Assembly (NCBI RefSeq): GCF_020523625.1
Contig: NZ_JAJAQH010000006.1
Coordinates: forward strand, 1-64,000
From: Methylovorus menthalis
GTDB taxonomy: Bacteria; Pseudomonadota; Gammaproteobacteria; Burkholderiales; Methylophilaceae
Direction: 5' to 3'
Length of the DNA: 64,000 nucleotides
This document shows, one piece after another, positions 1 to 64,000 of this stretch. The stretch's first letter is position 1, and each line of letters begins with the position of its first letter. The position numbers were made by a program, and so were the translations under genes. The notes below the pieces were generated by a model. That model saw nothing but the letters and a program-made list of their open reading frames with translations. It was not told the DNA's origin and ran no database searches.

Positions 1-171
1 CGGACACAATACAACCAAGACACGCTTTTTTTGTCATACGAAGGTCATGGACACATTGCAAAAAAAGAGTAGGATCAAATGTAAATTGTTTGACCTGAGC
101 TTGATATCAGGCCAGACTCGACAACATAACTATAAGTATTCATAAGAGTCGTTAGCAGACGGACAGGTAGT

Positions 172-339
172 ATGAATACAAATGATGATCAGAAGGAAAG
201 CTTTGCTACACACCCGGGATGGCGTTGGAATTTCGCTGTAATTGCACTATTTTTCCTTGCCCTGGCTTTCTTGGGGTTGGCATTAGTTCTAGTCATTGAT
301 TCTAACTGGGCATATCAGGTGCTAGCGCCTCAAAAGTAA
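172..339 (+). CDS. small single-span membrane protein, paralogue A (55 aa)
   Basis: A short ATG frame encoding 55 residues. A polar N-terminus (about 1-14) is followed by a GWRW motif (16-19), one hydrophobic segment (about 21-43) and a C-terminal IDSNWAY block (42-48). The downstream gene at 391 encodes a clear paralogue with the same GWRW, FF, LAF, G and IDxxWAY positions, which is the main reason for believing both are real. An upstream GGACAGGTAG run (161-170) is a weak ribosome site. The predicted location is the inner membrane. I do not recognise the family and assign no function. Confidence 0.6.
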   Translation: MNTNDDQKESFATHPGWRWNFAVIALFFLALAFLGLALVLVIDSNWAYQVLAPQK

Positions 340-390
340 AAAGCCCCGAATTAATTGATATTTACTAATGTGATGACTAGATACAATGCC

Positions 391-585
391 ATGAGTGAAA
401 ATCCTGTGAGAAAGGGTGATCCTAACAATAAGCTAGGATGGAGGTGGCATATCATTGTTGTAGGAAGTTTCTTTTTTTCAATACTGGCGTTTGTTGGTGC
501 GTTATTCTTTTTAATCGATCCGGAATGGGCATATGAATTAATGCATATCTCACCTGTAGGTTCTGGAAAAGAGCTTGGTAAGTGA
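391..585 (+). CDS. small single-span membrane protein, paralogue B (64 aa)
   Basis: A 64-residue protein with polar N-terminus, GWRW motif at 16-19, a hydrophobic span (about 20-42), IDPEWAY motif, and a short polar tail longer than in paralogue A. I chose the ATG at 391, giving a start (MSENP) that aligns with paralogue A. The open frame also extends to 355, but that segment has no counterpart in A. It lies 51 nt after paralogue A and may be co-transcribed. The shared architecture suggests tandem duplication of a small membrane component. Function is unknown. Confidence 0.6.
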   Translation: MSENPVRKGDPNNKLGWRWHIIVVGSFFFSILAFVGALFFLIDPEWAYELMHISPVGSGKELGK

Positions 586-598
586 ATTGACCTAATAA

Positions 599-735
599 CC
601 TGACGGTATCTCTGTCGGTATCGCAAAATTTCAAATCGTAATATCCCGCAGCAGCATTGGTTTTCCTCCAGTTGTTTAGTAGCTATCTCCGCACCATTTA
701 TCCTCAATCCACACAGTATCCCAGTGCACTAAGTT
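599..735. repeat. degenerate intergenic repeat, copy 1
   Basis: This segment resembles positions 2796-2938. Both begin with an identical block GACGGTATCTCTGTCGGT, share TAGCTA plus an identical CTCCGCACCATTT block about 80 nt later, and end near ACTAAGTT. Spacing of the shared blocks is nearly constant while the intervening sequence has drifted. It lies in the 430-bp gap between paralogue B and the lipoprotein gene. The leading block can fold into a short hairpin. The class of repeat is not recognised. Confidence 0.6.
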
Positions 736-835
736 AACGCCTTGTTAGTCTATGGGTATCACCCCGAATCGAATGCCCGAGTCGCAGTCTCAAAACTGTA
801 GCTGGACGTTATGGGGGAAGTTACGCACCCAAGTG

Positions 836-863
836 AATAAAAAAAGCGCCCATCAGGCGCTTG
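836..863 (-). terminator. rho-independent terminator-like hairpin, minus strand
   Basis: AAGCGCC and GGCGCTT arms flank a 5-nt loop, with an A-run on the plus strand that becomes a U-run when read on the minus strand. No minus-strand gene is visible just upstream (863-1014), so it may be a relic of a lost gene. Apart from this hairpin and the repeat, I see no supportable gene in 586-1014. Confidence 0.45.
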
Positions 864-1014
864 GTGCTGGGAGTGCAGCCCGAATTCATATTGGGGACAC
901 CATACAATCTGATAAGCAGATTTTCGAATTGAGATAGTACGTATGGACTAAATACATCTTTGATTTTTCAGCTTATTCTGAAAGTGCAATGTTTATAAAA
1001 CCAGGGAGAAAATA

Positions 1015-1605
1015 ATGAATAAAGTCGTAGCTTTACTATTATGTTTTTCTTTACTTCAGCTGAGTGCTTGTGCAACCACCAAGCGATCATCCGTTGCATT
1101 TAATCAAGATTCAGGTGGTGGATTATCTGTGTGGAATCCAGATATGTCGGCGGCTGTAGCATATAGTAGCGGTCAAATTTGTATGCAGAGAGCATTAGCA
1201 ATAAAGGCTGTTGATAGTAGTACTAGCGTTAAGTTATCTGATGCAATTCTTAAATTATCAATCGCGGCTGAGAAATCAGCGAACCCTCAAGAATTACTCA
1301 GTCTTTCAAATACCATAAAGCAAACTGTCAGTTTATTGACGACTACGACTGAGCGTACGGCATTTTTGGATATGGGAATGTTTTACCTTTGTCAGATATC
1401 CGCTAACGGTGGATTGACCGATACGCAGGTTGCAGAGCTACTTAAGATACTTGCGATTACAGGTTCTGCAATGTCAACAAACGCGATAGGGGAAGCTGTT
1501 GCAGAAGCCGGCAAAGTGGACATTACCAAAGGCGATAACTTGAACTATCCGATTTCGGACAGTTTGAAGCAACAACTACTATCTCGAAAAAAAACTAAGC
1601 CATGA
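1015..1605 (+). CDS. putative lipoprotein, unknown function (196 aa)
   Basis: The N-terminus is a lipoprotein signal peptide: charged start, hydrophobic core, and LSAC lipobox with Cys19 as the predicted lipidation site. A good GGGAG ribosome site precedes the ATG. The mature part is mostly helical with many Ser/Thr/Ala residues and contains no catalytic motif I recognise. It is predicted to be membrane-anchored facing the periplasm. Its codon usage is more AT-rich than the housekeeping genes further on, like the rest of this accessory stretch. It stands alone, with about 230 nt downstream before the receptor relic. Confidence 0.75.
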   Translation: MNKVVALLLCFSLLQLSACATTKRSSVAFNQDSGGGLSVWNPDMSAAVAYSSGQICMQRALAIKAVDSSTSVKLSDAILKLSIAAEKSANPQELLSLSNTIKQTVSLLTTTTERTAFLDMGMFYLCQISANGGLTDTQVAELLKILAITGSAMSTNAIGEAVAEAGKVDITKGDNLNYPISDSLKQQLLSRKKTKP

Positions 1606-1831
1606 CCTGATCAATAGGCCTTGATCATATCCACGGTTAAGGCTTATTGATTTACTACAAATGTAACAATTATTTTTGATCCATTAACTAGCACCAATTT
1701 TCCTGCTTCAGCCTGTCCAAATGCTCTCTCACATGGGCCTGCCAGCGTACGTCCTGTATGGTCGTATTATGTGCTTTCACCTTAGCGATGGATGAGGCAG
1801 TCATGGCTTCTAGCGATCGCGCTTTTCATGA

Positions 1832-2200
1832 TCAAAAATTATAAGTCAGCGTTGCCCTCGCAGTCCTTGGCTCCACCGGGTGAAAGTGCACATCATCCAC
1901 TCCTGCCAGCGCATTGCCTTGCAGTCGGGATGCGTAGTAATAGTCGATGTCACTGTTTTTGCGGTTGAAGAGATTGAACATCTACAGGGCCAGCCGGGTT
2001 TTTTCATCCATTTTGTAACCTAGTTGCAGATAGATAATGGAGTTGAGGGCGGAGTGTACGTTGTTGTGTTCGATCAAGGGCCTGAGTACCAAAGTAGCAT
2101 ACCTGATGGATGGTGCCGGGGATGTAGTCGCCTGCCGCACCATTTACCATTTCTCTATGTTCATCCAACGCTATGCAATGAGGTTGAGCGATGTTTATAA
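1832..2200 (-). pseudogene. TonB-dependent receptor C-terminal remnant
   Basis: Read on the minus strand, this segment encodes the end of an outer-membrane TonB-dependent receptor. Recognisable strands include GDYIPGTIH, a VLRPLIEHNN stretch, a YLQLGYKMDEKTRLAL strand, MFNLFNRKNSDIDYYYASRL and a terminal RATLTYNF with the C-terminal aromatic Phe typical of beta-barrel proteins. Two lesions are visible: a one-base frameshift between GTIHQ and the ATLVLRP segment (near 2100), and an in-frame TAG just before MFNLF (near 1980). No N-terminal plug or rest of the barrel is present. This is a decayed fragment and it accounts for much of the 1606-2295 gap. Its upstream limit is approximate. Confidence 0.8.
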
Positions 2201-2253
2201 GCTCATCAATACATTCATAGCAAAACTCGACAAAGCCAGGAAACGCTTCGCGA

Positions 2254-2286
2254 ATAAAAAAGCAGGGCCGTAGCCCTGTTTTTTTC
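2254..2286 (-). terminator. rho-independent terminator, probably bidirectional
   Basis: A CAGGGC/GCCCTG stem (2263-2278) with a CGTA loop is flanked by an A-run on one side and a T-run on the other. It sits directly after the stop of the minus-strand gene at 2296. Confidence 0.75.
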
Positions 2287-2295
2287 TATCTCGAA

Positions 2296-2535
2296 TTACT
2301 CCCCGGCGTTGGGAGCAGGGGCAGTCTCAGGAGTCGGAGGAAGCTCTGCCGCAGGGGCCGCGTCCGGCGCTGGAGAAACGTCGGAAGATGGGGGGGTTTC
2401 TGTAGCCGGTGGAGTTTCAGCAGCCGGAGCAGTTTCGGAAATCGGCGCAGCGTCTGGAGGGAGGGGGGCGTCAGCAAAAGCCTCAGGTATGGAAATAGCA
2501 AAGAGTGCAGCTATCACAGCTATTGATCTTTTCAT
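2296..2535 (-). CDS. exported Pro/Ala/Glu hexapeptide-repeat protein (79 aa)
   Basis: The protein has a typical signal peptide (about 1-22, ending in AFA-DA). The mature region is made of about nine consecutive hexapeptides with the pattern x-x-(E/D)-x-x-P, for example ISETAP, AAETPP and ATETPP. It has no other domain and is expected to be an extended, acidic, disordered periplasmic or surface peptide. A terminator follows the stop codon immediately, and GGTAACC-rich sequence precedes the ATG. The opposite strand shows a Gly/Ala-rich open frame that is only the shadow of this repeat. Function is unknown. Confidence 0.7.
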   Translation of the reverse strand: MKRSIAVIAALFAISIPEAFADAPLPPDAAPISETAPAAETPPATETPPSSDVSPAPDAAPAAELPPTPETAPAPNAGE

Positions 2536-2795
2536 TATGGTTACCTTTCGCGAATTTATATGTCAGACAAGATGAATGTTCTGGGTGGTTTCCCCTGAGA
2601 ACGCCGCAACGTTACGATTCAATTCTTACTCGATACTTACTAAGATATCTTTGGAAATCGAAATCGTGAATTACCTGAAAACCATGTGATTTACGACACT
2701 CGGAATGGAGTGCTGAGGTCGCTCGGGGAAACTTTGGCCATACTTGACCGACGATAGGCCATTGATGAAATTATCACTGAATACCGCTCTTCCCC

Positions 2796-2938
2796 GACGG
2801 TATCTCTGTCGGTGCTGCTTAGTTCTAGATCGTCCTCAACGGCATGAATATTGGTTAGGGCCAATTTGTTTCATAGCTAACTCCGCACCATTTTCAGTGA
2901 ATATCCCCAACGTATATTGCCTTCGCGGTTACTAAGTT
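2796..2938. repeat. degenerate intergenic repeat, copy 2
   Basis: This is the second copy of the element at 599-735, with the identical 18-nt leading block, an ATTGGTT block, TAGCTA plus CTCCGCACCATTT, and a final ACTAAGTT. Here the leading block forms a CCGAC/GTCGG hairpin. It lies in the gap 2536-3088, which otherwise holds only the promoter region of the minus-strand gene at 2535 and the leader of the gene at 3089. Confidence 0.6.
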
Positions 2939-3088
2939 GCAGTAGCCGTGAGTTGCTGAAAAGGTCAGGAATCATAGTGCCGCCGAAATTTATATAAGCA
3001 CACAATATAACTAAGGCACTATTTTTATTGGAAAATGATGGTGCAAGGGCTAGACTTCATCCCACTACACTCGGAATGAAAGATCACG

Positions 3089-3439
3089 ATGTTTCTAATG
3101 TTTAAGTATTTGGTGACGGCTTTAATTGTGATCGTGGTTTCGGAGTTTGCTAAGCGTAATGATCAGCTTGGGGCGCTGATGGCGGCTGTCCCTTTGGTCA
3201 CGGTATTTACGCTTGTATGGCTGCACATAGAGGGGCAGTCACCAGAAAAGATCGTTAACCACTCTTACTATACCTTCTGGTATGTGCTGCCCACGTTACC
3301 CATGTTTCTGGTGTTTCCATATCTGTATTCAAAATTGAGTTTCTGGCCCGCGCTGATTTTCTCTTGCTTGCTAACCATCCTGCTGTTTGGCTTGTTATCC
3401 TTGTTTATGAAGAGATTTTCAATTTCCTTAATGGGTTAA
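3089..3439 (+). CDS. DUF3147-type integral membrane protein (116 aa)
   Basis: A 116-residue protein with four predicted membrane spans (about 4-17, 27-46, 66-84 and 88-110). The sequence VSEFAKRNDQLGAL followed by PLVTVFTLVWLHIEG matches my recollection of the DUF3147 family, whose members are small four-span inner membrane proteins of unknown role. Length fits the family. The frame opens with two close Met codons (MFLMFKYL), and either could be used. It stands alone with repeat copy 2 upstream. The family assignment is from pattern memory and not from a search. Confidence 0.7.
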   Translation: MFLMFKYLVTALIVIVVSEFAKRNDQLGALMAAVPLVTVFTLVWLHIEGQSPEKIVNHSYYTFWYVLPTLPMFLVFPYLYSKLSFWPALIFSCLLTILLFGLLSLFMKRFSISLMG

Positions 3440-3716
3440 TCATTCTTTCAATATGGATGGTATTTACGGCGGTATTTTGGTTTTTTGTATTTACGTTTGC
3501 CGCATGTTGCTTGGCTTGTAGTTAGTTGTTGAAAGATACTCTTCTCACTCCACTCTTTAAGGTCATCCATATCAACTAAGTTGCGCGTGCAAGTAATCGA
3601 CTCAAGCTGCAGTCAAAATGAGCCTCAACCTGACGTGGGAAATTGAGAGCGTCATGAGCGCGAAGCCTTATGCCTGTATGTCGCCCCGACATATAGCCGC
3701 AGCATCCAGCTCCCAC

Positions 3717-3732
3717 TAGTACCAAAGTACTA
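3717..3732. promoter_or_regulatory. palindromic operator candidate upstream of PEP-CTERM gene
   Basis: TAGTAC and GTACTA form perfect 6-bp arms around CAAA, about 87 nt before the chosen start of the PEP-CTERM gene. The symmetry and position suggest a dimeric regulator site. The remainder of 3440-3818 shows no gene. Confidence 0.4.
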
Positions 3733-3818
3733 TTATGTAATAAACCCCAAGCTCTACAATGGCGCCAGCATCAAGCAATATCTACAAAAACAGATTAGCC
3801 AACTATGGGGAACGCCAA

Positions 3819-4415
3819 ATGTTTAACAATTTTTTCAAGGGTCTGATTACCAGCCTTGCCTTGCTGGCAAGTGTGGCCGCCAACGCTGCAACTGACACTT
3901 ACGGTAATTTGCTGGCGGGTTCTTTCACACCTTCCAGTTCCTTCGCAACGCTGACTTACAGCAATGTCGGTAACGTTTACACCTTCACATTGACTGCCAA
4001 TGACCTGAACAGCCTGTTCACTACCGATGCATTTATCGGTGCCATCGCTGTGGATTCATCTGTAACCCCAACCGTTTCGAATGTCACAGGCGACTCGCCA
4101 GTGAGTGTCGCTTCCGGTAAGGGCCCTGGTGGTGGTTTTGATTTCCGCTTTGATCTGACTGGCCCCAAGAATGCCCGCCTGACCTCAGGCGAAAGCGTTA
4201 CCTGGACTGCAACGTTTGCTAGTGCTAGCTCAGTTGAACTGAGCGCATCCTCGTTTGCGCTGCATGTGCAAGGCCTGACCAAGGCGCAGGGTGATAGCGC
4301 CTGGTACACCGCTGGCACGCCAGGCGTATCCGCCGTGCCTGAAGCTGACACCTACGCCATGATGGCACTGGGTCTGGGCCTGATGGGCTTTGTTGCTCGT
4401 CGCCGTCGCGCCTGA
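3819..4415 (+). CDS. PEP-CTERM sorting domain protein (198 aa)
   Basis: This is an exported protein with an N-terminal signal peptide (about 1-23, ending VAANA). The C-terminal tripartite sorting signal comprises VPEADTYAMM (the PEP-like motif, here PEA), a hydrophobic span and a terminal Arg cluster (RRRR). Such proteins are handled by the exosortase/PEP-CTERM system and usually end up at the cell surface or in exopolysaccharide. I chose the ATG at 3819 because GGGGAA lies six bases upstream and the signal peptide begins there. The frame is open further upstream to 3759. The central 150 residues are beta-rich and Ser/Thr-rich with no enzyme motif. A strong terminator follows. Confidence 0.85.
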   Translation: MFNNFFKGLITSLALLASVAANAATDTYGNLLAGSFTPSSSFATLTYSNVGNVYTFTLTANDLNSLFTTDAFIGAIAVDSSVTPTVSNVTGDSPVSVASGKGPGGGFDFRFDLTGPKNARLTSGESVTWTATFASASSVELSASSFALHVQGLTKAQGDSAWYTAGTPGVSAVPEADTYAMMALGLGLMGFVARRRRA

Positions 4416-4432
4416 ACTCTGCGTGTGATATG

Positions 4433-4460
4433 AAAAAGCCCCGCTTGCGGGGCTTTTTTT
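4433..4460. terminator. bidirectional rho-independent terminator
   Basis: AGCCCCGC/GCGGGGCT arms with flanking A- and T-runs lie between the PEP-CTERM gene and the convergent GGDEF gene, and could serve both. Confidence 0.85.
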
Positions 4461-4485
4461 ATGGGGCTGAGCCTTGAGAAGCTGG

Positions 4486-6408
4486 TCAGGGCGCCACCCT
4501 GATCTGGTTCTTGCCACTGCGTTTGGCCTCGTACATGGCATTGTCGGCATCTTTCAGCAGGGCTTCTGGCAGTACATTGCTGGAGGGGGCGTAGTAAGCC
4601 AGCCCCAGGCTACAGCTGATGTGGCGTAGCAGGCCTCCCAGATTGATGGGGTCGCGCAGCAGGTGCAGGATTTTTTCGGCCACCAGTTGGGCGTGGGCTT
4701 GCGCTGGCATGTTTTCCAGCAGCACGACAAATTCATCGCCAGCAAAGCGGGCGACGGTGTCGGTTTGCCGTGTGGCGCTGCTCAATCGATTAGCAATTTC
4801 GCGCAGCAGCATGTCGCCAGCATCGTGGCCCAGCTCGTCGTTAATCTGCTTGAAGCCATCCAGATCAATAAACATCAGGGCCATCCACTGCTGGGTGCGG
4901 TCAGCGCGGGCCAGCGCCAGCGGCAATGCCTGGGTAAAAGCACGGCGGTTGGGCAGGCCGGTCAGTACATCATGCTTGGCTTCATTTTCCAGCAATTTTT
5001 GCAGGTGCTTGCGCTCGCTGATGTCAGTGAGAAAGGCGCTGAAGATATGCTTGCCATGCACCTCTATCTTGCTGATGCGTACTTCAATCGGGATGGTGCG
5101 GCCGTCCTTGCGTATGGCCTCCAGCTCCAGCCGTTTGCCGAGCACGGCGGCTTCGCCGGTATCCATGTGGTGCTGCATGCCATTGAGATGGGCCTGCCGC
5201 AGATGGGGCGGAATGATGACCTGGTCCAGGCGCTGGCCGATGGCTTCGCGTGCGGTCCAGCCAAAGGTGATTTCGGCCTGGCGGTTCCAGGCGGTGATAA
5301 CGCCGGCTTGATTGATGCTGATGTAAGCATCGTTGGCATTTTCGATCACCATGCTGATCTCAAGCTCGCGCTCTTTCAGTTCCTGCGCGGCGAGCGTTTG
5401 CTTGGCCATGGCGAATGACAGCATCTCATTGCTCTTGTTGAGCTCAAAGGTGCGCTGGGCAACGCGGTTTTCCAGCTCGTGCTGCAATTCGTGCAATGCC
5501 TGCTCGGCGACTTTAGTGGCATGAATGTCTTTGACGATGGAGACGAAGTACTCCAGTTCACCGCGCGGATTGAGCTGCTTGGTCACGCTCAGGCTCGCCC
5601 AGCGTAGCTCACCGTCCTTGCGTATGTAGCGCTTCTCGATCTGGTAGCGGTCAATTTTGTTTTCGACCAGCTGTTGAAGCAGATCAAGGTCAGCCTGCAA
5701 ATCATCAGGGCAGGTAATGTCCTTGAAACTGAGCAAATAAAGCTCATCGGCACGGTAGCCCAAAAAGCGGCACAGCTCTTCATTCACGCTCAGCCAGCCG
5801 CCATCGGGTGCCACCAGTGCTATACCAATGGCAGCCTTTTCAAAGATGGTGCGAAAGCGCGCCTCACTGGCATGCAGCACGGCTTGCGAGAGTTTGAGGT
5901 GCGATTCGGTCAGCGCTAGTGTTTCGCGCATGCGGATTTCCTTGCTGACGAGATCAGCCAGACAGATCAATATTTCCAGCTCGTGTTTGCTTAATTCGCG
6001 AGGATGCTCGTCGATAGCGCACAGGGTACCCAATGCGTAACCGCCCATGGTGCGGATGGGGATGCCTGCATAGAAGCGAATATGCGGGGATTGCTGCACC
6101 ATGGGGTTGTCGGCAAAGCGTTCGTCCAATAACGCATCTTCGACAACCAGGGGCGTTGTTTGTGTGATGGCATGGGCGCAAAAGGCAATGTCGCGTGGCG
6201 TTTCCTGTGCAGTCACGCCCACGCGTGACTTGAACCATTGCCGGTCACTATCCACGAGCGAAACAAGCGCAACAGGCACATTCAATGTCAGCGCAACGAG
6301 TTGCGTGATTCTGTCGAAGATGGGTTCTGGCTCAGAGTCCAGTAGCCCGAGGGCATGCAGCATGGTGATGCGTTCCGCTTCGTCCGGCGGCAAGGTGGCT
6401 GATTTCAT
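4486..6408 (-). CDS. GAF-PAS-PAS-GGDEF diguanylate cyclase (640 aa)
   Basis: A cytoplasmic c-di-GMP synthase that would join two GTP molecules. Domain order is GAF (about 20-165), PAS (about 185-305), a short coiled coil, a second PAS (about 350-470) and GGDEF (about 475-640). The catalytic loop reads AGDEF (556-560), a variant compatible with activity. An RQTD motif at 547-550, five residues upstream, matches the RxxD product-inhibition site. No membrane span is seen, so the input is presumably a cytosolic small molecule or redox signal sensed by GAF/PAS. The gene is monocistronic. It is separated from the lipid operon by about 50 nt and ends at a terminator. Confidence 0.92.
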   Translation of the reverse strand: MKSATLPPDEAERITMLHALGLLDSEPEPIFDRITQLVALTLNVPVALVSLVDSDRQWFKSRVGVTAQETPRDIAFCAHAITQTTPLVVEDALLDERFADNPMVQQSPHIRFYAGIPIRTMGGYALGTLCAIDEHPRELSKHELEILICLADLVSKEIRMRETLALTESHLKLSQAVLHASEARFRTIFEKAAIGIALVAPDGGWLSVNEELCRFLGYRADELYLLSFKDITCPDDLQADLDLLQQLVENKIDRYQIEKRYIRKDGELRWASLSVTKQLNPRGELEYFVSIVKDIHATKVAEQALHELQHELENRVAQRTFELNKSNEMLSFAMAKQTLAAQELKERELEISMVIENANDAYISINQAGVITAWNRQAEITFGWTAREAIGQRLDQVIIPPHLRQAHLNGMQHHMDTGEAAVLGKRLELEAIRKDGRTIPIEVRISKIEVHGKHIFSAFLTDISERKHLQKLLENEAKHDVLTGLPNRRAFTQALPLALARADRTQQWMALMFIDLDGFKQINDELGHDAGDMLLREIANRLSSATRQTDTVARFAGDEFVVLLENMPAQAHAQLVAEKILHLLRDPINLGGLLRHISCSLGLAYYAPSSNVLPEALLKDADNAMYEAKRSGKNQIRVAP

Positions 6409-6459
6409 ATGGCTCTCTTACACATCAATGGCCCAGCATAGGGGTATTGAAAATTGCAT

Positions 6460-7233
6460 TCAACCCTTATCTGGGGAGGGTTGCTGCTGTGGAGGAAACG
6501 TGGTGGTGTATTCCAGCAAGGCAATGCAAAAAGTAAGCCAGAGCAGGCCGGACATCAGGCCAGCCAGCACATCGCTGGCATAGTGGTAATGTAAAAACAC
6601 CCGGCTGCTGGCAATGGTGAATGCCAGAGAGCTGCCCAGCAGCAGGGCTGGCAGATGGTAACGTGAAGGCAGCAGGCGCATGACAAGGTAGGCCAGCAGG
6701 CCATACGTCACCAGCGAGCCGGAGCTGTGGCCACTTGGGAAGCTCCAGCTGTCTACCGGGGCACCATACGGGTTAATCGGGCGCAGGCGTTCAAATATAT
6801 CTTTCAGGCTGACATTGATCAGGCCATTGCCACCAATGGCCAGCAGGCTGCCCACGGCCAATTTGAACTGTCGCAGCCAAAGCATCAGCAATACTACCAG
6901 CACGCATATCACGGTGAGCGTCGAGGTATTGCCTAGATTCGTCACCAGGCGAAAGTACTGCATGGCGACGGGGCTGGCGTGTTTCCGCACGGTTTCGCTG
7001 AATTCGGCATCCGGCTGTATCAGGCTGCCGGTTTCCAGCAGATAGGCAATGCCGCAAAACACACCACCGGCCATGCTCATCAATAGCAGGCTGGTGATGA
7101 GCCAGCGTTTTTCAGAATCCGCACGCGAAAAGTGCGCCCGGTAAGCCAACGGCACAATCAGCCAAAGCGCCACCAGTCCCACCACATAATACTCAGCTGC
7201 GTATGTGGCAATGTGCATCCACCAGGTATTCAT
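6460..7233 (-). CDS. PAP2-family membrane phosphatase (257 aa)
   Basis: An integral membrane lipid phosphatase of the PAP2/acid phosphatase superfamily, likely acting on undecaprenyl pyrophosphate, phosphatidate or a related lipid. All three signature motifs are present: K144-x6-RP151-152, PSGH at 166-169, and SR210-211 followed by H217 and D221. About six transmembrane segments are predicted. It overlaps the upstream metallophosphoesterase gene by 4 nt (ATGA), so the two are translationally coupled, and with the lipid kinase further upstream they form a three-gene operon probably concerned with phospholipid or carrier-lipid turnover. The exact substrate cannot be read from sequence. Confidence 0.88.
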   Translation of the reverse strand: MNTWWMHIATYAAEYYVVGLVALWLIVPLAYRAHFSRADSEKRWLITSLLLMSMAGGVFCGIAYLLETGSLIQPDAEFSETVRKHASPVAMQYFRLVTNLGNTSTLTVICVLVVLLMLWLRQFKLAVGSLLAIGGNGLINVSLKDIFERLRPINPYGAPVDSWSFPSGHSSGSLVTYGLLAYLVMRLLPSRYHLPALLLGSSLAFTIASSRVFLHYHYASDVLAGLMSGLLWLTFCIALLEYTTTFPPQQQPSPDKG

Positions 7234-8042
7234 GACGATGTGCCTTCCAGATTCAGCGCTTCAGCAGATACCTGCACAAACTGCTGCTGGGCTTCCGCAT
7301 AATCCCAGCGCTCGACCATGCAGGGAACATGCCGCTCCTGGTAGCGAATCAGGTTGATGGAGTTGCCGGCATTGCGCCGGATGCGGGTAGATACTGCCGT
7401 GCCTGCCTGCACCGCCCATATGCGGCGGCGAATGTCGGGCCGTTTGTCATGCAGGGCAATCACGAACGGCAGGTGAATATGCCCGCCCAGTATCATGTCG
7501 GCCCCGGCCTCAGCCCACGCATTGACCGCGGCCTGATAGCCGTGCAGCAAATTGCCCTCATCGCGCTGTTCGGTCACATAAACCGGCTGGTGGGTGATGA
7601 CCAGCCGCAGTTGCTGCGGTCTCGCTTGTTGCAAGTGCTCGCATACCCGCTTGATCTGCGCGGGGGAGACTTCGCCGTCTTCATGCCGATAGGCCCGGGT
7701 GGTGTTTACGGTGATGGCGAGCAATTGGTCGTCGCGATACATGGGTTCAAGGTCCTGGCCAAAGGCATGGCGATGACGGCGATAGGGTGCCAGCACCCGC
7801 GCCGCCAGGTTGAAAAGTGGTATGTCGTGGTTGCCGGGAATCACCAATCTGTGCGGAATATTCAGGCTATCAACAAACGCGCGGGCATGCCGGAACTGGC
7901 TGCGCCGTGCCCGCTGCGTGATGTCTCCTGAAAGGATCAGCAGATGCGGCGCCTGCTGCCATAGCAAGGCTTGCAGTGCCTGCATCACGGGCAACTGTTC
8001 GGTGCCAAAGTGCGGGTCGGAAAGATGGGCGATCAGAGCCAT
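7230..8042 (-). CDS. calcineurin-like metallophosphoesterase (270 aa)
   Basis: A soluble dinuclear-metal phosphoesterase. The metal-binding motifs are in order: DPH at 9-11, SGDI about residue 39, PGNHD near residue 69, an internal ITHQP and GGHIH near the C-terminal third. No signal peptide is seen. Substrates for the family range from cyclic nucleotides to UDP-diacylglucosamine and phospholipids, and the operon with a PAP2 phosphatase and a lipid kinase favours a lipid-related phosphate ester. The start is the ATG 12 nt after the kinase stop. Its 3' end overlaps the PAP2 gene. Confidence 0.87.
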   Translation of the reverse strand: MALIAHLSDPHFGTEQLPVMQALQALLWQQAPHLLILSGDITQRARRSQFRHARAFVDSLNIPHRLVIPGNHDIPLFNLAARVLAPYRRHRHAFGQDLEPMYRDDQLLAITVNTTRAYRHEDGEVSPAQIKRVCEHLQQARPQQLRLVITHQPVYVTEQRDEGNLLHGYQAAVNAWAEAGADMILGGHIHLPFVIALHDKRPDIRRRIWAVQAGTAVSTRIRRNAGNSINLIRYQERHVPCMVERWDYAEAQQQFVQVSAEALNLEGTSS

Positions 8043-8054
8043 GGCGCCTAAGCC

Positions 8055-8993
8055 TTACACGGGCTCGTCGAGTTTGATCAATTGCAGCGGACGCGGCGCC
8101 ACCTGAAACTGCAAGGGCGATTTGAGCCGCACAATTTCTCCATCGGTGGCGACCTTGATGCGGCGGCGCGGAAACGAAAACTGGCGTATGCCCATGCTGG
8201 AAAAACTGAAGCTGACGATATTTTCGGCTTCGCCCAGGCGCCCCAATGCGCCTTTCAGCATCAGCCCCAGCATCGCCAGTTTGCTGGTCGGCTTCAGCAT
8301 GATGGCTGCCAGCTCGCCTGACGCCAGCGCATCGGTTAATGGAATCCCAATTTGCTCAAGTTGTAGCTGATTGTTGCCGACAAAGAGAGTAGGCGTACGC
8401 AATTTGCGCGAAACGCCTTTGGTGTTCATCTCGATCTTGAGTACGCGGTGCTGGCGCAGCAAGGTGAAAAAGCCCGCAATCAGGGCCACCACGCGGCTAC
8501 GACCATATTGGCGCTTGAATTGTTCGCGTGCTTGCAACAGCTGGGGATACAGCCCCACGCTGGCATTCACCAGAAATACCTTGTCATTCACCAAACCGAT
8601 CTGCACTGGCTGCAGGCGCCCCGTTAGCAGCACATGGGTAGCTTCTGCGGTGTCTTCGGGGATGTGGTGAGTGCGGCCAAAATAATTGAAAGTGCCTTGC
8701 GGCAGGATGCCCATGGGGCAATCGCGTTGCCAGGCCTCCTGCACAATGGCGTTGATGGCGCCATCGCCCCCGGCGGCCACGACAATGCCGCCGTGCTGCA
8801 TGGCAGTAGAGACGGTTTCGCGGGCAATACGGCTCAGGTGCTGCGGCTCGGCCACTTCGATGATGCTGCACTGGCGGCCTGCTTCATCCATGATGCCCTG
8901 GATGGTTTGCCGTACATCGTCGGTGTCGTGGCGGCCAGAGCCCGCATTGAGAATCACATAAAACGGCGCTTGGTTAGCTGTGGTAGTTGGCAT
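8055..8993 (-). CDS. diacylglycerol kinase-family lipid kinase (312 aa)
   Basis: A soluble ATP-dependent lipid kinase of the DAGK catalytic family (DgkB/YegS type), expected to phosphorylate diacylglycerol or a related lipid at the membrane surface. An NAGSG nucleotide loop lies at 16-20 and the signature GGDG at 75-78, followed by GILPQGTFN-like substrate-loop sequence. The C-terminal half is beta-rich as in the family. It is first gene of the minus-strand operon with the phosphoesterase and PAP2 phosphatase. About 175 nt separate it from the divergent ethylene-receptor-like gene. Confidence 0.88.
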   Translation of the reverse strand: MPTTTANQAPFYVILNAGSGRHDTDDVRQTIQGIMDEAGRQCSIIEVAEPQHLSRIARETVSTAMQHGGIVVAAGGDGAINAIVQEAWQRDCPMGILPQGTFNYFGRTHHIPEDTAEATHVLLTGRLQPVQIGLVNDKVFLVNASVGLYPQLLQAREQFKRQYGRSRVVALIAGFFTLLRQHRVLKIEMNTKGVSRKLRTPTLFVGNNQLQLEQIGIPLTDALASGELAAIMLKPTSKLAMLGLMLKGALGRLGEAENIVSFSFSSMGIRQFSFPRRRIKVATDGEIVRLKSPLQFQVAPRPLQLIKLDEPV

Positions 8994-9168
8994 GGTATCC
9001 AGTAGATGATTGTTCTAGTTAAAGACTGGCGTACGTGTTGTTTAGCAATTACATTTTATGTGATATGAAAGCTTGCCCATAGTTCCTGATGTTAAACGCA
9101 TCAGCCTCGCGTGCATTAAAAAAACGTGTATAACCCTTATACGGCATAGTTGAAAACCGGGAGTCAGG

Positions 9169-11424
9169 ATGGAAGTCATTACCAGTTTTTTCAGTACAGA
9201 TGGGTTTATGCCACATGGGCATTGTTACCTGTGGCAACCCCCCTTGCTCTGGACTTACATCATCTCCGATCTCATGATCGCCGTCGCCTATTATTCGATT
9301 CCCATGGCGCTGGTGTATTTCGTGCGCAAACGTTCCGATCTCCAGTTCGACTGGATCTTCGTGATGTTCTCCATCTTTATTTTTGCCTGCGGCACTACCC
9401 ATTTGTTGGGCTTGTGGACGATCTGGAACCCCGACTACTGGGCGGATGCCACGATGAAAGCCATCACGGGGGTGGCCTCGCTGGTGACCGCCGTCATGCT
9501 GTGGCGTTTGATGCCGCAAGCCTTGCGCCTGCCCAGCACACGTCAACTGGAAGAAACCGTGGAGCGGCTGGAACACGAGGTGGAAGAGCGCGAGCTGGCC
9601 GAACGCTCGCTGGCTGCTTTTAATGACACGCTGGAAAACCAGGTGCTGCAGCGCACATCCGAGCTGGAAGAAATCAACCGCCTGCTGAAGCTGGAAATTG
9701 AATTGCGGCGCGAAGCCGAGCAAACCCTTTATGCCGAGAAGCAGCGGGCAGTCGTGACCCTGCAATCCATCGGGGATGGGGTGATCACCACCGACAAGCA
9801 GTCGCGGGTGAATTACCTTAACCCGGTGGCTGAACGCATGACCGGCTGGAGCAATGCCGAAGCGCAGGGCAAGCCCCTGCTGGAAGTCTTCCGCATCGTC
9901 AATGAAAGTACGCGCAAGCTGGTCCCCAACCCGGTGGATGTGGTGCTGCAGCATGGCGAAATCTACGGGCTCGCCAACCACACGGCCCTGATCGGCCGCC
10001 ATGGCAATGAGTACGCCATTGAAGATTCTGCGGCGCCCATTCGCGATCAGGATGGCAATGTCCTCGGTGTGGTGCTGGTGTTTCATGATGTGAGCGAAGC
10101 CCGCAACATGGCCAACAAGATGACCTATCTGGCCGAGCATGATTACCTTACCGGCCTGCCCAATCGCTTACTACTGAATGACCGCCTGAATCAGGCGCTG
10201 ACCATCGCCCGGCGTGACCAGGAGTTCATCGCCCTGATGTTCCTGGATCTTGATCACTTCAAGAATGTCAACGACAGCCTGGGCCATGAGGTGGGGGACC
10301 AACTGCTGAAAATGGTGGCGCGTCGTCTGGAAAGCTGCCTGCGCGCCAGCGATACCATCAGCCGCCAGGGCGGAGATGAATTCATGATTCTGCTGCCCGA
10401 GCTGACCAATTACTTTTCACCCGCCGAGGTCGCCGAAAAACTGCTGGCCGCGGCCACCGTGCCTTATGAGGTAGGGACCCACGAAATCACCGTCTCCGTC
10501 AGTATCGGCATCGCGGTGTTCCCCGATGATGGGGAAAACGCTGAGCTGCTGACCAAAAATGCCGATGCCGCCATGTACCATGCCAAATCACTGGGGCGCA
10601 ATAATTACCAGTTCTTCACCCGCGCCATGAACGAGCGTGTGATGGAGATTGCCGAGCTGGAGAGCAAGCTGCGTCGCGCCGTGGAGCGTAACGAGTTTGT
10701 GCTGTATTACCAGCCCAAGATTGATATACGCACCGGCCAGGTGGTTGGCGCTGAAGCCCTGATCCGCTGGCAACATCCCAACTGGGGGCTGGTGGCACCT
10801 GATCGCTTTATCCCGATTGCCGAAGATAGCGGCCTGATCCGTCCGATAGGCTTATGGGTCATGCGCGAAGCCTGCCGCCAGAATCAGGCATGGCAAGCGG
10901 CTGGTCTCGCTCGCATTCCAGTGGCGGTGAATCTTTCCACCGTGCAGCTGCGCCAGCATAACTTCCTGCAAGAGGTCAGCGAGATCCTGCTCATGAGTGG
11001 TCTGGAGCCGGACTATCTGGAGCTGGAAGTCACCGAAAGTGTGGCGATCCATGCCGAAACCGAGGTGATCAACTGGCTGCACAAATTAAGAAGCATGGGC
11101 GTGAAACTGGCACTGGATGATTTTGGTACCGGCTACTCCAGTCTTTCTTACCTCAAGCGCCTGCCGATCAATAACGTCAAGATCGACAAGAGCTTCATCC
11201 GCGATATCGAGAGCGATCCCGACGATGCCACCATCATTACCGCCATCATCCGCATGTCACACGGCCTGCGCCTGAATGTGATCGCCGAAGGCGTGGAGAA
11301 TGTCAACCAGCTCGAATTCCTCAAGAAAGAAGGCTGCGACCAGATGCAAGGCTTCATCGCCAGCCGCCCGGTGCCCGCTGAAGAGTTTGCCTTGCTGTTA
11401 CAAAACTGGCCAACGGGTTCGTGA
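9169..11424 (+). CDS. ethylene-receptor-like sensor with PAS-GGDEF-EAL output (751 aa)
   Basis: A membrane-bound c-di-GMP enzyme with an unusual sensor. The N-terminal 120 residues form three spans that align with the plant ETR1 ethylene/copper-binding domain. ETR1 residues D25, Y32, P36, I62, C65 and H69 correspond here to D34, Y41, P45, I71, C74 and H78 at one constant offset of nine, with no gaps. A coiled coil (about 122-190), PAS (about 195-305), GGDEF (GGDEF at 401-405, inhibitory-site RASD at 392-395) and EAL (EALIRW from 529) follow. Both catalytic modules look intact, so it could make and/or break c-di-GMP in response to copper-bound ethylene or another small hydrophobic ligand. GGAG precedes the ATG. 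It is monocistronic. Confidence 0.9.
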   Translation: MEVITSFFSTDGFMPHGHCYLWQPPLLWTYIISDLMIAVAYYSIPMALVYFVRKRSDLQFDWIFVMFSIFIFACGTTHLLGLWTIWNPDYWADATMKAITGVASLVTAVMLWRLMPQALRLPSTRQLEETVERLEHEVEERELAERSLAAFNDTLENQVLQRTSELEEINRLLKLEIELRREAEQTLYAEKQRAVVTLQSIGDGVITTDKQSRVNYLNPVAERMTGWSNAEAQGKPLLEVFRIVNESTRKLVPNPVDVVLQHGEIYGLANHTALIGRHGNEYAIEDSAAPIRDQDGNVLGVVLVFHDVSEARNMANKMTYLAEHDYLTGLPNRLLLNDRLNQALTIARRDQEFIALMFLDLDHFKNVNDSLGHEVGDQLLKMVARRLESCLRASDTISRQGGDEFMILLPELTNYFSPAEVAEKLLAAATVPYEVGTHEITVSVSIGIAVFPDDGENAELLTKNADAAMYHAKSLGRNNYQFFTRAMNERVMEIAELESKLRRAVERNEFVLYYQPKIDIRTGQVVGAEALIRWQHPNWGLVAPDRFIPIAEDSGLIRPIGLWVMREACRQNQAWQAAGLARIPVAVNLSTVQLRQHNFLQEVSEILLMSGLEPDYLELEVTESVAIHAETEVINWLHKLRSMGVKLALDDFGTGYSSLSYLKRLPINNVKIDKSFIRDIESDPDDATIITAIIRMSHGLRLNVIAEGVENVNQLEFLKKEGCDQMQGFIASRPVPAEEFALLLQNWPTGS

Positions 11425-11477
11425 GCAGATTAGCCTTTTGCCAGCGCGTTGCTGGTGAGCGTTTCACTTGCTGGCAT

Positions 11478-12068
11478 TTAAGGTTGGCAGGCAGTGCTGG
11501 CCTGACTCTCTGCCCAGGTTAACAGCTCGCCCAGTACTTGGTCGCTGGCTTTGCTCAGGGCGGCAACCCCGCCAGCGGCGTCGGCCGTGGGAGCGGGGCT
11601 GCTGGCTTGAAATGCGCGGCTCGCCACGATCTGGCGTGATTTCTTTTGCTGCAGGCTGGCGTTGATCTGCACCAGGCCATGGCTCGCGGTTGGGCTGTCA
11701 AATACCTGATCAAAACTATCCAGTGAGAGTGCGAGCAGACAACCGTTGCTTGCACCTGCAGGTGCTTGTCGGTTACGCAGTGTTTGCGTCAGCAGGTCTG
11801 CGGGCGGTGCGGTCCAGCGGCTGTCGGCATAGTAGGCAACCTGCTGGGCATTCTGGTAGGCCAGCCGGTAGCGTATGCGCTTGTTGTTGAGGGCATCGCC
11901 GCTGTGCACGTTTTCAATGCTGGTTTGGGTGGCGATGCGTTCGCCTGGCTCGCTCAGGCCAAAGTCAAAGGTTTGCGGGCCGCTTTGTGGCTTGTTGCCA
12001 TTGAGGCTGAGGCAGGCGCTGAGGCTGCCTGCCAATACCAGTAATGTGATCCATCGTTGCATGTCCAT
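11478..12068 (-). CDS. ABC-type transport auxiliary lipoprotein, PqiC/DUF330-like (196 aa)
   Basis: A lipoprotein with signal peptide and LSAC lipobox (Cys19). The body matches the auxiliary lipoprotein family found with MCE-type transporters, including the conserved early RYRLAYQNAQQVAYYADSRW stretch, where substrate-bridge partners interact. It is the last gene of the mla-like operon, 22 nt after the MlaD-like gene. It probably works in the periplasm or outer membrane with the MCE protein during phospholipid traffic between membranes. Confidence 0.82.
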   Translation of the reverse strand: MDMQRWITLLVLAGSLSACLSLNGNKPQSGPQTFDFGLSEPGERIATQTSIENVHSGDALNNKRIRYRLAYQNAQQVAYYADSRWTAPPADLLTQTLRNRQAPAGASNGCLLALSLDSFDQVFDSPTASHGLVQINASLQQKKSRQIVASRAFQASSPAPTADAAGGVAALSKASDQVLGELLTWAESQASTACQP

Positions 12069-12090
12069 TCCTCACTTGTCCTTATTGGGG

Positions 12091-13035
12091 TTAAGGCTTG
12101 AAGCCTGCTTCGCCGGGGCCGGGCTGGGCTTTGGGTTTGCCCAGCAGCAGGCTTTGCGGGTGGTCTTCCAGCATTTCCATCAATTGCTCAAACTGCTGGG
12201 AGTCACGCTGCAGGCTGTCGGTCAGCGCATTCAGCCGGGGCAGGGTGTCTTGCTGCAGACTGTTGCTCAGTTGCTGGCTGCTCTGCGTGAGCGTGCCGGT
12301 CATGCTGCTGAAGTCACGCGCACTTTGGCCCAGGGTATCCATCAGCGGGCGCACGGCGTCCGAGGTTTGTTGCAGGCTTTGCAGGGTGGTTTCCAGTTGC
12401 TGGCGATTGCGCTCGGAAGCAAAGCTGCCGAGCCGGTTCATGGTGGCGGTGCTGGTGCGGAGCAGGGGCTCCAGCTGCGCCGAGGCTTTTTCCAGATTGG
12501 CAATGGTGCGGTTGAGTTGGGCAGTGTCTATCTTCTGCACCATCTCATGTGCCGTGGCGGCTAGCTGGCTGCTGCTTTTCACCAGGGTTTCCACCTGCTC
12601 GATGATTTCCGGCGCATGCTGGGTAATGCGGTCCACAAACGAGGGGCGTAGCGGAATGGTGTCATCCGGCCCCAGTCGCTGCTGGCTGCTGCCATCATCG
12701 TTGAGGTCGATATAGGCAAGACCGGTCACGCCTTGCAGGCGCAGCTCGGCGTAGGCGGCCTTGCTCAGTTGCAGCGTCTTGGTGACTTCGATGTCGACAT
12801 GGATGTCGTTTTGCGTGTTGTCATCCAGCGAAATGTGCAACACCTTGCCGACTTCCACGCCGCGAAACTTGACCGAGGCTTCGGGGTTGAGGCCGCTGAC
12901 CGGCCGGTTGGAGTTGATGGTGTAATGGGTCTTTTCTTCACGTGACCCCGAAAGCCACCAGAAGGCGAAGATGGCCGCGAGCCCCAGAATCAGGGTGAAC
13001 AGGCCGACAGCAATGGCGTGCGAGCGATTTTCCAT
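12091..13035 (-). CDS. mlaD: MCE-domain lipid-transport protein, MlaD-like (314 aa)
   Basis: Substrate-binding component of an Mla-type phospholipid transporter. One N-terminal transmembrane helix (about 8-30) anchors it in the inner membrane. It is followed by an MCE domain (about 38-120, NRPVSGLNPEASVKFRGVEVGKV) and a long helical tail rich in Gln/Leu/Ser (about 150-290). That tail is longer than in E. coli MlaD and resembles PqiB/YrbD-like tunnel proteins with coiled-coil needles. Its context is permease, ATPase, this gene, then lipoprotein, all on the minus strand with short gaps. The symbol denotes family, not proven orthology. Confidence 0.87.
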   Translation of the reverse strand: MENRSHAIAVGLFTLILGLAAIFAFWWLSGSREEKTHYTINSNRPVSGLNPEASVKFRGVEVGKVLHISLDDNTQNDIHVDIEVTKTLQLSKAAYAELRLQGVTGLAYIDLNDDGSSQQRLGPDDTIPLRPSFVDRITQHAPEIIEQVETLVKSSSQLAATAHEMVQKIDTAQLNRTIANLEKASAQLEPLLRTSTATMNRLGSFASERNRQQLETTLQSLQQTSDAVRPLMDTLGQSARDFSSMTGTLTQSSQQLSNSLQQDTLPRLNALTDSLQRDSQQFEQLMEMLEDHPQSLLLGKPKAQPGPGEAGFKP

Positions 13036-13041
13036 GGTTGA

Positions 13042-13833
13042 TTAAGACCTTTCCATGCGGGCATGTATGCCCTGAAAGAAGTTGGTAACGAACGGGTGAT
13101 CGACCTCGCCTAGCGCTTGCAGCGAGCAGGCGGTGATGATGTGCTTGTCCGCCAGCACCGCCACGCGGTCACTCATGGCGATCAGGGTGTCGATATCGTG
13201 GGTGACGAAGAGCACGGTGAGCCCCAGCGTTTGCTTGATCTGCTTGATCAGGCCCACGAACTTGCTGCTGCGGTCCGGGTCCAGCCCGGCGGTGGGTTCA
13301 TCCAGCACCAGTAGCTCAGGCTCCAGCGCCAGGGCACGGGCCAGGCCCACGCGCTTGATCATGCCGCCGGAAAGCTGGGCGGGCAGCAGGCTGGCGTGCT
13401 GCGGCTCCAGCTCCACCAGGGTCAGCTTGTGCATGACCAGGGTGTGGATGGTGTCCTCGTCAAACTGCTTCAGCTCGCGCAGGGGGAAGGCGATATTGTC
13501 GAATACCGACAGCGCCGAAAACAGCGCGCCTTGCTGAAACAGCATGCCCAGCCGCGTCATCAGCCGCTGCCTGCGTTCGCGCTCCAGCGCGTGCAGGTTT
13601 TCGCCAAATAACAAAATATCGCCGCGTGAAGGTTCGGTCAGCCCAACAATATGCCGCAGCAAAGTGGTCTTGCCACTGCCGGAGCCGCCGACCAGCGCCA
13701 TGATCTCGCCGCGCTCCATCACCAGGTTAAGATCGCGATGGATGACCACATCGCCAAATTCGGTCCAGACATGGCGTGCCTCGCATACGGGCGCTGGTGG
13801 CGTGCTGGGTTTGTTATTCGCGGTGTCGCTCAT
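13042..13833 (-). CDS. mlaF: ABC transporter ATP-binding protein, MlaF-like (263 aa)
   Basis: Cytoplasmic ATPase of the lipid transporter. It has a Walker A GGSGSGKTT (about 48-56), Q-loop LFQQGALF, signature LSGGM (family-typical replacement of LSGGQ, as in MlaF), Walker B LLVLDEPTAGLDP and H-loop VTHD. Length and motif spacing fit the MlaF/Ttg2A group. It overlaps the permease gene by 4 nt and precedes the MCE gene by 6 nt, indicating one transcription unit. Confidence 0.92.
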   Translation of the reverse strand: MSDTANNKPSTPPAPVCEARHVWTEFGDVVIHRDLNLVMERGEIMALVGGSGSGKTTLLRHIVGLTEPSRGDILLFGENLHALERERRQRLMTRLGMLFQQGALFSALSVFDNIAFPLRELKQFDEDTIHTLVMHKLTLVELEPQHASLLPAQLSGGMIKRVGLARALALEPELLVLDEPTAGLDPDRSSKFVGLIKQIKQTLGLTVLFVTHDIDTLIAMSDRVAVLADKHIITACSLQALGEVDHPFVTNFFQGIHARMERS

Positions 13834-14945
13834 ACGCCAATCCCACGGGTCAAGATGGCAAATGCCGCATCCAGCAGGATCACGGACGTAATGGCGGTGA
13901 CCACCGAGCTGGTAGTGCTGGCGCTGAGGCTTTCGGTATTGGGCATGATGCGCAGGCCAAAATGGCAGGCCACCAGGGTCACCACAAAGCCAAACAGCAC
14001 GCCCTTGAACAGGCTCAGAGTCAGGTTGACCGGCTCTACTACCATGGGCAGATAGTCAAAAAAGAAGCGAAAGCTCAGGCCCAGCTCGGTATTGGCTGAC
14101 AGGGCGCCCCCCGCCAGCCCCCAGAAGGAAGTCCATAACACCAGAAAAGGTGCGACAAAGGTCAGGCCGAGCACCTTGGGCAATACGATGCGCAATATGC
14201 GCGAGACGCCCATGGTGGTCAGCGCGTCGATTTCCTCCGTCACCCGCATCACGCCTATCTGTGCCGTCATGGCGGAACCTGATCGGCCTGCCACCAGGAT
14301 CGCCATCAGGATGGGCCCCAGCTCGCGGATCATGCTCAGGCCCAGAATATTGACGATGAAAATGTCAGCGCCAAACGTGCGCAGCTGCGATGACATCAGG
14401 TAGCTCATGGCAATGCCGATCATGAATCCCAGCAGGCCAGTGACTGGCAATGCAGTGACGCCACTTTTGTAGATATTGGCCATGAATTCACGCCAGGGGA
14501 ATGCCGATGGGCGGCGCAACAGATAGAGCATCTCCAGCAGCAGCAAGCCGATCAGCTGCACGAAGTCAGTCAAATGCTGGGCAAATTTCAGTACCAGCTC
14601 ACCCGTCGCTACCAGTGGCAGCGCCCAGTCGATGCGGGAGCCCGTGCGTTGCGGCGCGCGCAATCCCTGCAATGTGGTGAAAAGTGCGCGCTGCTCGTCC
14701 GTCACCTGCATGCGGGCATCCAGCTTGCCCTCCCAGCCATTCAGCAGGACGGTCGCGCCCGCCGTGTCCAGTTGTTCGGTGGCTAGCAGATCCCATTGCG
14801 TGAAGGGATCGGAGAAGAAAGGCTGCAAGGCCTGTTTGAGTTCGGCAAAGTCGTTGTCCAGCGCTCGCAAGGACCATTGGCCCAGCAGGCGCACGCGACG
14901 GCGGCCTTTTGTATCCTGATCAATTTCGAAACTGGCAGCTGCCAT
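13830..14945 (-). CDS. mlaE: STAS-MlaE permease of lipid ABC transporter (371 aa)
   Basis: Membrane permease of the Mla-type transporter with an extra N-terminal STAS-like domain (about 1-105), a known variant in which MlaB-like and MlaE-like parts are fused. The MlaE part (about 115-371) has five predicted spans and the conserved RELGPILMAILVAGRSGSA coupling region. I chose the ATG at 14945 because AAGGGG lies seven nt upstream. The frame stays open to 14990 but that extension has no ribosome site. It is the first gene of the operon running mlaE-mlaF-mlaD-lipoprotein. Confidence 0.9.
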   Translation of the reverse strand: MAAASFEIDQDTKGRRRVRLLGQWSLRALDNDFAELKQALQPFFSDPFTQWDLLATEQLDTAGATVLLNGWEGKLDARMQVTDEQRALFTTLQGLRAPQRTGSRIDWALPLVATGELVLKFAQHLTDFVQLIGLLLLEMLYLLRRPSAFPWREFMANIYKSGVTALPVTGLLGFMIGIAMSYLMSSQLRTFGADIFIVNILGLSMIRELGPILMAILVAGRSGSAMTAQIGVMRVTEEIDALTTMGVSRILRIVLPKVLGLTFVAPFLVLWTSFWGLAGGALSANTELGLSFRFFFDYLPMVVEPVNLTLSLFKGVLFGFVVTLVACHFGLRIMPNTESLSASTTSSVVTAITSVILLDAAFAILTRGIGV

Positions 14946-15190
14946 GTTTACCCCTTGCGAACGCCCCCACAGTGGGGTGCCGCATTGCAAAACGCGTCAA
15001 GGCTGGTGTGTGTCTTTTTGTTGTCAGGCATCCGGCGGCTTGTGAGTGTTCATCCTTTTTAAGGACAGGCCGAAGCTGATCTTGGTTCAACAGTCACGCT
15101 GGTTCAACATTAGTGACTCAACAATGCACGACTTGGCAGAGCGCGACAAGTCGGGATTGTCCTACAGGTAGGGGGAGGGCAGAGGCAGGC

Positions 15191-15658
15191 CTATAAAAAC
15201 ATGCGGCGCGCCTGCAGCTGGGTGGGTTGCCAGCCAAGATGCTGGTAATAGCCGACGGCGGGCGTGTTTTCAGTATCGACCAGGATTTGCGCACGGGTGA
15301 CGCCCTGATCCTTGCACCATTGCAATACGGCATCAATCAGGGTGCGGCCGATACCGGCATGGCGATAGTCCTTGTCTACGATCATGTCTTCCAGCCAGGC
15401 GGCGGGCGTGCCCTGGGCGGTGGAGATGATGAGCTGCGCGCTGACCATGCCGATCACCTTGCCTTCGGCCGTGCGTGCCACTTTGATCATGCCGCGATCC
15501 GGCGCTGCAATCAGCATGGCGAGTCCGCGCCGCTGGGCTTCGGTATCCGCTTCAAAATCAGCTTCTATGCCAAACAGGTCTTCCAGCAGCAGGCAAAGGG
15601 TGGGGATGTCGGCGGCGACGGCGTTATCAATGGTGATGCTGGTTTCTTGAAGCTGCAT
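15191..15658 (-). CDS. GNAT-family N-acetyltransferase (155 aa)
   Basis: A small acetyltransferase using acetyl-CoA. The acetyl-CoA-binding motif A is visible as DYRHAGIGRTLIDAVL (about 96-112, R/Q-x-x-G-x-G/A form), preceded by the beta4 strand WLEDMIVDK and followed by NTPAVGYYQHLGW near the C-terminus. It begins 2 nt after the stop of the XRE-cupin regulator gene, with its GGAGG ribosome site inside that gene's end, so the two form an operon. The acceptor is unknown. The link to the divergent methylamine operon suggests an amine, but this is inference only. Confidence 0.85.
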   Translation of the reverse strand: MQLQETSITIDNAVAADIPTLCLLLEDLFGIEADFEADTEAQRRGLAMLIAAPDRGMIKVARTAEGKVIGMVSAQLIISTAQGTPAAWLEDMIVDKDYRHAGIGRTLIDAVLQWCKDQGVTRAQILVDTENTPAVGYYQHLGWQPTQLQARRMFL

Positions 15659-15660
15659 GC

Positions 15661-16308
15661 CTATTCCTCCGGCGTGTCAGGGAAATCGTGATGGATGATG
15701 GAAAGAAACTTCACTGGCGCGCTCACCAGCCGCTCGGGCCGGTGTGGCTGCTCACCGCGAAACGTCAGCGAGTCGCCGGGCTGCAGCAGAAAGGTCTCAT
15801 TGCCCACTTTATATTCCACTTCGCCTTCCAGCATGTGAATGAACTCGGTGCCGCTGTGCTCGAAGGGCGGAAATTCCTCGCCCGGATCTTCCAGGGTAAT
15901 CAGGAAGGGCTCGAAGGTTTTTTTCGGGCCCTGATCATAGGCCAGCAGGTGGTAGGTGTGCCCACGTTTGGTGCCACGGCGCACCACTTCCATGCCCTGG
16001 CCGTGTTTCACCAGCTGGGCGCTGCTGGTCTGTACGTTGTAGTCGCGAAACAGCCTTGAGAGGGTCACGCCCAGCGCATTGGCAATCTGTTCCAGTGTTT
16101 CCAGGCTGGTGGACACCAGACCATTTTCTATCTTGCTCAACATGCCGCGGCTGATGCTGGCGCGCTCGGAAATATCCGCAATGGTCAGGCCATGTTGCAG
16201 GCGAATCTGCCGTATGACGTTGCCCAGATGGCGACCCAGCGACCTGGCGTCGCTGTCGCTCATCACCGGCGCAATGTCGGCGGAAGCAGTGTTGGATGGG
16301 GTTGCCAT
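15661..16308 (-). CDS. XRE-family regulator with C-terminal cupin (215 aa)
   Basis: A transcription factor with an HTH_3 DNA-binding domain (about 28-85, GLTIADISERASISRGMLSKIENG) and a cupin_2 sensor domain (about 135-208, PPFEHSGTEFIHMLEGEVEY and LQPGDSLTF). Relatives such as PuuR and SutR sense small metabolites and control amine or sulfur metabolism. It is divergent from mgdA across a 214-bp gap holding a perfect inverted repeat, so it is the obvious candidate regulator of the N-methylglutamate operon. That role is inferred from position. A GGAGAG ribosome site supports the chosen start. Confidence 0.9.
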   Translation of the reverse strand: MATPSNTASADIAPVMSDSDARSLGRHLGNVIRQIRLQHGLTIADISERASISRGMLSKIENGLVSTSLETLEQIANALGVTLSRLFRDYNVQTSSAQLVKHGQGMEVVRRGTKRGHTYHLLAYDQGPKKTFEPFLITLEDPGEEFPPFEHSGTEFIHMLEGEVEYKVGNETFLLQPGDSLTFRGEQPHRPERLVSAPVKFLSIIHHDFPDTPEE

Positions 16309-16406
16309 GGGCTCTCCGGGGTTGCAAATCAGGCTTCAGTGTACAAGAAAAAGAAGGGGCTAGCCACGATAAGTTTCCTGTGAAGAAAAAAAGTTGCAAA
16401 AAACTG

Positions 16407-16436
16407 TTGACGGCGAAATTCAGGGAATGCTTAAAT
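16407..16436 (+). promoter_or_regulatory. candidate sigma70 promoter for the mgd-gmaS-mgs operon
   Basis: TTGACG at 16407-16412 and TTAAAT at 16431-16436 with an 18-nt spacer give a plausible promoter about 85 nt upstream of mgdA. The start site is not proven. Confidence 0.4.
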
Positions 16437-16486
16437 AGCAACAAATGTTTCACCACAGTAAACAAAGTTATTAAACAGGAATATTT

Positions 16487-16511
16487 ATTGCTTATGTACA
16501 GCATAAGCAAT
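16487..16511 (+). promoter_or_regulatory. perfect 10-bp inverted repeat just upstream of mgdA
   Basis: ATTGCTTATG and CATAAGCAAT flank the 5-nt TACAG centre. The repeat ends one base before the GGAGA ribosome site of mgdA (start at 16523). It could be an operator for the divergent XRE-cupin regulator, or an RNA hairpin limiting access to the ribosome site. Confidence 0.55.
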
Positions 16512-16522
16512 GGAGACAATCG

Positions 16523-17764
16523 ATGCCCTTAAGACTGCTGAAATACGCCCTGAGCCGAAAGCACCCGGCCCCCCGCTTTTTCCGGGACTGTACCGAACCC
16601 AAGAAAAGCTATGACGCCGTGATTATTGGTGGTGGTGGCCACGGCCTGGCAGCGGCCTATTACCTGGCCAAGGACCATGGCATTACCAATGTGGCGGTGC
16701 TGGAAAAAGGCTATATCGGCGGCGGCAATACCGGCCGCAATACCACCATCGTGCGTTCCAATTACCTGACCCCTGAAGGCGTCAATTTTTACGACGCCAG
16801 CGTCAAGATATATGAAGGCTTGTCCGAAGAGCTGGACATCAACCTGTTCTATTCCACCCGCGGCCACTTCACCCTGGCGCATACCGAATCTGCCTTGCGC
16901 ACCATGCGCTGGCGTGCCGAGGTGAACAAGCATGTCGGCGTGGATAGTTATGTCGTCGGGCCGGACGAGATTTCCAAAGCCTGTCCACAGCTGGATATCA
17001 GCTGCAGCGGCAAGGCGCCGATTGTCGGGGCGCTGTACCACGGGCCAGGCTCGATTGCCCGTCACGATGCGGTAGCCTGGGGCTATGCCCGCGGTGCAGA
17101 CAGCATGGGCGTAGAAATTTTCCAGAATACTGAAGTCACCGGCCTCGACATCCAGTCCGGCAAGATCAAGGGCGTGCACACCAGCCGCGGCTATATCGCT
17201 ACCAACAAGGTGCTGTCAGCTGTGGCCGGGTTTACCCCCCGCATCACCAATATGGCCGGGGTTGATACCCCCATCGTCATTCATCCGCTGCAGGCATGTG
17301 TCAGCGAGCCGATGAAACCCTGGCTGGACACGATTCTTGTCTCTGGCAGTCTGCATGTGTATGTCAGCCAGTCCTCGCGCGGCGAGCTGGTCATGGGTTC
17401 TTCGCTCGATCCTTACGAAGTGCATTCCACGCGCTCTTCGCTGGATTTCGTCGAGGGCCTCACTTCGCACATGCTCGATATGTTCCCTTTCCTTTCCAAC
17501 GTGAAGATCGTGCGCCAGTGGGCAGGCATGGCGGATATGACGCCTGACTTCTCACCCATCATGGGCACGACGCCGGTAGAGGGCTTTTACCTGGATGCTG
17601 GCTGGGGTACCTGGGGCTTCAAGGCCACGCCGATCAGCGGCAAGACCATGGCTGCCACCATGGCCAATGACCAGGCTCCCGAACTGATCAAGCCCTTCCG
17701 CTTGAGCCGGTTTGAAGATTACGACCTGACAGGCGAAAAGGGCGCTGCTTCCGTCGGTCACTAG
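16523..17764 (+). CDS. mgdA: N-methylglutamate dehydrogenase subunit A, SoxB-like (413 aa)
   Basis: FAD-dependent subunit of heterotetrameric N-methylglutamate dehydrogenase, homologous to the beta subunit of sarcosine oxidase. It oxidises N-methylglutamate to glutamate, releasing the methyl carbon as formaldehyde or methylene-tetrahydrofolate. The dinucleotide motif GGGGHG lies at 36-41 and the covalent/FAD region RNTTIVRSNYL at about 73-83, with the conserved WAGMADMTPDFSPI and GWGTWGFKATP segments near the C-terminus. Length fits SoxB. It is the first gene of the eight-gene operon. GGAGA lies upstream. SoxB is the alternative, but the gmaS and mgsABC neighbours favour Mgd. Confidence 0.92.
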   Translation: MPLRLLKYALSRKHPAPRFFRDCTEPKKSYDAVIIGGGGHGLAAAYYLAKDHGITNVAVLEKGYIGGGNTGRNTTIVRSNYLTPEGVNFYDASVKIYEGLSEELDINLFYSTRGHFTLAHTESALRTMRWRAEVNKHVGVDSYVVGPDEISKACPQLDISCSGKAPIVGALYHGPGSIARHDAVAWGYARGADSMGVEIFQNTEVTGLDIQSGKIKGVHTSRGYIATNKVLSAVAGFTPRITNMAGVDTPIVIHPLQACVSEPMKPWLDTILVSGSLHVYVSQSSRGELVMGSSLDPYEVHSTRSSLDFVEGLTSHMLDMFPFLSNVKIVRQWAGMADMTPDFSPIMGTTPVEGFYLDAGWGTWGFKATPISGKTMAATMANDQAPELIKPFRLSRFEDYDLTGEKGAASVGH

Positions 17765-17811
17765 GCACGGACGCAGATTGTTTGGCGAATTGTTAAGTTA
17801 AGGATGCTGTT

Positions 17812-18075
17812 TTGAAATTACTGACTTGTCCCGTGAATGGAACCCGTCCCCTGAGTGAGTTTGTCTTCGGTGGCGAGATGCGCAACATGCCTGACCCCGC
17901 GCAGGCGAGCGATAGCGCCTGGGCCGCCTATGTGTACAACCGCACTGGTGCCCCCGGCCTGAAAAAGGAATGGTGGTTTCACAGCCCAAGCGGTACCTGG
18001 TTTGTGGCCGAGCGCAATACGCTGACCGATCAGGTGGCGCGTACCTATCTCTACGGCCAGGAGGACAAGGCATGA
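17812..18075 (+). CDS. mgdB: N-methylglutamate dehydrogenase subunit B, SoxD-like (87 aa)
   Basis: Small subunit equivalent to sarcosine oxidase delta. It starts with TTG at 17812 behind an AAGGA site and overlaps mgdC by 4 nt. The fold signature C-P-x-x-G-x-R-P, FGGE and WWFHSPSG is recognisable. In canonical SoxD a zinc is held by Cys6, Cys9, His59 and Cys63. Here Cys6 and the His (57) remain, but position 9 is Asn and the last Cys is replaced by Thr (62), so the zinc site is probably lost or altered. Length is close to the family norm. It is needed for complex assembly in the sarcosine oxidase system. Confidence 0.88.
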   Translation: MKLLTCPVNGTRPLSEFVFGGEMRNMPDPAQASDSAWAAYVYNRTGAPGLKKEWWFHSPSGTWFVAERNTLTDQVARTYLYGQEDKA

Positions 18076-20972
18076 GCAAGCGTTTACCTCAGCGTGCCAG
18101 TGAATGGCTGAAGCGCGACAAGCCCATCAGCTTTTATTTCGAAGGCCAGAAATACCAGGCCTATGAAGGCGACACCATCAGCAGTGCCCTGTGGGCCGCC
18201 GGTGAAACCGTGCTGGGTCGCAGTTTCAAATATCACCGTCCTCGCGGCGTGTTGAGCCTGGCCAATCATGACGTCAATGTCATGCTGGCCGATGGCACCG
18301 ATACCAATATGCGCGGCGATGTATTGCCGGTGCAGGATGGCATGCAGCTGACCGTGGTGAATACCGATGGCGGTGTGAAGAACGACAAGAAGCGCTTTAT
18401 TGATGCGATTTCATCGATATTGCCAGTGGGCTTTTATTACAAGGCTTTCCATACGCCACGCAGTCTGTTCCCTTTCTGGGAAAACATCATCCGCAAGTCG
18501 GCAGGCCTGGGCGTAGTCAATTTTAACTACCCACGTGATCTCAAGCGCAAGCTGCATACGCATTGCGATCTCTTGATCATCGGCGCTGGCCCTACAGGGC
18601 TCACCGCTGCGCTGATGGCGGCTCCGCACGGCCTCAATATCATCGTGGTGGATGAAAATGCACAAGCGGGTGGTAGCCTGAGCTATGACATGGGCGGCTC
18701 CGACGAGTCGGCCAAGCGTCTCGCCGAGCTGCTGGCCGAGCTGGCCAAATATCCTAATGTCACGCTGCGCACGGGTGGCTATGCCGCCGGGTATTACACC
18801 GATCATCTGATTCCAATTGTGGAAACCACCGGCATTACCAAGGTGCGCGCCAAAGCCGTGATCGTGGCCAGTGGTGCCTTTGAGCAGCCTCCCGTATTCC
18901 GCAATAACGATTTGCCCGGCGTGATGCTGGCGACTGCCGCACAACGCCTGCTGGCCCGCTACGCCACCAAGCCATGCGAAAGCGCCGTCGTATTTGCCGC
19001 CAACAAGCAAGGCTACCGTGCCGCCATGGATTTGCTGGATGCCGGTGTGACCGTCAAGGCGATTGTCGACCTGCGTGCTGAGGGTGAACCTTGCAGCCTG
19101 GTGGATGCAATCAAGAGCCGTGGCGTAGCCATCTACAACGGTGCCTGTGTGTATGAAGTGCTGCCTGCGGCCAACAAGTTTGGCGTCAAGGGTGCGGTGA
19201 TCTGCAGTTATGACGAAGCCAGCGCCAAGCCGCTGCTGCATGACCGCTTCACCATCGCTTGCGATGGCATCATCATGAGTGCAGGCTGGGCACCGGCCGC
19301 CGCCTTGCTATACCAGGCTGGCACCGCCATGCGCTATGAAAAGTCTGCCGAGCAGTTTGTACCTGCCAAGCTGCCTGCCGGCATGTTTGCCGCGGGCAAG
19401 GTGAATGGCATTTTTGATCTGGCGCAACGTTTGCAGGACGGCGCCCGCGCTGCTTCCGAAGCGCTGGCCTACCTGGGTAAGCAAGTGCCCACCGTCACCG
19501 TGGACCGCGACTACATCGCCAGCCCCAGCCATCCTTACCCCATGGTGGAGCATCCCAAAGGCAAGAATTTTGTCGACTTTGACGAAGACATCAGCATCAA
19601 GGATTTTGTGCATGCCGCGCAGGAAGGCTTTGACAATATCGAGCTGATGAAGCGTTTTACCACCGTCGGCATGGGCCCCAGCCAGGGCAAACATTCCAAT
19701 ATGAATGCCATCCGTATCCTGGCGCGCATTCGCCAATTGCCGGTGGAGCGCATTGGCACCACGACCGCGCGTCCGTTCTTCCACCCAACGCCGATTGGGC
19801 ACCTGGCCGGCCGTGGTTTGCATCCGCATCGCCTGACCACGCTGCATGGCTGGCACGAAGCGCATGGCGCCGAGTTTACCGATGTGGGCGTTTGGCAGCG
19901 TCCGGCCTGGTATCGCCGCGCCGGTCTGGAAAAACAACAGGCCATTTACGAAGAAGCGCTGGCCGTGCGCAAGGCCGCCGGCATGATTGATGTGGGCACG
20001 CTGGGCAAGCTGGAAGTGCGCGGCCCCGATGCGGCGGAATTCCTGGAGCGCTTTTACACCGGGTCTTTCAAGACGCAGAAGATTGGCCGCACTCGTTATG
20101 CCCTGTTGCTGGACGAAGCCGGTGTGATGGTAGACGACGGCATTGCCTGTCGCATTGCCGAGGATTATTTCTACATCACCGCCAGCACCACTAACGCGGC
20201 TGCCGTCTACCGTGAAATGCAGCGCTGGCTGCAGATCTGGCAACTGGATGTCGGTCTGGTGAATGTCACCGGTGCTTATGGTGGCATCAACCTGGCAGGC
20301 CCGGCTGCGCGCGGCATTCTGTCCAAACTCACCTTGCGTCCGCTGGACGATGCCAGCCTGCCATTTGGCGCGGTATGCGATACCGAGATTGCCGGGGTTC
20401 CGGCCCGCCTCATCCGCGTGGGCTTTGTGTCTGACCTCGCATTTGAAATGCATGTGCCTGCCGGCAGCACCCAGCATGTGTGGAATGCCCTGCTGGAAAA
20501 CGGCGTGGCTGAGGGCTTGCGTCCTTTTGGTACCGATACCCAGCGGCTGTTGCGTCTGGAGATGGGCAATCACCTGATCGGTCAGGACACCGATGGCCTG
20601 ACCCAGCCGTTTGAAGCAGGCAGCGATGGTGCGATCCAGTTTGCCAAGCCCTTCTTCATCGGTCAGCGCAGCTTGCAGATCATCGCCCGCAAGCCGCTCA
20701 ACAAGCGTCTGGTGCCATTCACTTTATCCGAAGGCTATCAGGGCGAGACCATCAACGAATGCAATCTGGTGATAGGCACTGACGGCAATATCAAGGGCCG
20801 CGTCACCAGCATCGCCTTCAGCCCCACGGTCGGCCGCTTTATCGGCTTTGCCTATGTAGACCCGGCCAATGTCGCCGAGGGCGCTGCCTTCAATATCCGC
20901 ACAGATAGCGGCAGTCTGGTCATGGCCCGTGTTGCGGCCACGCCATTCGTTCAACTGCAATCGGAAGCCTGA
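18072..20972 (+). CDS. mgdC: N-methylglutamate dehydrogenase subunit C, SoxA-like (966 aa)
   Basis: The large subunit, homologous to sarcosine oxidase alpha. N-terminal residues about 20-105 form a 2Fe-2S-ferredoxin-like module (YEGDTISSALWAAG, GRSFKYHRPRG) that lacks an obvious cluster-ligand Cys pair. A Rossmann NAD/FAD module follows with GAGPTG at 171-176. The C-terminal third (about 590-960) is a GcvT-like, folate-binding aminomethyltransferase domain, consistent with passing the methyl carbon to tetrahydrofolate. The ATG at 18072 overlaps the mgdB stop. The same frame is open upstream to 17970, but the family N-terminus starts at MSKR. mgdD begins 2 nt downstream. Confidence 0.93.
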   Translation: MSKRLPQRASEWLKRDKPISFYFEGQKYQAYEGDTISSALWAAGETVLGRSFKYHRPRGVLSLANHDVNVMLADGTDTNMRGDVLPVQDGMQLTVVNTDGGVKNDKKRFIDAISSILPVGFYYKAFHTPRSLFPFWENIIRKSAGLGVVNFNYPRDLKRKLHTHCDLLIIGAGPTGLTAALMAAPHGLNIIVVDENAQAGGSLSYDMGGSDESAKRLAELLAELAKYPNVTLRTGGYAAGYYTDHLIPIVETTGITKVRAKAVIVASGAFEQPPVFRNNDLPGVMLATAAQRLLARYATKPCESAVVFAANKQGYRAAMDLLDAGVTVKAIVDLRAEGEPCSLVDAIKSRGVAIYNGACVYEVLPAANKFGVKGAVICSYDEASAKPLLHDRFTIACDGIIMSAGWAPAAALLYQAGTAMRYEKSAEQFVPAKLPAGMFAAGKVNGIFDLAQRLQDGARAASEALAYLGKQVPTVTVDRDYIASPSHPYPMVEHPKGKNFVDFDEDISIKDFVHAAQEGFDNIELMKRFTTVGMGPSQGKHSNMNAIRILARIRQLPVERIGTTTARPFFHPTPIGHLAGRGLHPHRLTTLHGWHEAHGAEFTDVGVWQRPAWYRRAGLEKQQAIYEEALAVRKAAGMIDVGTLGKLEVRGPDAAEFLERFYTGSFKTQKIGRTRYALLLDEAGVMVDDGIACRIAEDYFYITASTTNAAAVYREMQRWLQIWQLDVGLVNVTGAYGGINLAGPAARGILSKLTLRPLDDASLPFGAVCDTEIAGVPARLIRVGFVSDLAFEMHVPAGSTQHVWNALLENGVAEGLRPFGTDTQRLLRLEMGNHLIGQDTDGLTQPFEAGSDGAIQFAKPFFIGQRSLQIIARKPLNKRLVPFTLSEGYQGETINECNLVIGTDGNIKGRVTSIAFSPTVGRFIGFAYVDPANVAEGAAFNIRTDSGSLVMARVAATPFVQLQSEA

Positions 20973-20974
20973 TC

Positions 20975-21634
20975 ATGACTTTTATCCAGACCTCTCCTGT
21001 CAGCCACGCCCAGCACCATGCACATCCGGTCATGGGCAGCCTGCATGGCATGGAAATCGCCCTTGAATTTGGTACTCCAGCCAGCCAGCAAGCCCAGGCA
21101 GCAGTGGCCGGTGTGGCTGAGTTCAGCGCCTTCACACGCTTCGCCGTCAAGGGGGCAGGCGCTGCCGAATGGCTGGGCGCGCAGGGCATGGAACTGCCCG
21201 CCGCAGCCAACAGCTGGCTCATGCAGGATTCCACGCTGGTGCTGCGTCTTGGCAATAGCGAGTACTTGCTGGAGGACCAATTTGTGGCGGGTCACGCCAG
21301 CAGGCTGGCGCAAGGCTCAGCCCCGGTGGGCGCCAAGCTTTATCCGGTGGCGCGTAGCGATGCAGCCCTGGTGCTGAGCGGTCAGCATGCGCTGTCGATA
21401 CTGGCAGAAATCTGCGCGCTGGATGTGGCCGCCGAGCTGGCAAATAACCAGCGCCTGCTGATGACGCAAGTTGCCAATATTTCGGTCACGCTGCTCAGCC
21501 AGACATTGAATGGCAAAACGCTTTACCGCCTGTGGTGCGATGGCACCTATGGCCCCTATCTGTGGCATGAACTGACCGCCATGGCCCAAGAGTTCGGAGG
21601 CGGTCCGGTGGGCCTCTCCTTTTATTTCAAGTAA
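20975..21634 (+). CDS. mgdD: N-methylglutamate dehydrogenase subunit D, SoxG-like (219 aa)
   Basis: Equivalent of the gamma subunit of heterotetrameric sarcosine oxidase, a folate-binding GcvT-fold protein. The family pattern is visible: FSAFTRFAVKG near residue 50, a RLGNSEYLLED strand in the middle, and YRLWCDGTYGPYLWHEL with a GGGPVG segment at the C-terminus. Length is typical of SoxG. It is joined to mgdC by a 2-nt gap and followed by gmaS after 48 nt. It probably completes the folate/formaldehyde channel of the complex. Confidence 0.88.
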   Translation: MTFIQTSPVSHAQHHAHPVMGSLHGMEIALEFGTPASQQAQAAVAGVAEFSAFTRFAVKGAGAAEWLGAQGMELPAAANSWLMQDSTLVLRLGNSEYLLEDQFVAGHASRLAQGSAPVGAKLYPVARSDAALVLSGQHALSILAEICALDVAAELANNQRLLMTQVANISVTLLSQTLNGKTLYRLWCDGTYGPYLWHELTAMAQEFGGGPVGLSFYFK

Positions 21635-23017
<1,383 letters not shown>

Positions 23018-23101
23018 TTTGGACTTTGAGCGCGCTGCCCGGCAGCGCATGGCGGAGGCCCTCTCCGCCACCTGATGAATGAATTTGAAAGGAGCAACAT
23101 C

Positions 23102-23998
23102 ATGTGTGGAATTGTAGGTTTGCTGGTTAAAAACCCCAGCATGCGCGCCAACATTGGCGAGCTGATGATGCCGATGCTGATCGGCATGACAGAACGTGGC
23201 CCTGACTCTGCCGGTATGGCGGTGTTTACGGCGCCGGTGGCAGGCAACGAGCTGAAGTACAGCCTGTATGCCCCGACCATGGATTTCAACTGGCAAGGCC
23301 TGGCGCATGACTTTGATGCGCACCTGGGCAGCAAGGTCAGCCTCAGCACCAAGGGCAACCACGCCATCCTGATCTCGCATCTGGAAACCCCGACCATCAA
23401 GACCTGGATCAAGGAACACTATCCACAGGTTCACATGCTGTCCGTCGGCCAGTCGATTGATGTGTACAAGGATACCGGCCTGCCAGCTGATGTCGCTGCA
23501 CGGTACGACCTGCCGCAACTAAGCGGTACCCATCTGGTGGGCCATACCCGCATGGCAACCGAGTCTGCCATTACTCCGGCCCACGCCCACCCATTCACGG
23601 CTGGCCGTGACTGGTGCCTGGTGCACAACGGTTCACTGTCCAACGCCAACAGCCTGCGCCGCAAGCTGCAGCACGAAGGCATCGACTTTGAAACCGATAA
23701 CGATACCGAAGCTGCCTGCCGTTTCCTGGAATGGCGCATGCGTGAAGGCGACGATCTCAAGACCGCGCTGGAACATGGTTTTGACGAGCTGGATGGTTTC
23801 TACACCCTGTTGATGGGCACCAAGGACCAGCTGGCCCTGATCCGCGATCCGTTTGCCTGCAAACCAGCCGTGGTGGCCGAGCATGATGATTACGTGGCGA
23901 TTGCCTCCGAGTTCCGCTCGCTGGCCCACTTGCCCGATGTGAAGAATGCGCACGTGTTTGAACCTTCGCCCAAGGAGATGTATGTATGGAAAGTCTAA
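23102..23998 (+). CDS. mgsA: N-methylglutamate synthase subunit A, class II glutamine amidotransferase (298 aa)
   Basis: Ntn-type amidotransferase subunit that hydrolyses the amide of gamma-glutamylmethylamide. The chain begins Met-Cys-Gly-Ile-Val-Gly, so Cys2 becomes the N-terminal nucleophile after Met removal, and for that reason the start is the ATG at 23102, not the in-frame codon at 23075. The class II features HTRMAT and HNGSLSN are present (about 146 and 179). Length is about that of GlxB/GltB N-terminal domains. GAAAGGA lies upstream, and its 3' end overlaps mgsB by 13 nt. Confidence 0.93.
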   Translation: MCGIVGLLVKNPSMRANIGELMMPMLIGMTERGPDSAGMAVFTAPVAGNELKYSLYAPTMDFNWQGLAHDFDAHLGSKVSLSTKGNHAILISHLETPTIKTWIKEHYPQVHMLSVGQSIDVYKDTGLPADVAARYDLPQLSGTHLVGHTRMATESAITPAHAHPFTAGRDWCLVHNGSLSNANSLRRKLQHEGIDFETDNDTEAACRFLEWRMREGDDLKTALEHGFDELDGFYTLLMGTKDQLALIRDPFACKPAVVAEHDDYVAIASEFRSLAHLPDVKNAHVFEPSPKEMYVWKV

Positions 23999-24678
23999 AA
24001 TTTGATCTGGCGGCAACGCCTTTGCGCGAGGTTAACCAGTACCTGCACAGCCCGGCTTCCGAGTTGAATGGCAAGCATGTAGTGATTCATAACCCGAACG
24101 GCGCACACAATATCGCCGTCGGCCTCAAGTCGGATGTGCAGGTGACGATTGATGGTCACGCTGGCTATTACGCCGCAGGCATGAACCAGCTGGCCAACGT
24201 CGTGGTAACCGGCAGCGCCGGTACCGGTGTGGCCGAGAACATGATGTCTGGCGTGGTGCACGTCAAAGGCTTTGCCTCCAATGCGGCCGGTGCCACGGCA
24301 CAAGGTGGTTTGCTGATTATTGATGGCGATGCTGGCCTGCGTTGCGGTATCTCGCTCAAGGGCGCGGATATCGTGGTCGGCGGTTCGGTCGGCAGCTTCT
24401 CCGCCTTTATGGCACAAGCCGGTAATCTGGTGGTGCTGGGCGATGCTGGCGAAGCGCTGGGCGACTCCCTGTACGAAGCCCGCCTGTTTGTGCGCGGCGA
24501 GGTCAAGAGCCTAGGTGCCGATTGCGAAGAAAAGCCGATGGATGACGAAGCCCGCCAGATTCTGGTGGACCTGCTCGCCAAGTCCGGCCATGCCGATGTC
24601 AGCCCCGACAGCTTCAAGCTCTTCGGTTCTGCCCGCACCCTGTATAACTTCCATGTCGATAACGCAGGAGCTTACTAA
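23986..24678 (+). CDS. mgsB: N-methylglutamate synthase subunit B, GltB C-terminal-like (230 aa)
   Basis: A right-handed beta-helix protein corresponding to the structural GXGXG domain of glutamate synthase large subunit, split as a separate chain as in GlxC. The repeating short Gly-rich strands are visible, for example VVVTGSAGTGVAENMMSG, LLIIDGDAGLRCGISLKG and LVVLGDAGEALGDSLYEA. It has no catalytic residues of its own and bridges the amidotransferase and FMN subunits. It overlaps mgsA and is 1 nt from mgsC. Confidence 0.92.
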   Translation: MESLKFDLAATPLREVNQYLHSPASELNGKHVVIHNPNGAHNIAVGLKSDVQVTIDGHAGYYAAGMNQLANVVVTGSAGTGVAENMMSGVVHVKGFASNAAGATAQGGLLIIDGDAGLRCGISLKGADIVVGGSVGSFSAFMAQAGNLVVLGDAGEALGDSLYEARLFVRGEVKSLGADCEEKPMDDEARQILVDLLAKSGHADVSPDSFKLFGSARTLYNFHVDNAGAY

Positions 24679-24679
24679 T

Positions 24680-26014
24680 ATGAGCGATACCCCAAAAACC
24701 CCTCAGACGCAGCCACGGTTCTCCGCGACTTTCGACCCTTACACCCTGTCTGAAATCCGCCGCGCAGCTGCGACCGGTATTTACGACATTCGCGGTGCCG
24801 GTGCCAAGCGCAAGCTGCCGCATTTTGACGATCTCCTGTTCCTGGGCGCATCGGTCAGCCGTTACCCGCTGGAAGGCTATCGTGAAAAATGCGGTACCGA
24901 TGTTGTGCTCGGCACCCGTTTCGCCAAGAAGCCAATACACCTGAAAACCCCGGTGACGATTGCGGGCATGAGCTTCGGTGCCTTGTCCGGTCCGGCCAAA
25001 GAGGCACTGGGTCGCGGCGCCAGCGCCGTTGGCACCAGCACCACCACCGGTGACGGTGGCATGACGCCGGAAGAGCGTGGTCAGTCTTCCATTCTGGTGT
25101 ATCAATACCTGCCATCGCGCTACGGCATGAACCCGGACGACCTGCGCAAGGCCGATGCGATTGAAGTCGTGATCGGGCAGGGCGCCAAGCCGGGCGGCGG
25201 CGGCATGCTGCTGGGCCAGAAGATCAGTGACCGTGTTGCCAAGATGCGCTGCCTGCCCAAGGGCGTGGACCAGCGTTCTGCCTGCCGTCACCCTGACTGG
25301 ACCGGCCCGGACGATCTGGAAATCAAGATCGCCGAGCTGCGTGAAATTACTGATTGGGAAAAACCCATCTATGTCAAAGTCGGCGCAACTCGCCCTTACT
25401 TTGACGTGACCCTGGCCGTGAAAGCCGGTGCCGATGTCGTGGTGCTGGATGGCATGCAAGGCGGTACTGCCGCCACGCAGGAAGTGTTCATTGAACACGT
25501 CGGCATTCCTACACTCGCCGCCATTCGTCCCGCCGTGCAAGCCCTGCAGGACATGGGTATGCACCGCAAGGTACAGCTGATTGTGTCCGGTGGTATCCGT
25601 AATGGTGCCGACGTGGCCAAGGCGCTGGCCCTGGGGGCTGATGCCGTAGCAATTGGTACCGCCGCGCTGGTGGCTTTGGGTGACAACGACCCACGCCTCG
25701 AAAGCGAATACCAGGCTCTGGGCACCACTGCTGGCGCCTACGACGACTGGCACGAAGGCAAGGATCCTGCAGGCATCACCACGCAAGATCCTGAGCTGAT
25801 GAAGCGTCTCGACCCGGTAAAAGCAGGTCGCCGCCTCGCCAACTACCTGGCCGTGATGACCATGGAAGCCCAGGTGATCGCCCGTGCCTGCGGTAAATCG
25901 CATCTGCACAATCTGGAACCGGAAGATCTGGTCGCATTGACGGTGGAATCCGCCGCCATGGCCAAGGTACCGCTCGCCGGCACCAGCTGGATTCCAGGTC
26001 AGGTGCAGTACTAG
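24680..26014 (+). CDS. mgsC: N-methylglutamate synthase subunit C, FMN glutamate-synthase domain (444 aa)
   Basis: The synthase catalytic subunit, equal to the FMN- and Fe-S-binding central domain of GltB, which would combine the released methylamine with 2-oxoglutarate to N-methylglutamate. Conserved stretches include TIAGMSFGALSGPAKEALG, TGDGGM, KPGGGGMLLGQKIS and DVVVLDGMQGGTAATQ, with FMN-phosphate binding by VSGGIRNGADVAKALALGADA. The ATG at 24680 follows a CAGGAG site. The open frame upstream overlaps mgsB and is not used. It is the last gene of the operon and is followed by a terminator. Confidence 0.93.
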   Translation: MSDTPKTPQTQPRFSATFDPYTLSEIRRAAATGIYDIRGAGAKRKLPHFDDLLFLGASVSRYPLEGYREKCGTDVVLGTRFAKKPIHLKTPVTIAGMSFGALSGPAKEALGRGASAVGTSTTTGDGGMTPEERGQSSILVYQYLPSRYGMNPDDLRKADAIEVVIGQGAKPGGGGMLLGQKISDRVAKMRCLPKGVDQRSACRHPDWTGPDDLEIKIAELREITDWEKPIYVKVGATRPYFDVTLAVKAGADVVVLDGMQGGTAATQEVFIEHVGIPTLAAIRPAVQALQDMGMHRKVQLIVSGGIRNGADVAKALALGADAVAIGTAALVALGDNDPRLESEYQALGTTAGAYDDWHEGKDPAGITTQDPELMKRLDPVKAGRRLANYLAVMTMEAQVIARACGKSHLHNLEPEDLVALTVESAAMAKVPLAGTSWIPGQVQY

Positions 26015-26063
26015 TTCATCTTATCCAAGCAGCTACCGCTTGCTGTCTGGGTGGCGTGAAATC

Positions 26064-26093
26064 AAAAGCCCGCATTTGCGGGCTTTTGGTTTT
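26064..26093 (+). terminator. terminator of the mgd-gmaS-mgs operon
   Basis: AAAAGCCCGCA/TGCGGGCTTTT stem with a T-rich tail, about 50 nt after mgsC. Confidence 0.85.
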
Positions 26094-26235
26094 GGCGCGT
26101 GGCATGGCCGAGGGGGATAAGTTAGTCGCATGGCTTAATGCGATGCCTCAGCTGTTTTTTTGTGAACCCTCTCGCCATTCGAGTCTCTAAACAGGTGCAG
26201 TTTTGTTTGTCTTGAATACTCAAGGAGAGGTGAAC

Positions 26236-26460
26236 ATGAAAATCGATATCTATCAGAGCGCCAGCAGCAGCCAGAAATATCTTTCCGTCTTGTCGGGCGC
26301 AGATGTATCAAAAATTGCCGTGGATGACCCGGATTACGCCAAGTTGATCCGGCAAAAAACCGGTGTGGAAATTGGTGAGGATTCCCTGGCTGCCGATGCC
26401 ATCAAGGATATAGACCAGCAGGGTTACCATTTGCATAAAGTGCGGTTCGCCATTAACTAG
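26236..26460 (+). CDS. small soluble protein of unknown function (74 aa)
   Basis: A 74-residue acidic protein starting MKIDIYQS behind a perfect AAGGAGAGG ribosome site, which selects the ATG at 26236 over the in-frame codon at 26203. There is no signal peptide or membrane span. The pattern of an N-terminal DIYQ strand, a charged middle and a C-terminal GYHLHKVRF suggests a compact alpha/beta fold. It is monocistronic, between the operon terminator and its own strong terminator. Similar small conserved proteins exist in betaproteobacteria, but I cannot name the family with certainty. Confidence 0.75.
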   Translation: MKIDIYQSASSSQKYLSVLSGADVSKIAVDDPDYAKLIRQKTGVEIGEDSLAADAIKDIDQQGYHLHKVRFAIN

Positions 26461-26465
26461 GCAGG

Positions 26466-26502
26466 CGATAAAAAATGCACCCTTCCCGGTGCATTTTTTA
26501 TC
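26466..26502 (+). terminator. rho-independent terminator
   Basis: GATAAAAAATGCACC/GGTGCATTTTTTATC form a long near-perfect stem closing the 74-aa gene. It is symmetrical and could act in both directions. Confidence 0.85.
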
Positions 26503-26601
26503 GGGGAGCATACTGAAGTCATCTGCTAAAAGCCCCGTGCGGCACGATTCGTGCATGCTTTGGGTGTATCATTCACATATTGTTTTTTAATCGAATTCGT
26601 C

Positions 26602-27309
26602 ATGAAGCCCGTTGCCGTTGTCCAGTTTACCGCCAATGATACGCCCGCCTTTTTTGCGCATTACCTGAATCGTATGGGAGTCCCCTGGCGCCGCATTTCC
26701 GTGCATGCAGGCGATGCCTTGCCCCAGCCTATCACTGAATACAGTGGGCTGGTGATGATGGGCGGCCCCATGAGCGTGAATGATCCCTTGCCTTGGATAC
26801 CGACTTTGCTGGAGATTATTCAGGATGCCGTGGCGCAGGATATCCCTGTGCTGGGGCATTGCCTTGGCGGTCAGTTGCTGTCGCGCGCCATGGGGGGGCA
26901 GATTACCGATAACCACTGCGCCGAAATCGGCTGGCATACGGTGCAGGCGGCAGATCCGCAGCTGGCAGAGGAATGGCTGGGCGGCATCAGGGAGTTCACG
27001 ACGTTTGAGTGGCATTACCAGACCTTCAGCATGCCGCCGCAAGCCAAGCCATTGCTGGGCAATGCGCAATGCTGCAATCAGGCATTTGTCATGGGCAAAC
27101 ACATTGGCTTTCAATGCCACATTGAAATGACGGTGGACCTGGTCAACACCTGGTGCACCACCAGCGCGCACGAGATCGAAGCCGCCTTGCATCAGCCTAG
27201 CGTGCAACCGCCGCAGGCGATTATGGAGGCTGCACCCGATCAGGTGGCAGCGCTCAATCAGGTGGCCAGTGCCGTTTACACTCGCTGGATCACCGGACTC
27301 AAGCACTAA
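26602..27309 (+). CDS. class I glutamine amidotransferase-like protein (235 aa)
   Basis: A stand-alone GATase1-fold protein similar to the GMP-synthase-like amidotransferases. The nucleophile elbow GHCLGGQLL has the Cys at about residue 90, and the partner His-x-Glu appears as CHIEM near residue 170, so the triad looks complete. MMGGPMSV supplies the oxyanion region. Such proteins hydrolyse glutamine, gamma-glutamyl compounds or related amides. A gamma-glutamyl-amide substrate would fit next to the N-methylglutamate pathway, but that is speculation. The ATG at 26602 is chosen because the family starts there. A terminator follows. Confidence 0.85.
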   Translation: MKPVAVVQFTANDTPAFFAHYLNRMGVPWRRISVHAGDALPQPITEYSGLVMMGGPMSVNDPLPWIPTLLEIIQDAVAQDIPVLGHCLGGQLLSRAMGGQITDNHCAEIGWHTVQAADPQLAEEWLGGIREFTTFEWHYQTFSMPPQAKPLLGNAQCCNQAFVMGKHIGFQCHIEMTVDLVNTWCTTSAHEIEAALHQPSVQPPQAIMEAAPDQVAALNQVASAVYTRWITGLKH

Positions 27310-27378
27310 CTCGCGCAATAGCGCTGCAACTTCGCGTCGCACCCAGCGTCGTATCCGACATCATGCGTCATTTGTTGT

Positions 27379-27414
27379 CGGGCCTGCTTAAAGGCGGGCC
27401 CGCTTTCTTTTTTT
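27379..27414 (+). terminator. rho-independent terminator
   Basis: CGGGCC/GGCCCG stem followed by CTTTCTTTTTTT, between the amidotransferase gene and the Fae homologue. Confidence 0.7.
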
Positions 27415-27436
27415 AATCCATCACAAGGAGCAGGAT

Positions 27437-27985
27437 ATGAGTGATCCGATTGTTATGCGGGTAGGTGAAGCGTTGGTGGCAGGGGGCCCTCCAGGCACGG
27501 CAGCCGAGCCGGAAGTTGCCATTGGCGAAATGAGCGGTCCCATGGGCGTGGCGTTTGCCAATCTGCTGGGAGACCAGGTCAAGGGGCATACCCGGGTGCT
27601 GGCGATTCTGAATACTGATGTTATGGTGCGCCCGGCGACACTGATGGTGAGCAAGGTGACGGTGGATAATTCGCGCTATACCAATATCCTGATGGGAACC
27701 GTGCAGGCGGCGATTGCCAATGGCGTGCTGGATGCCGTGCGCAATGGTGATATCCCCAAGGATAAGGTGAATGACATTGGCATTATTGTTTCGGTATGGC
27801 TGCACCCCAGCGTGGCGGACAAGGATGACCTTGATCACAAGGTGCTGTTTGAACTGCACCGCAAGGCGACAGCGCAGGCCATCCATAAAGCCATGAGCAA
27901 CGAACCCAGCATCGACTGGCTGCTGGAAAACCAGGAAAAGATCGTGCACAAGTACTACCAGATGGGCCTGGACGGCAAAATCTAG
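27437..27985 (+). CDS. formaldehyde-activating enzyme homologue lacking the catalytic His (182 aa)
   Basis: The chain aligns over its length with formaldehyde-activating enzyme, which condenses formaldehyde with tetrahydromethanopterin. Shared blocks are RVGEALV, GPMGVAFANLL, GHTRVLAIL, RPATLMVSKVTV and the long helix of the C-terminal half. In true Fae the short loop after GEALVGDGNEVAH carries the essential catalytic His. Here the equivalent stretch (15-28) is Gly/Pro/Ala/Glu-rich with no His. It is therefore more likely a Fae-like paralogue with altered activity or a formaldehyde-sensing role than the main enzyme. A CAAGGAG ribosome site precedes it. It is monocistronic, 1.4 kb after the methylamine operon. 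Confidence 0.85.
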   Translation: MSDPIVMRVGEALVAGGPPGTAAEPEVAIGEMSGPMGVAFANLLGDQVKGHTRVLAILNTDVMVRPATLMVSKVTVDNSRYTNILMGTVQAAIANGVLDAVRNGDIPKDKVNDIGIIVSVWLHPSVADKDDLDHKVLFELHRKATAQAIHKAMSNEPSIDWLLENQEKIVHKYYQMGLDGKI

Positions 27986-28016
27986 CATTCATTTTTTCGT
28001 CATTTGACACATGCAG

Positions 28017-28033
28017 GAGGCCGCGCTGGCCTC
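28017..28033 (+). terminator. weak terminator-like hairpin
   Basis: GAGGCC/GGCCTC stem with a GCGCT loop after the Fae homologue. The T-tract is poor. Confidence 0.35.
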
Positions 28034-28108
28034 TTGTGCGTGTTTACTCGCCAGAAGCGCTGGCTATAATGCAGCTTGAATAATCCTCCATTGCAGAAAG
28101 GCGCTTCC

Positions 28109-28528
28109 ATGAAAAGCTACCGCAAAGAACTCTGGTTCAATCCTCCCACCCGCGTTGCCTTTATCAACATTACCCCGCAAATCCGCGAGTGCCTGCACGA
28201 AAGCGGCGTGCGCGAAGGCTTTGCCCTGGTGAATGCCATGCATATCACCGCCAGTGTGTTTATCAATGACGATGAATCCGGCCTGCACCACGACTACAAA
28301 GAGTGGCTGGAGCGTCTGGCACCGCACGAACCTATCCGCAATTACCGCCATAACGATACCGGCGAAGACAATGCCGATGCCCACATGAAGCGTCAGGTGA
28401 TGGGCCGCGAAGTGGTGGTGGCGATTACCGAAGGTCAGCTGGATTTTGGCCCGTGGGAACAGATTTTCTACGGCGAGTTTGATGGGCGCCGCAAAAAACG
28501 CGTGCTGGTCAAGATCATCGGCGAGTAA
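28109..28528 (+). CDS. yjbQ: YjbQ-family protein, UPF0047 (139 aa)
   Basis: Belongs to the secondary thiamine-phosphate synthase enzyme (YjbQ/UPF0047) family. The conserved family signatures are present: [19 protein letters not shown] (about 45-63), the HxxxH/N-rich [21 protein letters not shown] segment, and the C-terminal [18 protein letters not shown]. These supply the metal or ligand-binding His cluster. Length is typical. The ATG at 28109 fits the family start. AAAGGCG lies upstream. It is followed within 6 nt by a small lipoprotein gene. Confidence 0.92.
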
Positions 28529-28533
28529 GGGAT

Positions 28534-28734
28534 ATGTTTCGTATCCTCTGCCTGCTGCTCATTGCGCTACTGGCTGGCTGTACCGGACGCCAGCTCTACG
28601 ATAGCGCGCAAGCCACCCGCCAGGCAGAGTGCCGCCTGTTCACCGATCCCATTCAATGGCAGAACTGCATGGATGCGGCGAACCGCAGCTATGACAGCTA
28701 TCGCATGGAAATGCCCAAGAAGGAAGCTCCTTGA
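28534..28734 (+). CDS. small lipoprotein (66 aa)
   Basis: A very small lipoprotein: hydrophobic signal peptide with LAGC lipobox (Cys16), then about 50 mature residues containing two further Cys (C33 and C46) that could form a disulphide. It is positioned between yjbQ (5-nt gap) and a KefF-like gene that overlaps its stop by one base. I do not recognise the family. Its tight operon position argues that it is expressed. Confidence 0.75.
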   Translation: MFRILCLLLIALLAGCTGRQLYDSAQATRQAECRLFTDPIQWQNCMDAANRSYDSYRMEMPKKEAP

Positions 28735-29330
28735 TGGCGCAACGTGTCCTGATCCTGTTTTCGCACCCTTATGCTGAAGCCTCGCGGGTGAACCGCGCCC
28801 TGGTGAGTGCTGTGGTGGACATGCCGGATGTCACGGTGCATGACCTCTATGAGCACTACCCCGAGCAGATGATCGATGTGGCGCATGAGCAGGCGCTGGT
28901 GGCCGAGCATGATGTATTGGTTTTTCAGCATCCGCTGTTCTGGTACTCATGCCCCTCGCTGATGAAAAACTGGCTGGATACCGTGCTGACCTTCGGCTGG
29001 GCGTATGGCGATGATGGCGATGCCCTGCGCGGCAAGCCATGGATACATGCCATTACCAGTGGCGGTGCCGCCAATGTGTATCAGCGCATGGCCTACAACC
29101 AGTTTTCCATCGCTGAGCTGCTGCGCCCATTTGAGCAGACCGCCACGCTGTGCGGCATGCCATATTTGCAGCCATTTTTGACCCAGGATGTAAACCAGCT
29201 GGATGAAATTGCCCTGCAAAAACGGGCGGCGCAATATGCGCAATGGATACAGGGCTTGGTAGATGGTGATTTGCCGCCCGTGGTACACACGGCGCATGCG
29301 CCGCAAGTTGATTTTCTGGCAGGAGCATAA
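28734..29330 (+). CDS. kefF: KefF-like NAD(P)H oxidoreductase (198 aa)
   Basis: A flavodoxin-fold quinone reductase matching the ancillary subunit of glutathione-gated K+ efflux systems. Visible features are the FMN phosphate loop SHPYAEASRVN (about 9-19), VHDLYEHYP, the conserved VFQHPLFWYSCPSLMKNWLD, and GWAYG followed by an AITSGG segment. Length is typical for KefF/KefG. The ATG at 28734 overlaps the preceding stop (TGATG) and has AAGGAAG upstream. The KefC-like antiporter gene starts 2 nt downstream, which strengthens the pairing. The symbol reflects family and context. Confidence 0.88.
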   Translation: MAQRVLILFSHPYAEASRVNRALVSAVVDMPDVTVHDLYEHYPEQMIDVAHEQALVAEHDVLVFQHPLFWYSCPSLMKNWLDTVLTFGWAYGDDGDALRGKPWIHAITSGGAANVYQRMAYNQFSIAELLRPFEQTATLCGMPYLQPFLTQDVNQLDEIALQKRAAQYAQWIQGLVDGDLPPVVHTAHAPQVDFLAGA

Positions 29331-29332
29331 GC

Positions 29333-31177
29333 ATGGCTGAAGCGCATACCCCTGCCTTGCTCATTCAGGGCGCTGTTTATCTGGGCGCTGCCGTACTGGC
29401 AGTGCCCTTGTCCAAACGCCTGGGGCTGGGCTCAGTGCTGGGCTATCTTATCGCCGGTATTCTTATCGGCCCGTGGGGGTTGGGGCTGATAGCCGAGACC
29501 GAGACCGTGCTGCACTTCTCCGAATTCGGAGTGGTGATGATGCTGTTCCTCATCGGGCTGGAAATCGAGCTGGATAAGCTGCTGGAATTGCGCACGCCGA
29601 TTTTTGGGATGGGCGGATTGCAGGTGGTGCTGACCATAGGCCTTGTGGTGGCGCTTGGGCTATTTCTGCATCTGGATTGGCGCTTGGCGCTGGTGGCGGG
29701 CATGGGGGTGGCGATGTCATCCACTGCGATTGCCATGCAGGTACTGGCGGAGCAGGGCGTGCTGGCACAGCCGTCGGGTCGGTCGGCATTTGCTGTCTTG
29801 CTGTTCCAGGATCTGGCGGTGATTCCGCTGATGATTCTGCTGCTGGTGATTGCGCCCGGCACCGAAACCGCTACCGGCTTTCATATGGATTGGCTCGCCA
29901 TTACCAAGGCGATTGCGCTGGTGGTGGTGCTGATCGTTGGCGGCAAATACCTGCTGCGGCCTATTCTGCGCTATATCGCCAACACCGGCTTGCGCGAGAT
30001 TTTCATTGCTTTTGCCCTGTTCCTGATCATCGGCGTCTCCATCCTCATGACCTCGGTGGGTCTCTCCATGGGCTTGGGCGCATTTATCGCCGGGGTGCTG
30101 CTGGCAGATTCCGAATACAGGCAGGAGCTTGAGCTGGATATCGAGCCATTCAAAGGCTTGCTGCTGGGGCTGTTTTTTATCGCGGTCGGCATGTCGGTCA
30201 ACTTGCCCTTGATCATGCAGCAACCCTGGCTGGTGCTCGGCCTGGGCCTGGGATTTGTGATGCTCAAGTTGGTGTTGCTGTTTGGTCTGGCACGCGCATT
30301 TGGCCACAAGTCGCAAGATGCGCTGCTGTTTGCGCTGACATTGTCGCAGGTGGGCGAGTTTGCCTTTGTGATTTTCAATGCCGCTGCCGATGCCCGGATT
30401 TTTACGGACAATACGGCCAGCCTGCTGAATTCCGTGGTGGCGATTTCCATGCTGACCACGCCGCTATTCATGCTGGCGCATGGCATTTACCTGCGCAAGC
30501 GGCTTAACCGAAAATCCTCCAGCCACGATGCATTTGAAGAGCAACGCGCAGTTATCGTGGCCGGCTTCGGACGCGTGGGGCAGGTGATTACGCGTTTGCT
30601 GAGCAGCGTGGGCCAGCCGCCCACTGTGATTGACTTTGACCCGAACCAGATAGACCTGATGCGGCAGTTTGGACACAAGGCGTATTACGGCGACATTACC
30701 CGGCCCGATGTCTTGCGGGCGGCGGGCATTGCCAAGGCCAAGCTGCTGATACTGGCGATTGATAATGCGGAAGATGCGCTGGAGACGGCGCGCTATGTGC
30801 GCAAACACTATCCGCAAGTGACGATACTGGCGCGTGCCCGCAACCGCAGCTATGCGTTTGAGTATATGGATCTTGAGGTGGATTTTGTGCGGGAGACGTT
30901 TGCTGGAGCCCTGCAGCTAGGCGAAAAGGTACTGACCGAGCTAGGCTACAGCCGTTTTCATGCCTACCGCACAGCCTGGCGTTTCCGTCAGCACGATGAA
31001 AAGCTGATGTGGGCCAGCCACCCGATCCGCAATGACATGCAGCAAGTGGTGGTCAACAGCCTGCGCATGCGTAACGACCTAACCCGTATCCTCACCGAGG
31101 AGCAGGGAGATGACTTGCGTGAGCGCATCAACCAGGGCTGGGAGCAGGTGGGACGGACCGAGGCAGACCGCAGCTGA
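29333..31177 (+). CDS. kefC: CPA2-family K+/H+ antiporter, KefC-like (614 aa)
   Basis: An inner membrane monovalent cation:proton antiporter-2. The N-terminal about 380 residues contain roughly 12 spans with the antiporter signature LLFQDLAVIPLM and GLSMGLGAFIAGVLLADSEY. The cytosolic part (about 400-520) is a TrkA-N/RCK nucleotide-binding domain with VAGFGRVGQ and the acidic DFDPNQIDL strand end. In E. coli KefC this domain binds glutathione or its adducts, protecting against electrophiles. In a methylotroph a role against formaldehyde-type electrophiles is attractive but unproven. It is co-transcribed with the KefF-like gene. Confidence 0.92.
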   Translation: MAEAHTPALLIQGAVYLGAAVLAVPLSKRLGLGSVLGYLIAGILIGPWGLGLIAETETVLHFSEFGVVMMLFLIGLEIELDKLLELRTPIFGMGGLQVVLTIGLVVALGLFLHLDWRLALVAGMGVAMSSTAIAMQVLAEQGVLAQPSGRSAFAVLLFQDLAVIPLMILLLVIAPGTETATGFHMDWLAITKAIALVVVLIVGGKYLLRPILRYIANTGLREIFIAFALFLIIGVSILMTSVGLSMGLGAFIAGVLLADSEYRQELELDIEPFKGLLLGLFFIAVGMSVNLPLIMQQPWLVLGLGLGFVMLKLVLLFGLARAFGHKSQDALLFALTLSQVGEFAFVIFNAAADARIFTDNTASLLNSVVAISMLTTPLFMLAHGIYLRKRLNRKSSSHDAFEEQRAVIVAGFGRVGQVITRLLSSVGQPPTVIDFDPNQIDLMRQFGHKAYYGDITRPDVLRAAGIAKAKLLILAIDNAEDALETARYVRKHYPQVTILARARNRSYAFEYMDLEVDFVRETFAGALQLGEKVLTELGYSRFHAYRTAWRFRQHDEKLMWASHPIRNDMQQVVVNSLRMRNDLTRILTEEQGDDLRERINQGWEQVGRTEADRS

Positions 31178-31224
31178 GCTTCAGCCCGCGGCTGCGCGAT
31201 GGATGGCTCTGCCTGGGTGAGGCT

Positions 31225-31653
31225 TCAGCTCTGGATATAGCTCTCCAGTTGCTGAATCAGGAACTGCTGATACTCGATGGTCGCCTTGACCAGATCGCCA
31301 ATCGACAACACGCCGACTACCTGACTGTGCTCGATCACCGGCAGGTGGCGTATGCGTTTGCCTGACATCAGGTTCATGCATTCGTCCACGGTCTGGTCAG
31401 GCGATACCGTGATCACCTGGTGCGACATGATGTCAGAGACCGGCGTGGTTTTAGATGTCTTGCCCTTGAGTACCACTTCCCGCGCATAATCCCGCTCGGA
31501 AAAAATACCTACCAGGGCCTGTCCACGCATCACGAGCAGAGCGCCTACGCGATACTCGGCCATGATCTTGAGGGCGTCGTAAACCAGGCTATCGGGGCCG
31601 ACGGATAAGATGGTATTACCTTTTTCTTCCAGCAATTGCCGTACTGTTTTCAT
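31225..31653 (-). CDS. tandem CBS-domain protein (142 aa)
   Basis: A small cytosolic protein made only of two CBS motifs (about 8-60 and 75-130), with signatures DALKIMAEYRVGALLV and ECMNLMSGKRIRHLPVIE. Stand-alone CBS pairs bind adenosine nucleotides and act as energy sensors on partner proteins. No partner domain is attached. It is convergent with the kefC-like gene and has AGGAGG upstream of the ATG. The target is unknown. Confidence 0.9.
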   Translation of the reverse strand: MKTVRQLLEEKGNTILSVGPDSLVYDALKIMAEYRVGALLVMRGQALVGIFSERDYAREVVLKGKTSKTTPVSDIMSHQVITVSPDQTVDECMNLMSGKRIRHLPVIEHSQVVGVLSIGDLVKATIEYQQFLIQQLESYIQS

Positions 31654-31795
31654 ACATCCTCCTCGAACGTTTTTAAGGCTTGTTATGGCTGCCTGTTCTT
31701 TTTTACGGCCCGCGCTGAATCACGCAAGGGCTTGTTTCGAAATTTAAATATACACCTATCGGCTAGTTAGTAGAACCTTAAATCCCGTCATGGGC

Positions 31796-31823
31796 TTGAC
31801 ATGGTTAGCCAGCTAACTATAAT
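31796..31823 (+). promoter_or_regulatory. consensus promoter with embedded palindromic operator, marR-like gene
   Basis: TTGACA at 31796-31801 and TATAAT at 31818-31823 match the sigma70 consensus exactly with a 16-nt spacer. The spacer contains GTTAGC-CA-GCTAAC (31804-31817), a perfect inverted repeat, the expected layout for autorepression by the downstream MarR protein. Confidence 0.8.
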
Positions 31824-31833
31824 GACCCTAATC

Positions 31834-32343
31834 ATGTTGCAACTGCGCGATCTCCCTACCCCTGAAGTGCTGGATAAATTTGCCCAGCGCTACCCCGAGG
31901 CTGATGTCTCGGCGATTTCGTCTTTCCTGCATTTGTTGCGGGTCGCTACGGACCTGTCCATTGCCCTCGATACCTGCCTCAGTCGGCATGGCTTGCTGCA
32001 AGGGCGCTGGTGGGTACTGATCCTGCTGATGCGCGAAGAAACCCTGACATCAACGCCTTCTGCGCTGGCGCAAAAAGCGGGCGTTTCACGCGCCACCATG
32101 ACGGGCCTGATTGATGGTCTGGAGCGCGATGGTCTGGTTGAGCGCATTTACGCAGGCGAAGATCGCCGCAATATCAGCGTGCGCCTCACCCCGGCCGGGC
32201 AGGCCAAGCTGGATGAGGTAATGCCGGACTACTACAGCCGCCTCAAGCAATGCATGGCCGGTCTGGATGAGGCCGGGCGCAAGCACCTGCACGAGATGCT
32301 GCACCTAATCGTGGCGGGCGTTCCCGCCATGGTCCAGGCCTGA
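31834..32343 (+). CDS. MarR-family transcriptional regulator (169 aa)
   Basis: A winged-helix repressor: dimerisation helices at both ends and a central wHTH with PSALAQKAGVSRATMTGLIDGLERDGLVERI and the wing DRRNISVRLTPAG. It likely senses a small phenolic or electrophilic ligand and represses its own operon. The frame opens at 31801, but that codon lies inside the promoter. With TATAAT ending at 31823 the transcript should start near 31830, so ATG 31834 would be nearly leaderless. Downstream, after short gaps, lie a SnoaL-like protein and an EamA transporter that it may control. Confidence 0.87.
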   Translation: MLQLRDLPTPEVLDKFAQRYPEADVSAISSFLHLLRVATDLSIALDTCLSRHGLLQGRWWVLILLMREETLTSTPSALAQKAGVSRATMTGLIDGLERDGLVERIYAGEDRRNISVRLTPAGQAKLDEVMPDYYSRLKQCMAGLDEAGRKHLHEMLHLIVAGVPAMVQA

Positions 32344-32391
32344 CATTTCACGCTTTACTGAATTCGTTACTAACCCCAAGGAGTAATTACC

Positions 32392-32775
32392 ATGCAAACC
32401 AATGACGCATTAAAGGCGCAATTCACCACATCTAACCAGGCGTGGGATTCGGCTTTCAACACCCAGCAGCCTGCTCTGGTGGCTTCTTTTTACGATGATG
32501 AAGCCAGTCTTTTGCCATCAGGCGCTGCCCAGGTGACGGGCGGCAAGGCGATTCTGGATTTCTGGCGCGACCTGATCGGCCAAGGCGTGGTTGACCACAA
32601 GCTGGAGCTGCTGGAAGTGGGCGCGGATGAAACACTGGCTTTTCAACGTGGTCGCTGGAGCGCTGCTGCAGTGAATGCCGCCGGTGAGCGTCAGGAATTC
32701 AGTGGTAATGTGCATCTGCTGTATCGCCGTCAGGCCGATGGTAGCTGGAAGCTGTATACCCATACCTGGAATTGA
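32392..32775 (+). CDS. SnoaL-like/DUF4440 NTF2-fold protein (127 aa)
   Basis: A small cone-shaped NTF2-fold protein of the ketosteroid isomerase/SnoaL-like type. It has the typical pattern of an N-terminal helix (WDSAFNTQQPALVASFYDDEASLLP), a GGKAILDFWRDLI helix and C-terminal strands ending in GSWKLYTHTWN. The family includes isomerases, hydrolases and many proteins of unknown activity. CCAAGGAG lies upstream. It sits 48 nt after the MarR gene and 10 nt before the EamA transporter, suggesting one operon. Confidence 0.82.
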   Translation: MQTNDALKAQFTTSNQAWDSAFNTQQPALVASFYDDEASLLPSGAAQVTGGKAILDFWRDLIGQGVVDHKLELLEVGADETLAFQRGRWSAAAVNAAGERQEFSGNVHLLYRRQADGSWKLYTHTWN

Positions 32776-32785
32776 TTTTGCAGAG

Positions 32786-33703
32786 ATGAATACCTCCGCC
32801 AGCGCCACGGTGCGCGCCTTTCTGGCTCTGCTTCTGCTCGCTGTGCTGTGGGGCTATAACTGGGTGGTGATGAAGCATGCGCTGCGTTATGCGGGTGCCT
32901 TTCAGTTTGGTGCCTTGCGTACCTTCCTGGGGGCGCTGTGCCTGCTGGTTCTATTGCCGATCTTGCGGCGGCCGATCCGGCCACGGCAGATTCCCACCTT
33001 GCTGTTACTGGGTGTGCTGCAAACCTGCGGATTTACCGGCCTCATTATCTGGGCGCTGGTAGAAGGGGGTGCGGGCAAGACGGCTGTACTGACTTACACC
33101 ATGCCATTCTGGGTGATGATCCTGGCCTGGCCCTTGCTCGGCGAAAAAATCCGTGGCACGCAATGGCTGGCGGTGGCCTGCTCCATCATGGGCCTGCTTT
33201 TCATTCTGGACCCGTTGCATCTCGGCGCTGACCTTTTCAGTATGGCGCTGGCGGTGCTCGGTGGTGTGTTCTGGGCCTTGTCGGTGATTGTTGCCAAGAA
33301 GCTGCATCAGCGCTCACCAGAGCTCGATTTGCTCTCGCTCACTGCCTGGCAGATGTTTTTTGGCTCGCTGCCATTGGTGGCAGTGGCGTTGATCGTTCCC
33401 GCGGGGCCAATTCAATGGACGCCCCAGTTCATTGGTGCAGTCGCCTTCAATGCCATCCTGTGTAACGCGCTGGCCTGGATGCTGTGGCTTTACGCCTTGC
33501 AGCGGCTGCCTGCCGGTATTGCCAGCATGACTTCCATGCTGGCGCCGGTGATCGGTGTACTGGCCGCCTGGTGGCAATTGGGCGAGCGCCCCACGCCAGG
33601 CGAGTCGATCGGCATGCTGCTCATCGGTGCTGCCCTCGTCATTATTTCACTGCGCAGCATGCGCAGTCGCGAAGCCATAGACCCCGCCATGGGGCAGGAT
33701 TAG
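32786..33703 (+). CDS. EamA/DMT-family transporter (305 aa)
   Basis: An inner membrane exporter of the drug/metabolite transporter superfamily, with ten predicted spans in two EamA repeats (about 12-140 and 152-292). Characteristic segments are LAVLWGYNWVVMKHAL and the repeat-2 LYALQRLPAGIASMTSMLAPVIGVLAAWW with a downstream GE-rich loop. The ATG at 32786, preceded by a CAGAG site, begins the chain in the family style. The frame open upstream from 32675 overlaps the SnoaL gene and is not used. It is probably regulated by the MarR protein upstream. The substrate is unknown. Confidence 0.88.
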   Translation: MNTSASATVRAFLALLLLAVLWGYNWVVMKHALRYAGAFQFGALRTFLGALCLLVLLPILRRPIRPRQIPTLLLLGVLQTCGFTGLIIWALVEGGAGKTAVLTYTMPFWVMILAWPLLGEKIRGTQWLAVACSIMGLLFILDPLHLGADLFSMALAVLGGVFWALSVIVAKKLHQRSPELDLLSLTAWQMFFGSLPLVAVALIVPAGPIQWTPQFIGAVAFNAILCNALAWMLWLYALQRLPAGIASMTSMLAPVIGVLAAWWQLGERPTPGESIGMLLIGAALVIISLRSMRSREAIDPAMGQD

Positions 33704-33811
33704 TCTCGCCTTTCTTCCCTGTTTATCGAGTATTGCTTGTTTTAGCGACTGCCAGCAGCAGGCCTGGCTATGGTAAAATCCGGCGAATTTAAAGGGTTAG
33801 AGGATTTAGTC

Positions 33812-34537
33812 ATGGCAGGTCATTCCAAATGGGCCAATATTCAGCATCGCAAGGGCCGTCAGGATGCCAAGCGCGGCAAGATTTTTACCAAGCTGATCAA
33901 GGAAATTACCGTGTCGGCCCGTCTGGGCGGCGGTGATATCAACTTCAACCCGCGCCTGCGTGCCGCGGTGGCGGAAGCCAAAGAAGAAAACATGCCGGCA
34001 GAAAACATCACCCGCGCCATCAAGCGTGGTACAGGTGAGCTGGAAGGCGTGAATTACGAAGAAATTCGCTATGAAGGCTATGGCATTGGCGGCGCCGCCA
34101 TCATCATCGACTGCATGACGGATAACAAGCAGCGTGCGGTGGCCGATGTGCGCCATGCCCTGTCCAAAAATGGTGGCAACCTGGGCACCGATGGCTGTGT
34201 GGCCTTCATGTTCAAGCATTGCGGCACCCTGGTATTTGAACCAGGCACCAGTGAAGAGCAGGTAATGGAAGCGGCGCTGGAAGCCGGTGCGGAAGATGTG
34301 ATTACCGATGAAGACGGCAGTATTGAGGTGATTACGCCGCCTGCAGATTTCACCGCCGTGAAGGAAGCCCTCGAAGCAGCGGGCCTCAAGGCTGTGCTGG
34401 CTGAGGTGACCATGAAGCCGCTCAATGAAACCGCGTTTACCGGCGACGATGCCGCCAAAATGCAAAAACTGCTGGATGCGCTGGAAGACCTGGATGATGT
34501 GCAGGACGTGTACACCACAGCGGTGATCGAAGAGTGA
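33812..34537 (+). CDS. yebC: YebC/PmpR-family protein (241 aa)
   Basis: A conserved three-domain protein reported as a transcriptional regulator in some species and as a ribosome/translation factor in recent work. The hallmark start [22 protein letters not shown] is present, and the conserved [24 protein letters not shown] follows. I chose 33812 on that basis, with AGAGGA upstream. It is the first gene of the block leading to ruvCAB, its usual position in proteobacteria. A TAAAAT -10 element is seen at 33774-33779. Confidence 0.95.
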
Positions 34538-34565
34538 TGCCCTTGCTGGCGACAGGTCGCAGCTG

Positions 34566-35102
34566 ATGCGCATCCTTGGTATTGATCCAGGGTTGCGCCT
34601 GACCGGTTTTGGCGTCATCGAAAAAACCGGTGAAAAACTGAGTTACATCGCCAGCGGCACCATCAAGACCACCCAGGGCAAGGGCGCCGAGATTGAAGAC
34701 CTGCCCTCGCGGCTGAAAATCATACTCGATGGCCTGGCCGAAGTGATCGCCACCTATGCCCCGGAGCAGGTGGCGATTGAAAAAGTATTTGTAAACGTGA
34801 ATCCGCAATCGACCCTGTTACTCGGGCAAGCCCGTGGCGCGGCGATTTGTGCGGCTGTGATCCAGAATCTGCCGGTGGCGGAATATACAGCGCTGCAGGT
34901 CAAGCAGTCGGTGGTGGGCAATGGTCATGCCGCCAAGGAACAGGTGCAGGAAATGGTAAAGCGTCTGCTGAAGCTGCCTGGCGTGCCCAAGCCGGATTCG
35001 GCCGATGCCCTGGCATGTGCCATTTGCCATGCGCACGGCGGCCAAGGCCTGGGCAGGCTGGCAACGGCCGGGTTTCGCGTACGGGGCGGGCGGCTGGTGT
35101 GA
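34566..35102 (+). CDS. ruvC: Holliday junction endonuclease RuvC (178 aa)
   Basis: Resolvase that nicks Holliday junctions symmetrically. The RNase H-like core is intact: first catalytic Asp in [14 protein letters not shown] (Asp7), acidic Glu in [14 protein letters not shown], and the C-terminal [15 protein letters not shown] carrying the last two acidic residues. Length is normal. It follows yebC by 28 nt and precedes ruvA by 83 nt. Confidence 0.97.
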
Positions 35103-35185
35103 TTGCGCATTTCCCCCTGGCAACGTTTATATACATCTCAATTAATTAACCCTGCCGCATAGGCGGCATCTGTGGGAGCGTGTTC

Positions 35186-35764
35186 ATGATTAGCCGAATC
35201 AGCGGAGTCCTGATTGAAAAGGCACCGCCGCAAGTGGTGATTGATTGCCATGGCGTCGGCTATGAATGCGAGGTGCCCATGAGCACCTTCTATAACCTGC
35301 CAGCCCTGGGTGAAAAAGTGGTGCTGCTGACGCAGTTTATCGTGCGCGAAGATGCGCAGCTGCTATATGGTTTTGGCACCGACCGCGAGCGCCAGACCTT
35401 TCGCCAGCTGCTGAAGGTGAATGGCATAGGTGCCAAGTCGGCGTTGTCGATATTGAGCGGCTTGTCGGTCGATGATCTGGCGCAAGCAGTGGCCTTGCAG
35501 GAAACCGCGCTGCTGACCCGCGTGCCGGGCATAGGCAAGAAAACGGCCGAGCGCCTGTTGCTGGAGCTGAAAGACAAGTTCAGCGTGGATGGTCTCACCA
35601 CGCCCGCTGGTCAGCCGAAATCCGCCAGTGGCGATGTGCTCAACGCGCTGCTCGCCTTGGGGTACAATGAGCGGGAAGCCATGGCAGCCGTCAAGCAATT
35701 GCCTGCCGATGTTGTAGTGGCCGACGGTATCCGTCTGGCACTCAAATCCCTTTCCAAATCCTGA
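35186..35764 (+). CDS. ruvA: Holliday junction DNA-binding protein RuvA (192 aa)
   Basis: DNA-binding tetramer that targets RuvB to four-way junctions. N-terminal OB-fold domain I ([20 protein letters not shown]), tandem helix-hairpin-helix motifs ([16 protein letters not shown] and [17 protein letters not shown]), and a flexible link to the RuvB-binding domain III ([12 protein letters not shown]). I chose the ATG at 35186 because the family begins MIGRI/MISRI. A GTG two codons upstream is in frame. Confidence 0.97.
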
Positions 35765-35786
35765 TTAAAGACCGCCTGACAGGCCC

Positions 35787-36824
35787 ATGATAGAAACCGA
35801 CAGACTGATCGCCGCCGAGCCGCTGGGCCGGGAGGAAGAAGCGCTGGAGCGTGCCCTGCGCCCCAAGGTGCTGGACGAGTATGTCGGTCAGGAAAAGGCC
35901 CGCGGTCAGCTCGAAATCTTCATCAATGCTGCGCGTGGCCGCAGCGAAGCTCTGGATCATGTCTTGCTGTTTGGCCCGCCTGGCCTTGGCAAGACAACAC
36001 TGGCGCACATCATTGCGCGCGAAATGGGCGTGAACATGCGCCAGACATCTGGCCCGGTGCTGGAACGCGCAGGCGATCTGGCGGCATTGCTGACTAATCT
36101 TGAGCCCAATGATGTGCTATTCATCGATGAAATCCATCGACTATCCCCCGTGGTGGAGGAAATTCTTTACCCTGCCATGGAAGACTATCGCCTGGACATC
36201 ATGATAGGCGAAGGCCCTGCTGCGCGTTCGGTGCGGCTTGATTTGCCCCCTTTTACGCTGGTGGGTGCCACTACGCGTGCCGGCATGCTGACCAATCCGC
36301 TGCGCGATCGCTTCGGGATTGTGTCGCGGCTGGAGTTTTATACGGCCGATGAATTGGCGCGTATCGTGCATCGCTCGGCTGGTCTGCTCGATGTCAGCAT
36401 GCAGGAGGCGGGTGCGCTGGAGATTGCCAAGCGTTCCCGCGGCACGCCACGTATTGCCAACCGCTTGCTGCGCCGCGTGCGCGACTATGCGCAGGTCAAG
36501 GCGGATGGCATCGTCACCTCGGCGATTGCCGATGCGGCATTGCAAATGCTGGATGTCGACAAGCTGGGCTTTGATGTCATGGATCGCAAGCTGTTGCTCG
36601 CCGTGCTGGAGAAGTTCGGTGGCGGCCCGGTGGGCCTGGATAATCTGGCCGCGGCCATTGGCGAGGAGCGCGACACGATTGAAGATGTGCTTGAGCCTTA
36701 TCTGATTCAGCAGGGTTACCTGATGCGCACGCCGCGTGGCCGTGTGGCTACCCAGCAGTCATACCAGCATTTTGGGTTGCCAACCCCGGCCAGCATGCAA
36801 AATGGAAGCTTATGGCAGGAGTGA
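35787..36824 (+). CDS. ruvB: Holliday junction helicase RuvB (345 aa)
   Basis: AAA+ motor for branch migration. Walker [10 protein letters not shown], Walker [10 protein letters not shown], sensor 1 GATTRAG, and arginine finger region [12 protein letters not shown] are all present, followed by the winged-helix C-terminal domain with TPRGRVAT. It starts 22 nt after ruvA and overlaps the ybgC-like gene by 13 nt, connecting the ruv genes to the tol-pal cluster. Confidence 0.97.
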
Positions 36825-37246
36825 GCGATACCGTGCATGCGGATCAGTTTGCATGGCCGATCCGGGTTTACTACGAAGATAGTGATGCTGGCGGCATCGT
36901 CTATCACAGCCAGTATCTCAACTTTATGGAGCGTGCCCGCACCGAGTGGTTGCGCAGCCTGGGATTCGAACACACGGAACTTACCGCGCAGTTTGGCATC
37001 ATCTTTGTTGTGCGTAATATCGAAATCAAATTTAAAAAGCCCGCCCGTTTCAATGACGCCATTGAGGTACATAGCGAGCTTGCCAGCATGGGCCGCAGCC
37101 GCATGGTGTTTGAACAAAAGATTTTCCGGGACGGGCAGATCCTTACCGAAGCCAGCGTGGAAGTTGTCTGCATTGATGCGGTCAACTACACGCCAGTAAC
37201 GATTCCCGCCCCTATCCAACAGTCAATGAAAAAAATGGAGCAGTAA
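36812..37246 (+). CDS. ybgC: acyl-CoA thioesterase YbgC, tol-pal associated (144 aa)
   Basis: Hot-dog-fold thioesterase that acts on short or medium acyl-CoA/ACP and is associated with the Tol-Pal system and phospholipid enzymes. The family signature [19 protein letters not shown] with the catalytic Asp is at about 17-35, followed by [13 protein letters not shown]. It overlaps ruvB upstream and its stop shares one base with the tolQ start, as usual for this cluster. Confidence 0.95.
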
Positions 37247-37920
37247 TGAACCTCAGCGAGGATATGTCCCTATATACCCTGTTGTCCGGCGCCAGTGTGC
37301 CGGTGCAGATTGTCATGGCCATCTTGCTTCTCACCTCTCTGGTGTCATGGTGGTACATCTTCATCAAGGTGTTCAGCATTCGCAGTGCAGAGCGCGATGC
37401 GCTGGCATTTGAAGAGGAATTCTGGCGTGGTGGTGATCTCAACAAGCTCTACGACAGTGTGAATGCTGGCCGTCGGCGCGCACAAGGCATGGCCAGTATT
37501 TTTGAGGCCGGGTTCAAGGAATACGCCAAGCTGAAACGCCAGGGCGGCCTGGAAATCAGTGACGTGACCCAAAGCGCACAGCGTGCCATGCGCGCCGCCT
37601 ACAACCGCGAAATGGATGATCTCGATTCGCATCTGCCATTTCTGGCATCCGTCGGCTCTGTCAGTCCTTATATCGGTCTGTTCGGTACGGTTTGGGGCAT
37701 CATGAATGCGTTTCGTGGTCTGGCCAATATGGCGCAGGCGACCTTGTCTCATGTGGCGCCAGGCATTGCCGAAGCGCTGGTGGCAACCGCCATTGGCCTG
37801 TTTGCCGCCATTCCCGCGGTCATCGCCTACAACCGGTTTGCTTCTGCGGTTGACCGGCTGGCCGTGCGCTATGAAAGCTTCATGGAAGAATTCACCAACA
37901 TCCTGCAGCGCAACAAGTAA
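37246..37920 (+). CDS. tolQ: Tol-Pal proton channel subunit TolQ (224 aa)
   Basis: MotA/TolQ/ExbB-type inner membrane protein forming the proton-driven motor with TolR. Three spans are visible (about 16-36, 130-152 and 165-190), with the conserved ASVGSVSPYIGLFGTVWGIMNAF and GIAEALVATAIGLFAAIPAVIAYN. It follows ybgC with a one-base stop/start overlap and precedes tolR by 9 nt. The motor helps constrict the outer membrane at division. Confidence 0.97.
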   Translation: MNLSEDMSLYTLLSGASVPVQIVMAILLLTSLVSWWYIFIKVFSIRSAERDALAFEEEFWRGGDLNKLYDSVNAGRRRAQGMASIFEAGFKEYAKLKRQGGLEISDVTQSAQRAMRAAYNREMDDLDSHLPFLASVGSVSPYIGLFGTVWGIMNAFRGLANMAQATLSHVAPGIAEALVATAIGLFAAIPAVIAYNRFASAVDRLAVRYESFMEEFTNILQRNK

Positions 37921-37929
37921 GGGGGCATC

Positions 37930-38316
37930 ATGGCGAGAACCCGTAAACGGCGGATGATGAACCAGATCAACGTCGTGCCTTACATTGACGTGACGCTGGT
38001 GCTGCTCGTGATCTTTATGGTCACGGCGCCCATGACCAATCCTGGGGTGGTGGAACTGCCGCAGGTAGGTCAGACGCTGAAACAAGCCGCGGCGCCACTG
38101 GTGATTACCGTCAAGGCCAATGATCAGGTCGAAATTGAAGGCAAGGCGCTGGAGCGCGATCAGCTGCTGTTTGAAGTGCGCACCATGCTGGAAAAAACGC
38201 CAGACCGCGCTATTGTCATTGCTGCCGATAAAAACGTGAAGTATGACCAAGTGGTCAGCCTGATGGATGGCCTTAAGCAATACAAGGTTGGGCTGTTGCT
38301 CAAGCCTGCAAAATAG
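37930..38316 (+). CDS. tolR: Tol-Pal subunit TolR (128 aa)
   Basis: Single-span inner membrane partner of TolQ with a periplasmic domain. The N-terminal MNQINVVPYIDVTLVLLVIFMVT contains the conserved Asp in the span that carries protons (YIDVTLVLL). The C-terminal part (about 60-128) matches the ExbD/TolR periplasmic fold. The open frame starts at 37930 behind AAGGGGG. It precedes tolA by 6 nt. Confidence 0.96.
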   Translation: MARTRKRRMMNQINVVPYIDVTLVLLVIFMVTAPMTNPGVVELPQVGQTLKQAAAPLVITVKANDQVEIEGKALERDQLLFEVRTMLEKTPDRAIVIAADKNVKYDQVVSLMDGLKQYKVGLLLKPAK

Positions 38317-38322
38317 GTTGGC

Positions 38323-39105
38323 ATGATACGCGAGCGTGAAAATACATTTGCCATTCGTGCTGGCGCCCTGTCGGTGCTGGTGCATGGTGTTCTGTTGATG
38401 TTGCTGCTGTTTTCCTTTCATTGGAAAACCGTGCAGCCCATGAGCGTGGCTCAGGTGGAACTGTGGGAAGCGATTCCCGCTGAAAAGGCGGTGCAGCCGC
38501 CCAAGCCTGAACCAATGCCTGAGCCGGTAAAACCAGAACCAAAACCGGAGCCCAAGCCCGAGCCTAAACCTGATCCGGCTCCCGAGCCTCAGCCCAAAGC
38601 TGAGATTCAGGTGAAAAAGGAACCGGTTAAACCCAAGGAAGAAAAGCCGGTAAAACCGAAAGAAGAGCCCAAGCCTGAGCCAAAAAAGAAAGACGAAAAG
38701 CCTAAAGAGGACATGCTGAAAAAACTGCAGCAAGCCATGCTGGAGGAAGACGCAAAGGCGACGCATGCAGCTGCGCCCCAAACCGGCCCGGCAGCGTCAG
38801 CATCGCCCAAGGTGGATCCCAGCGAAGTCGCGAAATATATCGGCCTGATCACGAACAAGATCCGGCGCAATGTGAATTCGCAATTGTGTGGCAGCGGCAA
38901 ACCCGAGCTAACCTTTAACCTTAATCTGATGCCGACGGGGGAGCTGATTGGCTCGCCACGGCTGGTTAAAGGCAGCGGTATTACTGCCTGTGACGACGCT
39001 GTGGAGCGGGCTATTCTGCAGTCTCAGCCCTTGCCATTGCCTACGCAGCCAGACCTGCTTGCACAGTTTCGTAACCTGGAACTCAAGTTCAGGCCGAATG
39101 AGTAG
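38323..39105 (+). CDS. tolA: Tol-Pal periplasmic linker TolA (260 aa)
   Basis: Anchored by one N-terminal span (about 12-32, with the conserved SxxxH pattern for TolQ-R contact). Domain II (about 50-150) is a Pro/Lys/Glu-rich rod, here of PEPKPEPKP-type repeats more like TonB than the Ala-rich helix of E. coli TolA. The C-terminal domain III (about 165-260) with two Cys binds TolB and Pal. Shorter than E. coli TolA (421 aa), as often in betaproteobacteria. Context secures the identity. Confidence 0.93.
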   Translation: MIRERENTFAIRAGALSVLVHGVLLMLLLFSFHWKTVQPMSVAQVELWEAIPAEKAVQPPKPEPMPEPVKPEPKPEPKPEPKPDPAPEPQPKAEIQVKKEPVKPKEEKPVKPKEEPKPEPKKKDEKPKEDMLKKLQQAMLEEDAKATHAAAPQTGPAASASPKVDPSEVAKYIGLITNKIRRNVNSQLCGSGKPELTFNLNLMPTGELIGSPRLVKGSGITACDDAVERAILQSQPLPLPTQPDLLAQFRNLELKFRPNE

Positions 39106-39174
39106 CATAAGTTTGCTAGAATGGCTGGACTTTGCACAAGGGAACTTTGCAAAACATATTTACCCTAATTACCC

Positions 39175-40449
39175 ATGAACAAACTACGTCTACTACTTAG
39201 CTTTTTCCTCTTGGCCTTGCCGCTTGCCGGTAATGCTGCATTGACAATCGAAATCGTTGGCGGCGCTGCACAGCAAATCCCGATTGCTGTCGTGCCTTTC
39301 GCCAAAACGCCTGGTGCACAGGATGATATTGCCACGGTCGTGGGGGCTGACCTGCGGCGCAGTGGCTTATTCCGTGTGCTGGAAACGCGTGGTGTGGTGA
39401 ATCAGCCGCACGATCTGCCCGAGGTGAAATATCCCGAGTGGGCTGCCATTCAAGCCCAGGCGCTCACGATAGGCTCAGTGGAAACGTTGCCTGGCGGCCG
39501 CCTCAAGGTGTCTTTCCGCTTGCTGGATGTGCTAAAGCAAAACCAGCTTGCAGGACTTGAATTCAATATCTCGGCATCGCAGCAACGTGCGACAGCGCAC
39601 AAAATTGCCGACATCATTTATGAGAAACTGACTGGCGAGCCTGGTGTGTTCTCCACACGCATTGCCTACATCACCAAGACCGCTGGCCGCTATGCATTGC
39701 AAGTGGCCGATGCCGATGGGTACAACCCGCAGACTGTGATGTCTTCCAATGAGCCAGTAATATCCCCACGCTGGTCTCCGGATGGCACGAAACTGGCTTA
39801 TGTTTCCTACGAGAAAAAGAAGCCGATTGTATTTGTGCAGTCGCTGGTGACGGGGCAGCGTAATGTGGTTGCAAACTTCAAGGGTAACAATAGCGCCCCT
39901 GCATGGTCTCCTGATGGTAGCCGACTGGCGATTGTATTGACGCACAGCGCCAACTCACAGGTGTATGTGATCAATGCCGATGGTACCGGATTGAAGCAGC
40001 TGACCTACACGACGTCTATTGATACAGAACCATTTTTCAGCCCGGATGGCTCGGTGATCTACTTCACATCCAACCGGGGTGGCGGGCCGCAGATATATCG
40101 CATGGCCAGCACGGGCGGTGATGCCAAGCGGATGACGTTTGACGGTAATTACAACGTCAGCCCGCGCATCTCGCCGGACGGCAAGACCTTGGCCTATATC
40201 AAGCAGGATAGTGGCAAGTTCCGCGTGGCCGTGCAGGATATAGCCAGCGGTCAGGTGCAGATTCTGAGTGATACCGCACAGGATGAGTCTCCCAGCTTTG
40301 CTCCGAATGGCCGCATGATTCTTTACGCGACCAGCATTAGCGGGCGTGGTGCCTTGGCTGCCGTCTCTGCAGATGGTCGCGTCAAGCAGCGTCTAAGTGA
40401 AACTGGCGGGGATGTGCGTGAGCCCGCGTGGGGACCCGCAGCGAATTAG
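39175..40449 (+). CDS. tolB: Tol-Pal translocation protein TolB (424 aa)
   Basis: Periplasmic protein with a cleavable signal peptide (about 1-22), an N-terminal alpha/beta domain (about 25-160) and a six-bladed WD40-like beta-propeller whose repeats show SPDGTKLAYVS, SPDGSRLAIV, SPDGSVIYFTSNRGG and SPDGKTLAYI. It links Pal in the outer membrane with TolA. Length is normal. It lies between tolA and pal. Confidence 0.97.
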   Translation: MNKLRLLLSFFLLALPLAGNAALTIEIVGGAAQQIPIAVVPFAKTPGAQDDIATVVGADLRRSGLFRVLETRGVVNQPHDLPEVKYPEWAAIQAQALTIGSVETLPGGRLKVSFRLLDVLKQNQLAGLEFNISASQQRATAHKIADIIYEKLTGEPGVFSTRIAYITKTAGRYALQVADADGYNPQTVMSSNEPVISPRWSPDGTKLAYVSYEKKKPIVFVQSLVTGQRNVVANFKGNNSAPAWSPDGSRLAIVLTHSANSQVYVINADGTGLKQLTYTTSIDTEPFFSPDGSVIYFTSNRGGGPQIYRMASTGGDAKRMTFDGNYNVSPRISPDGKTLAYIKQDSGKFRVAVQDIASGQVQILSDTAQDESPSFAPNGRMILYATSISGRGALAAVSADGRVKQRLSETGGDVREPAWGPAAN

Positions 40450-40523
40450 CCGTTTTGTGATGGAACAGATTTTTTAGTAGTGAATTTTGGTTGTATTTTA
40501 TTGATTTTAAAGGAGAGAAAAAC

Positions 40524-41060
40524 ATGAATAAAAGTTTAGTAACAAGCGTACTGCTGGCGATGATGCTGGCTGCTTGCTCAAGCAAGCCTGTGAAGAATGC
40601 CCCTGTTGTTGAAGACAAGAGCCCAGCGCAAACTACCACCAGCCAAAGCTCTGACTCTGCTTCTACCAGCGGTGTACAGAACAGCAGCATGTCGGTTAAC
40701 CCTTTGACCGATCCTAACAACATCCTGTCCAAGCGCAGCGTTTACTTCGATTTTGACAAGGATGAAGTCAAGCCTGAATACCGTGATCTGGTTAATGCCC
40801 ATGCCAAGTACCTGGTTGAGCATCCAGATGCCAAGGTGATTCTGCAAGGTAACACTGACGAACGTGGCACCCGCGAGTACAACCTGGCGCTGGGTCAACG
40901 TCGTGCTGTTGCTGTCAAGCAAGTGCTGAACCTGCAAGGTGTTTCTGACAAGCAAATCGAAACAATCAGCTACGGCGAAGAAAAGCCACAAGCTGCTGGT
41001 TCCGACGAAGCTGCTTACAGCAAGAACCGTCGTGCTGACATCGTTTACCAAGGCGAGTAA
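40524..41060 (+). CDS. pal: peptidoglycan-associated lipoprotein Pal (178 aa)
   Basis: Outer membrane lipoprotein binding peptidoglycan. LAAC lipobox with Cys18, a Ser/Thr-rich linker (about 20-70), and an OmpA-like domain (about 75-178) with VYFDFDKDEV, QGNTDERGTREYNLALGQRRA and the final KNRRADIVYQGE. The ATG at 40524 follows AAGGAGAG. The open frame upstream lacks a signal peptide. It is followed by cpoB after 6 nt. Confidence 0.97.
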   Translation: MNKSLVTSVLLAMMLAACSSKPVKNAPVVEDKSPAQTTTSQSSDSASTSGVQNSSMSVNPLTDPNNILSKRSVYFDFDKDEVKPEYRDLVNAHAKYLVEHPDAKVILQGNTDERGTREYNLALGQRRAVAVKQVLNLQGVSDKQIETISYGEEKPQAAGSDEAAYSKNRRADIVYQGE

Positions 41061-41066
41061 TTGATA

Positions 41067-41879
41067 ATGCGTGGTTTGATAGTAGGTTTGGGGCTGTTGA
41101 TGGGTGTTTCTCAAGTGGCGCATGCTGCGCTGTTTGGGGATGATGAGGCACGCAGGAAAATTGCTGACCTTCAGCAACAGGTGCAAACCCAGAATCAGGC
41201 CACGCAAGCTGCGATAGATGAGTTGAAGAAAAATCAGCAGGCTCTGGAGCAACGTTACACCCAGAGCCTGACTGACATGCTGGGCAAGATTGATGCCCTC
41301 AATCAGCAGATCAGTCGTCTGCAAGGCCAATTGGAAGTGGCCAACCATAACGTTGACATGACGCAACAGCGTCAAAAAGATTTATACGCAGATACGGATA
41401 GCCGTCTGCGCAAACTGGAGAGTGGGGCGCCAGCCGCCGCTACCGATGCGGCACAGTCCACATCAGGTGCTGTCGCAGAGGCGCCAGCCAGTTCGTCGGA
41501 AAACAAAGACTTTGAGGCTGCTAATGGCTTGCTGCAGGTCAGCAAGTTCAAAGAGTCATTTGATGCCTATCAGAAGTTTCTGCAGACATACCCCGCCAGT
41601 ACTCACGCAGCCGATGCGATGTATGGCTTGGGCTTCTCGCAGTTCTCACTCAAAAATTACAAGGCAGCGATTGCTACCCAGCAAAAGCTGCTGAAGCAAT
41701 ATCCTGATAGCGCCAAAGCGCCGGAAGCCAGTTTTAATATTGCCAACAGCCAGATACAGCTGGCCGATGTGGATGGCGCCAAAAAGACCCTGCGCGACCT
41801 GATCAGTCAGTATCCTAAGAGTGATGTGATTCCGCGCGCGCAAAGCCGTCTCAAAGTTCTGGAATCGATAAAGCGCTAA
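41067..41879 (+). CDS. cpoB: Tol-Pal coordination protein CpoB/YbgF (270 aa)
   Basis: Periplasmic coordinator of peptidoglycan synthesis and outer membrane constriction. Signal peptide about 1-20 (HAALFG cleavage region), an N-terminal coiled coil for trimerisation (about 30-100, Gln/Leu heptads), an Ala/Ser linker, and three TPR repeats (about 150-265) with YxxFLQTYPxS-type motifs. The ATG at 41067 is preferred since it starts the signal peptide. The conserved tol-pal-cpoB order supports it. Confidence 0.94.
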   Translation: MRGLIVGLGLLMGVSQVAHAALFGDDEARRKIADLQQQVQTQNQATQAAIDELKKNQQALEQRYTQSLTDMLGKIDALNQQISRLQGQLEVANHNVDMTQQRQKDLYADTDSRLRKLESGAPAAATDAAQSTSGAVAEAPASSSENKDFEAANGLLQVSKFKESFDAYQKFLQTYPASTHAADAMYGLGFSQFSLKNYKAAIATQQKLLKQYPDSAKAPEASFNIANSQIQLADVDGAKKTLRDLISQYPKSDVIPRAQSRLKVLESIKR

Positions 41880-41937
41880 GCGTTCAGGCAATTCGCCAGA
41901 ACTGCCCCAACTTCAAGTAAAATAACGTTTATTGATG

Positions 41938-41966
41938 GCCGACAGCAGATTGTTGTCGGCTATTTT
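41938..41966 (+). terminator. terminator-like hairpin between cpoB and queE
   Basis: GCCGACA/TGTCGGC stem with a 9-nt loop and a short T-tract. It probably ends the tol-pal transcript, at least in part. Confidence 0.45.
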
Positions 41967-41980
41967 CCATTTATCCGGTC

Positions 41981-42619
41981 ATGAAACTTAGAATCCACGA
42001 AATCTTCCATTCGCTGCAAGGCGAGTCATCGCGCGTTGGCCTGCCCACGGTGTTCGTGCGGCTGACGGGCTGCCCCATGCGCTGCGTTTATTGCGATACT
42101 GCCTATGCCTTTCATGGGGGCGGTAGCATGGAGATTGACGACATCATGCAGAAGGTGGCCGAGTATGGGGCGCATTATGTGACGGTGACGGGCGGCGAAC
42201 CCCTGGCGCAACGCGATTGCCATGTGCTGCTGACACGGCTGTGCGATGCGGGGTATAGCGTGTCGCTTGAGACCGGCGGTGCGATGGATATCGCCAGGGT
42301 CGATCCACGCGTATCCGTCATTCTGGATATCAAAACCCCCGGATCTGGCGAGCTGGAAAAGAATATGTGGGGCAATCTTGAGCATCTCAAGGCGCAGGAC
42401 GAGGTGAAGTTTGTATTATGTGATCATGCTGATTATGTCTGGGCCAAAGAGCTGCTTGCCGAGCAGCCATTGCATCGCACATGCAGTGTGCTGTTCTCCC
42501 CGGTATATAGCCAGGTGAATCCGACAGAGCTGGCTGAGTGGATATTGGCGGACAAGTTGCCTGTGCGCATGCAGGTGCAGTTGCACAAGATATTGTGGGG
42601 CGAAAGGCCCGGAGTTTGA
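41981..42619 (+). CDS. queE: 7-carboxy-7-deazaguanine synthase QueE (212 aa)
   Basis: Radical SAM enzyme in queuosine precursor synthesis, converting 6-carboxytetrahydropterin to 7-carboxy-7-deazaguanine. The cluster-binding C31-x3-C35-x2-C38 is present, followed by TAYAFHGGG and the SAM-binding TVTGGEP. Length fits the family. It is followed by queC after one base, the usual arrangement downstream of tol-pal-cpoB. Confidence 0.95.
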
Positions 42620-42620
42620 G

Positions 42621-43298
42621 ATGAGCAAAAAAGCGGTTGTGCTGTTATCCGGTGGGCTTGATTCCGCCACTGTGCTGGCCATTGCGCGTAGCCAGGGCTA
42701 TGAGTGCTATTGTCTGAGTCTGGATTATCACCAGCGCCACTCTGCCGAGCTGCTGGCGGCACAGCGTGTCGCCGAATGTCTGGGGGCGGCGGAGCACAAG
42801 ACCGTGCAACTGGATCTCTCCCTGTTTGGTGGGTCCGCCCTCACAGATAACCGCATCGATGTCCCACAGTCCCCTACGGAAGGCATTCCGGTGACGTATG
42901 TGCCAGCCCGTAATACCATCATGTTGTCATTGGCACTTGCCTGGGCCGAAGTGCTGAAATCGAGCGATATTTTTATTGGCGTCAACGCGCTGGATTACTC
43001 GGGCTATCCAGATTGCCGTGGCGAATATGTGCGGGCTTTTCAAGCTATGGCCAATCTTGCCACCAAGGCCGCTGTCGAAGGTGACACCATTACCGTGCAT
43101 GCTCCGCTGATTGATTTATCCAAGGCTGACATAGTGAAGCGCGGCAGCGCGCTGGGCTTTGATTATGGAATGACAGTTTCCTGTTATCAGGCGGATGAGC
43201 AAGGCCGGGCTTGTGGCAAGTGTGATTCATGCCGCTTCCGTCGCGATGGTTTTCTGGCGGCGGGCATGGCAGACCCTACGCGCTACCAGCCTGCATAG
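42621..43298 (+). CDS. queC: 7-cyano-7-deazaguanine synthase QueC (225 aa)
   Basis: ATP-dependent enzyme making preQ0 from 7-carboxy-7-deazaguanine and ammonia. PP-loop SGGLDSAT at about 9-16, and the zinc-binding C-terminal cluster [20 protein letters not shown] with four Cys. It forms a two-gene unit with queE. A TGAGATG junction joins them. Confidence 0.96.
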
Positions 43299-43341
43299 TA
43301 GAGGGTGATCGGGCAAGAATGCAGATAATCTGATATTCCCC

Positions 43342-43371
43342 TTGCCAAGCCCCTCATAAATAACGTAAAAT
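43342..43371 (+). promoter_or_regulatory. promoter for rpsP operon
   Basis: TTGCCA at 43342-43347 and TAAAAT at 43366-43371 with an 18-nt spacer, 38 nt upstream of rpsP. Confidence 0.55.
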
Positions 43372-43409
43372 CCGCGCCTTTCTGTGTCAATTAAAAGAGA
43401 ACAACTATT

Positions 43410-43661
43410 ATGGTGATCATTCGTCTCGCACGCGGTGGCGCGAAGAAATCCCCCTTTTACAGCGTAGTGGTAGCTGACTCGCGCAATCGTCGCGATGGTC
43501 GCTTCATTGAGCGTGTAGGTTTTTACAATCCTTTGGCTAAAGAAGGCCAAGAAGGCCTGCGCCTGAACGGTGAGCGTATTGCTCACTGGCAAAGCAACGG
43601 CGCACAGCTGTCTGATTGCGTTGCACGTCTGGTCAAGCAATCTGCCAAAGCAGCTGCCTAA
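43410..43661 (+). CDS. rpsP: 30S ribosomal protein S16 (83 aa)
   Basis: Small-subunit ribosomal protein with the conserved start [34 protein letters not shown] and FYNPLA. Normal length. It is the first gene of the classic rpsP-rimM-trmD-rplS operon. AAAGAG lies upstream. Confidence 0.98.
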
Positions 43662-43695
43662 GCGGGGTATTGCCTTTTAACAGGCGATAACAACT

Positions 43696-44199
43696 GTGAA
43701 GGATATGGTCGTCATGGGGCGCGTTGTCGCCCCTTATGGCATTTATGGCTGGCTGAAAATTCAGCCGGATACCGAGACCATAGATAGCCTGTTCGATTAC
43801 GATAACTGGTGGCTGGGGCGTGACTCCAAGTGGCAGGAATACGTAGTCGAAGCAGCGAAAGTGCATGGCAAGACCTTGCTGGTCAAGCTGGTGGGGATTG
43901 ACGATCGTGATGCTGCATTTGCTGCCCGAGGCAAGCAGGTGTCCGTGCCGCGCGAGCAGTTGCCCGAAGCTGAAGAGGGCGAGTATTACTGGTCCGATCT
44001 GATTGGTTTGCGCGTCAGCAATTTGCAGCAGGTAGATTTTGGCACTGTGGTGGATGTATTCGAAACTGGTGCCAATGATGTGGTGGTGGTGAAAGATAAT
44101 GCCGGGCGTGAGCGTCTGGTGCCGTTTACCGCAGAAGCCGTGCCTGAGGTGAATATTGAAGCAGGAACCATGCTGGTAGACTGGGATCCGGAGTTTTAA
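43696..44199 (+). CDS. rimM: 16S rRNA processing protein RimM (167 aa)
   Basis: Assembly factor for the 30S head domain. The N-terminal beta-barrel begins [18 protein letters not shown] and the PRC-barrel C-terminal half contains [12 protein letters not shown] and [16 protein letters not shown]. The start is the GTG at 43696. An internal ATG at 43705 is too close to its AAGGAT site. It overlaps trmD by one base. Confidence 0.95.
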
Positions 44200-45008
44200 T
44201 GTCGCTGGCGCCTGAAGCCACCAAGTCTGTCACCAGACAGTTTGATGTGGTGAGTCTGTTTCCGCAGATGTTTGAAGCCGTCAGCCGGTTTGGCATTACG
44301 GCGAGGGCGCTGGAAAAAGCCATTTATGCCCTGCATGTGTGGAATCCACGCGATTTCACCAGCGACAATTACCGTACAGTGGATGACCGGCCATACGGTG
44401 GCGGTCCTGGCATGGTGATGCTGGCCGAGCCGCTGGAAAAAGCGATTGGTGCTGCCAAAGCAAGGCAAGTGGAAGCCGGAGTTGCTGTGCCCAAGGTGAT
44501 ACACATGTCACCGCAAGGCAAGCCTCTTACCCATGCCGCGGTGATGCAGTTGGCGCAAGAGCCTGGCTTGATATTGCTGGCCAGCCGCTATGAAGGTGTA
44601 GACCAGCGCTTGCTAGACCGTGTGGTTGATGAAGAGTATTCGATAGGCGATTATGTGCTATCGGGTGGTGAGTTACCCGCCATGGTGTTGATAGATGCGA
44701 TTGTGCGTCAATTGCCCGGCAGTCTGGGCGATATGGATTCCGCACTCGAGGATTCATTTGTGGATGGCTTGCTGGATTGCCCCCACTATACCCGCCCGGA
44801 AGTATATGAAGGCGTGGCGGTGCCCGAGATTCTGATGTCCGGGCATCATGTAAAGATCAAGCGTTGGCGACTCAAGCAGTCGCTGGCGCAAACAAGGGCT
44901 AAACGCCCGGATTTACTGGCCGAAAGGTCGTTGACGAAAGAGGAATCTCGGCTGCTGGCGGAGCTTGATGTTGAGCAAACGTTGAAGCAGGAACAAGAAT
45001 CCTCATAA
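44199..45008 (+). CDS. trmD: tRNA (guanine-N1)-methyltransferase TrmD (269 aa)
   Basis: Methylates G37 of tRNAs using S-adenosylmethionine, preventing frameshifts. SPOUT trefoil-knot features are present: [24 protein letters not shown], and [18 protein letters not shown]. The extra N-terminal dozen residues before [11 protein letters not shown] are slightly longer than usual. A start a few codons later is possible. TAATG coupling to rimM. Confidence 0.97.
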
Positions 45009-45025
45009 TTAAAAGGAACTGAAAA

Positions 45026-45409
45026 ATGGCAGACATTATCAAGATGTTGGAAGAGGAAGAAATTGCCCGTCTCGGCAAGAATGTTCCTGAATTTGCACCT
45101 GGTGACACCGTTATCGTTGGTGTGAACGTGGTTGAAGGTACTCGTAAGCGTGTACAGGCTTATGAAGGCGTTGTGATTGCCAAGCGCAATCGTGGCCTGA
45201 ACTCTTCTTTCATCGTTCGCAAGATTTCTTCCGGTGAAGGCGTTGAGCGTACATTCCAGACTTACTCCCCACTGATCGCTTCTATTGAAGTGAAGCGCCG
45301 TGGTGATGTACGTCGCAGTAAGCTGTACTACTTGCGTGAGCGTTCAGGCAAGTCTGCACGTATCAAGGAAAAGCTCAAGCTGCGTGAAAAGCCAGTTAGC
45401 GCTGAATAA
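45026..45409 (+). CDS. rplS: 50S ribosomal protein L19 (127 aa)
   Basis: Large-subunit protein at the 30S-50S interface. Conserved [33 protein letters not shown] and [12 protein letters not shown] are present. Normal length, with AAAAGGA upstream. Last gene of the operon, followed by a strong terminator. Confidence 0.98.
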
Positions 45410-45429
45410 ATTTCAGCCCAGCTGTCCAC

Positions 45430-45459
45430 AAAAAGCCCCGCAAGGGGCTTTTTGCTTTT
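45430..45459 (+). terminator. terminator of the rpsP-rimM-trmD-rplS operon
   Basis: AAAAAGCCCC/GGGGCTTTTT stem with a T-tail, 20 nt after rplS. Confidence 0.88.
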
Positions 45460-45512
45460 GTAGCTTGGGAGTTGACTGGATACGCCACGAAAGATTGCGT
45501 TACCATAGTCCG

Positions 45513-45995
45513 ATGAATGCTGGAAACACACCGCACGATTATGATGCCATCATCACTGCGCCATTTGGAGCAATAGGCCTGCGCGTTCAGGATGACTTCG
45601 TGGTCGGCATTGAACTGTTGGCCGAGACCTTAGAGCCTCATGCGGCTCCGCTTCCATTTGTGCAGCACGCCGTGCATGAACTGCAGCAGTATTTGCTGGA
45701 TCCCGCGCGCCTGATAGACCTTCCATATCTTACTGGCGGCACCTTGTTTCAGCAGCGTGTCTGGAAGGCCATTGCCGATATCCCGTCTGGAGAAGCCTTG
45801 AGCTATAGCCAGCTGGCCCAATGTGTCCATTCCGGCCCCAGGGCGGTTGCCAACGTGTGCGGCGCGAACAGGGTACCCTTGCTGGTTCCCTGTCATCGCG
45901 TCGTTGCCAAAAGCGGCCTGGGGGGCTTCATGCAGGGTAATCCACGTGGTCTTGCCATCAAGCAGTGGTTGCTGGCACATGAGGGTTTTGCATGA
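45513..45995 (+). CDS. ogt: O6-methylguanine-DNA methyltransferase (160 aa)
   Basis: Suicide repair enzyme that transfers the alkyl group from O6-alkylguanine to its own cysteine. The active site VPCHRVV puts the acceptor at Cys127, and RAVANVCGANRVP supplies the Asn hinge and the Arg finger region. The ATG at 45513 gives the normal Ogt size. The longer open frame crosses the L19 terminator. It overlaps xerD by 4 nt. Confidence 0.93.
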   Translation: MNAGNTPHDYDAIITAPFGAIGLRVQDDFVVGIELLAETLEPHAAPLPFVQHAVHELQQYLLDPARLIDLPYLTGGTLFQQRVWKAIADIPSGEALSYSQLAQCVHSGPRAVANVCGANRVPLLVPCHRVVAKSGLGGFMQGNPRGLAIKQWLLAHEGFA

Positions 45996-46888
45996 GCGCG
46001 GCGAATACGGCGCTGCTGGACAGCTTTGTGGATCACCTGTGGCTGGAGGATGGTCTGGCGCGTAATACGCTGGAAAGTTACCGGCGCGATCTCGCGCTGT
46101 TTGCTGGCTGGCTGTGGTCGGAAAATGCCAGGTTGCTCAATCAGGCTGATCAGGGAGATATTCAAGAGTATCTCGCGTTCCGGTTTCCGACCAGCAAGCC
46201 GCGTAGTGTCAGCCGTTTGATTGCGAGCTTGAGGCGGTTTTATCGCCATGGCTTGCGCGAGGGACACATTAGCGTTGATCCCACGATACTGATTGATACG
46301 CCCAAGCTGCCACGCTCATTGCCAAAGAGCCTGAATGAAGACGAGGTGGTCGCCTTGTTGAGCGCACCGGATATTTCCCAAGTCATTGGCCTGCGCGACC
46401 GGGCCATGCTTGAGACCCTTTATGCCTGTGGCCTGCGCGTCTCCGAGTTGGTGGGTTTGCGCTATACCGAAGTCAGCCTCAATGAAGGGGTAGTGCGCGT
46501 GACGGGTAAAGGCAGCAAGACTCGCCTGGTCCCGTTGGGGGAAGAGTCGGTGGATTGGTTGTTGCGTTATGTACGCGAAGGACGGCCGCAGATGCTGCAG
46601 CAGCGCGTTTCTGATAGTTTGTTTGTGACGCAGCGCGGCGAGGCCATGACGCGCCAGGCATTCTGGTATCTGATCAAGCGCTACGCTTTGCAGGCAGGCA
46701 TACACAAACCTTTATCGCCCCATGTGCTGCGCCACGCTTTTGCCACCCATTTATTGAATCACGGGGCAGATTTGCGGGTGGTGCAGATGCTGTTGGGGCA
46801 CTCGGATATTTCAACCACGCAAATTTACACGCATGTGGCGCGTGAGCGCCTGAAGCAATTGCATGCCAAGCACCATCCGCGCGGCTAG
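45992..46888 (+). CDS. xerD: site-specific tyrosine recombinase XerD (298 aa)
   Basis: Chromosome dimer resolution recombinase acting at dif with XerC. It has an N-terminal SAM-like domain (about 8-90) and a catalytic domain with Arg in YACGLRVSELVGL, HVLRHAFATHLL (His-x-x-Arg), LLGHSDISTTQ and the nucleophile Tyr in QIYTHV. Length is exactly that of XerD. ATGA coupling with ogt. XerC is the alternative, but the motif wording fits XerD better. Confidence 0.93.
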   Translation: MSAANTALLDSFVDHLWLEDGLARNTLESYRRDLALFAGWLWSENARLLNQADQGDIQEYLAFRFPTSKPRSVSRLIASLRRFYRHGLREGHISVDPTILIDTPKLPRSLPKSLNEDEVVALLSAPDISQVIGLRDRAMLETLYACGLRVSELVGLRYTEVSLNEGVVRVTGKGSKTRLVPLGEESVDWLLRYVREGRPQMLQQRVSDSLFVTQRGEAMTRQAFWYLIKRYALQAGIHKPLSPHVLRHAFATHLLNHGADLRVVQMLLGHSDISTTQIYTHVARERLKQLHAKHHPRG

Positions 46889-46903
46889 GGTGTGCCCCAG
46901 ACT

Positions 46904-47284
46904 TTACTCGCCGCTTGCATCCAGATAGTACCAATCGCCATTCAGTTTGATAAACCGGCTGATTTCATACAGTTTTTCCGCTTTGCCGTTGATCTTGTAG
47001 CGCGCTTCGAACTCTACGATCGCGCTATCGCCTTGCACTTCATCACGCAAAATGCGCAGGCCTATCCATTTGGTGGGCGCATCTTCGGTTAAGCCAAGTC
47101 GCGCCGGGCGGGTGTCAGGATGCCAGGTAGCCAGCAGATAATCTTCAAGCTGGAGCGCGTAAGCCGCATAACGGGAGCGCATCAGCTGGACAGGGGGTGG
47201 TTGCTCACGGCTGCCAGTATGCCAGCGCTGGCAGCAAGTGGAGTAGTTCGTGCCACTGTGGCAAGGGCATGGCGTTGGCTTCAT
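46904..47284 (-). CDS. YchJ-family SEC-C motif protein (126 aa)
   Basis: UPF0225/YchJ-type protein. The N-terminal zinc-binding knuckle CPCHSGTNYSTCC (about 6-18) is the SEC-C-like metal motif, followed by the conserved LMRSRYAAYAL and a C-terminal NTF2-like strand set ending in NGDWYYLD. I chose the ATG at 47284, where the zinc motif starts near the N-terminus. The frame upstream runs through the neighbouring gene. It overlaps the TIGR03790-type gene by 4 nt and is translated from the same message. Function unknown. Confidence 0.88.
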   Translation of the reverse strand: MKPTPCPCHSGTNYSTCCQRWHTGSREQPPPVQLMRSRYAAYALQLEDYLLATWHPDTRPARLGLTEDAPTKWIGLRILRDEVQGDSAIVEFEARYKINGKAEKLYEISRFIKLNGDWYYLDASGE

Positions 47285-48321
47285 GGGCTCGGTGCGCCCT
47301 GTGTTCTGGCATATGGAGTAGCCAGAGGCTCCCCGATGAAAAGCCCTTGCGCTGGCCATGCCACGCTTTTCCAGTAGCTTTCAATCAGGGTTTCGCCCTC
47401 AAGATAATGTTTCATGACGATGCTAGGTGCCGGGAATTTTTGCCAGTAATTGCAAGGCTCTGAAACCGTGCCATAGCTGCCCGTGGCACCTGCATCCAGC
47501 CAGCGCAGGCTGGACATCTGGGATTTGCCTAAAAGGTCGCCGCCACTGGATGTCAGATGATCGGCAATGGCGCCCGGCCTGAATGTCAGCGTATCCAGAT
47601 GCGGCACGGAAATTTTGCCCGTAAAGTAAAACATCACATCCTTGCGATCCTGAATGCTGTCCGCCTCTATGCGTTGAATGGTGAGCTGGCTGGCGGCAAT
47701 CTGCATGGGTTTCGGAAACATGGGCACGCGCGCATTGCGTGCCTGGTCCGATGTCGTCAAGAGATAAGCACTGCTGGGAAGCAATCGGAAGCTGCTGAAT
47801 ACGCCACGGTCTATCAGCGCTTTTGCCTGCTCCACTGACTCGACTGGCAGCAGTATGGTGGGGCGTATGCCGAGGGTAGTATAAGGTTGGCTGACAGAGC
47901 TGTTGAAATAGGGGCTGGGCTTGCCGGGATCGCAGGTTTTTTTACACTGCTGGGCGTCATAGCCTAGGGTCATGGCGGAAGTGATGCTGTTGCACTCCAC
48001 CGCATAAGGGGTGGTCCAGATCAGCACGATGGCCTGGATCTCAGGGCCCAGGCGCGGAAGTATATTGCTGCGTAAACCGGCAAATTCCCAGGCGCTTAAT
48101 TTGACTTTGCCCGCAGGCAGTTTCACCTTGATCAGGTTTGTCGAGGGAATCTGGCGTGCTTGCAAATAATATTCCCCCACTTCCATGCTGTTGGGGTCCG
48201 CTTCGTTCACGATAACGGCGAGGTTATTGGGTCCTATTCGTTCCGAGGCTGCCGATGCCTGGGTGGAAAACAGGCAGCAGGTAAGCACTAGGATAAATGC
48301 GCGGATTAGGTAGGGCTTCAT
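47281..48321 (-). CDS. TIGR03790-family exported protein (346 aa)
   Basis: An exported protein with signal peptide (about 1-24). The mature start, NNLAVIVNEADPNSMEVGEYYLQARQIP, followed by a VLIWTTPYAVECNSITSAMTLGY strand and the Cys-rich CKKTCDPG, matches my recollection of TIGR03790, a family that co-occurs with PEP-CTERM/exosortase genomes. The late segment DAGATGSYGTVSEPCNYWQKFPAP is also typical. A PEP-CTERM protein is present elsewhere in this window (3819). Biochemical role unknown. Confidence 0.85.
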   Translation of the reverse strand: MKPYLIRAFILVLTCCLFSTQASAASERIGPNNLAVIVNEADPNSMEVGEYYLQARQIPSTNLIKVKLPAGKVKLSAWEFAGLRSNILPRLGPEIQAIVLIWTTPYAVECNSITSAMTLGYDAQQCKKTCDPGKPSPYFNSSVSQPYTTLGIRPTILLPVESVEQAKALIDRGVFSSFRLLPSSAYLLTTSDQARNARVPMFPKPMQIAASQLTIQRIEADSIQDRKDVMFYFTGKISVPHLDTLTFRPGAIADHLTSSGGDLLGKSQMSSLRWLDAGATGSYGTVSEPCNYWQKFPAPSIVMKHYLEGETLIESYWKSVAWPAQGLFIGEPLATPYARTQGAPSP

Positions 48322-48363
48322 GGGATGAGAACGCGAATGTTGAGCTTAAGTGGATGGAGTGAG

Positions 48364-48717
48364 CTAAGGCTTGTTTCGTTCAATAACAACACCCAGTGCT
48401 TTTAGCCCCGGCAGAATGCCTGGTTTGGCGACCTTGATTTTGACCCACGGTGCGCCGAATTCATTAAGCACGATCTGACACAGATGCTCAGCCAAAGCCT
48501 CTACCAGCCTGAACGACTTCTCGCTGAGCGTTTCGCGTATGCGTGCCACCACCATGCCATAGTCTATGGTGTCGTCGATTTCATCGGTCTGGCAGGAACG
48601 ACTGTGCGGCATGGCAATTTCCAGATCAAGGATAATGGTCTGTGGCACCATGCGCTCCCACTCCGGCACGCCAAGTCGGGTTTGCACTTTGACTTCGCTC
48701 AAGAAAATCATGTCCAT
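48364..48717 (-). CDS. folB: dihydroneopterin aldolase FolB (117 aa)
   Basis: Folate-pathway enzyme cleaving 7,8-dihydroneopterin to 6-hydroxymethyl-dihydropterin and glycolaldehyde. Family pattern is present: MDMIFLSEVKVQTRLGVPEWER start, DTIDYGMVVARIRE, and the LVEALAEHLCQIVL helix with the substrate-binding Glu. Normal length. It is divergent from plsY. Confidence 0.94.
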   Translation of the reverse strand: MDMIFLSEVKVQTRLGVPEWERMVPQTIILDLEIAMPHSRSCQTDEIDDTIDYGMVVARIRETLSEKSFRLVEALAEHLCQIVLNEFGAPWVKIKVAKPGILPGLKALGVVIERNKP

Positions 48718-48889
48718 GCTGGGTGTCCTTAAGTTGATTCATGCCTGATGATGGCGAGTCAGGCGTCGGTTTAGCGCTGTTGCACAGAGGTTTGCGTTCA
48801 CGGCGGTGCGGGAATCCAGTATATTCCTGCTTTTGTGCGTGGTTCATGCGCACTGGCACCGTAAAAATTTCAGGAATTTTAAAGTATTT

Positions 48890-49480
48890 ATGATGATTGA
48901 TAGCGCTTTTATTCTGGCAGCGTATTTGCTGGGTTCAATTTCATTTGGCATTGTCATTAGCAAGCTGTTTGGTTTGCCTGATCCGCGCACCGTTGGCTCC
49001 GGTAATCCAGGGGCGACCAATGTATTGCGCAGTGGCAAGAAGCTGGCAGCCCTGCTTACCCTGCTGGGCGATGCTGCCAAGGGCTGGCTTGCCGTGTTCA
49101 TCGCGCAGCAATGGGGATTCGATGCCGATATGGTATGCCTGGTTGCCCTGGCGGTGTTCATCGGCCATCTTTACCCCGTGTATTACGGCTTCAAGGGCGG
49201 CAAAGGTGTGGCAACAGCGCTTGGTGTGCTGCTGGCATTTTCGGGCTGGTTGGGCTTGGCGGTGCTGCTGACTTGGGCGCTGGTGTTTGCCATCTGGCGT
49301 TACTCTTCCCTGGCGGCCTTGGTGGCAGCGTCCATGGCGCCGCTGTATGCGTGGTATCTATTGCCCAGCGAGAGTTATGTGTGGACAGCGCTAGTACTCG
49401 CGCTGCTGTTGATCTGGCGCCATCGTAGCAATATCAGCAAGTTGCTGGCGGGAACCGAAGCAGGCTTCGGCAAAAAATAA
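48890..49480 (+). CDS. plsY: glycerol-3-phosphate acyltransferase PlsY (196 aa)
   Basis: Membrane enzyme that transfers the acyl group from acyl-phosphate to glycerol-3-phosphate, the first step of phospholipid synthesis. Five spans and the three PlsY loops: [12 protein letters not shown] (about 39-50), [12 protein letters not shown], and the C-terminal [15 protein letters not shown]. The ATG at 48890 gives a normal N-terminus. The upstream open frame is not used. It is convergent with tsaD and divergent from folB. Confidence 0.95.
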
Positions 49481-49490
49481 GCCCTTAAAC

Positions 49491-50522
49491 TCAGGCTGGG
49501 TGCTGCAGGCTGGCAAGGTCCCAGCGTGGGCGTACGCTGAAGCCATGGTCGCCCTCGGTCTCATGCTGCATGCGCATGGCGCCGGCAAAGGCAATCATGG
49601 CGCCGTTGTCGGTGCAAAATTCCAGGCGCGGATAGTGCACATGGCATAAACGTCGCTTGGTGGCGCGGTTGAGTTTTTCACGCAGTTGCCTGTTGGCGCC
49701 TACACCACCAGAAACCACCAGCTGATCCAAGCCGGTATCCCGCAGGGCCGCCATGCATTTCGCCGTCAACACTTCCGTGACGGCTTCCTGAAATTCCAGT
49801 GCAATATCTGCCTTGGTCTGCTCATCCAAGATGCCGTCGGCATCACTGTGATCATTTACCAGCGTCAATACGGCGGTTTTAAGTCCGCTGAAACTGAAAT
49901 TCAGGTCGCCACTGTTCAGCATCGGGCGCGGCAGTTTGAAGCGTCCGGGTGTGCCACTGTCCGCCAGGCGAGATACTGCCGGGCCACCGGGGTAATTCAA
50001 GCCCAGCAGTTTGGCGGTTTTGTCGAAAGCCTCGCCTGCGGCATCATCCAGCGTATCGCCCAGCAATATGTAATCGCCTATGCCTCCCACGCGCATCAAT
50101 TGGGTGTGGCCGCCAGAAACCAGCAAGGCCACAAACGGAAATGCCGGTGGATTGGCTTCCAGCAATGGAGCCAGCAAATGCCCCTCAAGGTGATGCACGC
50201 CCACGGTGGGCAAATTCAGGGTAAACGCCAGTGATTCGGCAATGCTGGTGCCGACCAAAAGGGCACCAGCCAGGCCTGGGCCTTGCGTGTAAGCAATGCC
50301 ACCAATATCGGCAAGCGTCAATTTGGCTTCATCCAGCACGCGTTGTATGAGTGGCAATGTGCGGCGCACATGGTCGCGCGATGCCAGCTCTGGCACTACG
50401 CCACCGTACTCGGCATGCATATCTATCTGCGAGTGAAGCGCATGGGCCAACAGGCCATGCCCCTGGTCGTACAGGGCAATGCCGGTTTCGTCGCAGGAGG
50501 ATTCAATGCCGAGAATAATCAT
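49491..50522 (-). CDS. tsaD: tRNA threonylcarbamoyladenosine synthase subunit TsaD (343 aa)
   Basis: Transfers threonylcarbamoyl to A37 of ANN-decoding tRNAs. ASKHA-fold features: [18 protein letters not shown] start, metal-binding HHLEGHL (His pair), [21 protein letters not shown] and the C-terminal [13 protein letters not shown] chose the ATG at 50522, matching the family start. It is divergent from rpsU, the usual arrangement. Confidence 0.96.
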
Positions 50523-50586
50523 AGTGGGTTGGGCTTGCAGTACGCAGGGATAAGGGGCTGAGTGAGGCAAAAGTACAATATAACGA

Positions 50587-50615
50587 TTGATAAAACCGTA
50601 ATGTGGCGCTAGAAT
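50587..50615 (+). promoter_or_regulatory. promoter for rpsU-yqeY-dnaG-rpoD
   Basis: TTGATA at 50587-50592 and TAGAAT at 50610-50615 with a 17-nt spacer, 38 nt before rpsU. This is the macromolecular synthesis operon promoter position. Confidence 0.65.
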
Positions 50616-50653
50616 AGCAGACTTTTTCGCCCTTTCTCAAGGAAAGTGATCTA

Positions 50654-50866
50654 ATGTCCAGCGTACGTGTTAAAGAAAACGAGCCGTTTGACGTGGCTCT
50701 CCGCCGCTTCAAGCGCATGATTGAAAAAACTGGTCTGTTGACCGACTTGCGTGCTCGCGAGTTCTACGAGAAGCCTACCTGGGAGCGCAAGCGTAAGGCT
50801 GCTGCTGCTGTTAAGCGTCACTATCGTCGTATTCGCAACCAGACTCTGGCACCTAAGCTCTACTAA
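50654..50866 (+). CDS. rpsU: 30S ribosomal protein S21 (70 aa)
   Basis: Conserved small basic protein ([41 protein letters not shown]) needed for translation initiation on natural mRNAs. AAGGAAAG precedes the ATG. It leads the rpsU-yqeY-dnaG-rpoD block. Confidence 0.98.
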
Positions 50867-50949
50867 GCTTCTTTGGCCGTATATTCGGCTGTGAGTTTTG
50901 TGGTGAGATGTGTAGCGTTGGTTGTACTGGTTGATAGGGAGTGCCTGTT

Positions 50950-51396
50950 GTGTCGTTGAAGGTTCGCATTAGCGAGGATATGAAGTCGGCTATGCGTGCC
51001 AAAGACAGCGCGCGACTGGGTGCCATTCGTCTGTTGCTGGCTGCTATCAAGCAGCGCGAAGTGGATGAGCGCATCGAGCTTGATGACATGCAAGTCATCG
51101 AGGCGATTGAAAAGATGCTGAAGCAGCGTCGCGACTCCATTTCCCAGTACGAGGCAGCCAATCGGCATGACCTGGCAGATGTTGAGAAGTTTGAAGTAAG
51201 CGTGTTGCAAGAGTATCTGCCACAAGCGCTGACCGAAGACGAGATCAAGGCGATACTTGAGCAGGTGGTGACGGAGACATCCGCATCTGGCATCAAGGAT
51301 ATGGGCAAAGTCATGGCCGCGGTTAAGCCGCTGGTTGTAGGCCGCGCCGACATGGGCAAGATATCCGGGTTGATCAAATCCAGATTAAGCGCCTGA
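50950..51396 (+). CDS. yqeY: GatB/YqeY domain protein (148 aa)
   Basis: A stand-alone YqeY domain resembling the C-terminal tRNA-binding part of GatB. The helical pattern SLKVRISEDMKSAMRAKDSARLGAIRLLLAAIKQREVDER and the C-terminal GKVMAAVKPLVVGRADMGKIS are typical. The GTG at 50950, with GGGAG seven bases upstream, is the best start. Another GTG at 50941 is in frame. It is followed by a terminator. Confidence 0.93.
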   Translation: MSLKVRISEDMKSAMRAKDSARLGAIRLLLAAIKQREVDERIELDDMQVIEAIEKMLKQRRDSISQYEAANRHDLADVEKFEVSVLQEYLPQALTEDEIKAILEQVVTETSASGIKDMGKVMAAVKPLVVGRADMGKISGLIKSRLSA

Positions 51397-51416
51397 CCCT
51401 GACAGCTTGGTAATTT

Positions 51417-51445
51417 AAAAAAGGAGCTTTGGCTCCTTTTTTGCT
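51417..51445 (+). terminator. rho-independent terminator after yqeY
   Basis: AAAAAGGAGC/GCTCCTTTTT stem with a short TTTG loop and T-run, between yqeY and dnaG. It may set the ratio of rpsU to dnaG expression. Confidence 0.85.
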
Positions 51446-51509
51446 TTTAATGGAATGGGTTTAGGCTATGATTTCTGCATTACGGTTTTTGGGTGCTGAT
51501 TGTCTTTAA

Positions 51510-53264
51510 ATGATTCCTGAGTCGTTTATCCAAGAGTTGCTCAATCGCGTTGATATCGTCGATGTAATCGACCGTAGTGTCCCGCTGAAAAAAGCGGGGG
51601 CCAACTATTCTGCCTGCTGCCCCTTTCATAACGAAAAATCACCCTCATTTACGGTAAGTCCCACCAAGCAGTTTTATCACTGCTTTGGCTGTGGGGCCCA
51701 CGGTTCTGCCATTGGCTTTGTGATGGAATATCAAGGCCTCAGCTTTGTGGAAGCCATCAATGAGCTGGCCAAGCAAGTGGGGATGATGGTGCCGCAGGAG
51801 ACGCGCGAGCGCGATGCGGATGTCCCACAGAAAAAAGCCGTACCCGGCATGGTGGAAGCCATGCAGCAAGCTGTGTTGTATTACCGTGGCGAGCTCAAGA
51901 AATCCCAGCGCGCCATTGAGTATTTGAAAGGGCGCGGGTTGAGCGGCCAGATTGCCGCCCGCTTTCAGATGGGGTATGCCCCATCCGGCTGGCAAAATCT
52001 GCAGGAGGTATTCAGTGATTATCAGGACGATGTGCTGAAGTCGATCGGTCTGGTCATTGAAAACGAACAGGGGCGGCGCTATGACCGCTTTCGGGATCGC
52101 GTCATGTTCCCCATACATGATCAAAAAGGCCAGGTGATTGGCTTTGGCGGCCGGGTGCTGGGTACCGAGGGGGAAGACGATGGCCCCAAATACCTGAATT
52201 CTCCCGAAACTCCTTTGTTTCAGAAGGGTCAGGAGTTATATGGCCTTTTTCTGGCCCGCCGTGCGATTCGCGATGCTGGTCGTGTGCTGGTGGTGGAAGG
52301 CTATATGGACGTGGTCGCGCTGGCCCAATACGGCATTGAGTATGCCGTCGCCGCCTTGGGCACCGCCACTACGCCGGTGCACATCACCAAGCTCATGCGG
52401 CAGACAGATGAAATCGTGTTTTGTTTTGATGGGGATGCCGCCGGCCGCAAAGCTGCCTGGCGCGCTGCCATGAATGCCTTGCCAGCGTTGACGGATGGCT
52501 TGCGATTAAGCTTTCTGTTTTTGCCAGCCGAGCATGATCCGGATAGCTATGTGCGTGAATACGGCAAGGAAGCGTTTGAGGCGGCCATGCAGAGCGCATT
52601 GCCCTTGTCGCAATATCTCATACAGCACTTGAGCGAAGATAACGGCCTGCAATCGCAGGAAGACAAGGTGCGCTTTTTGAATGAGGCAGAACCCATTCTA
52701 GCGCAGATACAGGCGCCACGGCTTGCACTGTTATTGCGCAAACGCGTGGCCGAGTTGGCCGGCCTTTCGGATGAAGAAATGCGCAGCATGATCCGTCTGC
52801 CCGAGGTGCAGCGCCCGCGCCGAAGCCAGCCGCGGCAGACGCGCAGCACGCTCTCATTGCAGCGCCGCTTTGTTCTGATGGTGCTGATGCAACCCGCGTT
52901 GGTGAGCCCCGATGACTTGGCATGGGTTCTGCATGAGAGTGAAGAAGATGCTTTGGTGAAACAGACGCTGGAAGCCGCGATCGCCTACCCGAATGCAAAG
53001 CCTGCAGGTTTGTTGCTGCAGTTGCAAAATCGGGTGGATGCCCGGTTGATGCGCGAGCTGGAGCGCGAGATTCATTTGCTGGATGAGCAAGTCGATTACT
53101 CTCTTGAATTTGAGGGGGCTCGCAAGCAATTAAAGGATATGTACGCCGAGCGGCAAGGAAAAAGTTTACTGGCGCGCATGCAGGAAAAGAAAATCAGCGA
53201 TATGACCGAGCAGGAAAAGGCATTGCTGAAAGCGATGGTAGGCGCGACTAAAAATAGGTCGTGA
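51510..53264 (+). CDS. dnaG: DNA primase DnaG (584 aa)
   Basis: Synthesises RNA primers at the replication fork. N-terminal CHC2 zinc finger (CPFHNEKSPSFTVSPTKQFYHCFGCG, about 40-65), RNA polymerase core with toprim domain (VEGYMDVVALAQYG, EIVFCFDGDAAGRKAAWRA) and a helical C-terminal DnaB-binding domain. Normal length. It starts at 51510 with no strong ribosome site. It lies between the yqeY terminator and rpoD. Confidence 0.97.
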   Translation: MIPESFIQELLNRVDIVDVIDRSVPLKKAGANYSACCPFHNEKSPSFTVSPTKQFYHCFGCGAHGSAIGFVMEYQGLSFVEAINELAKQVGMMVPQETRERDADVPQKKAVPGMVEAMQQAVLYYRGELKKSQRAIEYLKGRGLSGQIAARFQMGYAPSGWQNLQEVFSDYQDDVLKSIGLVIENEQGRRYDRFRDRVMFPIHDQKGQVIGFGGRVLGTEGEDDGPKYLNSPETPLFQKGQELYGLFLARRAIRDAGRVLVVEGYMDVVALAQYGIEYAVAALGTATTPVHITKLMRQTDEIVFCFDGDAAGRKAAWRAAMNALPALTDGLRLSFLFLPAEHDPDSYVREYGKEAFEAAMQSALPLSQYLIQHLSEDNGLQSQEDKVRFLNEAEPILAQIQAPRLALLLRKRVAELAGLSDEEMRSMIRLPEVQRPRRSQPRQTRSTLSLQRRFVLMVLMQPALVSPDDLAWVLHESEEDALVKQTLEAAIAYPNAKPAGLLLQLQNRVDARLMRELEREIHLLDEQVDYSLEFEGARKQLKDMYAERQGKSLLARMQEKKISDMTEQEKALLKAMVGATKNRS

Positions 53265-53271
53265 TTTAAGG

Positions 53272-53277
53272 TATAAT
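53272..53277 (+). promoter_or_regulatory. -10 element upstream of rpoD
   Basis: A perfect TATAAT, 54 nt before the rpoD start and just after dnaG. No clear -35 element at the right spacing. Confidence 0.45.
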
Positions 53278-53330
53278 GCCGGGTTTTTCCGTAACCGCAT
53301 TTAACAGGTTTAATGGATTTGAGGTCAAGC

Positions 53331-55247
53331 ATGGCTAATGAGCAAAACGATAAGGTCAACGATAAAGTAGAAACGCAGATCAGCGATGCTGATATACGTC
53401 GTACACGGCTTAAGTCGCTGATCGTTCTGGGTAAAGAACGCGGCTACCTGACTTACGCTGAAATCAATGACCACTTGCCGGACGACGTTCAGGATTCTGA
53501 ACAGATCGACGGCATTATCGGCATGATTAACGATATGGGTATTCAGGTGTACGAAGAGACACCTGATGCCGAAGCATTGCTGATGTCGGATGCTCCACCG
53601 CCAGTTGCGGATGAAGATGCCGTGGAAGAAGCCGAACAGGCCCTTTCTACTGTGGATTCCGAGTTTGGCCGCACCACCGACCCTGTGCGTATGTACATGC
53701 GTGAAATGGGTACCGTAGACCTGCTCACGCGCGAAGGCGAAATCGAGATCGCCAAACGCATTGAAGACGGCCTCAAGCACATGGTGCAGGCGATTGCTGC
53801 CTGTCCTACCACCATTGCCGAATTGCTGGCCATGGTGGAAAAAGTTGAAAAAGACGAACTCAGCGTTGATGACCTGGTAGACGGCCTCATCGATTCCGAC
53901 GTTGGCATTACCGAAGACATTCCGGTAGAAGCCGCTGAAACCGAAGAGGAAGAGGCTGAAGAAGATGAGGAAGACGACGGCGACGAAGACGGCGCCAAAG
54001 CAGCTGCCATCTCCGCTGAAGCGCTGGCCAAGCTGAAGGAAGAAGTGCTCACGCGCTTCGCCGTTATCCGTCAGTCACACCAGAAAATGACCGTCATCTT
54101 GCAAGAGCGCGGCTCTCAGGATAAAGAATATCAAGCCCTGCAAAACGCCATTCTGGAAGAGCTGACAGCGTTCCGCTTCTCTGCCAAGCAGGTTGAAGCC
54201 CTGTGTGATCAGGTACGTACCATTGTGGAAGACATCCGCGGCCACGAACGCAAGATCATGGAATTCTGCGTGGACAAGTCTGGCATGCCACGTGCGCACT
54301 TCATCAAGGTATTTCCTGGCAATGAAGGCAATCTGGACTGGCTCGCGGGCGAGCTGACCGTTAACAAGCCATACGTTGAGCGTCTGGAGCGCTTCAAGCA
54401 CTCCATCGTGGATCAGCAGCAACGCCTGCTGGACCTGCAAGACCGCGTGGGTATCCCTATCAAGGAACTCAAGGAAATCAACAAGCAGATGTCCACCGGC
54501 GAAGCCCGTGCACGTCGTGCCAAGCGCGAGATGATCGAGGCCAACCTGCGTCTCGTGATCTCCATCGCCAAGAAATACACCAACCGTGGTTTGCAATTCC
54601 TGGATCTGATTCAGGAAGGCAACATTGGCCTGATGAAGGCCGTGGACAAATTTGAATATCGCCGTGGTTACAAGTTCTCTACGTACGCCACCTGGTGGAT
54701 TCGTCAGGCCATTACGCGCTCCATCGCGGACCAGGCACGCACCATCCGTATTCCGGTGCACATGATCGAAACCATCAACAAGATGAACCGCATCAGCCGT
54801 CAGATTCTGCAGGAAACCGGTCTGGAACCAGACCCCGCAACCCTCGCAGAAAAGATGGAAATGCCGGAAGACAAGATTCGCAAGATCCTCAAGATTTCCA
54901 AGGAGCCTATCTCCATGGAAACCCCGATCGGCGACGACGACGACTCCCATCTTGGCGACTTTATCGAAGACATGACTACGCTCGCCCCGGTAGACGCCGC
55001 CGTGTACGCCAGCCTGCGTGAAGCCACCAAGGAAGTGCTGGAATCCCTCACCGCGAGAGAAGCCAAGGTACTGCGCATGCGCTTTGGTATTGAAATGAAC
55101 ACCGATCACACGCTGGAAGAAGTCGGCAAGCAGTTCGACGTCACCCGCGAGCGTATCCGTCAGATCGAAGCCAAAGCCCTGCGCAAACTGCGTCACCCAA
55201 CGCGCTCCGAGCGCCTGCGCAGCTTCCTCGAAACCGGCAACGACTAA
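53331..55247 (+). CDS. rpoD: RNA polymerase primary sigma factor RpoD (638 aa)
   Basis: Housekeeping sigma70. N-terminal region 1.1 (about 20-90), region 1.2 ([24 protein letters not shown]), an acidic non-conserved region (Glu/Asp run near 205-225), regions 2-3 ([57 protein letters not shown]) and region 4 ([30 protein letters not shown]). I chose the ATG at 53331 with GAGG upstream. An in-frame ATG at 53313 has a poorer site. Confidence 0.97.
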
Positions 55248-55261
55248 ACGCCTAAGTTACA

Positions 55262-55341
<80 letters not shown>

Positions 55342-55348
55342 TCAGATC

Positions 55349-55382
55349 AACGGCTTAGGTGAATAACCTAGGCCGTTTTTCT
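55349..55382. terminator. terminator between tRNA-Ile and integrase
   Basis: ACGGCTTAGGT and ACCTAGGCCGT arms followed by TTTTTC on the plus strand. It sits just beyond attL and serves the tRNA and possibly the convergent integrase. Confidence 0.6.
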
Positions 55383-56423
55383 TTCGATGTGGGGTAAATG
55401 TAGGAACGACACCACATTATCCTCTCTGGATTCGATCCGGGCGGCAGCTATCGCCAGATTATCCGTTGCAAATTTCGCGTAGCGATCTACCATCACACGC
55501 GATTTCCAACCACCGAGGTCTTTCAGCTCGTCGCAGCTTGTGCCAGCCTGCCGATGCCAAGAAGCCCAGGTATGCCGTAAATCATGAAACCGAAAATCCT
55601 GAATGTCAGCCTTGGATAGCGCGGTATGCCAAGCGTCATTCGTTAATTCCCAGCCAATGGGCTTCCCTCGATAAGTGAAGCAATAACGAGAGTGCATTCC
55701 TTGCTGTTCCTGTAAAACAGTAACCGCATCACGATTTAGCGGTACACCCCGCGGTGTGCCATTCTTGGTGTGGTTTAACCAAGCAGTCTTGCGAAGCAAG
55801 TCCACGCGGTTCCACTCCAGGTTTTTAATCTCGCTGGCTCGGCAGCCAGTCGCAAGCGCGAATCGAATTAAAGCTGCGAGGTGTGGAGCAGAAACTGAAA
55901 TCAATCGATCTGCCTCAACCTTTGTCAGCCAGCGATCACGCTCCACTTCGCCACCGAGCAGACGAATTTTTGGGAATGTGTCTATCCATTGCCACTCATC
56001 CCGCGCCATGCGAAGCAGAGCGCGAATAGTTGCCAGATAGCGATTCACCGTCGCGGGCATATTTCCCTTCTTGAGTTCACCTTGCACAACAGACCAGATT
56101 ACGTCTCCATTAATCTGATTTAGCATGAGTGGCCCCAGATAAGGGTCAAGTTTGCGCAAGATACGCTGCACATCCTTAAAGCTTCGCAAATTCGCCTTAA
56201 CTGCAAGATACCTTACAACAGCTTCTTGCCAACTCCGCTTTGGCTTGATGCCAAGGAATGTTTCCTGAAAAGCCTCATGCCTCAGTTTAGCTAAATACGC
56301 TTCGGCTTCCTGACGGTCTTCAGTCCGAGAGCTGCCGCGTAGGCGTTTGCCGTTGGGTAGAATAGTGTCGATCCACCAGAAGCGTGAGTTCGGCCTCCGG
56401 TAGAGTCCAGTTTCACGGGCCAT
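55368..56423 (-). CDS. int: island tyrosine recombinase/integrase (351 aa)
   Basis: Phage-type integrase: an N-terminal arm-binding domain ([22 protein letters not shown]), core-binding helices (about 65-165) and catalytic domain with Arg in [25 protein letters not shown] (His-x-x-Arg), GGWKSR and the nucleophile Tyr in MVDRYAKFA. It should catalyse insertion at the tRNA-Ile 3' end and, with an excisionase, excision. The ATG at 56423 has a strong AAAGGAGACATT leader. Its first 133 nt overlap, in another frame, the end of the HTH gene. It ends about 27 nt from attL. Confidence 0.94.
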
Positions 56424-56638
56424 AATGTCTCCTTTCCGGCCCGCCCTCGCTGCTTATATTCATCCAACCAGACATCCAGGTCAACTTTGTCATATACCAG
56501 ACGCCTACCAAACTTCACTGCAGGAATTTGGAGTTCGGCTAAGAGCGTCAATCCAATCCCTAGATACCGTGCGGCTTCTTCTTTGGATAAACAACGGACT
56601 TGCGGCAAGGGCAGGTCTGAATTGTCCTTAATCTCCAT
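56291..56638 (-). CDS. AlpA/excisionase-like HTH protein (115 aa)
   Basis: A small MerR-type/HTH_17 DNA-binding protein: [46 protein letters not shown] (about 17-62) matches the excisionase-family helix-turn-helix and wing. It is probably the recombination directionality factor or an activator of int. I chose the ATG at 56638, with GGAAAG upstream, over the in-frame codon at 56668. The open frame continues 133 nt past the integrase start, so either its C-terminal 45 residues are dual-coding or an unseen lesion lengthened the frame. It overlaps the Rep-like gene by 11 nt. Confidence 0.82.
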
Positions 56639-57962
56639 CCGAAGCTTTCCGATAAGCACGCGCAGCACCTGTTATGCCGTCATCCTCATCTACGGTGTTA
56701 TCTACTGTATTGAACTGGCGGGCTTTGAGGGACACTTTCTCATTGATGAGTTCTTCAAAACTCATCCCGGCATCCATTGCACGGTTGTTCATGTAATGAA
56801 ATAGAGCTTTTTGGAAAGGCTCTTTAGCTTCGTCGTAGTCCCGGAAACCATGTGCCGCCATCCAGGTTGTAAAGGCACTGAAAGCGCGGCCTAGTGAGAT
56901 TCGATCTTCTGGAGTGCGCTGATTGGAAAAACGGTTGGAAAGAGGGCCGCCGTTGGTTTCCCAATCAAGACCCGATAAGGACGTCCAAAGTGGATGTATA
57001 GGCCAACGGGAGCGCGTCTTGTCATCTGGATTAGGAATAGTCAGCTTGCACCATTCGGTGCTGGCATAACTCCACAAGCCATTAAGATGCGCTAACACGT
57101 CCCCGATAGTGATTAAGCCTTTCTGGGTTAATACATCTCGCTTGAACTGAAATTCCAGTCGCCAAACTTGTTCCCCTGCTTCCCAGCCTGCTTGTTGCCA
57201 TAAGGGAATCAGATAACCTTTGTTGCTTTTGAAAATCTCTAACAGTTTGTTATAGAGTCGTGCTGCCATCGTTCCACCTAATCCAATAGCCCATCCGGTA
57301 AAGACGTTATCTACGGCGTAAGCATTGACCGCAGAGGCATGCGTGACCCATGCATCTCTTTTCCAGCCTTCCATGTCCTGATTAGTTATGAAGTCGACAA
57401 ATAGATCAATGCGGCTGACATGAGCCTGACCTTCCAATTCGCCTAGCTGGACCAAGACTGAGCGAATGGCTTTTTCTGCCTCGGTCGGGGGCATGTAGGT
57501 AAGGAACTCGCTGGAAATTTTGGCATAGGCCATTGGTATTTTCTTCCCCGGGCGAGACAAGGAAATACGGAAAGCGTTGTCCTCCATGACGTAATTGAAG
57601 AAAGATGAGCCTTTGTCTTTCACCTCAAAAATATGGTCATCGAGAACATATTGCGCCTTAGCCCGTTCGTCTCGATGTTCAGATTGGGCGGTCTGCTTTA
57701 GGCCTTTGAGCTTTATATCGATATCGGGATAGAGATTGCCGTGATAAGAGAGATACAGGCTATCTACGCCAAAGCGTAGAAACTTAACCTTACACTCCTC
57801 TTGATTGCTGTTATTGGTAGCTGTGTTACTAGGCACTGCTACCGCTTCGCGGACCCCATTCGCCTGGCTGACGCCAGTGCGGGCGGGGTCCTGCTCATCC
57901 GACAATGTCTTATGGTCGACATGTTTCGGAGAATTCCCAAGCACATTCTTTGAAGTATTCAT
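56628..57962 (-). CDS. replication-initiator-like protein of the island (444 aa)
   Basis: About 60 low-complexity residues precede a folded region. VSRIDLFVDF, a GGTMAARLYNKLLEI strand-helix with Tyr-Lys, and VWRLEFQFKRDVL resemble the Rep_trans/RstA-like replication initiation factors of small plasmids and filamentous phages, where such a Tyr nicks DNA. The match is from pattern memory and could be partial. I chose the ATG at 57962 with AAGGAAAA upstream. A GTG two codons earlier is too close to that site. If real, the excised island can replicate itself by a rolling-circle route. An HTH gene overlaps its 3' end. Confidence 0.55.
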   Translation of the reverse strand: MNTSKNVLGNSPKHVDHKTLSDEQDPARTGVSQANGVREAVAVPSNTATNNSNQEECKVKFLRFGVDSLYLSYHGNLYPDIDIKLKGLKQTAQSEHRDERAKAQYVLDDHIFEVKDKGSSFFNYVMEDNAFRISLSRPGKKIPMAYAKISSEFLTYMPPTEAEKAIRSVLVQLGELEGQAHVSRIDLFVDFITNQDMEGWKRDAWVTHASAVNAYAVDNVFTGWAIGLGGTMAARLYNKLLEIFKSNKGYLIPLWQQAGWEAGEQVWRLEFQFKRDVLTQKGLITIGDVLAHLNGLWSYASTEWCKLTIPNPDDKTRSRWPIHPLWTSLSGLDWETNGGPLSNRFSNQRTPEDRISLGRAFSAFTTWMAAHGFRDYDEAKEPFQKALFHYMNNRAMDAGMSFEELINEKVSLKARQFNTVDNTVDEDDGITGAARAYRKASDGD

Positions 57963-58068
57963 ATCCACTTTTCCTTTCGAGTCTTGCCAGCATTCCGAAG
58001 TGGTTGCTGGAGTGGATACAAAATTTATACATGCTCATCTGGAATGGCGACTACCTAAAAATAAAATT

Positions 58069-58827
58069 TCAAGTGGTTGAGAATTTACGGGCAGTGTGGA
58101 TGTGCTTGCGAAGATTTTTAGCAGCGTTATAGCTTTTAGGATAAAGGCCATTCCCCACAAACAATCCAATTAGCTCATCATCCGTAAATTTATTGAAGCC
58201 CATGTCTCTCAAAAGAACAATTGCATAACGCAAATCCCCGATAGCCTCCATATTTTTTTTAGAAGGGCCTTTGAGAGCTTTTCTGAGATGTAAGAAAAAA
58301 GTTTTATCGTTTGTTAGTTCGGCGTAAGAAAGCCGATCGGAGAAAGTTGGACATAGAAGTATTGTTCGATCAATGCTGACTGCTTTAAAAAAAGCATCGT
58401 CACTTCCAGTTCTAACTTCGTGAACTAGGGCGCCTAGCGAGCGATGAAAAAGCATGATGCTTAAAATGTTTCTTTGCATAACGAAAGATAACCAAATTAA
58501 ATGCTTCTTCTCTATTTTCTCTTCATTAGCTTCATACCAGCGATCTAATACTCCGCCATCGGCAGCAAGATCAATGGTTGCTTGAGTTATATCCTTTGCT
58601 TTGGATGCCTCCACCAGTGATTCTTGGAATCCAAGTAATACCGACAAATATGCCAATTGCTCCACGAACGGGAGCTCATAGATAAAAGCCCAGGAATAAT
58701 ATTCACCAAGAATTTCTTTTACTTTCTCTGGCTTCGATAGCATTACTTCGCCTAATTTCTTCATTTGAGAACGAATCTCAGGTAGCGTCTTAACAACAGA
58801 AGAGAACTGATGAGGAGAAAGGTTCAT
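58069..58827 (-). CDS. island protein of unknown function (252 aa)
   Basis: An AT-rich coding frame for a mainly alpha-helical soluble protein. There is no signal peptide, and I see no enzyme motif. Features are a Lys/Glu-rich N-terminus, a central hydrophobic stretch HLIWLSFVMQRNILSIMLFHRSLGAL (about 125-150) that could be one buried or membrane helix, and a C-terminal GDLRYAIVLLRDMGFNKFTDDELIGLFVGNGLYPKS. It is about 110 nt upstream of the Rep-like gene in the same direction, so it may be co-expressed. The leader shows no strong ribosome site. I do not recognise it. Confidence 0.65.
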   Translation of the reverse strand: MNLSPHQFSSVVKTLPEIRSQMKKLGEVMLSKPEKVKEILGEYYSWAFIYELPFVEQLAYLSVLLGFQESLVEASKAKDITQATIDLAADGGVLDRWYEANEEKIEKKHLIWLSFVMQRNILSIMLFHRSLGALVHEVRTGSDDAFFKAVSIDRTILLCPTFSDRLSYAELTNDKTFFLHLRKALKGPSKKNMEAIGDLRYAIVLLRDMGFNKFTDDELIGLFVGNGLYPKSYNAAKNLRKHIHTARKFSTT

Positions 58828-58829
58828 TT

Positions 58830-59056
58830 GCTGGCCGAGGAGTGAGGGTGTAGATGGAACTCAATATTCTTAATCGTAAGTTAAACGAGGTGAAAAATAA
58901 ATAAACAGGTGGTTTGAAAAGAAGTCTTATATGTTGATTAATATATGAACATATATTATATTTATATAACCTATTGAAATTTATATAAAAGATATTTTAA
59001 ATCCACAGCCTCATCCACAACATGTATTTTTTCTCACTTTTACAAACTCGTTTGTA
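58830..59056. promoter_or_regulatory. AT-rich divergent intergenic region with DnaA-box-like sites and a palindrome
   Basis: This gap between divergent island genes contains a long AT-only tract (about 58928-58998), two tandem sites resembling the DnaA box (AAATCCACA near 59000 and TCATCCACA near 59010, both imperfect), and TACAAAC-TC-GTTTGTA (59041-59056), a perfect 7-bp inverted repeat. It is a candidate replication origin plus operator of the gene at 59116. Confidence 0.4.
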
Positions 59057-59115
59057 TTTTTTCTGCTTGCATTGTTCCTGTTGGTGCGGTAGGATTTTTC
59101 ATACAGGAAGGGCTT

Positions 59116-59604
59116 ATGAGTGATTATTTAAATAAATTGAAGTCTTTGGTTAAGCGACTCCAGCCATACGTGGAGATTGACGGCGAAGCTCTAGTGTTCG
59201 AAGAAGACTTGATTCTTATCCAGCGCGCGTTAAGTGCAGCGGAAGAAAGCCATTTGGACAGCTCAGAAGATCAAGCGGAAATTGCTAAAAAATTACCTGA
59301 GGGCTTTTTTGACAATCCTTTGGTAATAACTGGTAAGGATGTGGTCGGGTTGCCACAAGAGGTGCTAGACGAGCTCAACGATCTGGATAGTCTAGAAACC
59401 GAAATCCTTGAAATTTTTGAATTGGCAAAAGGGCCTGTAATTATTGACAAGATAATTGCAGGGCTTTATCACTTAACAGGAGTGAAGCATACGCGGTCCG
59501 GGATAACTGCAAAGTTATATCGCATGGCTAAAAAGAAGCTGATCTATAGTGTGCCACGTAAAAAAGGCGTTTACTCGTTGGAGGATACTAATGATGAATT
59601 GTAA
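59116..59604 (+). CDS. island protein with C-terminal winged-helix-like region (162 aa)
   Basis: Acidic N-terminal two-thirds, predicted helical (LNKLKSLVKRLQPYV; many Glu/Asp). The last about 65 residues (ETEILEIFELAKGPVIIDKIIAGLYHLTGVKHTRSGITAKLYRMAKKKLIYSVPRKKGVYSL) follow a winged-helix pattern with a basic wing, as in small regulatory proteins that bind DNA. AGGAAGG precedes the ATG. A palindrome 60 nt upstream may be its own operator, so it is a good candidate for the island's master regulator. The family is not recognised. Confidence 0.7.
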   Translation: MSDYLNKLKSLVKRLQPYVEIDGEALVFEEDLILIQRALSAAEESHLDSSEDQAEIAKKLPEGFFDNPLVITGKDVVGLPQEVLDELNDLDSLETEILEIFELAKGPVIIDKIIAGLYHLTGVKHTRSGITAKLYRMAKKKLIYSVPRKKGVYSLEDTNDEL

Positions 59605-59620
59605 AGAGGAGGAATGAAAA

Positions 59621-59752
59621 GGCCTAAGCTACATTACAGATAGCTTAGGCCCGGTGTTAATGAGAGGTGGAGCTCGTCATTAACATGCTGGTTTATGGAC
59701 TGCCAGCACAGTCTACGTCTCCCGACGTTCGGCCATATTAATCAATATATGG
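59621..59752 (+). ncRNA. hairpin array, structured RNA or replication-origin candidate
   Basis: Four consecutive inverted repeats with no gene: GGCCTAAGCTA/TAGCTTAGGCC (59621-59651), TGTTAATGA/TCATTAACA (59655-59685), TGCTGG/CCAGCA (59686-59708) and CCATAT/ATATGG (59733-59752). They lie within the 194-nt gap before a tiny ORF. They could be a leader RNA, an independent ncRNA, or the single-strand/double-strand origin of a rolling-circle element. No T-run follows the first stem, so it is not a simple terminator. Confidence 0.55.
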
Positions 59753-59773
59753 TTGCGTGACAAGCCGATCAGG

Positions 59774-59791
59774 TCCTTCAAGCAAGAAGGA
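59774..59791 (+). promoter_or_regulatory. ribosome-site-sequestering hairpin
   Basis: TCCTTC/GAAGGA (6 bp, AAGCAA loop) buries most of the AAGGAG ribosome site of the ORF at 59799, the layout of a translational switch. Confidence 0.55.
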
Positions 59792-59798
59792 GATTATT

Positions 59799-59900
59799 AT
59801 GCTTAATCGCAAAATAATTCCAGTGCGTCAGTATGTTAGAACTCGCTACGGAAAGTTAGAACATGTCTGCAAGCATTGGCGTTCCCCTCCTAGAGGGTAA
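59799..59900 (+). CDS. tiny basic island protein (33 aa)
   Basis: ATG with an AAGAAGGAG site eight nt upstream and a TAA stop. The peptide MLNRKIIPVRQYVRTRYGKL followed by EHVCKHWRSPPRG is strongly basic (Arg/Lys/His about one third). There is no hydrophobic span. The strong but occluded ribosome site and the neighbouring hairpins favour a real, regulated gene, perhaps nucleic-acid-binding. I do not recognise a family. A longer open frame in another register at 59863 is rejected. Confidence 0.5.
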   Translation: MLNRKIIPVRQYVRTRYGKLEHVCKHWRSPPRG

Positions 59901-59908
59901 CGGAAACA

Positions 59909-59983
59909 GAGTAGGCTTCGGCCTGCTCTATCCTTCCAATCTTTGTGTCTCATTTATATGGTTCGCAAAACTGACGGCGAACC
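59909..59983 (+). promoter_or_regulatory. two further hairpins upstream of the YjzC-like gene
   Basis: GAGTAGGC-UUCG-GCCTGCTC (59909-59928), a stable C(UUCG)G tetraloop stem, and GGTTCGC/GCGAACC (59960-59983) with a 10-nt loop. They form the leader between the 33-aa ORF and the 60-aa gene. Confidence 0.5.
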
Positions 59984-60029
59984 ACCTCAACGGCTTAGTC
60001 AGGCTTAACCTATATAAGGATGTATTATC

Positions 60030-60212
60030 ATGGCAGGACATAAACCAGGTAGTAACTCAGGTAATAATGGCGGCATATATCAAGAACAAGGGCCTCGAGG
60101 TGGATTAAGGCCAAATTACAGTACAGTTCCTGATCATAAACCGTTTCCTCCTACGAGTAGTCCAGGCAGCACATGGCAGCCGGTCAAGGTGACGCCAGAC
60201 AGTAAAAGGTAA
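60030..60212 (+). CDS. small YjzC-like protein (60 aa)
   Basis: A Gly/Pro/Ser/Asn-rich peptide with the order KPG, NNGGIYQEQGPRGG, KPFPPTSSPGSTWQPV. This resembles the short YjzC family, small soluble proteins of unknown role found in many bacteria and mobile elements. AAGGA lies about eight nt upstream of the ATG. A terminator follows directly. Confidence in expression is moderate, and the family assignment is from pattern memory. Confidence 0.6.
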   Translation: MAGHKPGSNSGNNGGIYQEQGPRGGLRPNYSTVPDHKPFPPTSSPGSTWQPVKVTPDSKR

Positions 60213-60213
60213 A

Positions 60214-60240
60214 TTAAGAGGGGGCTATGCCCCCTTTTTC
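60214..60240. terminator. bidirectional terminator
   Basis: GGGGGC/GCCCCC with a TAT loop and T-tail follows the YjzC-like gene. It also contains the stop of the convergent membrane-protein gene at 60225. Confidence 0.8.
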
Positions 60241-61052
60241 GCGTAAATTTGTTTCAAGAAACTAACTATTCTATTTCTTTTTGGTTTGTCATCTCCAAGC
60301 TTCTCGAATACATCGAAATCGAAAGGCGTGGCTGATACGATTTTTTCCTGTTTAAGTACTAGCAAAAAATCTTGGCTGATTTTTGAATATTCTGTAATGA
60401 GAGTAACTGTCAAATCGTCCTTGTTTCGATACCCGCTACTGATGGGCATGAATGCGATTTCTTGATCTGCGCCCTCGTTCTCATTTGGTTCCCCCATGCT
60501 GATTACCCTACCGATATAAACCTTTCGGTCTTCCATAGTCAGCATTAAGCTCTGTTCTTGATTTCTCATGGAGTCGAAAAGAAGCTTATCCAAAGGGCTA
60601 TCTTTAAATAACTCGGCCATAATGAAGAGCCGTATTTGATTCGAATCTGTAAAACCATGCTTTTTTCTGAGTATGAATTCGTAGAGCCATGAATATATAT
60701 ATGGGATAACTAAAATCATCGTCGCTGATAGCACTATAAGCCATGCCGCCTGATAAGCGGTCTGATCATTTAGTATCTGGTGGCTGCTATCTAAGCTCGC
60801 CAGTAAGCCTGCTATCCATGAGATGTAATCAAACGATGGAATGAAACTGCAAGTGCTTGATAGTTTTCTTAATGCTGCTTGAAGAGCCCAGTGTAGACCC
60901 AGTGCTGCGATGAGGCTATCAATGCCTAGTTTTGCAGCTTGTAGATATAGATACTGCCCCTCATAACGATGGAGCTTTAAGTAATAATAAGGATGTGAAT
61001 GGCAAAAAATGAAGCCACTTACCAATATCGGTAAGATTAACAGCACCCCCAT
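60225..61052 (-). CDS. island membrane protein of unknown function (275 aa)
   Basis: The N-terminal half has three to four predicted spans (about 2-18, 40-62, 78-92 and 101-123). The cytosolic C-terminal half (about 140-275) has a Glu/Asp-rich small-beta pattern around YIGRVISMGEPNENEGADQEIAFMPISSGYR, suggesting a ligand- or RNA-binding beta-barrel. The ATG overlaps the stop of the upstream 66-aa gene (TAATG), so the pair is translationally coupled. No toxin, nuclease or transporter motif was recognised. It is cargo of the island. Confidence 0.7.
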   Translation of the reverse strand: MGVLLILPILVSGFIFCHSHPYYYLKLHRYEGQYLYLQAAKLGIDSLIAALGLHWALQAALRKLSSTCSFIPSFDYISWIAGLLASLDSSHQILNDQTAYQAAWLIVLSATMILVIPYIYSWLYEFILRKKHGFTDSNQIRLFIMAELFKDSPLDKLLFDSMRNQEQSLMLTMEDRKVYIGRVISMGEPNENEGADQEIAFMPISSGYRNKDDLTVTLITEYSKISQDFLLVLKQEKIVSATPFDFDVFEKLGDDKPKRNRIVSFLKQIYAKKGA

Positions 61053-61252
61053 TATTTATTGATGAGCTTTCTAATTTTTAGCAGGTCATTCTGAAAACTC
61101 GTAGAGCGCAAAACCTCTTGAGGGTCAATAGTTACAGTGCCTCTGCCCACAACTCTTGCGGACGGGAAGTTGGTCGTCATGCTCTTTATTAAGCGAGCGC
61201 TTCTTTCCTCATCGCTTGTAGGCTTTGTAAATAAGCTATATATAGATCTCAT
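61052..61252 (-). CDS. small island protein coupled to membrane-protein gene (66 aa)
   Basis: A short basic-acidic protein (MRSIYSLFTKPTSDEERSAR then LIKSMTTNFPSARVVGRG) with no span or signal. I chose the ATG at 61252, which has GAGGTGAT upstream. The frame is open further to 61690 but that extension would translate the tRNA fragment of attR. The stop overlaps the start of the 275-aa gene. The pair looks like an accessory two-gene module. Function unknown. Confidence 0.6.
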   Translation of the reverse strand: MRSIYSLFTKPTSDEERSARLIKSMTTNFPSARVVGRGTVTIDPQEVLRSTSFQNDLLKIRKLINK

Positions 61253-61417
61253 GTTGATCACCTCTGCCCCTAATATATAGGTACTTGACACGTAAATCAA
61301 TATTATGGTGCGCGATGAACTGTAGAGCAAGTCCAAATGTGGGGTCTTTAGCAAAGAGAAGCGTGTCTTAGCGAGTGAGGGCGGGTCTAAGTGTAATTGA
61401 AACAAGTGGTTATAAAA

Positions 61418-61464
61418 ACTCATAATCCGTTGGTGCTCGGTTCGACTCCGAGGAGGCCCACCAA
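61418..61464 (+). repeat. attR, 47-bp direct repeat (displaced tRNA-Ile 3' end)
   Basis: A perfect copy of 55295-55341, starting at the anticodon loop and ending one base beyond CCA. No 5' half of the tRNA precedes it, so it is the displaced original tail. Confidence 0.92.
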
Positions 61465-61469
61465 AGTTA

Positions 61470-61502
61470 AAAGGGTTAGCATTTTTTGCTAACCCTTTTT
61501 TA
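61470..61502 (+). terminator. rho-independent terminator beyond attR
   Basis: AAAGGGTTAGCA/TGCTAACCCTTT stem with T-runs. It is probably the original terminator of the tRNA-Ile transcript before the island entered, and may also end the convergent hydrolase gene. Confidence 0.8.
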
Positions 61503-61529
61503 TTGTTAAGCTTCAAATGTCTACTATGA

Positions 61530-62363
61530 TTAATGGTTTTGGGCAGCTTTAATAATGTTCGCAGACCCGGCTGGATTATCCAGAAACGAAAAATGCCCGG
61601 TTTTTTGCAGAGATGTGAATTTGACATGATTGGGTAATCGGCGCTTATTCTGTTCCAACGCATAGTTCGGAGACCAGTCCCTGTCACCATAAACGACCTG
61701 AGTAATGACAGAATTAGGAATTTTGGGATATTCTTTATCCGCTATTTGCGACCAGGACGGTGCTTCTTTCATCATGGATTTCATGACCAGAGGGAATCTA
61801 TGGTCTTGACTTGGTACGCTGATCAACTTGCCGACAAATTCATCGGATAAATTCTTTTTATTGGCGAATCCCGCTTGGAATATGTATTTAAACAATGGCG
61901 GAATATCGCGTTTAAAAGGTTCTTCAGTGAACTTTCCAATATAAGAAACCACCTTGCCTATCGGCCCGCCGATCAGGGAGCCCATGGTGTCATGGGGGTT
62001 GAATGCATATACATGGGAAATGCGATTAGGCATCTGTGCTGCCAGGCACAAGGCAATGGTTCCACCGATGGACTCCCCGACAACAGTGATGTCATTCAAA
62101 TTAAGTTTCTTGATCAGAGCGCTTACCGTATCAATAAATAATGTCGCATTGTAGGGTTTATTCAATTCCTTTGAGGAGCGACCAAAACCAGGTAAATCAG
62201 GAATGATGATTCTGTAATTGTCTGCTAACAGCGGCACAATCCGTTCAGCGTATTCGATTTGGGTACGCAGGGTGTGCAGCAGTAACATGGTTTTCTCACC
62301 GCGTCCGGTTTCCCAATAAGAAATGTTGCGGTCATTTACCCGGGTTTGCATATATGTGTTCAT
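61530..62363 (-). CDS. alpha/beta hydrolase (277 aa)
   Basis: A soluble hydrolase with the alpha/beta fold: LLLHTLRTQ oxyanion-loop region, DLPGFGRSS, nucleophile elbow GESIGG (Ser about 97), acid in YGDRDWSPN and His in TGHFSFLDNPAG. Substrate cannot be read; relatives include esterases, C-C hydrolases and haloperoxidase-like proteins. The oxyanion HG is HT, a departure from the usual. TCAAAAATG leader with AAGGAAG upstream. It is followed by the island-derived terminator region. Confidence 0.87.
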   Translation of the reverse strand: MNTYMQTRVNDRNISYWETGRGEKTMLLLHTLRTQIEYAERIVPLLADNYRIIIPDLPGFGRSSKELNKPYNATLFIDTVSALIKKLNLNDITVVGESIGGTIALCLAAQMPNRISHVYAFNPHDTMGSLIGGPIGKVVSYIGKFTEEPFKRDIPPLFKYIFQAGFANKKNLSDEFVGKLISVPSQDHRFPLVMKSMMKEAPSWSQIADKEYPKIPNSVITQVVYGDRDWSPNYALEQNKRRLPNHVKFTSLQKTGHFSFLDNPAGSANIIKAAQNH

Positions 62364-62451
62364 TTTTGATCTTCCTTTTTAATTCCTGAAGAATTTATCC
62401 TGAGAGCATACTCATGCTCGTTTCTCGAAGCATGAGTAGCCCAGATATGAT

Positions 62452-62766
62452 TTAGGATTTTGAATCGCGATATGGATTTTGAAGTTTTCTAACGAACGTT
62501 TCTGCTGCAGAGTTCGACGTCGTTTCTGTTACTGCTGGGGTTACACGTGGTGTCTTACCGAGGACCGTGTTTGCAAACAGGTCGAGGGATTTGCTCACGT
62601 CAGGTTTTTCATTTGATACTGAAGTCTCCGCGGGTTTCCAGTTTCCTTGGAGAGTTCTTTCGATAAAAACATTGGCAGACTCAATGTTTCCATCAGCAAA
62701 TGTCATGGAACTGGTCGCTGCAAGTGAGACAAACAGAGTGCCTATAAGGGTCGGTTTGATATTCAT
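62452..62766 (-). CDS. small exported protein (104 aa)
   Basis: A signal peptide (about 1-24, ending MTFA-DG) is followed by an 80-residue mature chain rich in Glu/Ser/Thr/Pro/Asn with no enzyme motif (ADGNIESANVFIERTLQGNW). The ATG at 62766 is selected by a GAGG site. It is divergent from the TetR gene, with the two palindromic operators between them, so it is likely a TetR target. Unrecognised family. Confidence 0.7.
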   Translation of the reverse strand: MNIKPTLIGTLFVSLAATSSMTFADGNIESANVFIERTLQGNWKPAETSVSNEKPDVSKSLDLFANTVLGKTPRVTPAVTETTSNSAAETFVRKLQNPYRDSKS

Positions 62767-62841
62767 GATGTGCATCCTCATTAAGTTAAAAGAAATGTTT
62801 CATGATTCTTGAGTAGGGCGGGTAGCTTTCGCCAAGCAATT

Positions 62842-62911
62842 ATGTAACATGGATTACATTATTTGATTGCGGGTTGCTTTTGTCAACATATTTATGTAAT
62901 CTGAGTTATAT
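62842..62911. promoter_or_regulatory. paired operators in the TetR intergenic region
   Basis: ATGTAA-N6-TTACAT at 62842-62859 (perfect) and ATGTAA-N6-TTATAT at 62894-62911 (one mismatch) have the same spacing, 52 nt apart, in the divergent 165-bp region. They are probable binding sites of the TetR protein starting at 62932. TTGTCA at 62880-62885 could be a -35 element. Confidence 0.6.
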
Positions 62912-62931
62912 TATTTTTAAAAGGGTTACCC

Positions 62932-63546
62932 ATGCCTCCAGCAGGTCGTCCGCGAACATTTAATCGCGAGGAAGCGCTTCAAAGAGCCATGCTGCTTTTT
63001 TGGAAAAATGGTTATGAAGGCACAACGATGGCTGACTTGGTCGCGGCGATCGGGATGAAAGCGCCGAGCGTATATGCCGCTTTTGGCAACAAGGATGCTT
63101 TGTTCAAAGAGGCGGTGGAGTTATATACAAGCAGGGTCGAGCAGGGGCCATTAAATGCTTTGGAACAATCGGATTCTATTGGGCAGGCGCTCGAAAACTC
63201 CTTTGCCAATAGCGTGAACATGATGTCGAGCCCAGAAATATCTAGCTGTCTTATTATGGCTGGGGCGATCAATTGTGCACCTGAACACCAGGAGCATGTT
63301 CAACATTTAAGGAGTCTGCGAGTTGTTTACAAAGAGACCTTGCGTAATAGGTTTCTGCGGGCAAAAAATGATGGTGAGCTGATCGAAGATGCTGATCCAG
63401 AGGCGTTGGCAGAGTTCTATTTCAGTTTCATTCATGGTCTGGCATTACGTGCAAAAGACGGATCTACGAAAGCGGAATTAGAATCTTCATGTAAATTTGC
63501 TTTACAAGCGTTGGCCCTGGTTTTAAGGCAGTCCCAACCAAGGTGA
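62932..63546 (+). CDS. TetR/AcrR-family regulator (204 aa)
   Basis: N-terminal TetR helix-turn-helix (NREEALQRAMLLFWKNGYEGTTMADLVAAIGMKAPSVYAAFGNKDALFKEAVELY, about 9-64) and an all-helical ligand-binding C-terminal domain. The AAGGG ribosome site is weak but in the right place. It probably represses itself and the divergent exported protein via the paired operators, and possibly the efflux genes downstream on the other strand. Ligand unknown. Confidence 0.9.
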   Translation: MPPAGRPRTFNREEALQRAMLLFWKNGYEGTTMADLVAAIGMKAPSVYAAFGNKDALFKEAVELYTSRVEQGPLNALEQSDSIGQALENSFANSVNMMSSPEISSCLIMAGAINCAPEHQEHVQHLRSLRVVYKETLRNRFLRAKNDGELIEDADPEALAEFYFSFIHGLALRAKDGSTKAELESSCKFALQALALVLRQSQPR

Positions 63547-63617
63547 TAAGTAATGACGACTGCCCTGTTTGAATTCAATTGACGACATCGGCAGAGCAAT
63601 CCTCTTGCTATATGCGA

Positions 63618-64000
63618 TTACTGGGCATTCATGGAAAGTAAATTGGGTGAGCCAGGTGAAGCTTTGCTGGGCTCCCAGCCGCCTCCCAAGGCCTTAAAAG
63701 CCGCGATAGCCGAGCGGGCGGCCTCAGTTTGAGCTTGTGCTTTTGCGTCGGACGTTCTAAGCAGATTTTCATCGGCGTATAGCACTTCAATCATGCTGAC
63801 CGCGCCTTTTTGATACGCGACAAACGCGGAATTCCGTGCTTGTGAAAGCGAGGTCTCGCTTTGTAACAAAAGCGCTGTTTGTTGCTCGCGCTTGATTAAA
63901 GAGGAGAGGGCGTTCTCAACATCCTCTGTGGCGCGAAGTGCAGCTTGACGGTACGCCGCCATGGCCTCCGCTTCCTGACCTTTTGCCATTTCTATCTGCG
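63618..64000 (-). CDS. outer-membrane efflux factor, C-terminal part (truncated by window)
   Basis: Partial gene entering from the right edge. The helical tail YRQAALRATEDVENALSSLIKREQQ followed by ARNSAFVAYQKGAVSMIEVLYADENLL matches the NodT/TolC-like outer membrane efflux family, where it forms the last tunnel helices. The stop is at 63618. The start and partner pump genes lie beyond 64000. Convergent with the TetR gene, which may regulate it. Confidence 0.82.
   Translation of the reverse strand, partial: QIEMAKGQEAEAMAAYRQAALRATEDVENALSSLIKREQQTALLLQSETSLSQARNSAFVAYQKGAVSMIEVLYADENLLRTSDAKAQAQTEAARSAIAAFKALGGGWEPSKASPGSPNLLSMNAQ

Follow-up and report, generated by a model that had tools for sequence, protein, structure and literature searches.

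A predicted ethylene receptor joined to c-di-GMP enzymes in a single protein of Methylovorus menthalis

One gene in the 64,000-nucleotide stretch of the Methylovorus menthalis genome analysed here (contig NZ_JAJAQH010000006.1, positions 1 to 64,000; hereafter the window) encodes an ethylene-binding-type membrane domain and c-di-GMP enzymes in the same chain, and we read its product, with a probability of roughly 0.6, as a one-protein Cu(I)-dependent receptor for ethylene, or a similar olefin, that sets c-di-GMP. The identity of the domain, the presence of every residue needed in ETR1, the motifs of both enzymes and the family-wide architecture are directly supported. Bacterial ethylene receptor signalling is largely obscure, and the union of sensor and enzymes in one polypeptide means that ethylene input and enzymatic output could both be assayed in one membrane preparation; if the reading is true, the protein would be a kinase-free ethylene receptor and would let methylotrophs couple c-di-GMP to a gas from plants or soil. 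Ethylene-domain proteins of bacteria are already known to have diverse outputs, and the ETR1_N Pfam family is established; the window protein is a variant of these. The text of a 2020 review describes bacterial homologues with varied outputs and does not name a GGDEF-EAL fusion (PMC7700396), and no description of an ethylene-domain/GGDEF-EAL fusion in methylotrophs was found in a literature search that covered mainly open-access papers.

The reading frame is open throughout from 9169 to 11424 on the forward strand (751 aa), and the parts of the protein described below lie on the same strand: an ethylene-binding-type membrane domain, a helical linker, a PAS domain, a GGDEF domain and an EAL domain, as placed by the open reading frame and Pfam. 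An earlier sequence-only reading had called the N-terminus ethylene-receptor-like and named a profile search as the check; that search bore the claim out, with ETR1_N (PF25487) matching residues 26–121 (9244–9531) at 139.2 bits against a cut-off of 27 (E 5.5e-41; profile positions 2–97 of 97). The match is not due to chance: it exceeds the curated threshold by about 112 bits, all three genomes of the genus have the domain, and 39 of 41 dereplicated bacterial domains keep C74 and as many keep H78. The linker (residues 122–190; 9532–9738) is coiled-coil-like by eye and helical in an AlphaFold2 model from residue 124 to 148, the modelled end. Pfam found all three domains of the PAS-GGDEF-EAL output that the same reading had proposed, and the motifs that it listed are intact: the PAS domain spans residues 195–310 (9751–10098), with its Pfam match at 197–308, the GGDEF domain residues 322–479 (10132–10605), with GGDEF at 401–405 and the inhibitory-site RxxD motif (RASD) at 392–395, and the EAL domain residues 500–734 (10666–11370), with EAL at 529–531. 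The further GGDEF-domain residues D360 and N368-D369, which include the metal aspartate, are in place. The EAL domain has its full customary set of metal and catalytic residues (E529, N588, E623, D650, D651, K671, E707, E710 and Q727), and the residues of both domains are also conserved in orthologues. Among solved structures, Pseudomonas aeruginosa RbdA (5xgb) covers nearly the whole PAS-GGDEF-EAL half at 329 bits, and the closest relative of that half is MucR of the same species (5m3c; 478 bits). RbdA and MucR share a PAS-GGDEF-EAL or GGDEF-EAL output half with the window protein and carry a membrane sensor ahead of it, but their sensor domains are of types other than the ethylene type, that of MucR being an MHYT domain.

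Ethylene binding by ETR1 requires seven residues (D25, Y32, I35, P36, I62, C65 and H69), of which C65 and H69 are the copper ligands. All seven are present in the window protein, as D34, Y41, I44 and P45 in helix 1 (9268–9303) and I71, C74 and H78 in helix 2 (9379–9402). Six of these had been listed by the sequence-only reading, each at the position where we find it; I44 (ETR1 I35) and K97 (9457–9459; ETR1 K91 and AzoEtr1 K98), the latter a proposed salt-bridge partner of the helix-1 aspartate with a role in receptor output, are two further equivalents. The constant offset from ETR1 numbering that had been noted for those six residues holds over helices 1 and 2 and fails in helix 3, which is shifted by three residues, a shift that follows from the published numbering of AzoEtr1, where K98 equals ETR1 K91 (PMC11819568). 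Conservation was assessed in 41 dereplicated bacterial homologues retrieved by the Pfam profile, whose start lies beyond the N-terminal motif discussed below; D34 is kept in 39, Y41 in 38, I44 in 37, P45 in 36, I71 in 38, C74 in 39, H78 in 39 and K97 in 36. The motif P-H-G-x-C-x-x-W (residues 15–22, PHGHCYLW in the window protein; 9211–9234), identified in the alignment of bacterial homologues directly before helix 1, is nearly invariant in them, 39 of the 41 having H16 and 39 having C19; lying just outside helix 1, it may contribute to the metal site or to access to that site. Plant receptors have two disulphide-forming N-terminal cysteines, and a single cysteine has been noted in this region in cyanobacteria (PMC6682694). 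Two divergent relatives (L133 and L134, in genomes G275 and G258) keep the helix-2 cysteine and have arginine for the histidine, phenylalanine for the tyrosine and alanine for the proline; they are probably not ethylene binders.

The AlphaFold2 model covers residues 1–149 and was built from 56 sequences; it has a mean pLDDT of 87.5 and contains three long helices (24–54, 61–86 and 90–119), the predicted membrane helices of the domain. With the periplasmic end of the helices assigned by the positive-inside rule, D34, H78, C74 and K97 lie 10, 8, 12 and 7 residues, respectively, from that putative end, so counted in residues alone they stand at a similar level, 7–12 residues from the same helix end. 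A search of solved structures with the sensor domain returned no sequence relative and no meaningful fold match (best E 1.2).

The closest tested relative found is AzoEtr1 of Azospirillum brasilense. A protein search of plasmid records located an ethylene-type domain on plasmid ABSP7_p1 of A. brasilense Sp7, in a frame of 525 aa that begins MFGG and carries D35, C75, H79 and K98; we identify this frame as AzoEtr1 because its start, residue numbers and 525-aa length agree with those published (PMC11819568). The window protein is 50.8% identical to it over 120 residues without a gap (tblastn), and D35, C75, H79 and K98 of AzoEtr1 correspond to D34, C74, H78 and K97 of the window protein, each one position on. 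The two proteins are alike in the N-terminal domain, the seven binding residues, the lysine and the PHGxC motif (PHGVC in AzoEtr1), whereas AzoEtr1 has a PAS-histidine kinase output with a separate response regulator and the window protein has its c-di-GMP enzymes in the same chain. Residues 1–130 of AzoEtr1 bind 14C-ethylene in yeast, and disruption of the gene abolishes binding by cells; A. brasilense responds to 100 ppb ethylene, and its c-di-GMP falls on exposure, by a route from AzoEtr1 that is still open (PMC11819568). This likeness is the strongest evidence from which we infer that the window domain would bind ethylene, and an ethylene/Cu(I) input is likely, since a domain about 51% identical to it binds ethylene and since c-di-GMP in Azospirillum is lowered by ethylene. 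Two other characterized receptors were compared: SynEtr1 (slr1212) of Synechocystis PCC 6803 is likewise a bacterial protein in which an ethylene-binding domain acts on attachment and movement, but its output is a cyanobacteriochrome with a histidine kinase and it is a light sensor too (PMC6682694), while Arabidopsis ETR1, which has all seven ethylene-binding residues, differs in its GAF-histidine kinase-receiver output and in having two N-terminal cysteines, which form a disulphide, where bacteria have PHGxC (PMC6682694).

An alternative interpretation is that the domain binds Cu(I) but in nature responds to copper itself, CO, oxygen or redox state, with ethylene acting as a surrogate ligand. 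The copper ligands are indeed conserved better than any ecological link to plants, and the additional near-invariant H16 and C19 outside helix 1 could join in metal binding. Moreover, copper-mediated sensing of diatomic gases has been proposed for MHYT-GGDEF-EAL proteins, among them MucR, to which the output half is closest among solved structures. We give this alternative serious weight but consider it rather unlikely, as the other five ETR1 ethylene-binding residues are kept in addition to the copper ligands, and AzoEtr1, with the same residue set including PHGVC, binds ethylene in a host that responds to 100 ppb (PMC11819568).

Under the preferred reading, that of an ethylene receptor, the three-helix N-terminal domain would be an inner-membrane domain with a periplasmic N-terminus, in which the helix-2 residues C74 and H78 would hold a Cu(I) that the helix-1 residue D34 positions. 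Binding of ethylene, or of another olefin as small, at this Cu(I) would disturb the D34–K97 pair together with helix 3; from there the signal would travel via the helical linker and the PAS domain of a presumed dimer to the GGDEF-EAL tandem and alter the ratio of c-di-GMP synthesis to hydrolysis and, with it, that of attachment to motility. Ethylene would more probably favour net hydrolysis than net synthesis, given that it lowered c-di-GMP in the AzoEtr1-bearing Azospirillum.

The same architecture recurs in the family. Full-length orthologues of 745–755 aa were found in other genera of the Methylophilaceae (L018, L019, L020, L023, L036, L038, L040 and L050), with identities to the window protein of 60–66% in the ethylene domain, 62–73% in GGDEF and 59–67% in EAL, and both remaining genomes of the genus have intact copies that are 91–100% identical by domain. 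By these comparisons, the PAS-GGDEF-EAL ethylene-domain architecture is an old gene of the family. The identities also bear on the idea that the domain is a mere membrane anchor or dimerizer and that the tandem is actually driven through its PAS domain or by GTP at the GGDEF domain, in the manner of RbdA, a protein whose match to nearly all of the output half speaks for such control; many GGDEF-EAL tandems are regulated via PAS or GTP. We consider this improbable because the intramembrane D, Y, I, P, C and H residues, needless for an anchor alone, are nearly invariant and because the ethylene domain has diverged between genera no faster than the two enzyme domains. It is more improbable still, to the point that we hardly credit it, that the gene is a decaying relic in the genus: relatives include a stop-interrupted copy in Methylophilus sp. 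Leaf416 and a broken ethylene domain in genome G491, but the gene is intact in the window and in two more genomes of the genus, with the catalytic and binding residues all kept. The Leaf416 copy (L035), from a named leaf isolate, has its in-frame stop at 7024–7026, inside the GGDEF region, and the downstream frame remains uninterrupted, which points to a recent loss or to an error in sequencing.

A profile search found the ethylene domain in 32 of 187 Methylophilaceae genomes, including all three of the window's genus, and in 29 of 398 genomes of a Pseudomonadota sample. This patchy distribution in the family, the two of 26 family copies that look broken (Leaf416 and G491), the lack of a solved structural relative of the sensor and the absence of an ACC deaminase match in the genome count against the ethylene-receptor reading. 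Outputs were classified from the full genes of nearly all matches. In the Methylophilaceae, 26 of 33 ethylene-domain proteins carry GGDEF, namely 21 with GGDEF-EAL (including G491, the ethylene domain of which is broken), four with GGDEF but no EAL and the Leaf416 copy with its internal stop; by our search four others are histidine kinases, and the last three comprise one HD-GYP-like protein (PF13487), one HisKA_2-type kinase by Pfam and a third that is alike by eye. Among other Pseudomonadota, none of 30 ethylene-domain proteins carries GGDEF or EAL, a skew between the family and the rest for which Fisher's exact test, ignoring relatedness, gives p = 1.2e-11. The skew may be due in part to a GGDEF-rich genome supplying fusion partners: profile searches of the 2.9-Mb window genome found 41 GGDEF domains versus 31 HATPase_c domains, together with 31 EAL domains and one ethylene-type domain. 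A broader proposal, which we put forward tentatively and at somewhat less than even odds, is that the Methylophilaceae have repeatedly wired the ethylene domain into c-di-GMP turnover, making ethylene or another olefin a direct, one-step biofilm and motility signal through a kinase-free receptor; its basis is that GGDEF or GGDEF-EAL outputs occur in three lineages of the ethylene domain and an HD-GYP-like output in one protein. That last protein (L193, in genome G574; 379 aa) consists of an ethylene-type domain and an HD domain matching PF13487 with the HD-GYP-like motif HDIGK...HHERLDGTGYP, and is putatively a third type of c-di-GMP enzyme on an ethylene-type sensor.

Besides the window's own set, the family contains two sets of proteins with ethylene domains of other lineages, one of 836 aa (for example, L197) and one of 473 aa with GGDEF only (L022, with L024 and L029). 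A single c-di-GMP fusion event on the family's ethylene-domain tree was rejected by the AU test (p = 0.0013 for groups A+B, 0.0011 for A+C and 0.0003 for B+C), whereas group A, the window's own set, was not rejected as a clade (p = 0.31); these values come from about 130 columns with long branches, and the groups were named after the first tree had been seen. Outside the Methylophilaceae, two EBD-PAS-GGDEF-EAL proteins occur among the named loci, L047 from a Myxococcota metagenome-assembled genome and L097 from Aphanothece. They have the same order of domain types as the window protein, but their output halves are only about 28–43% identical to its own, and for this reason the two fusions were probably joined separately.

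The gene stands alone, with a divergent upstream neighbour and a downstream neighbour on the other strand. No conserved partner gene was found at the loci of relatives, where neighbours vary with genus, as is expected of a one-component system. Neighbours at Methylophilus-type loci are by eye housekeeping genes (exoribonuclease-like, RNA methyltransferase-like and MazG-like), and the L023 locus is syntenic with that of Methylophilus sp. Leaf416 (77% DNA identity over 4.6 kb). No match pointing to phage carriage of the gene was found. The sequence-only reading had supposed a methylotroph that gains from sensing ethylene on plant surfaces or in soil; a methylotroph it is, of the Methylophilaceae, but the plant-surface rationale fared less well, as carriers include pond and other metagenome genomes and the sole named leaf isolate, Leaf416, has the interrupted copy. 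ACC deaminase, sought as a link to plant ethylene, gave no match in the window genome, so it provides no independent link to ethylene.

Other genes in the window include a second GGDEF protein (4486–6408, reverse strand), the N-terminal part of which is GAF/PAS-like by eye and which also lies near the ethylene-domain gene in both other genomes of the genus. Genes for GNAT and cupin-type regulator proteins lie beside sarcosine-oxidase-like subunits (16523–17764 and 17970–20972) in a region, 15191–20972, that is possibly an N-methylglutamate pathway for methylamine use. An exported protein is encoded at 3759–4415 (forward strand), and its C-terminal end, VPEADTYAMMALGLGLMGFVARRRRA, resembles a PEP-CTERM sorting signal.
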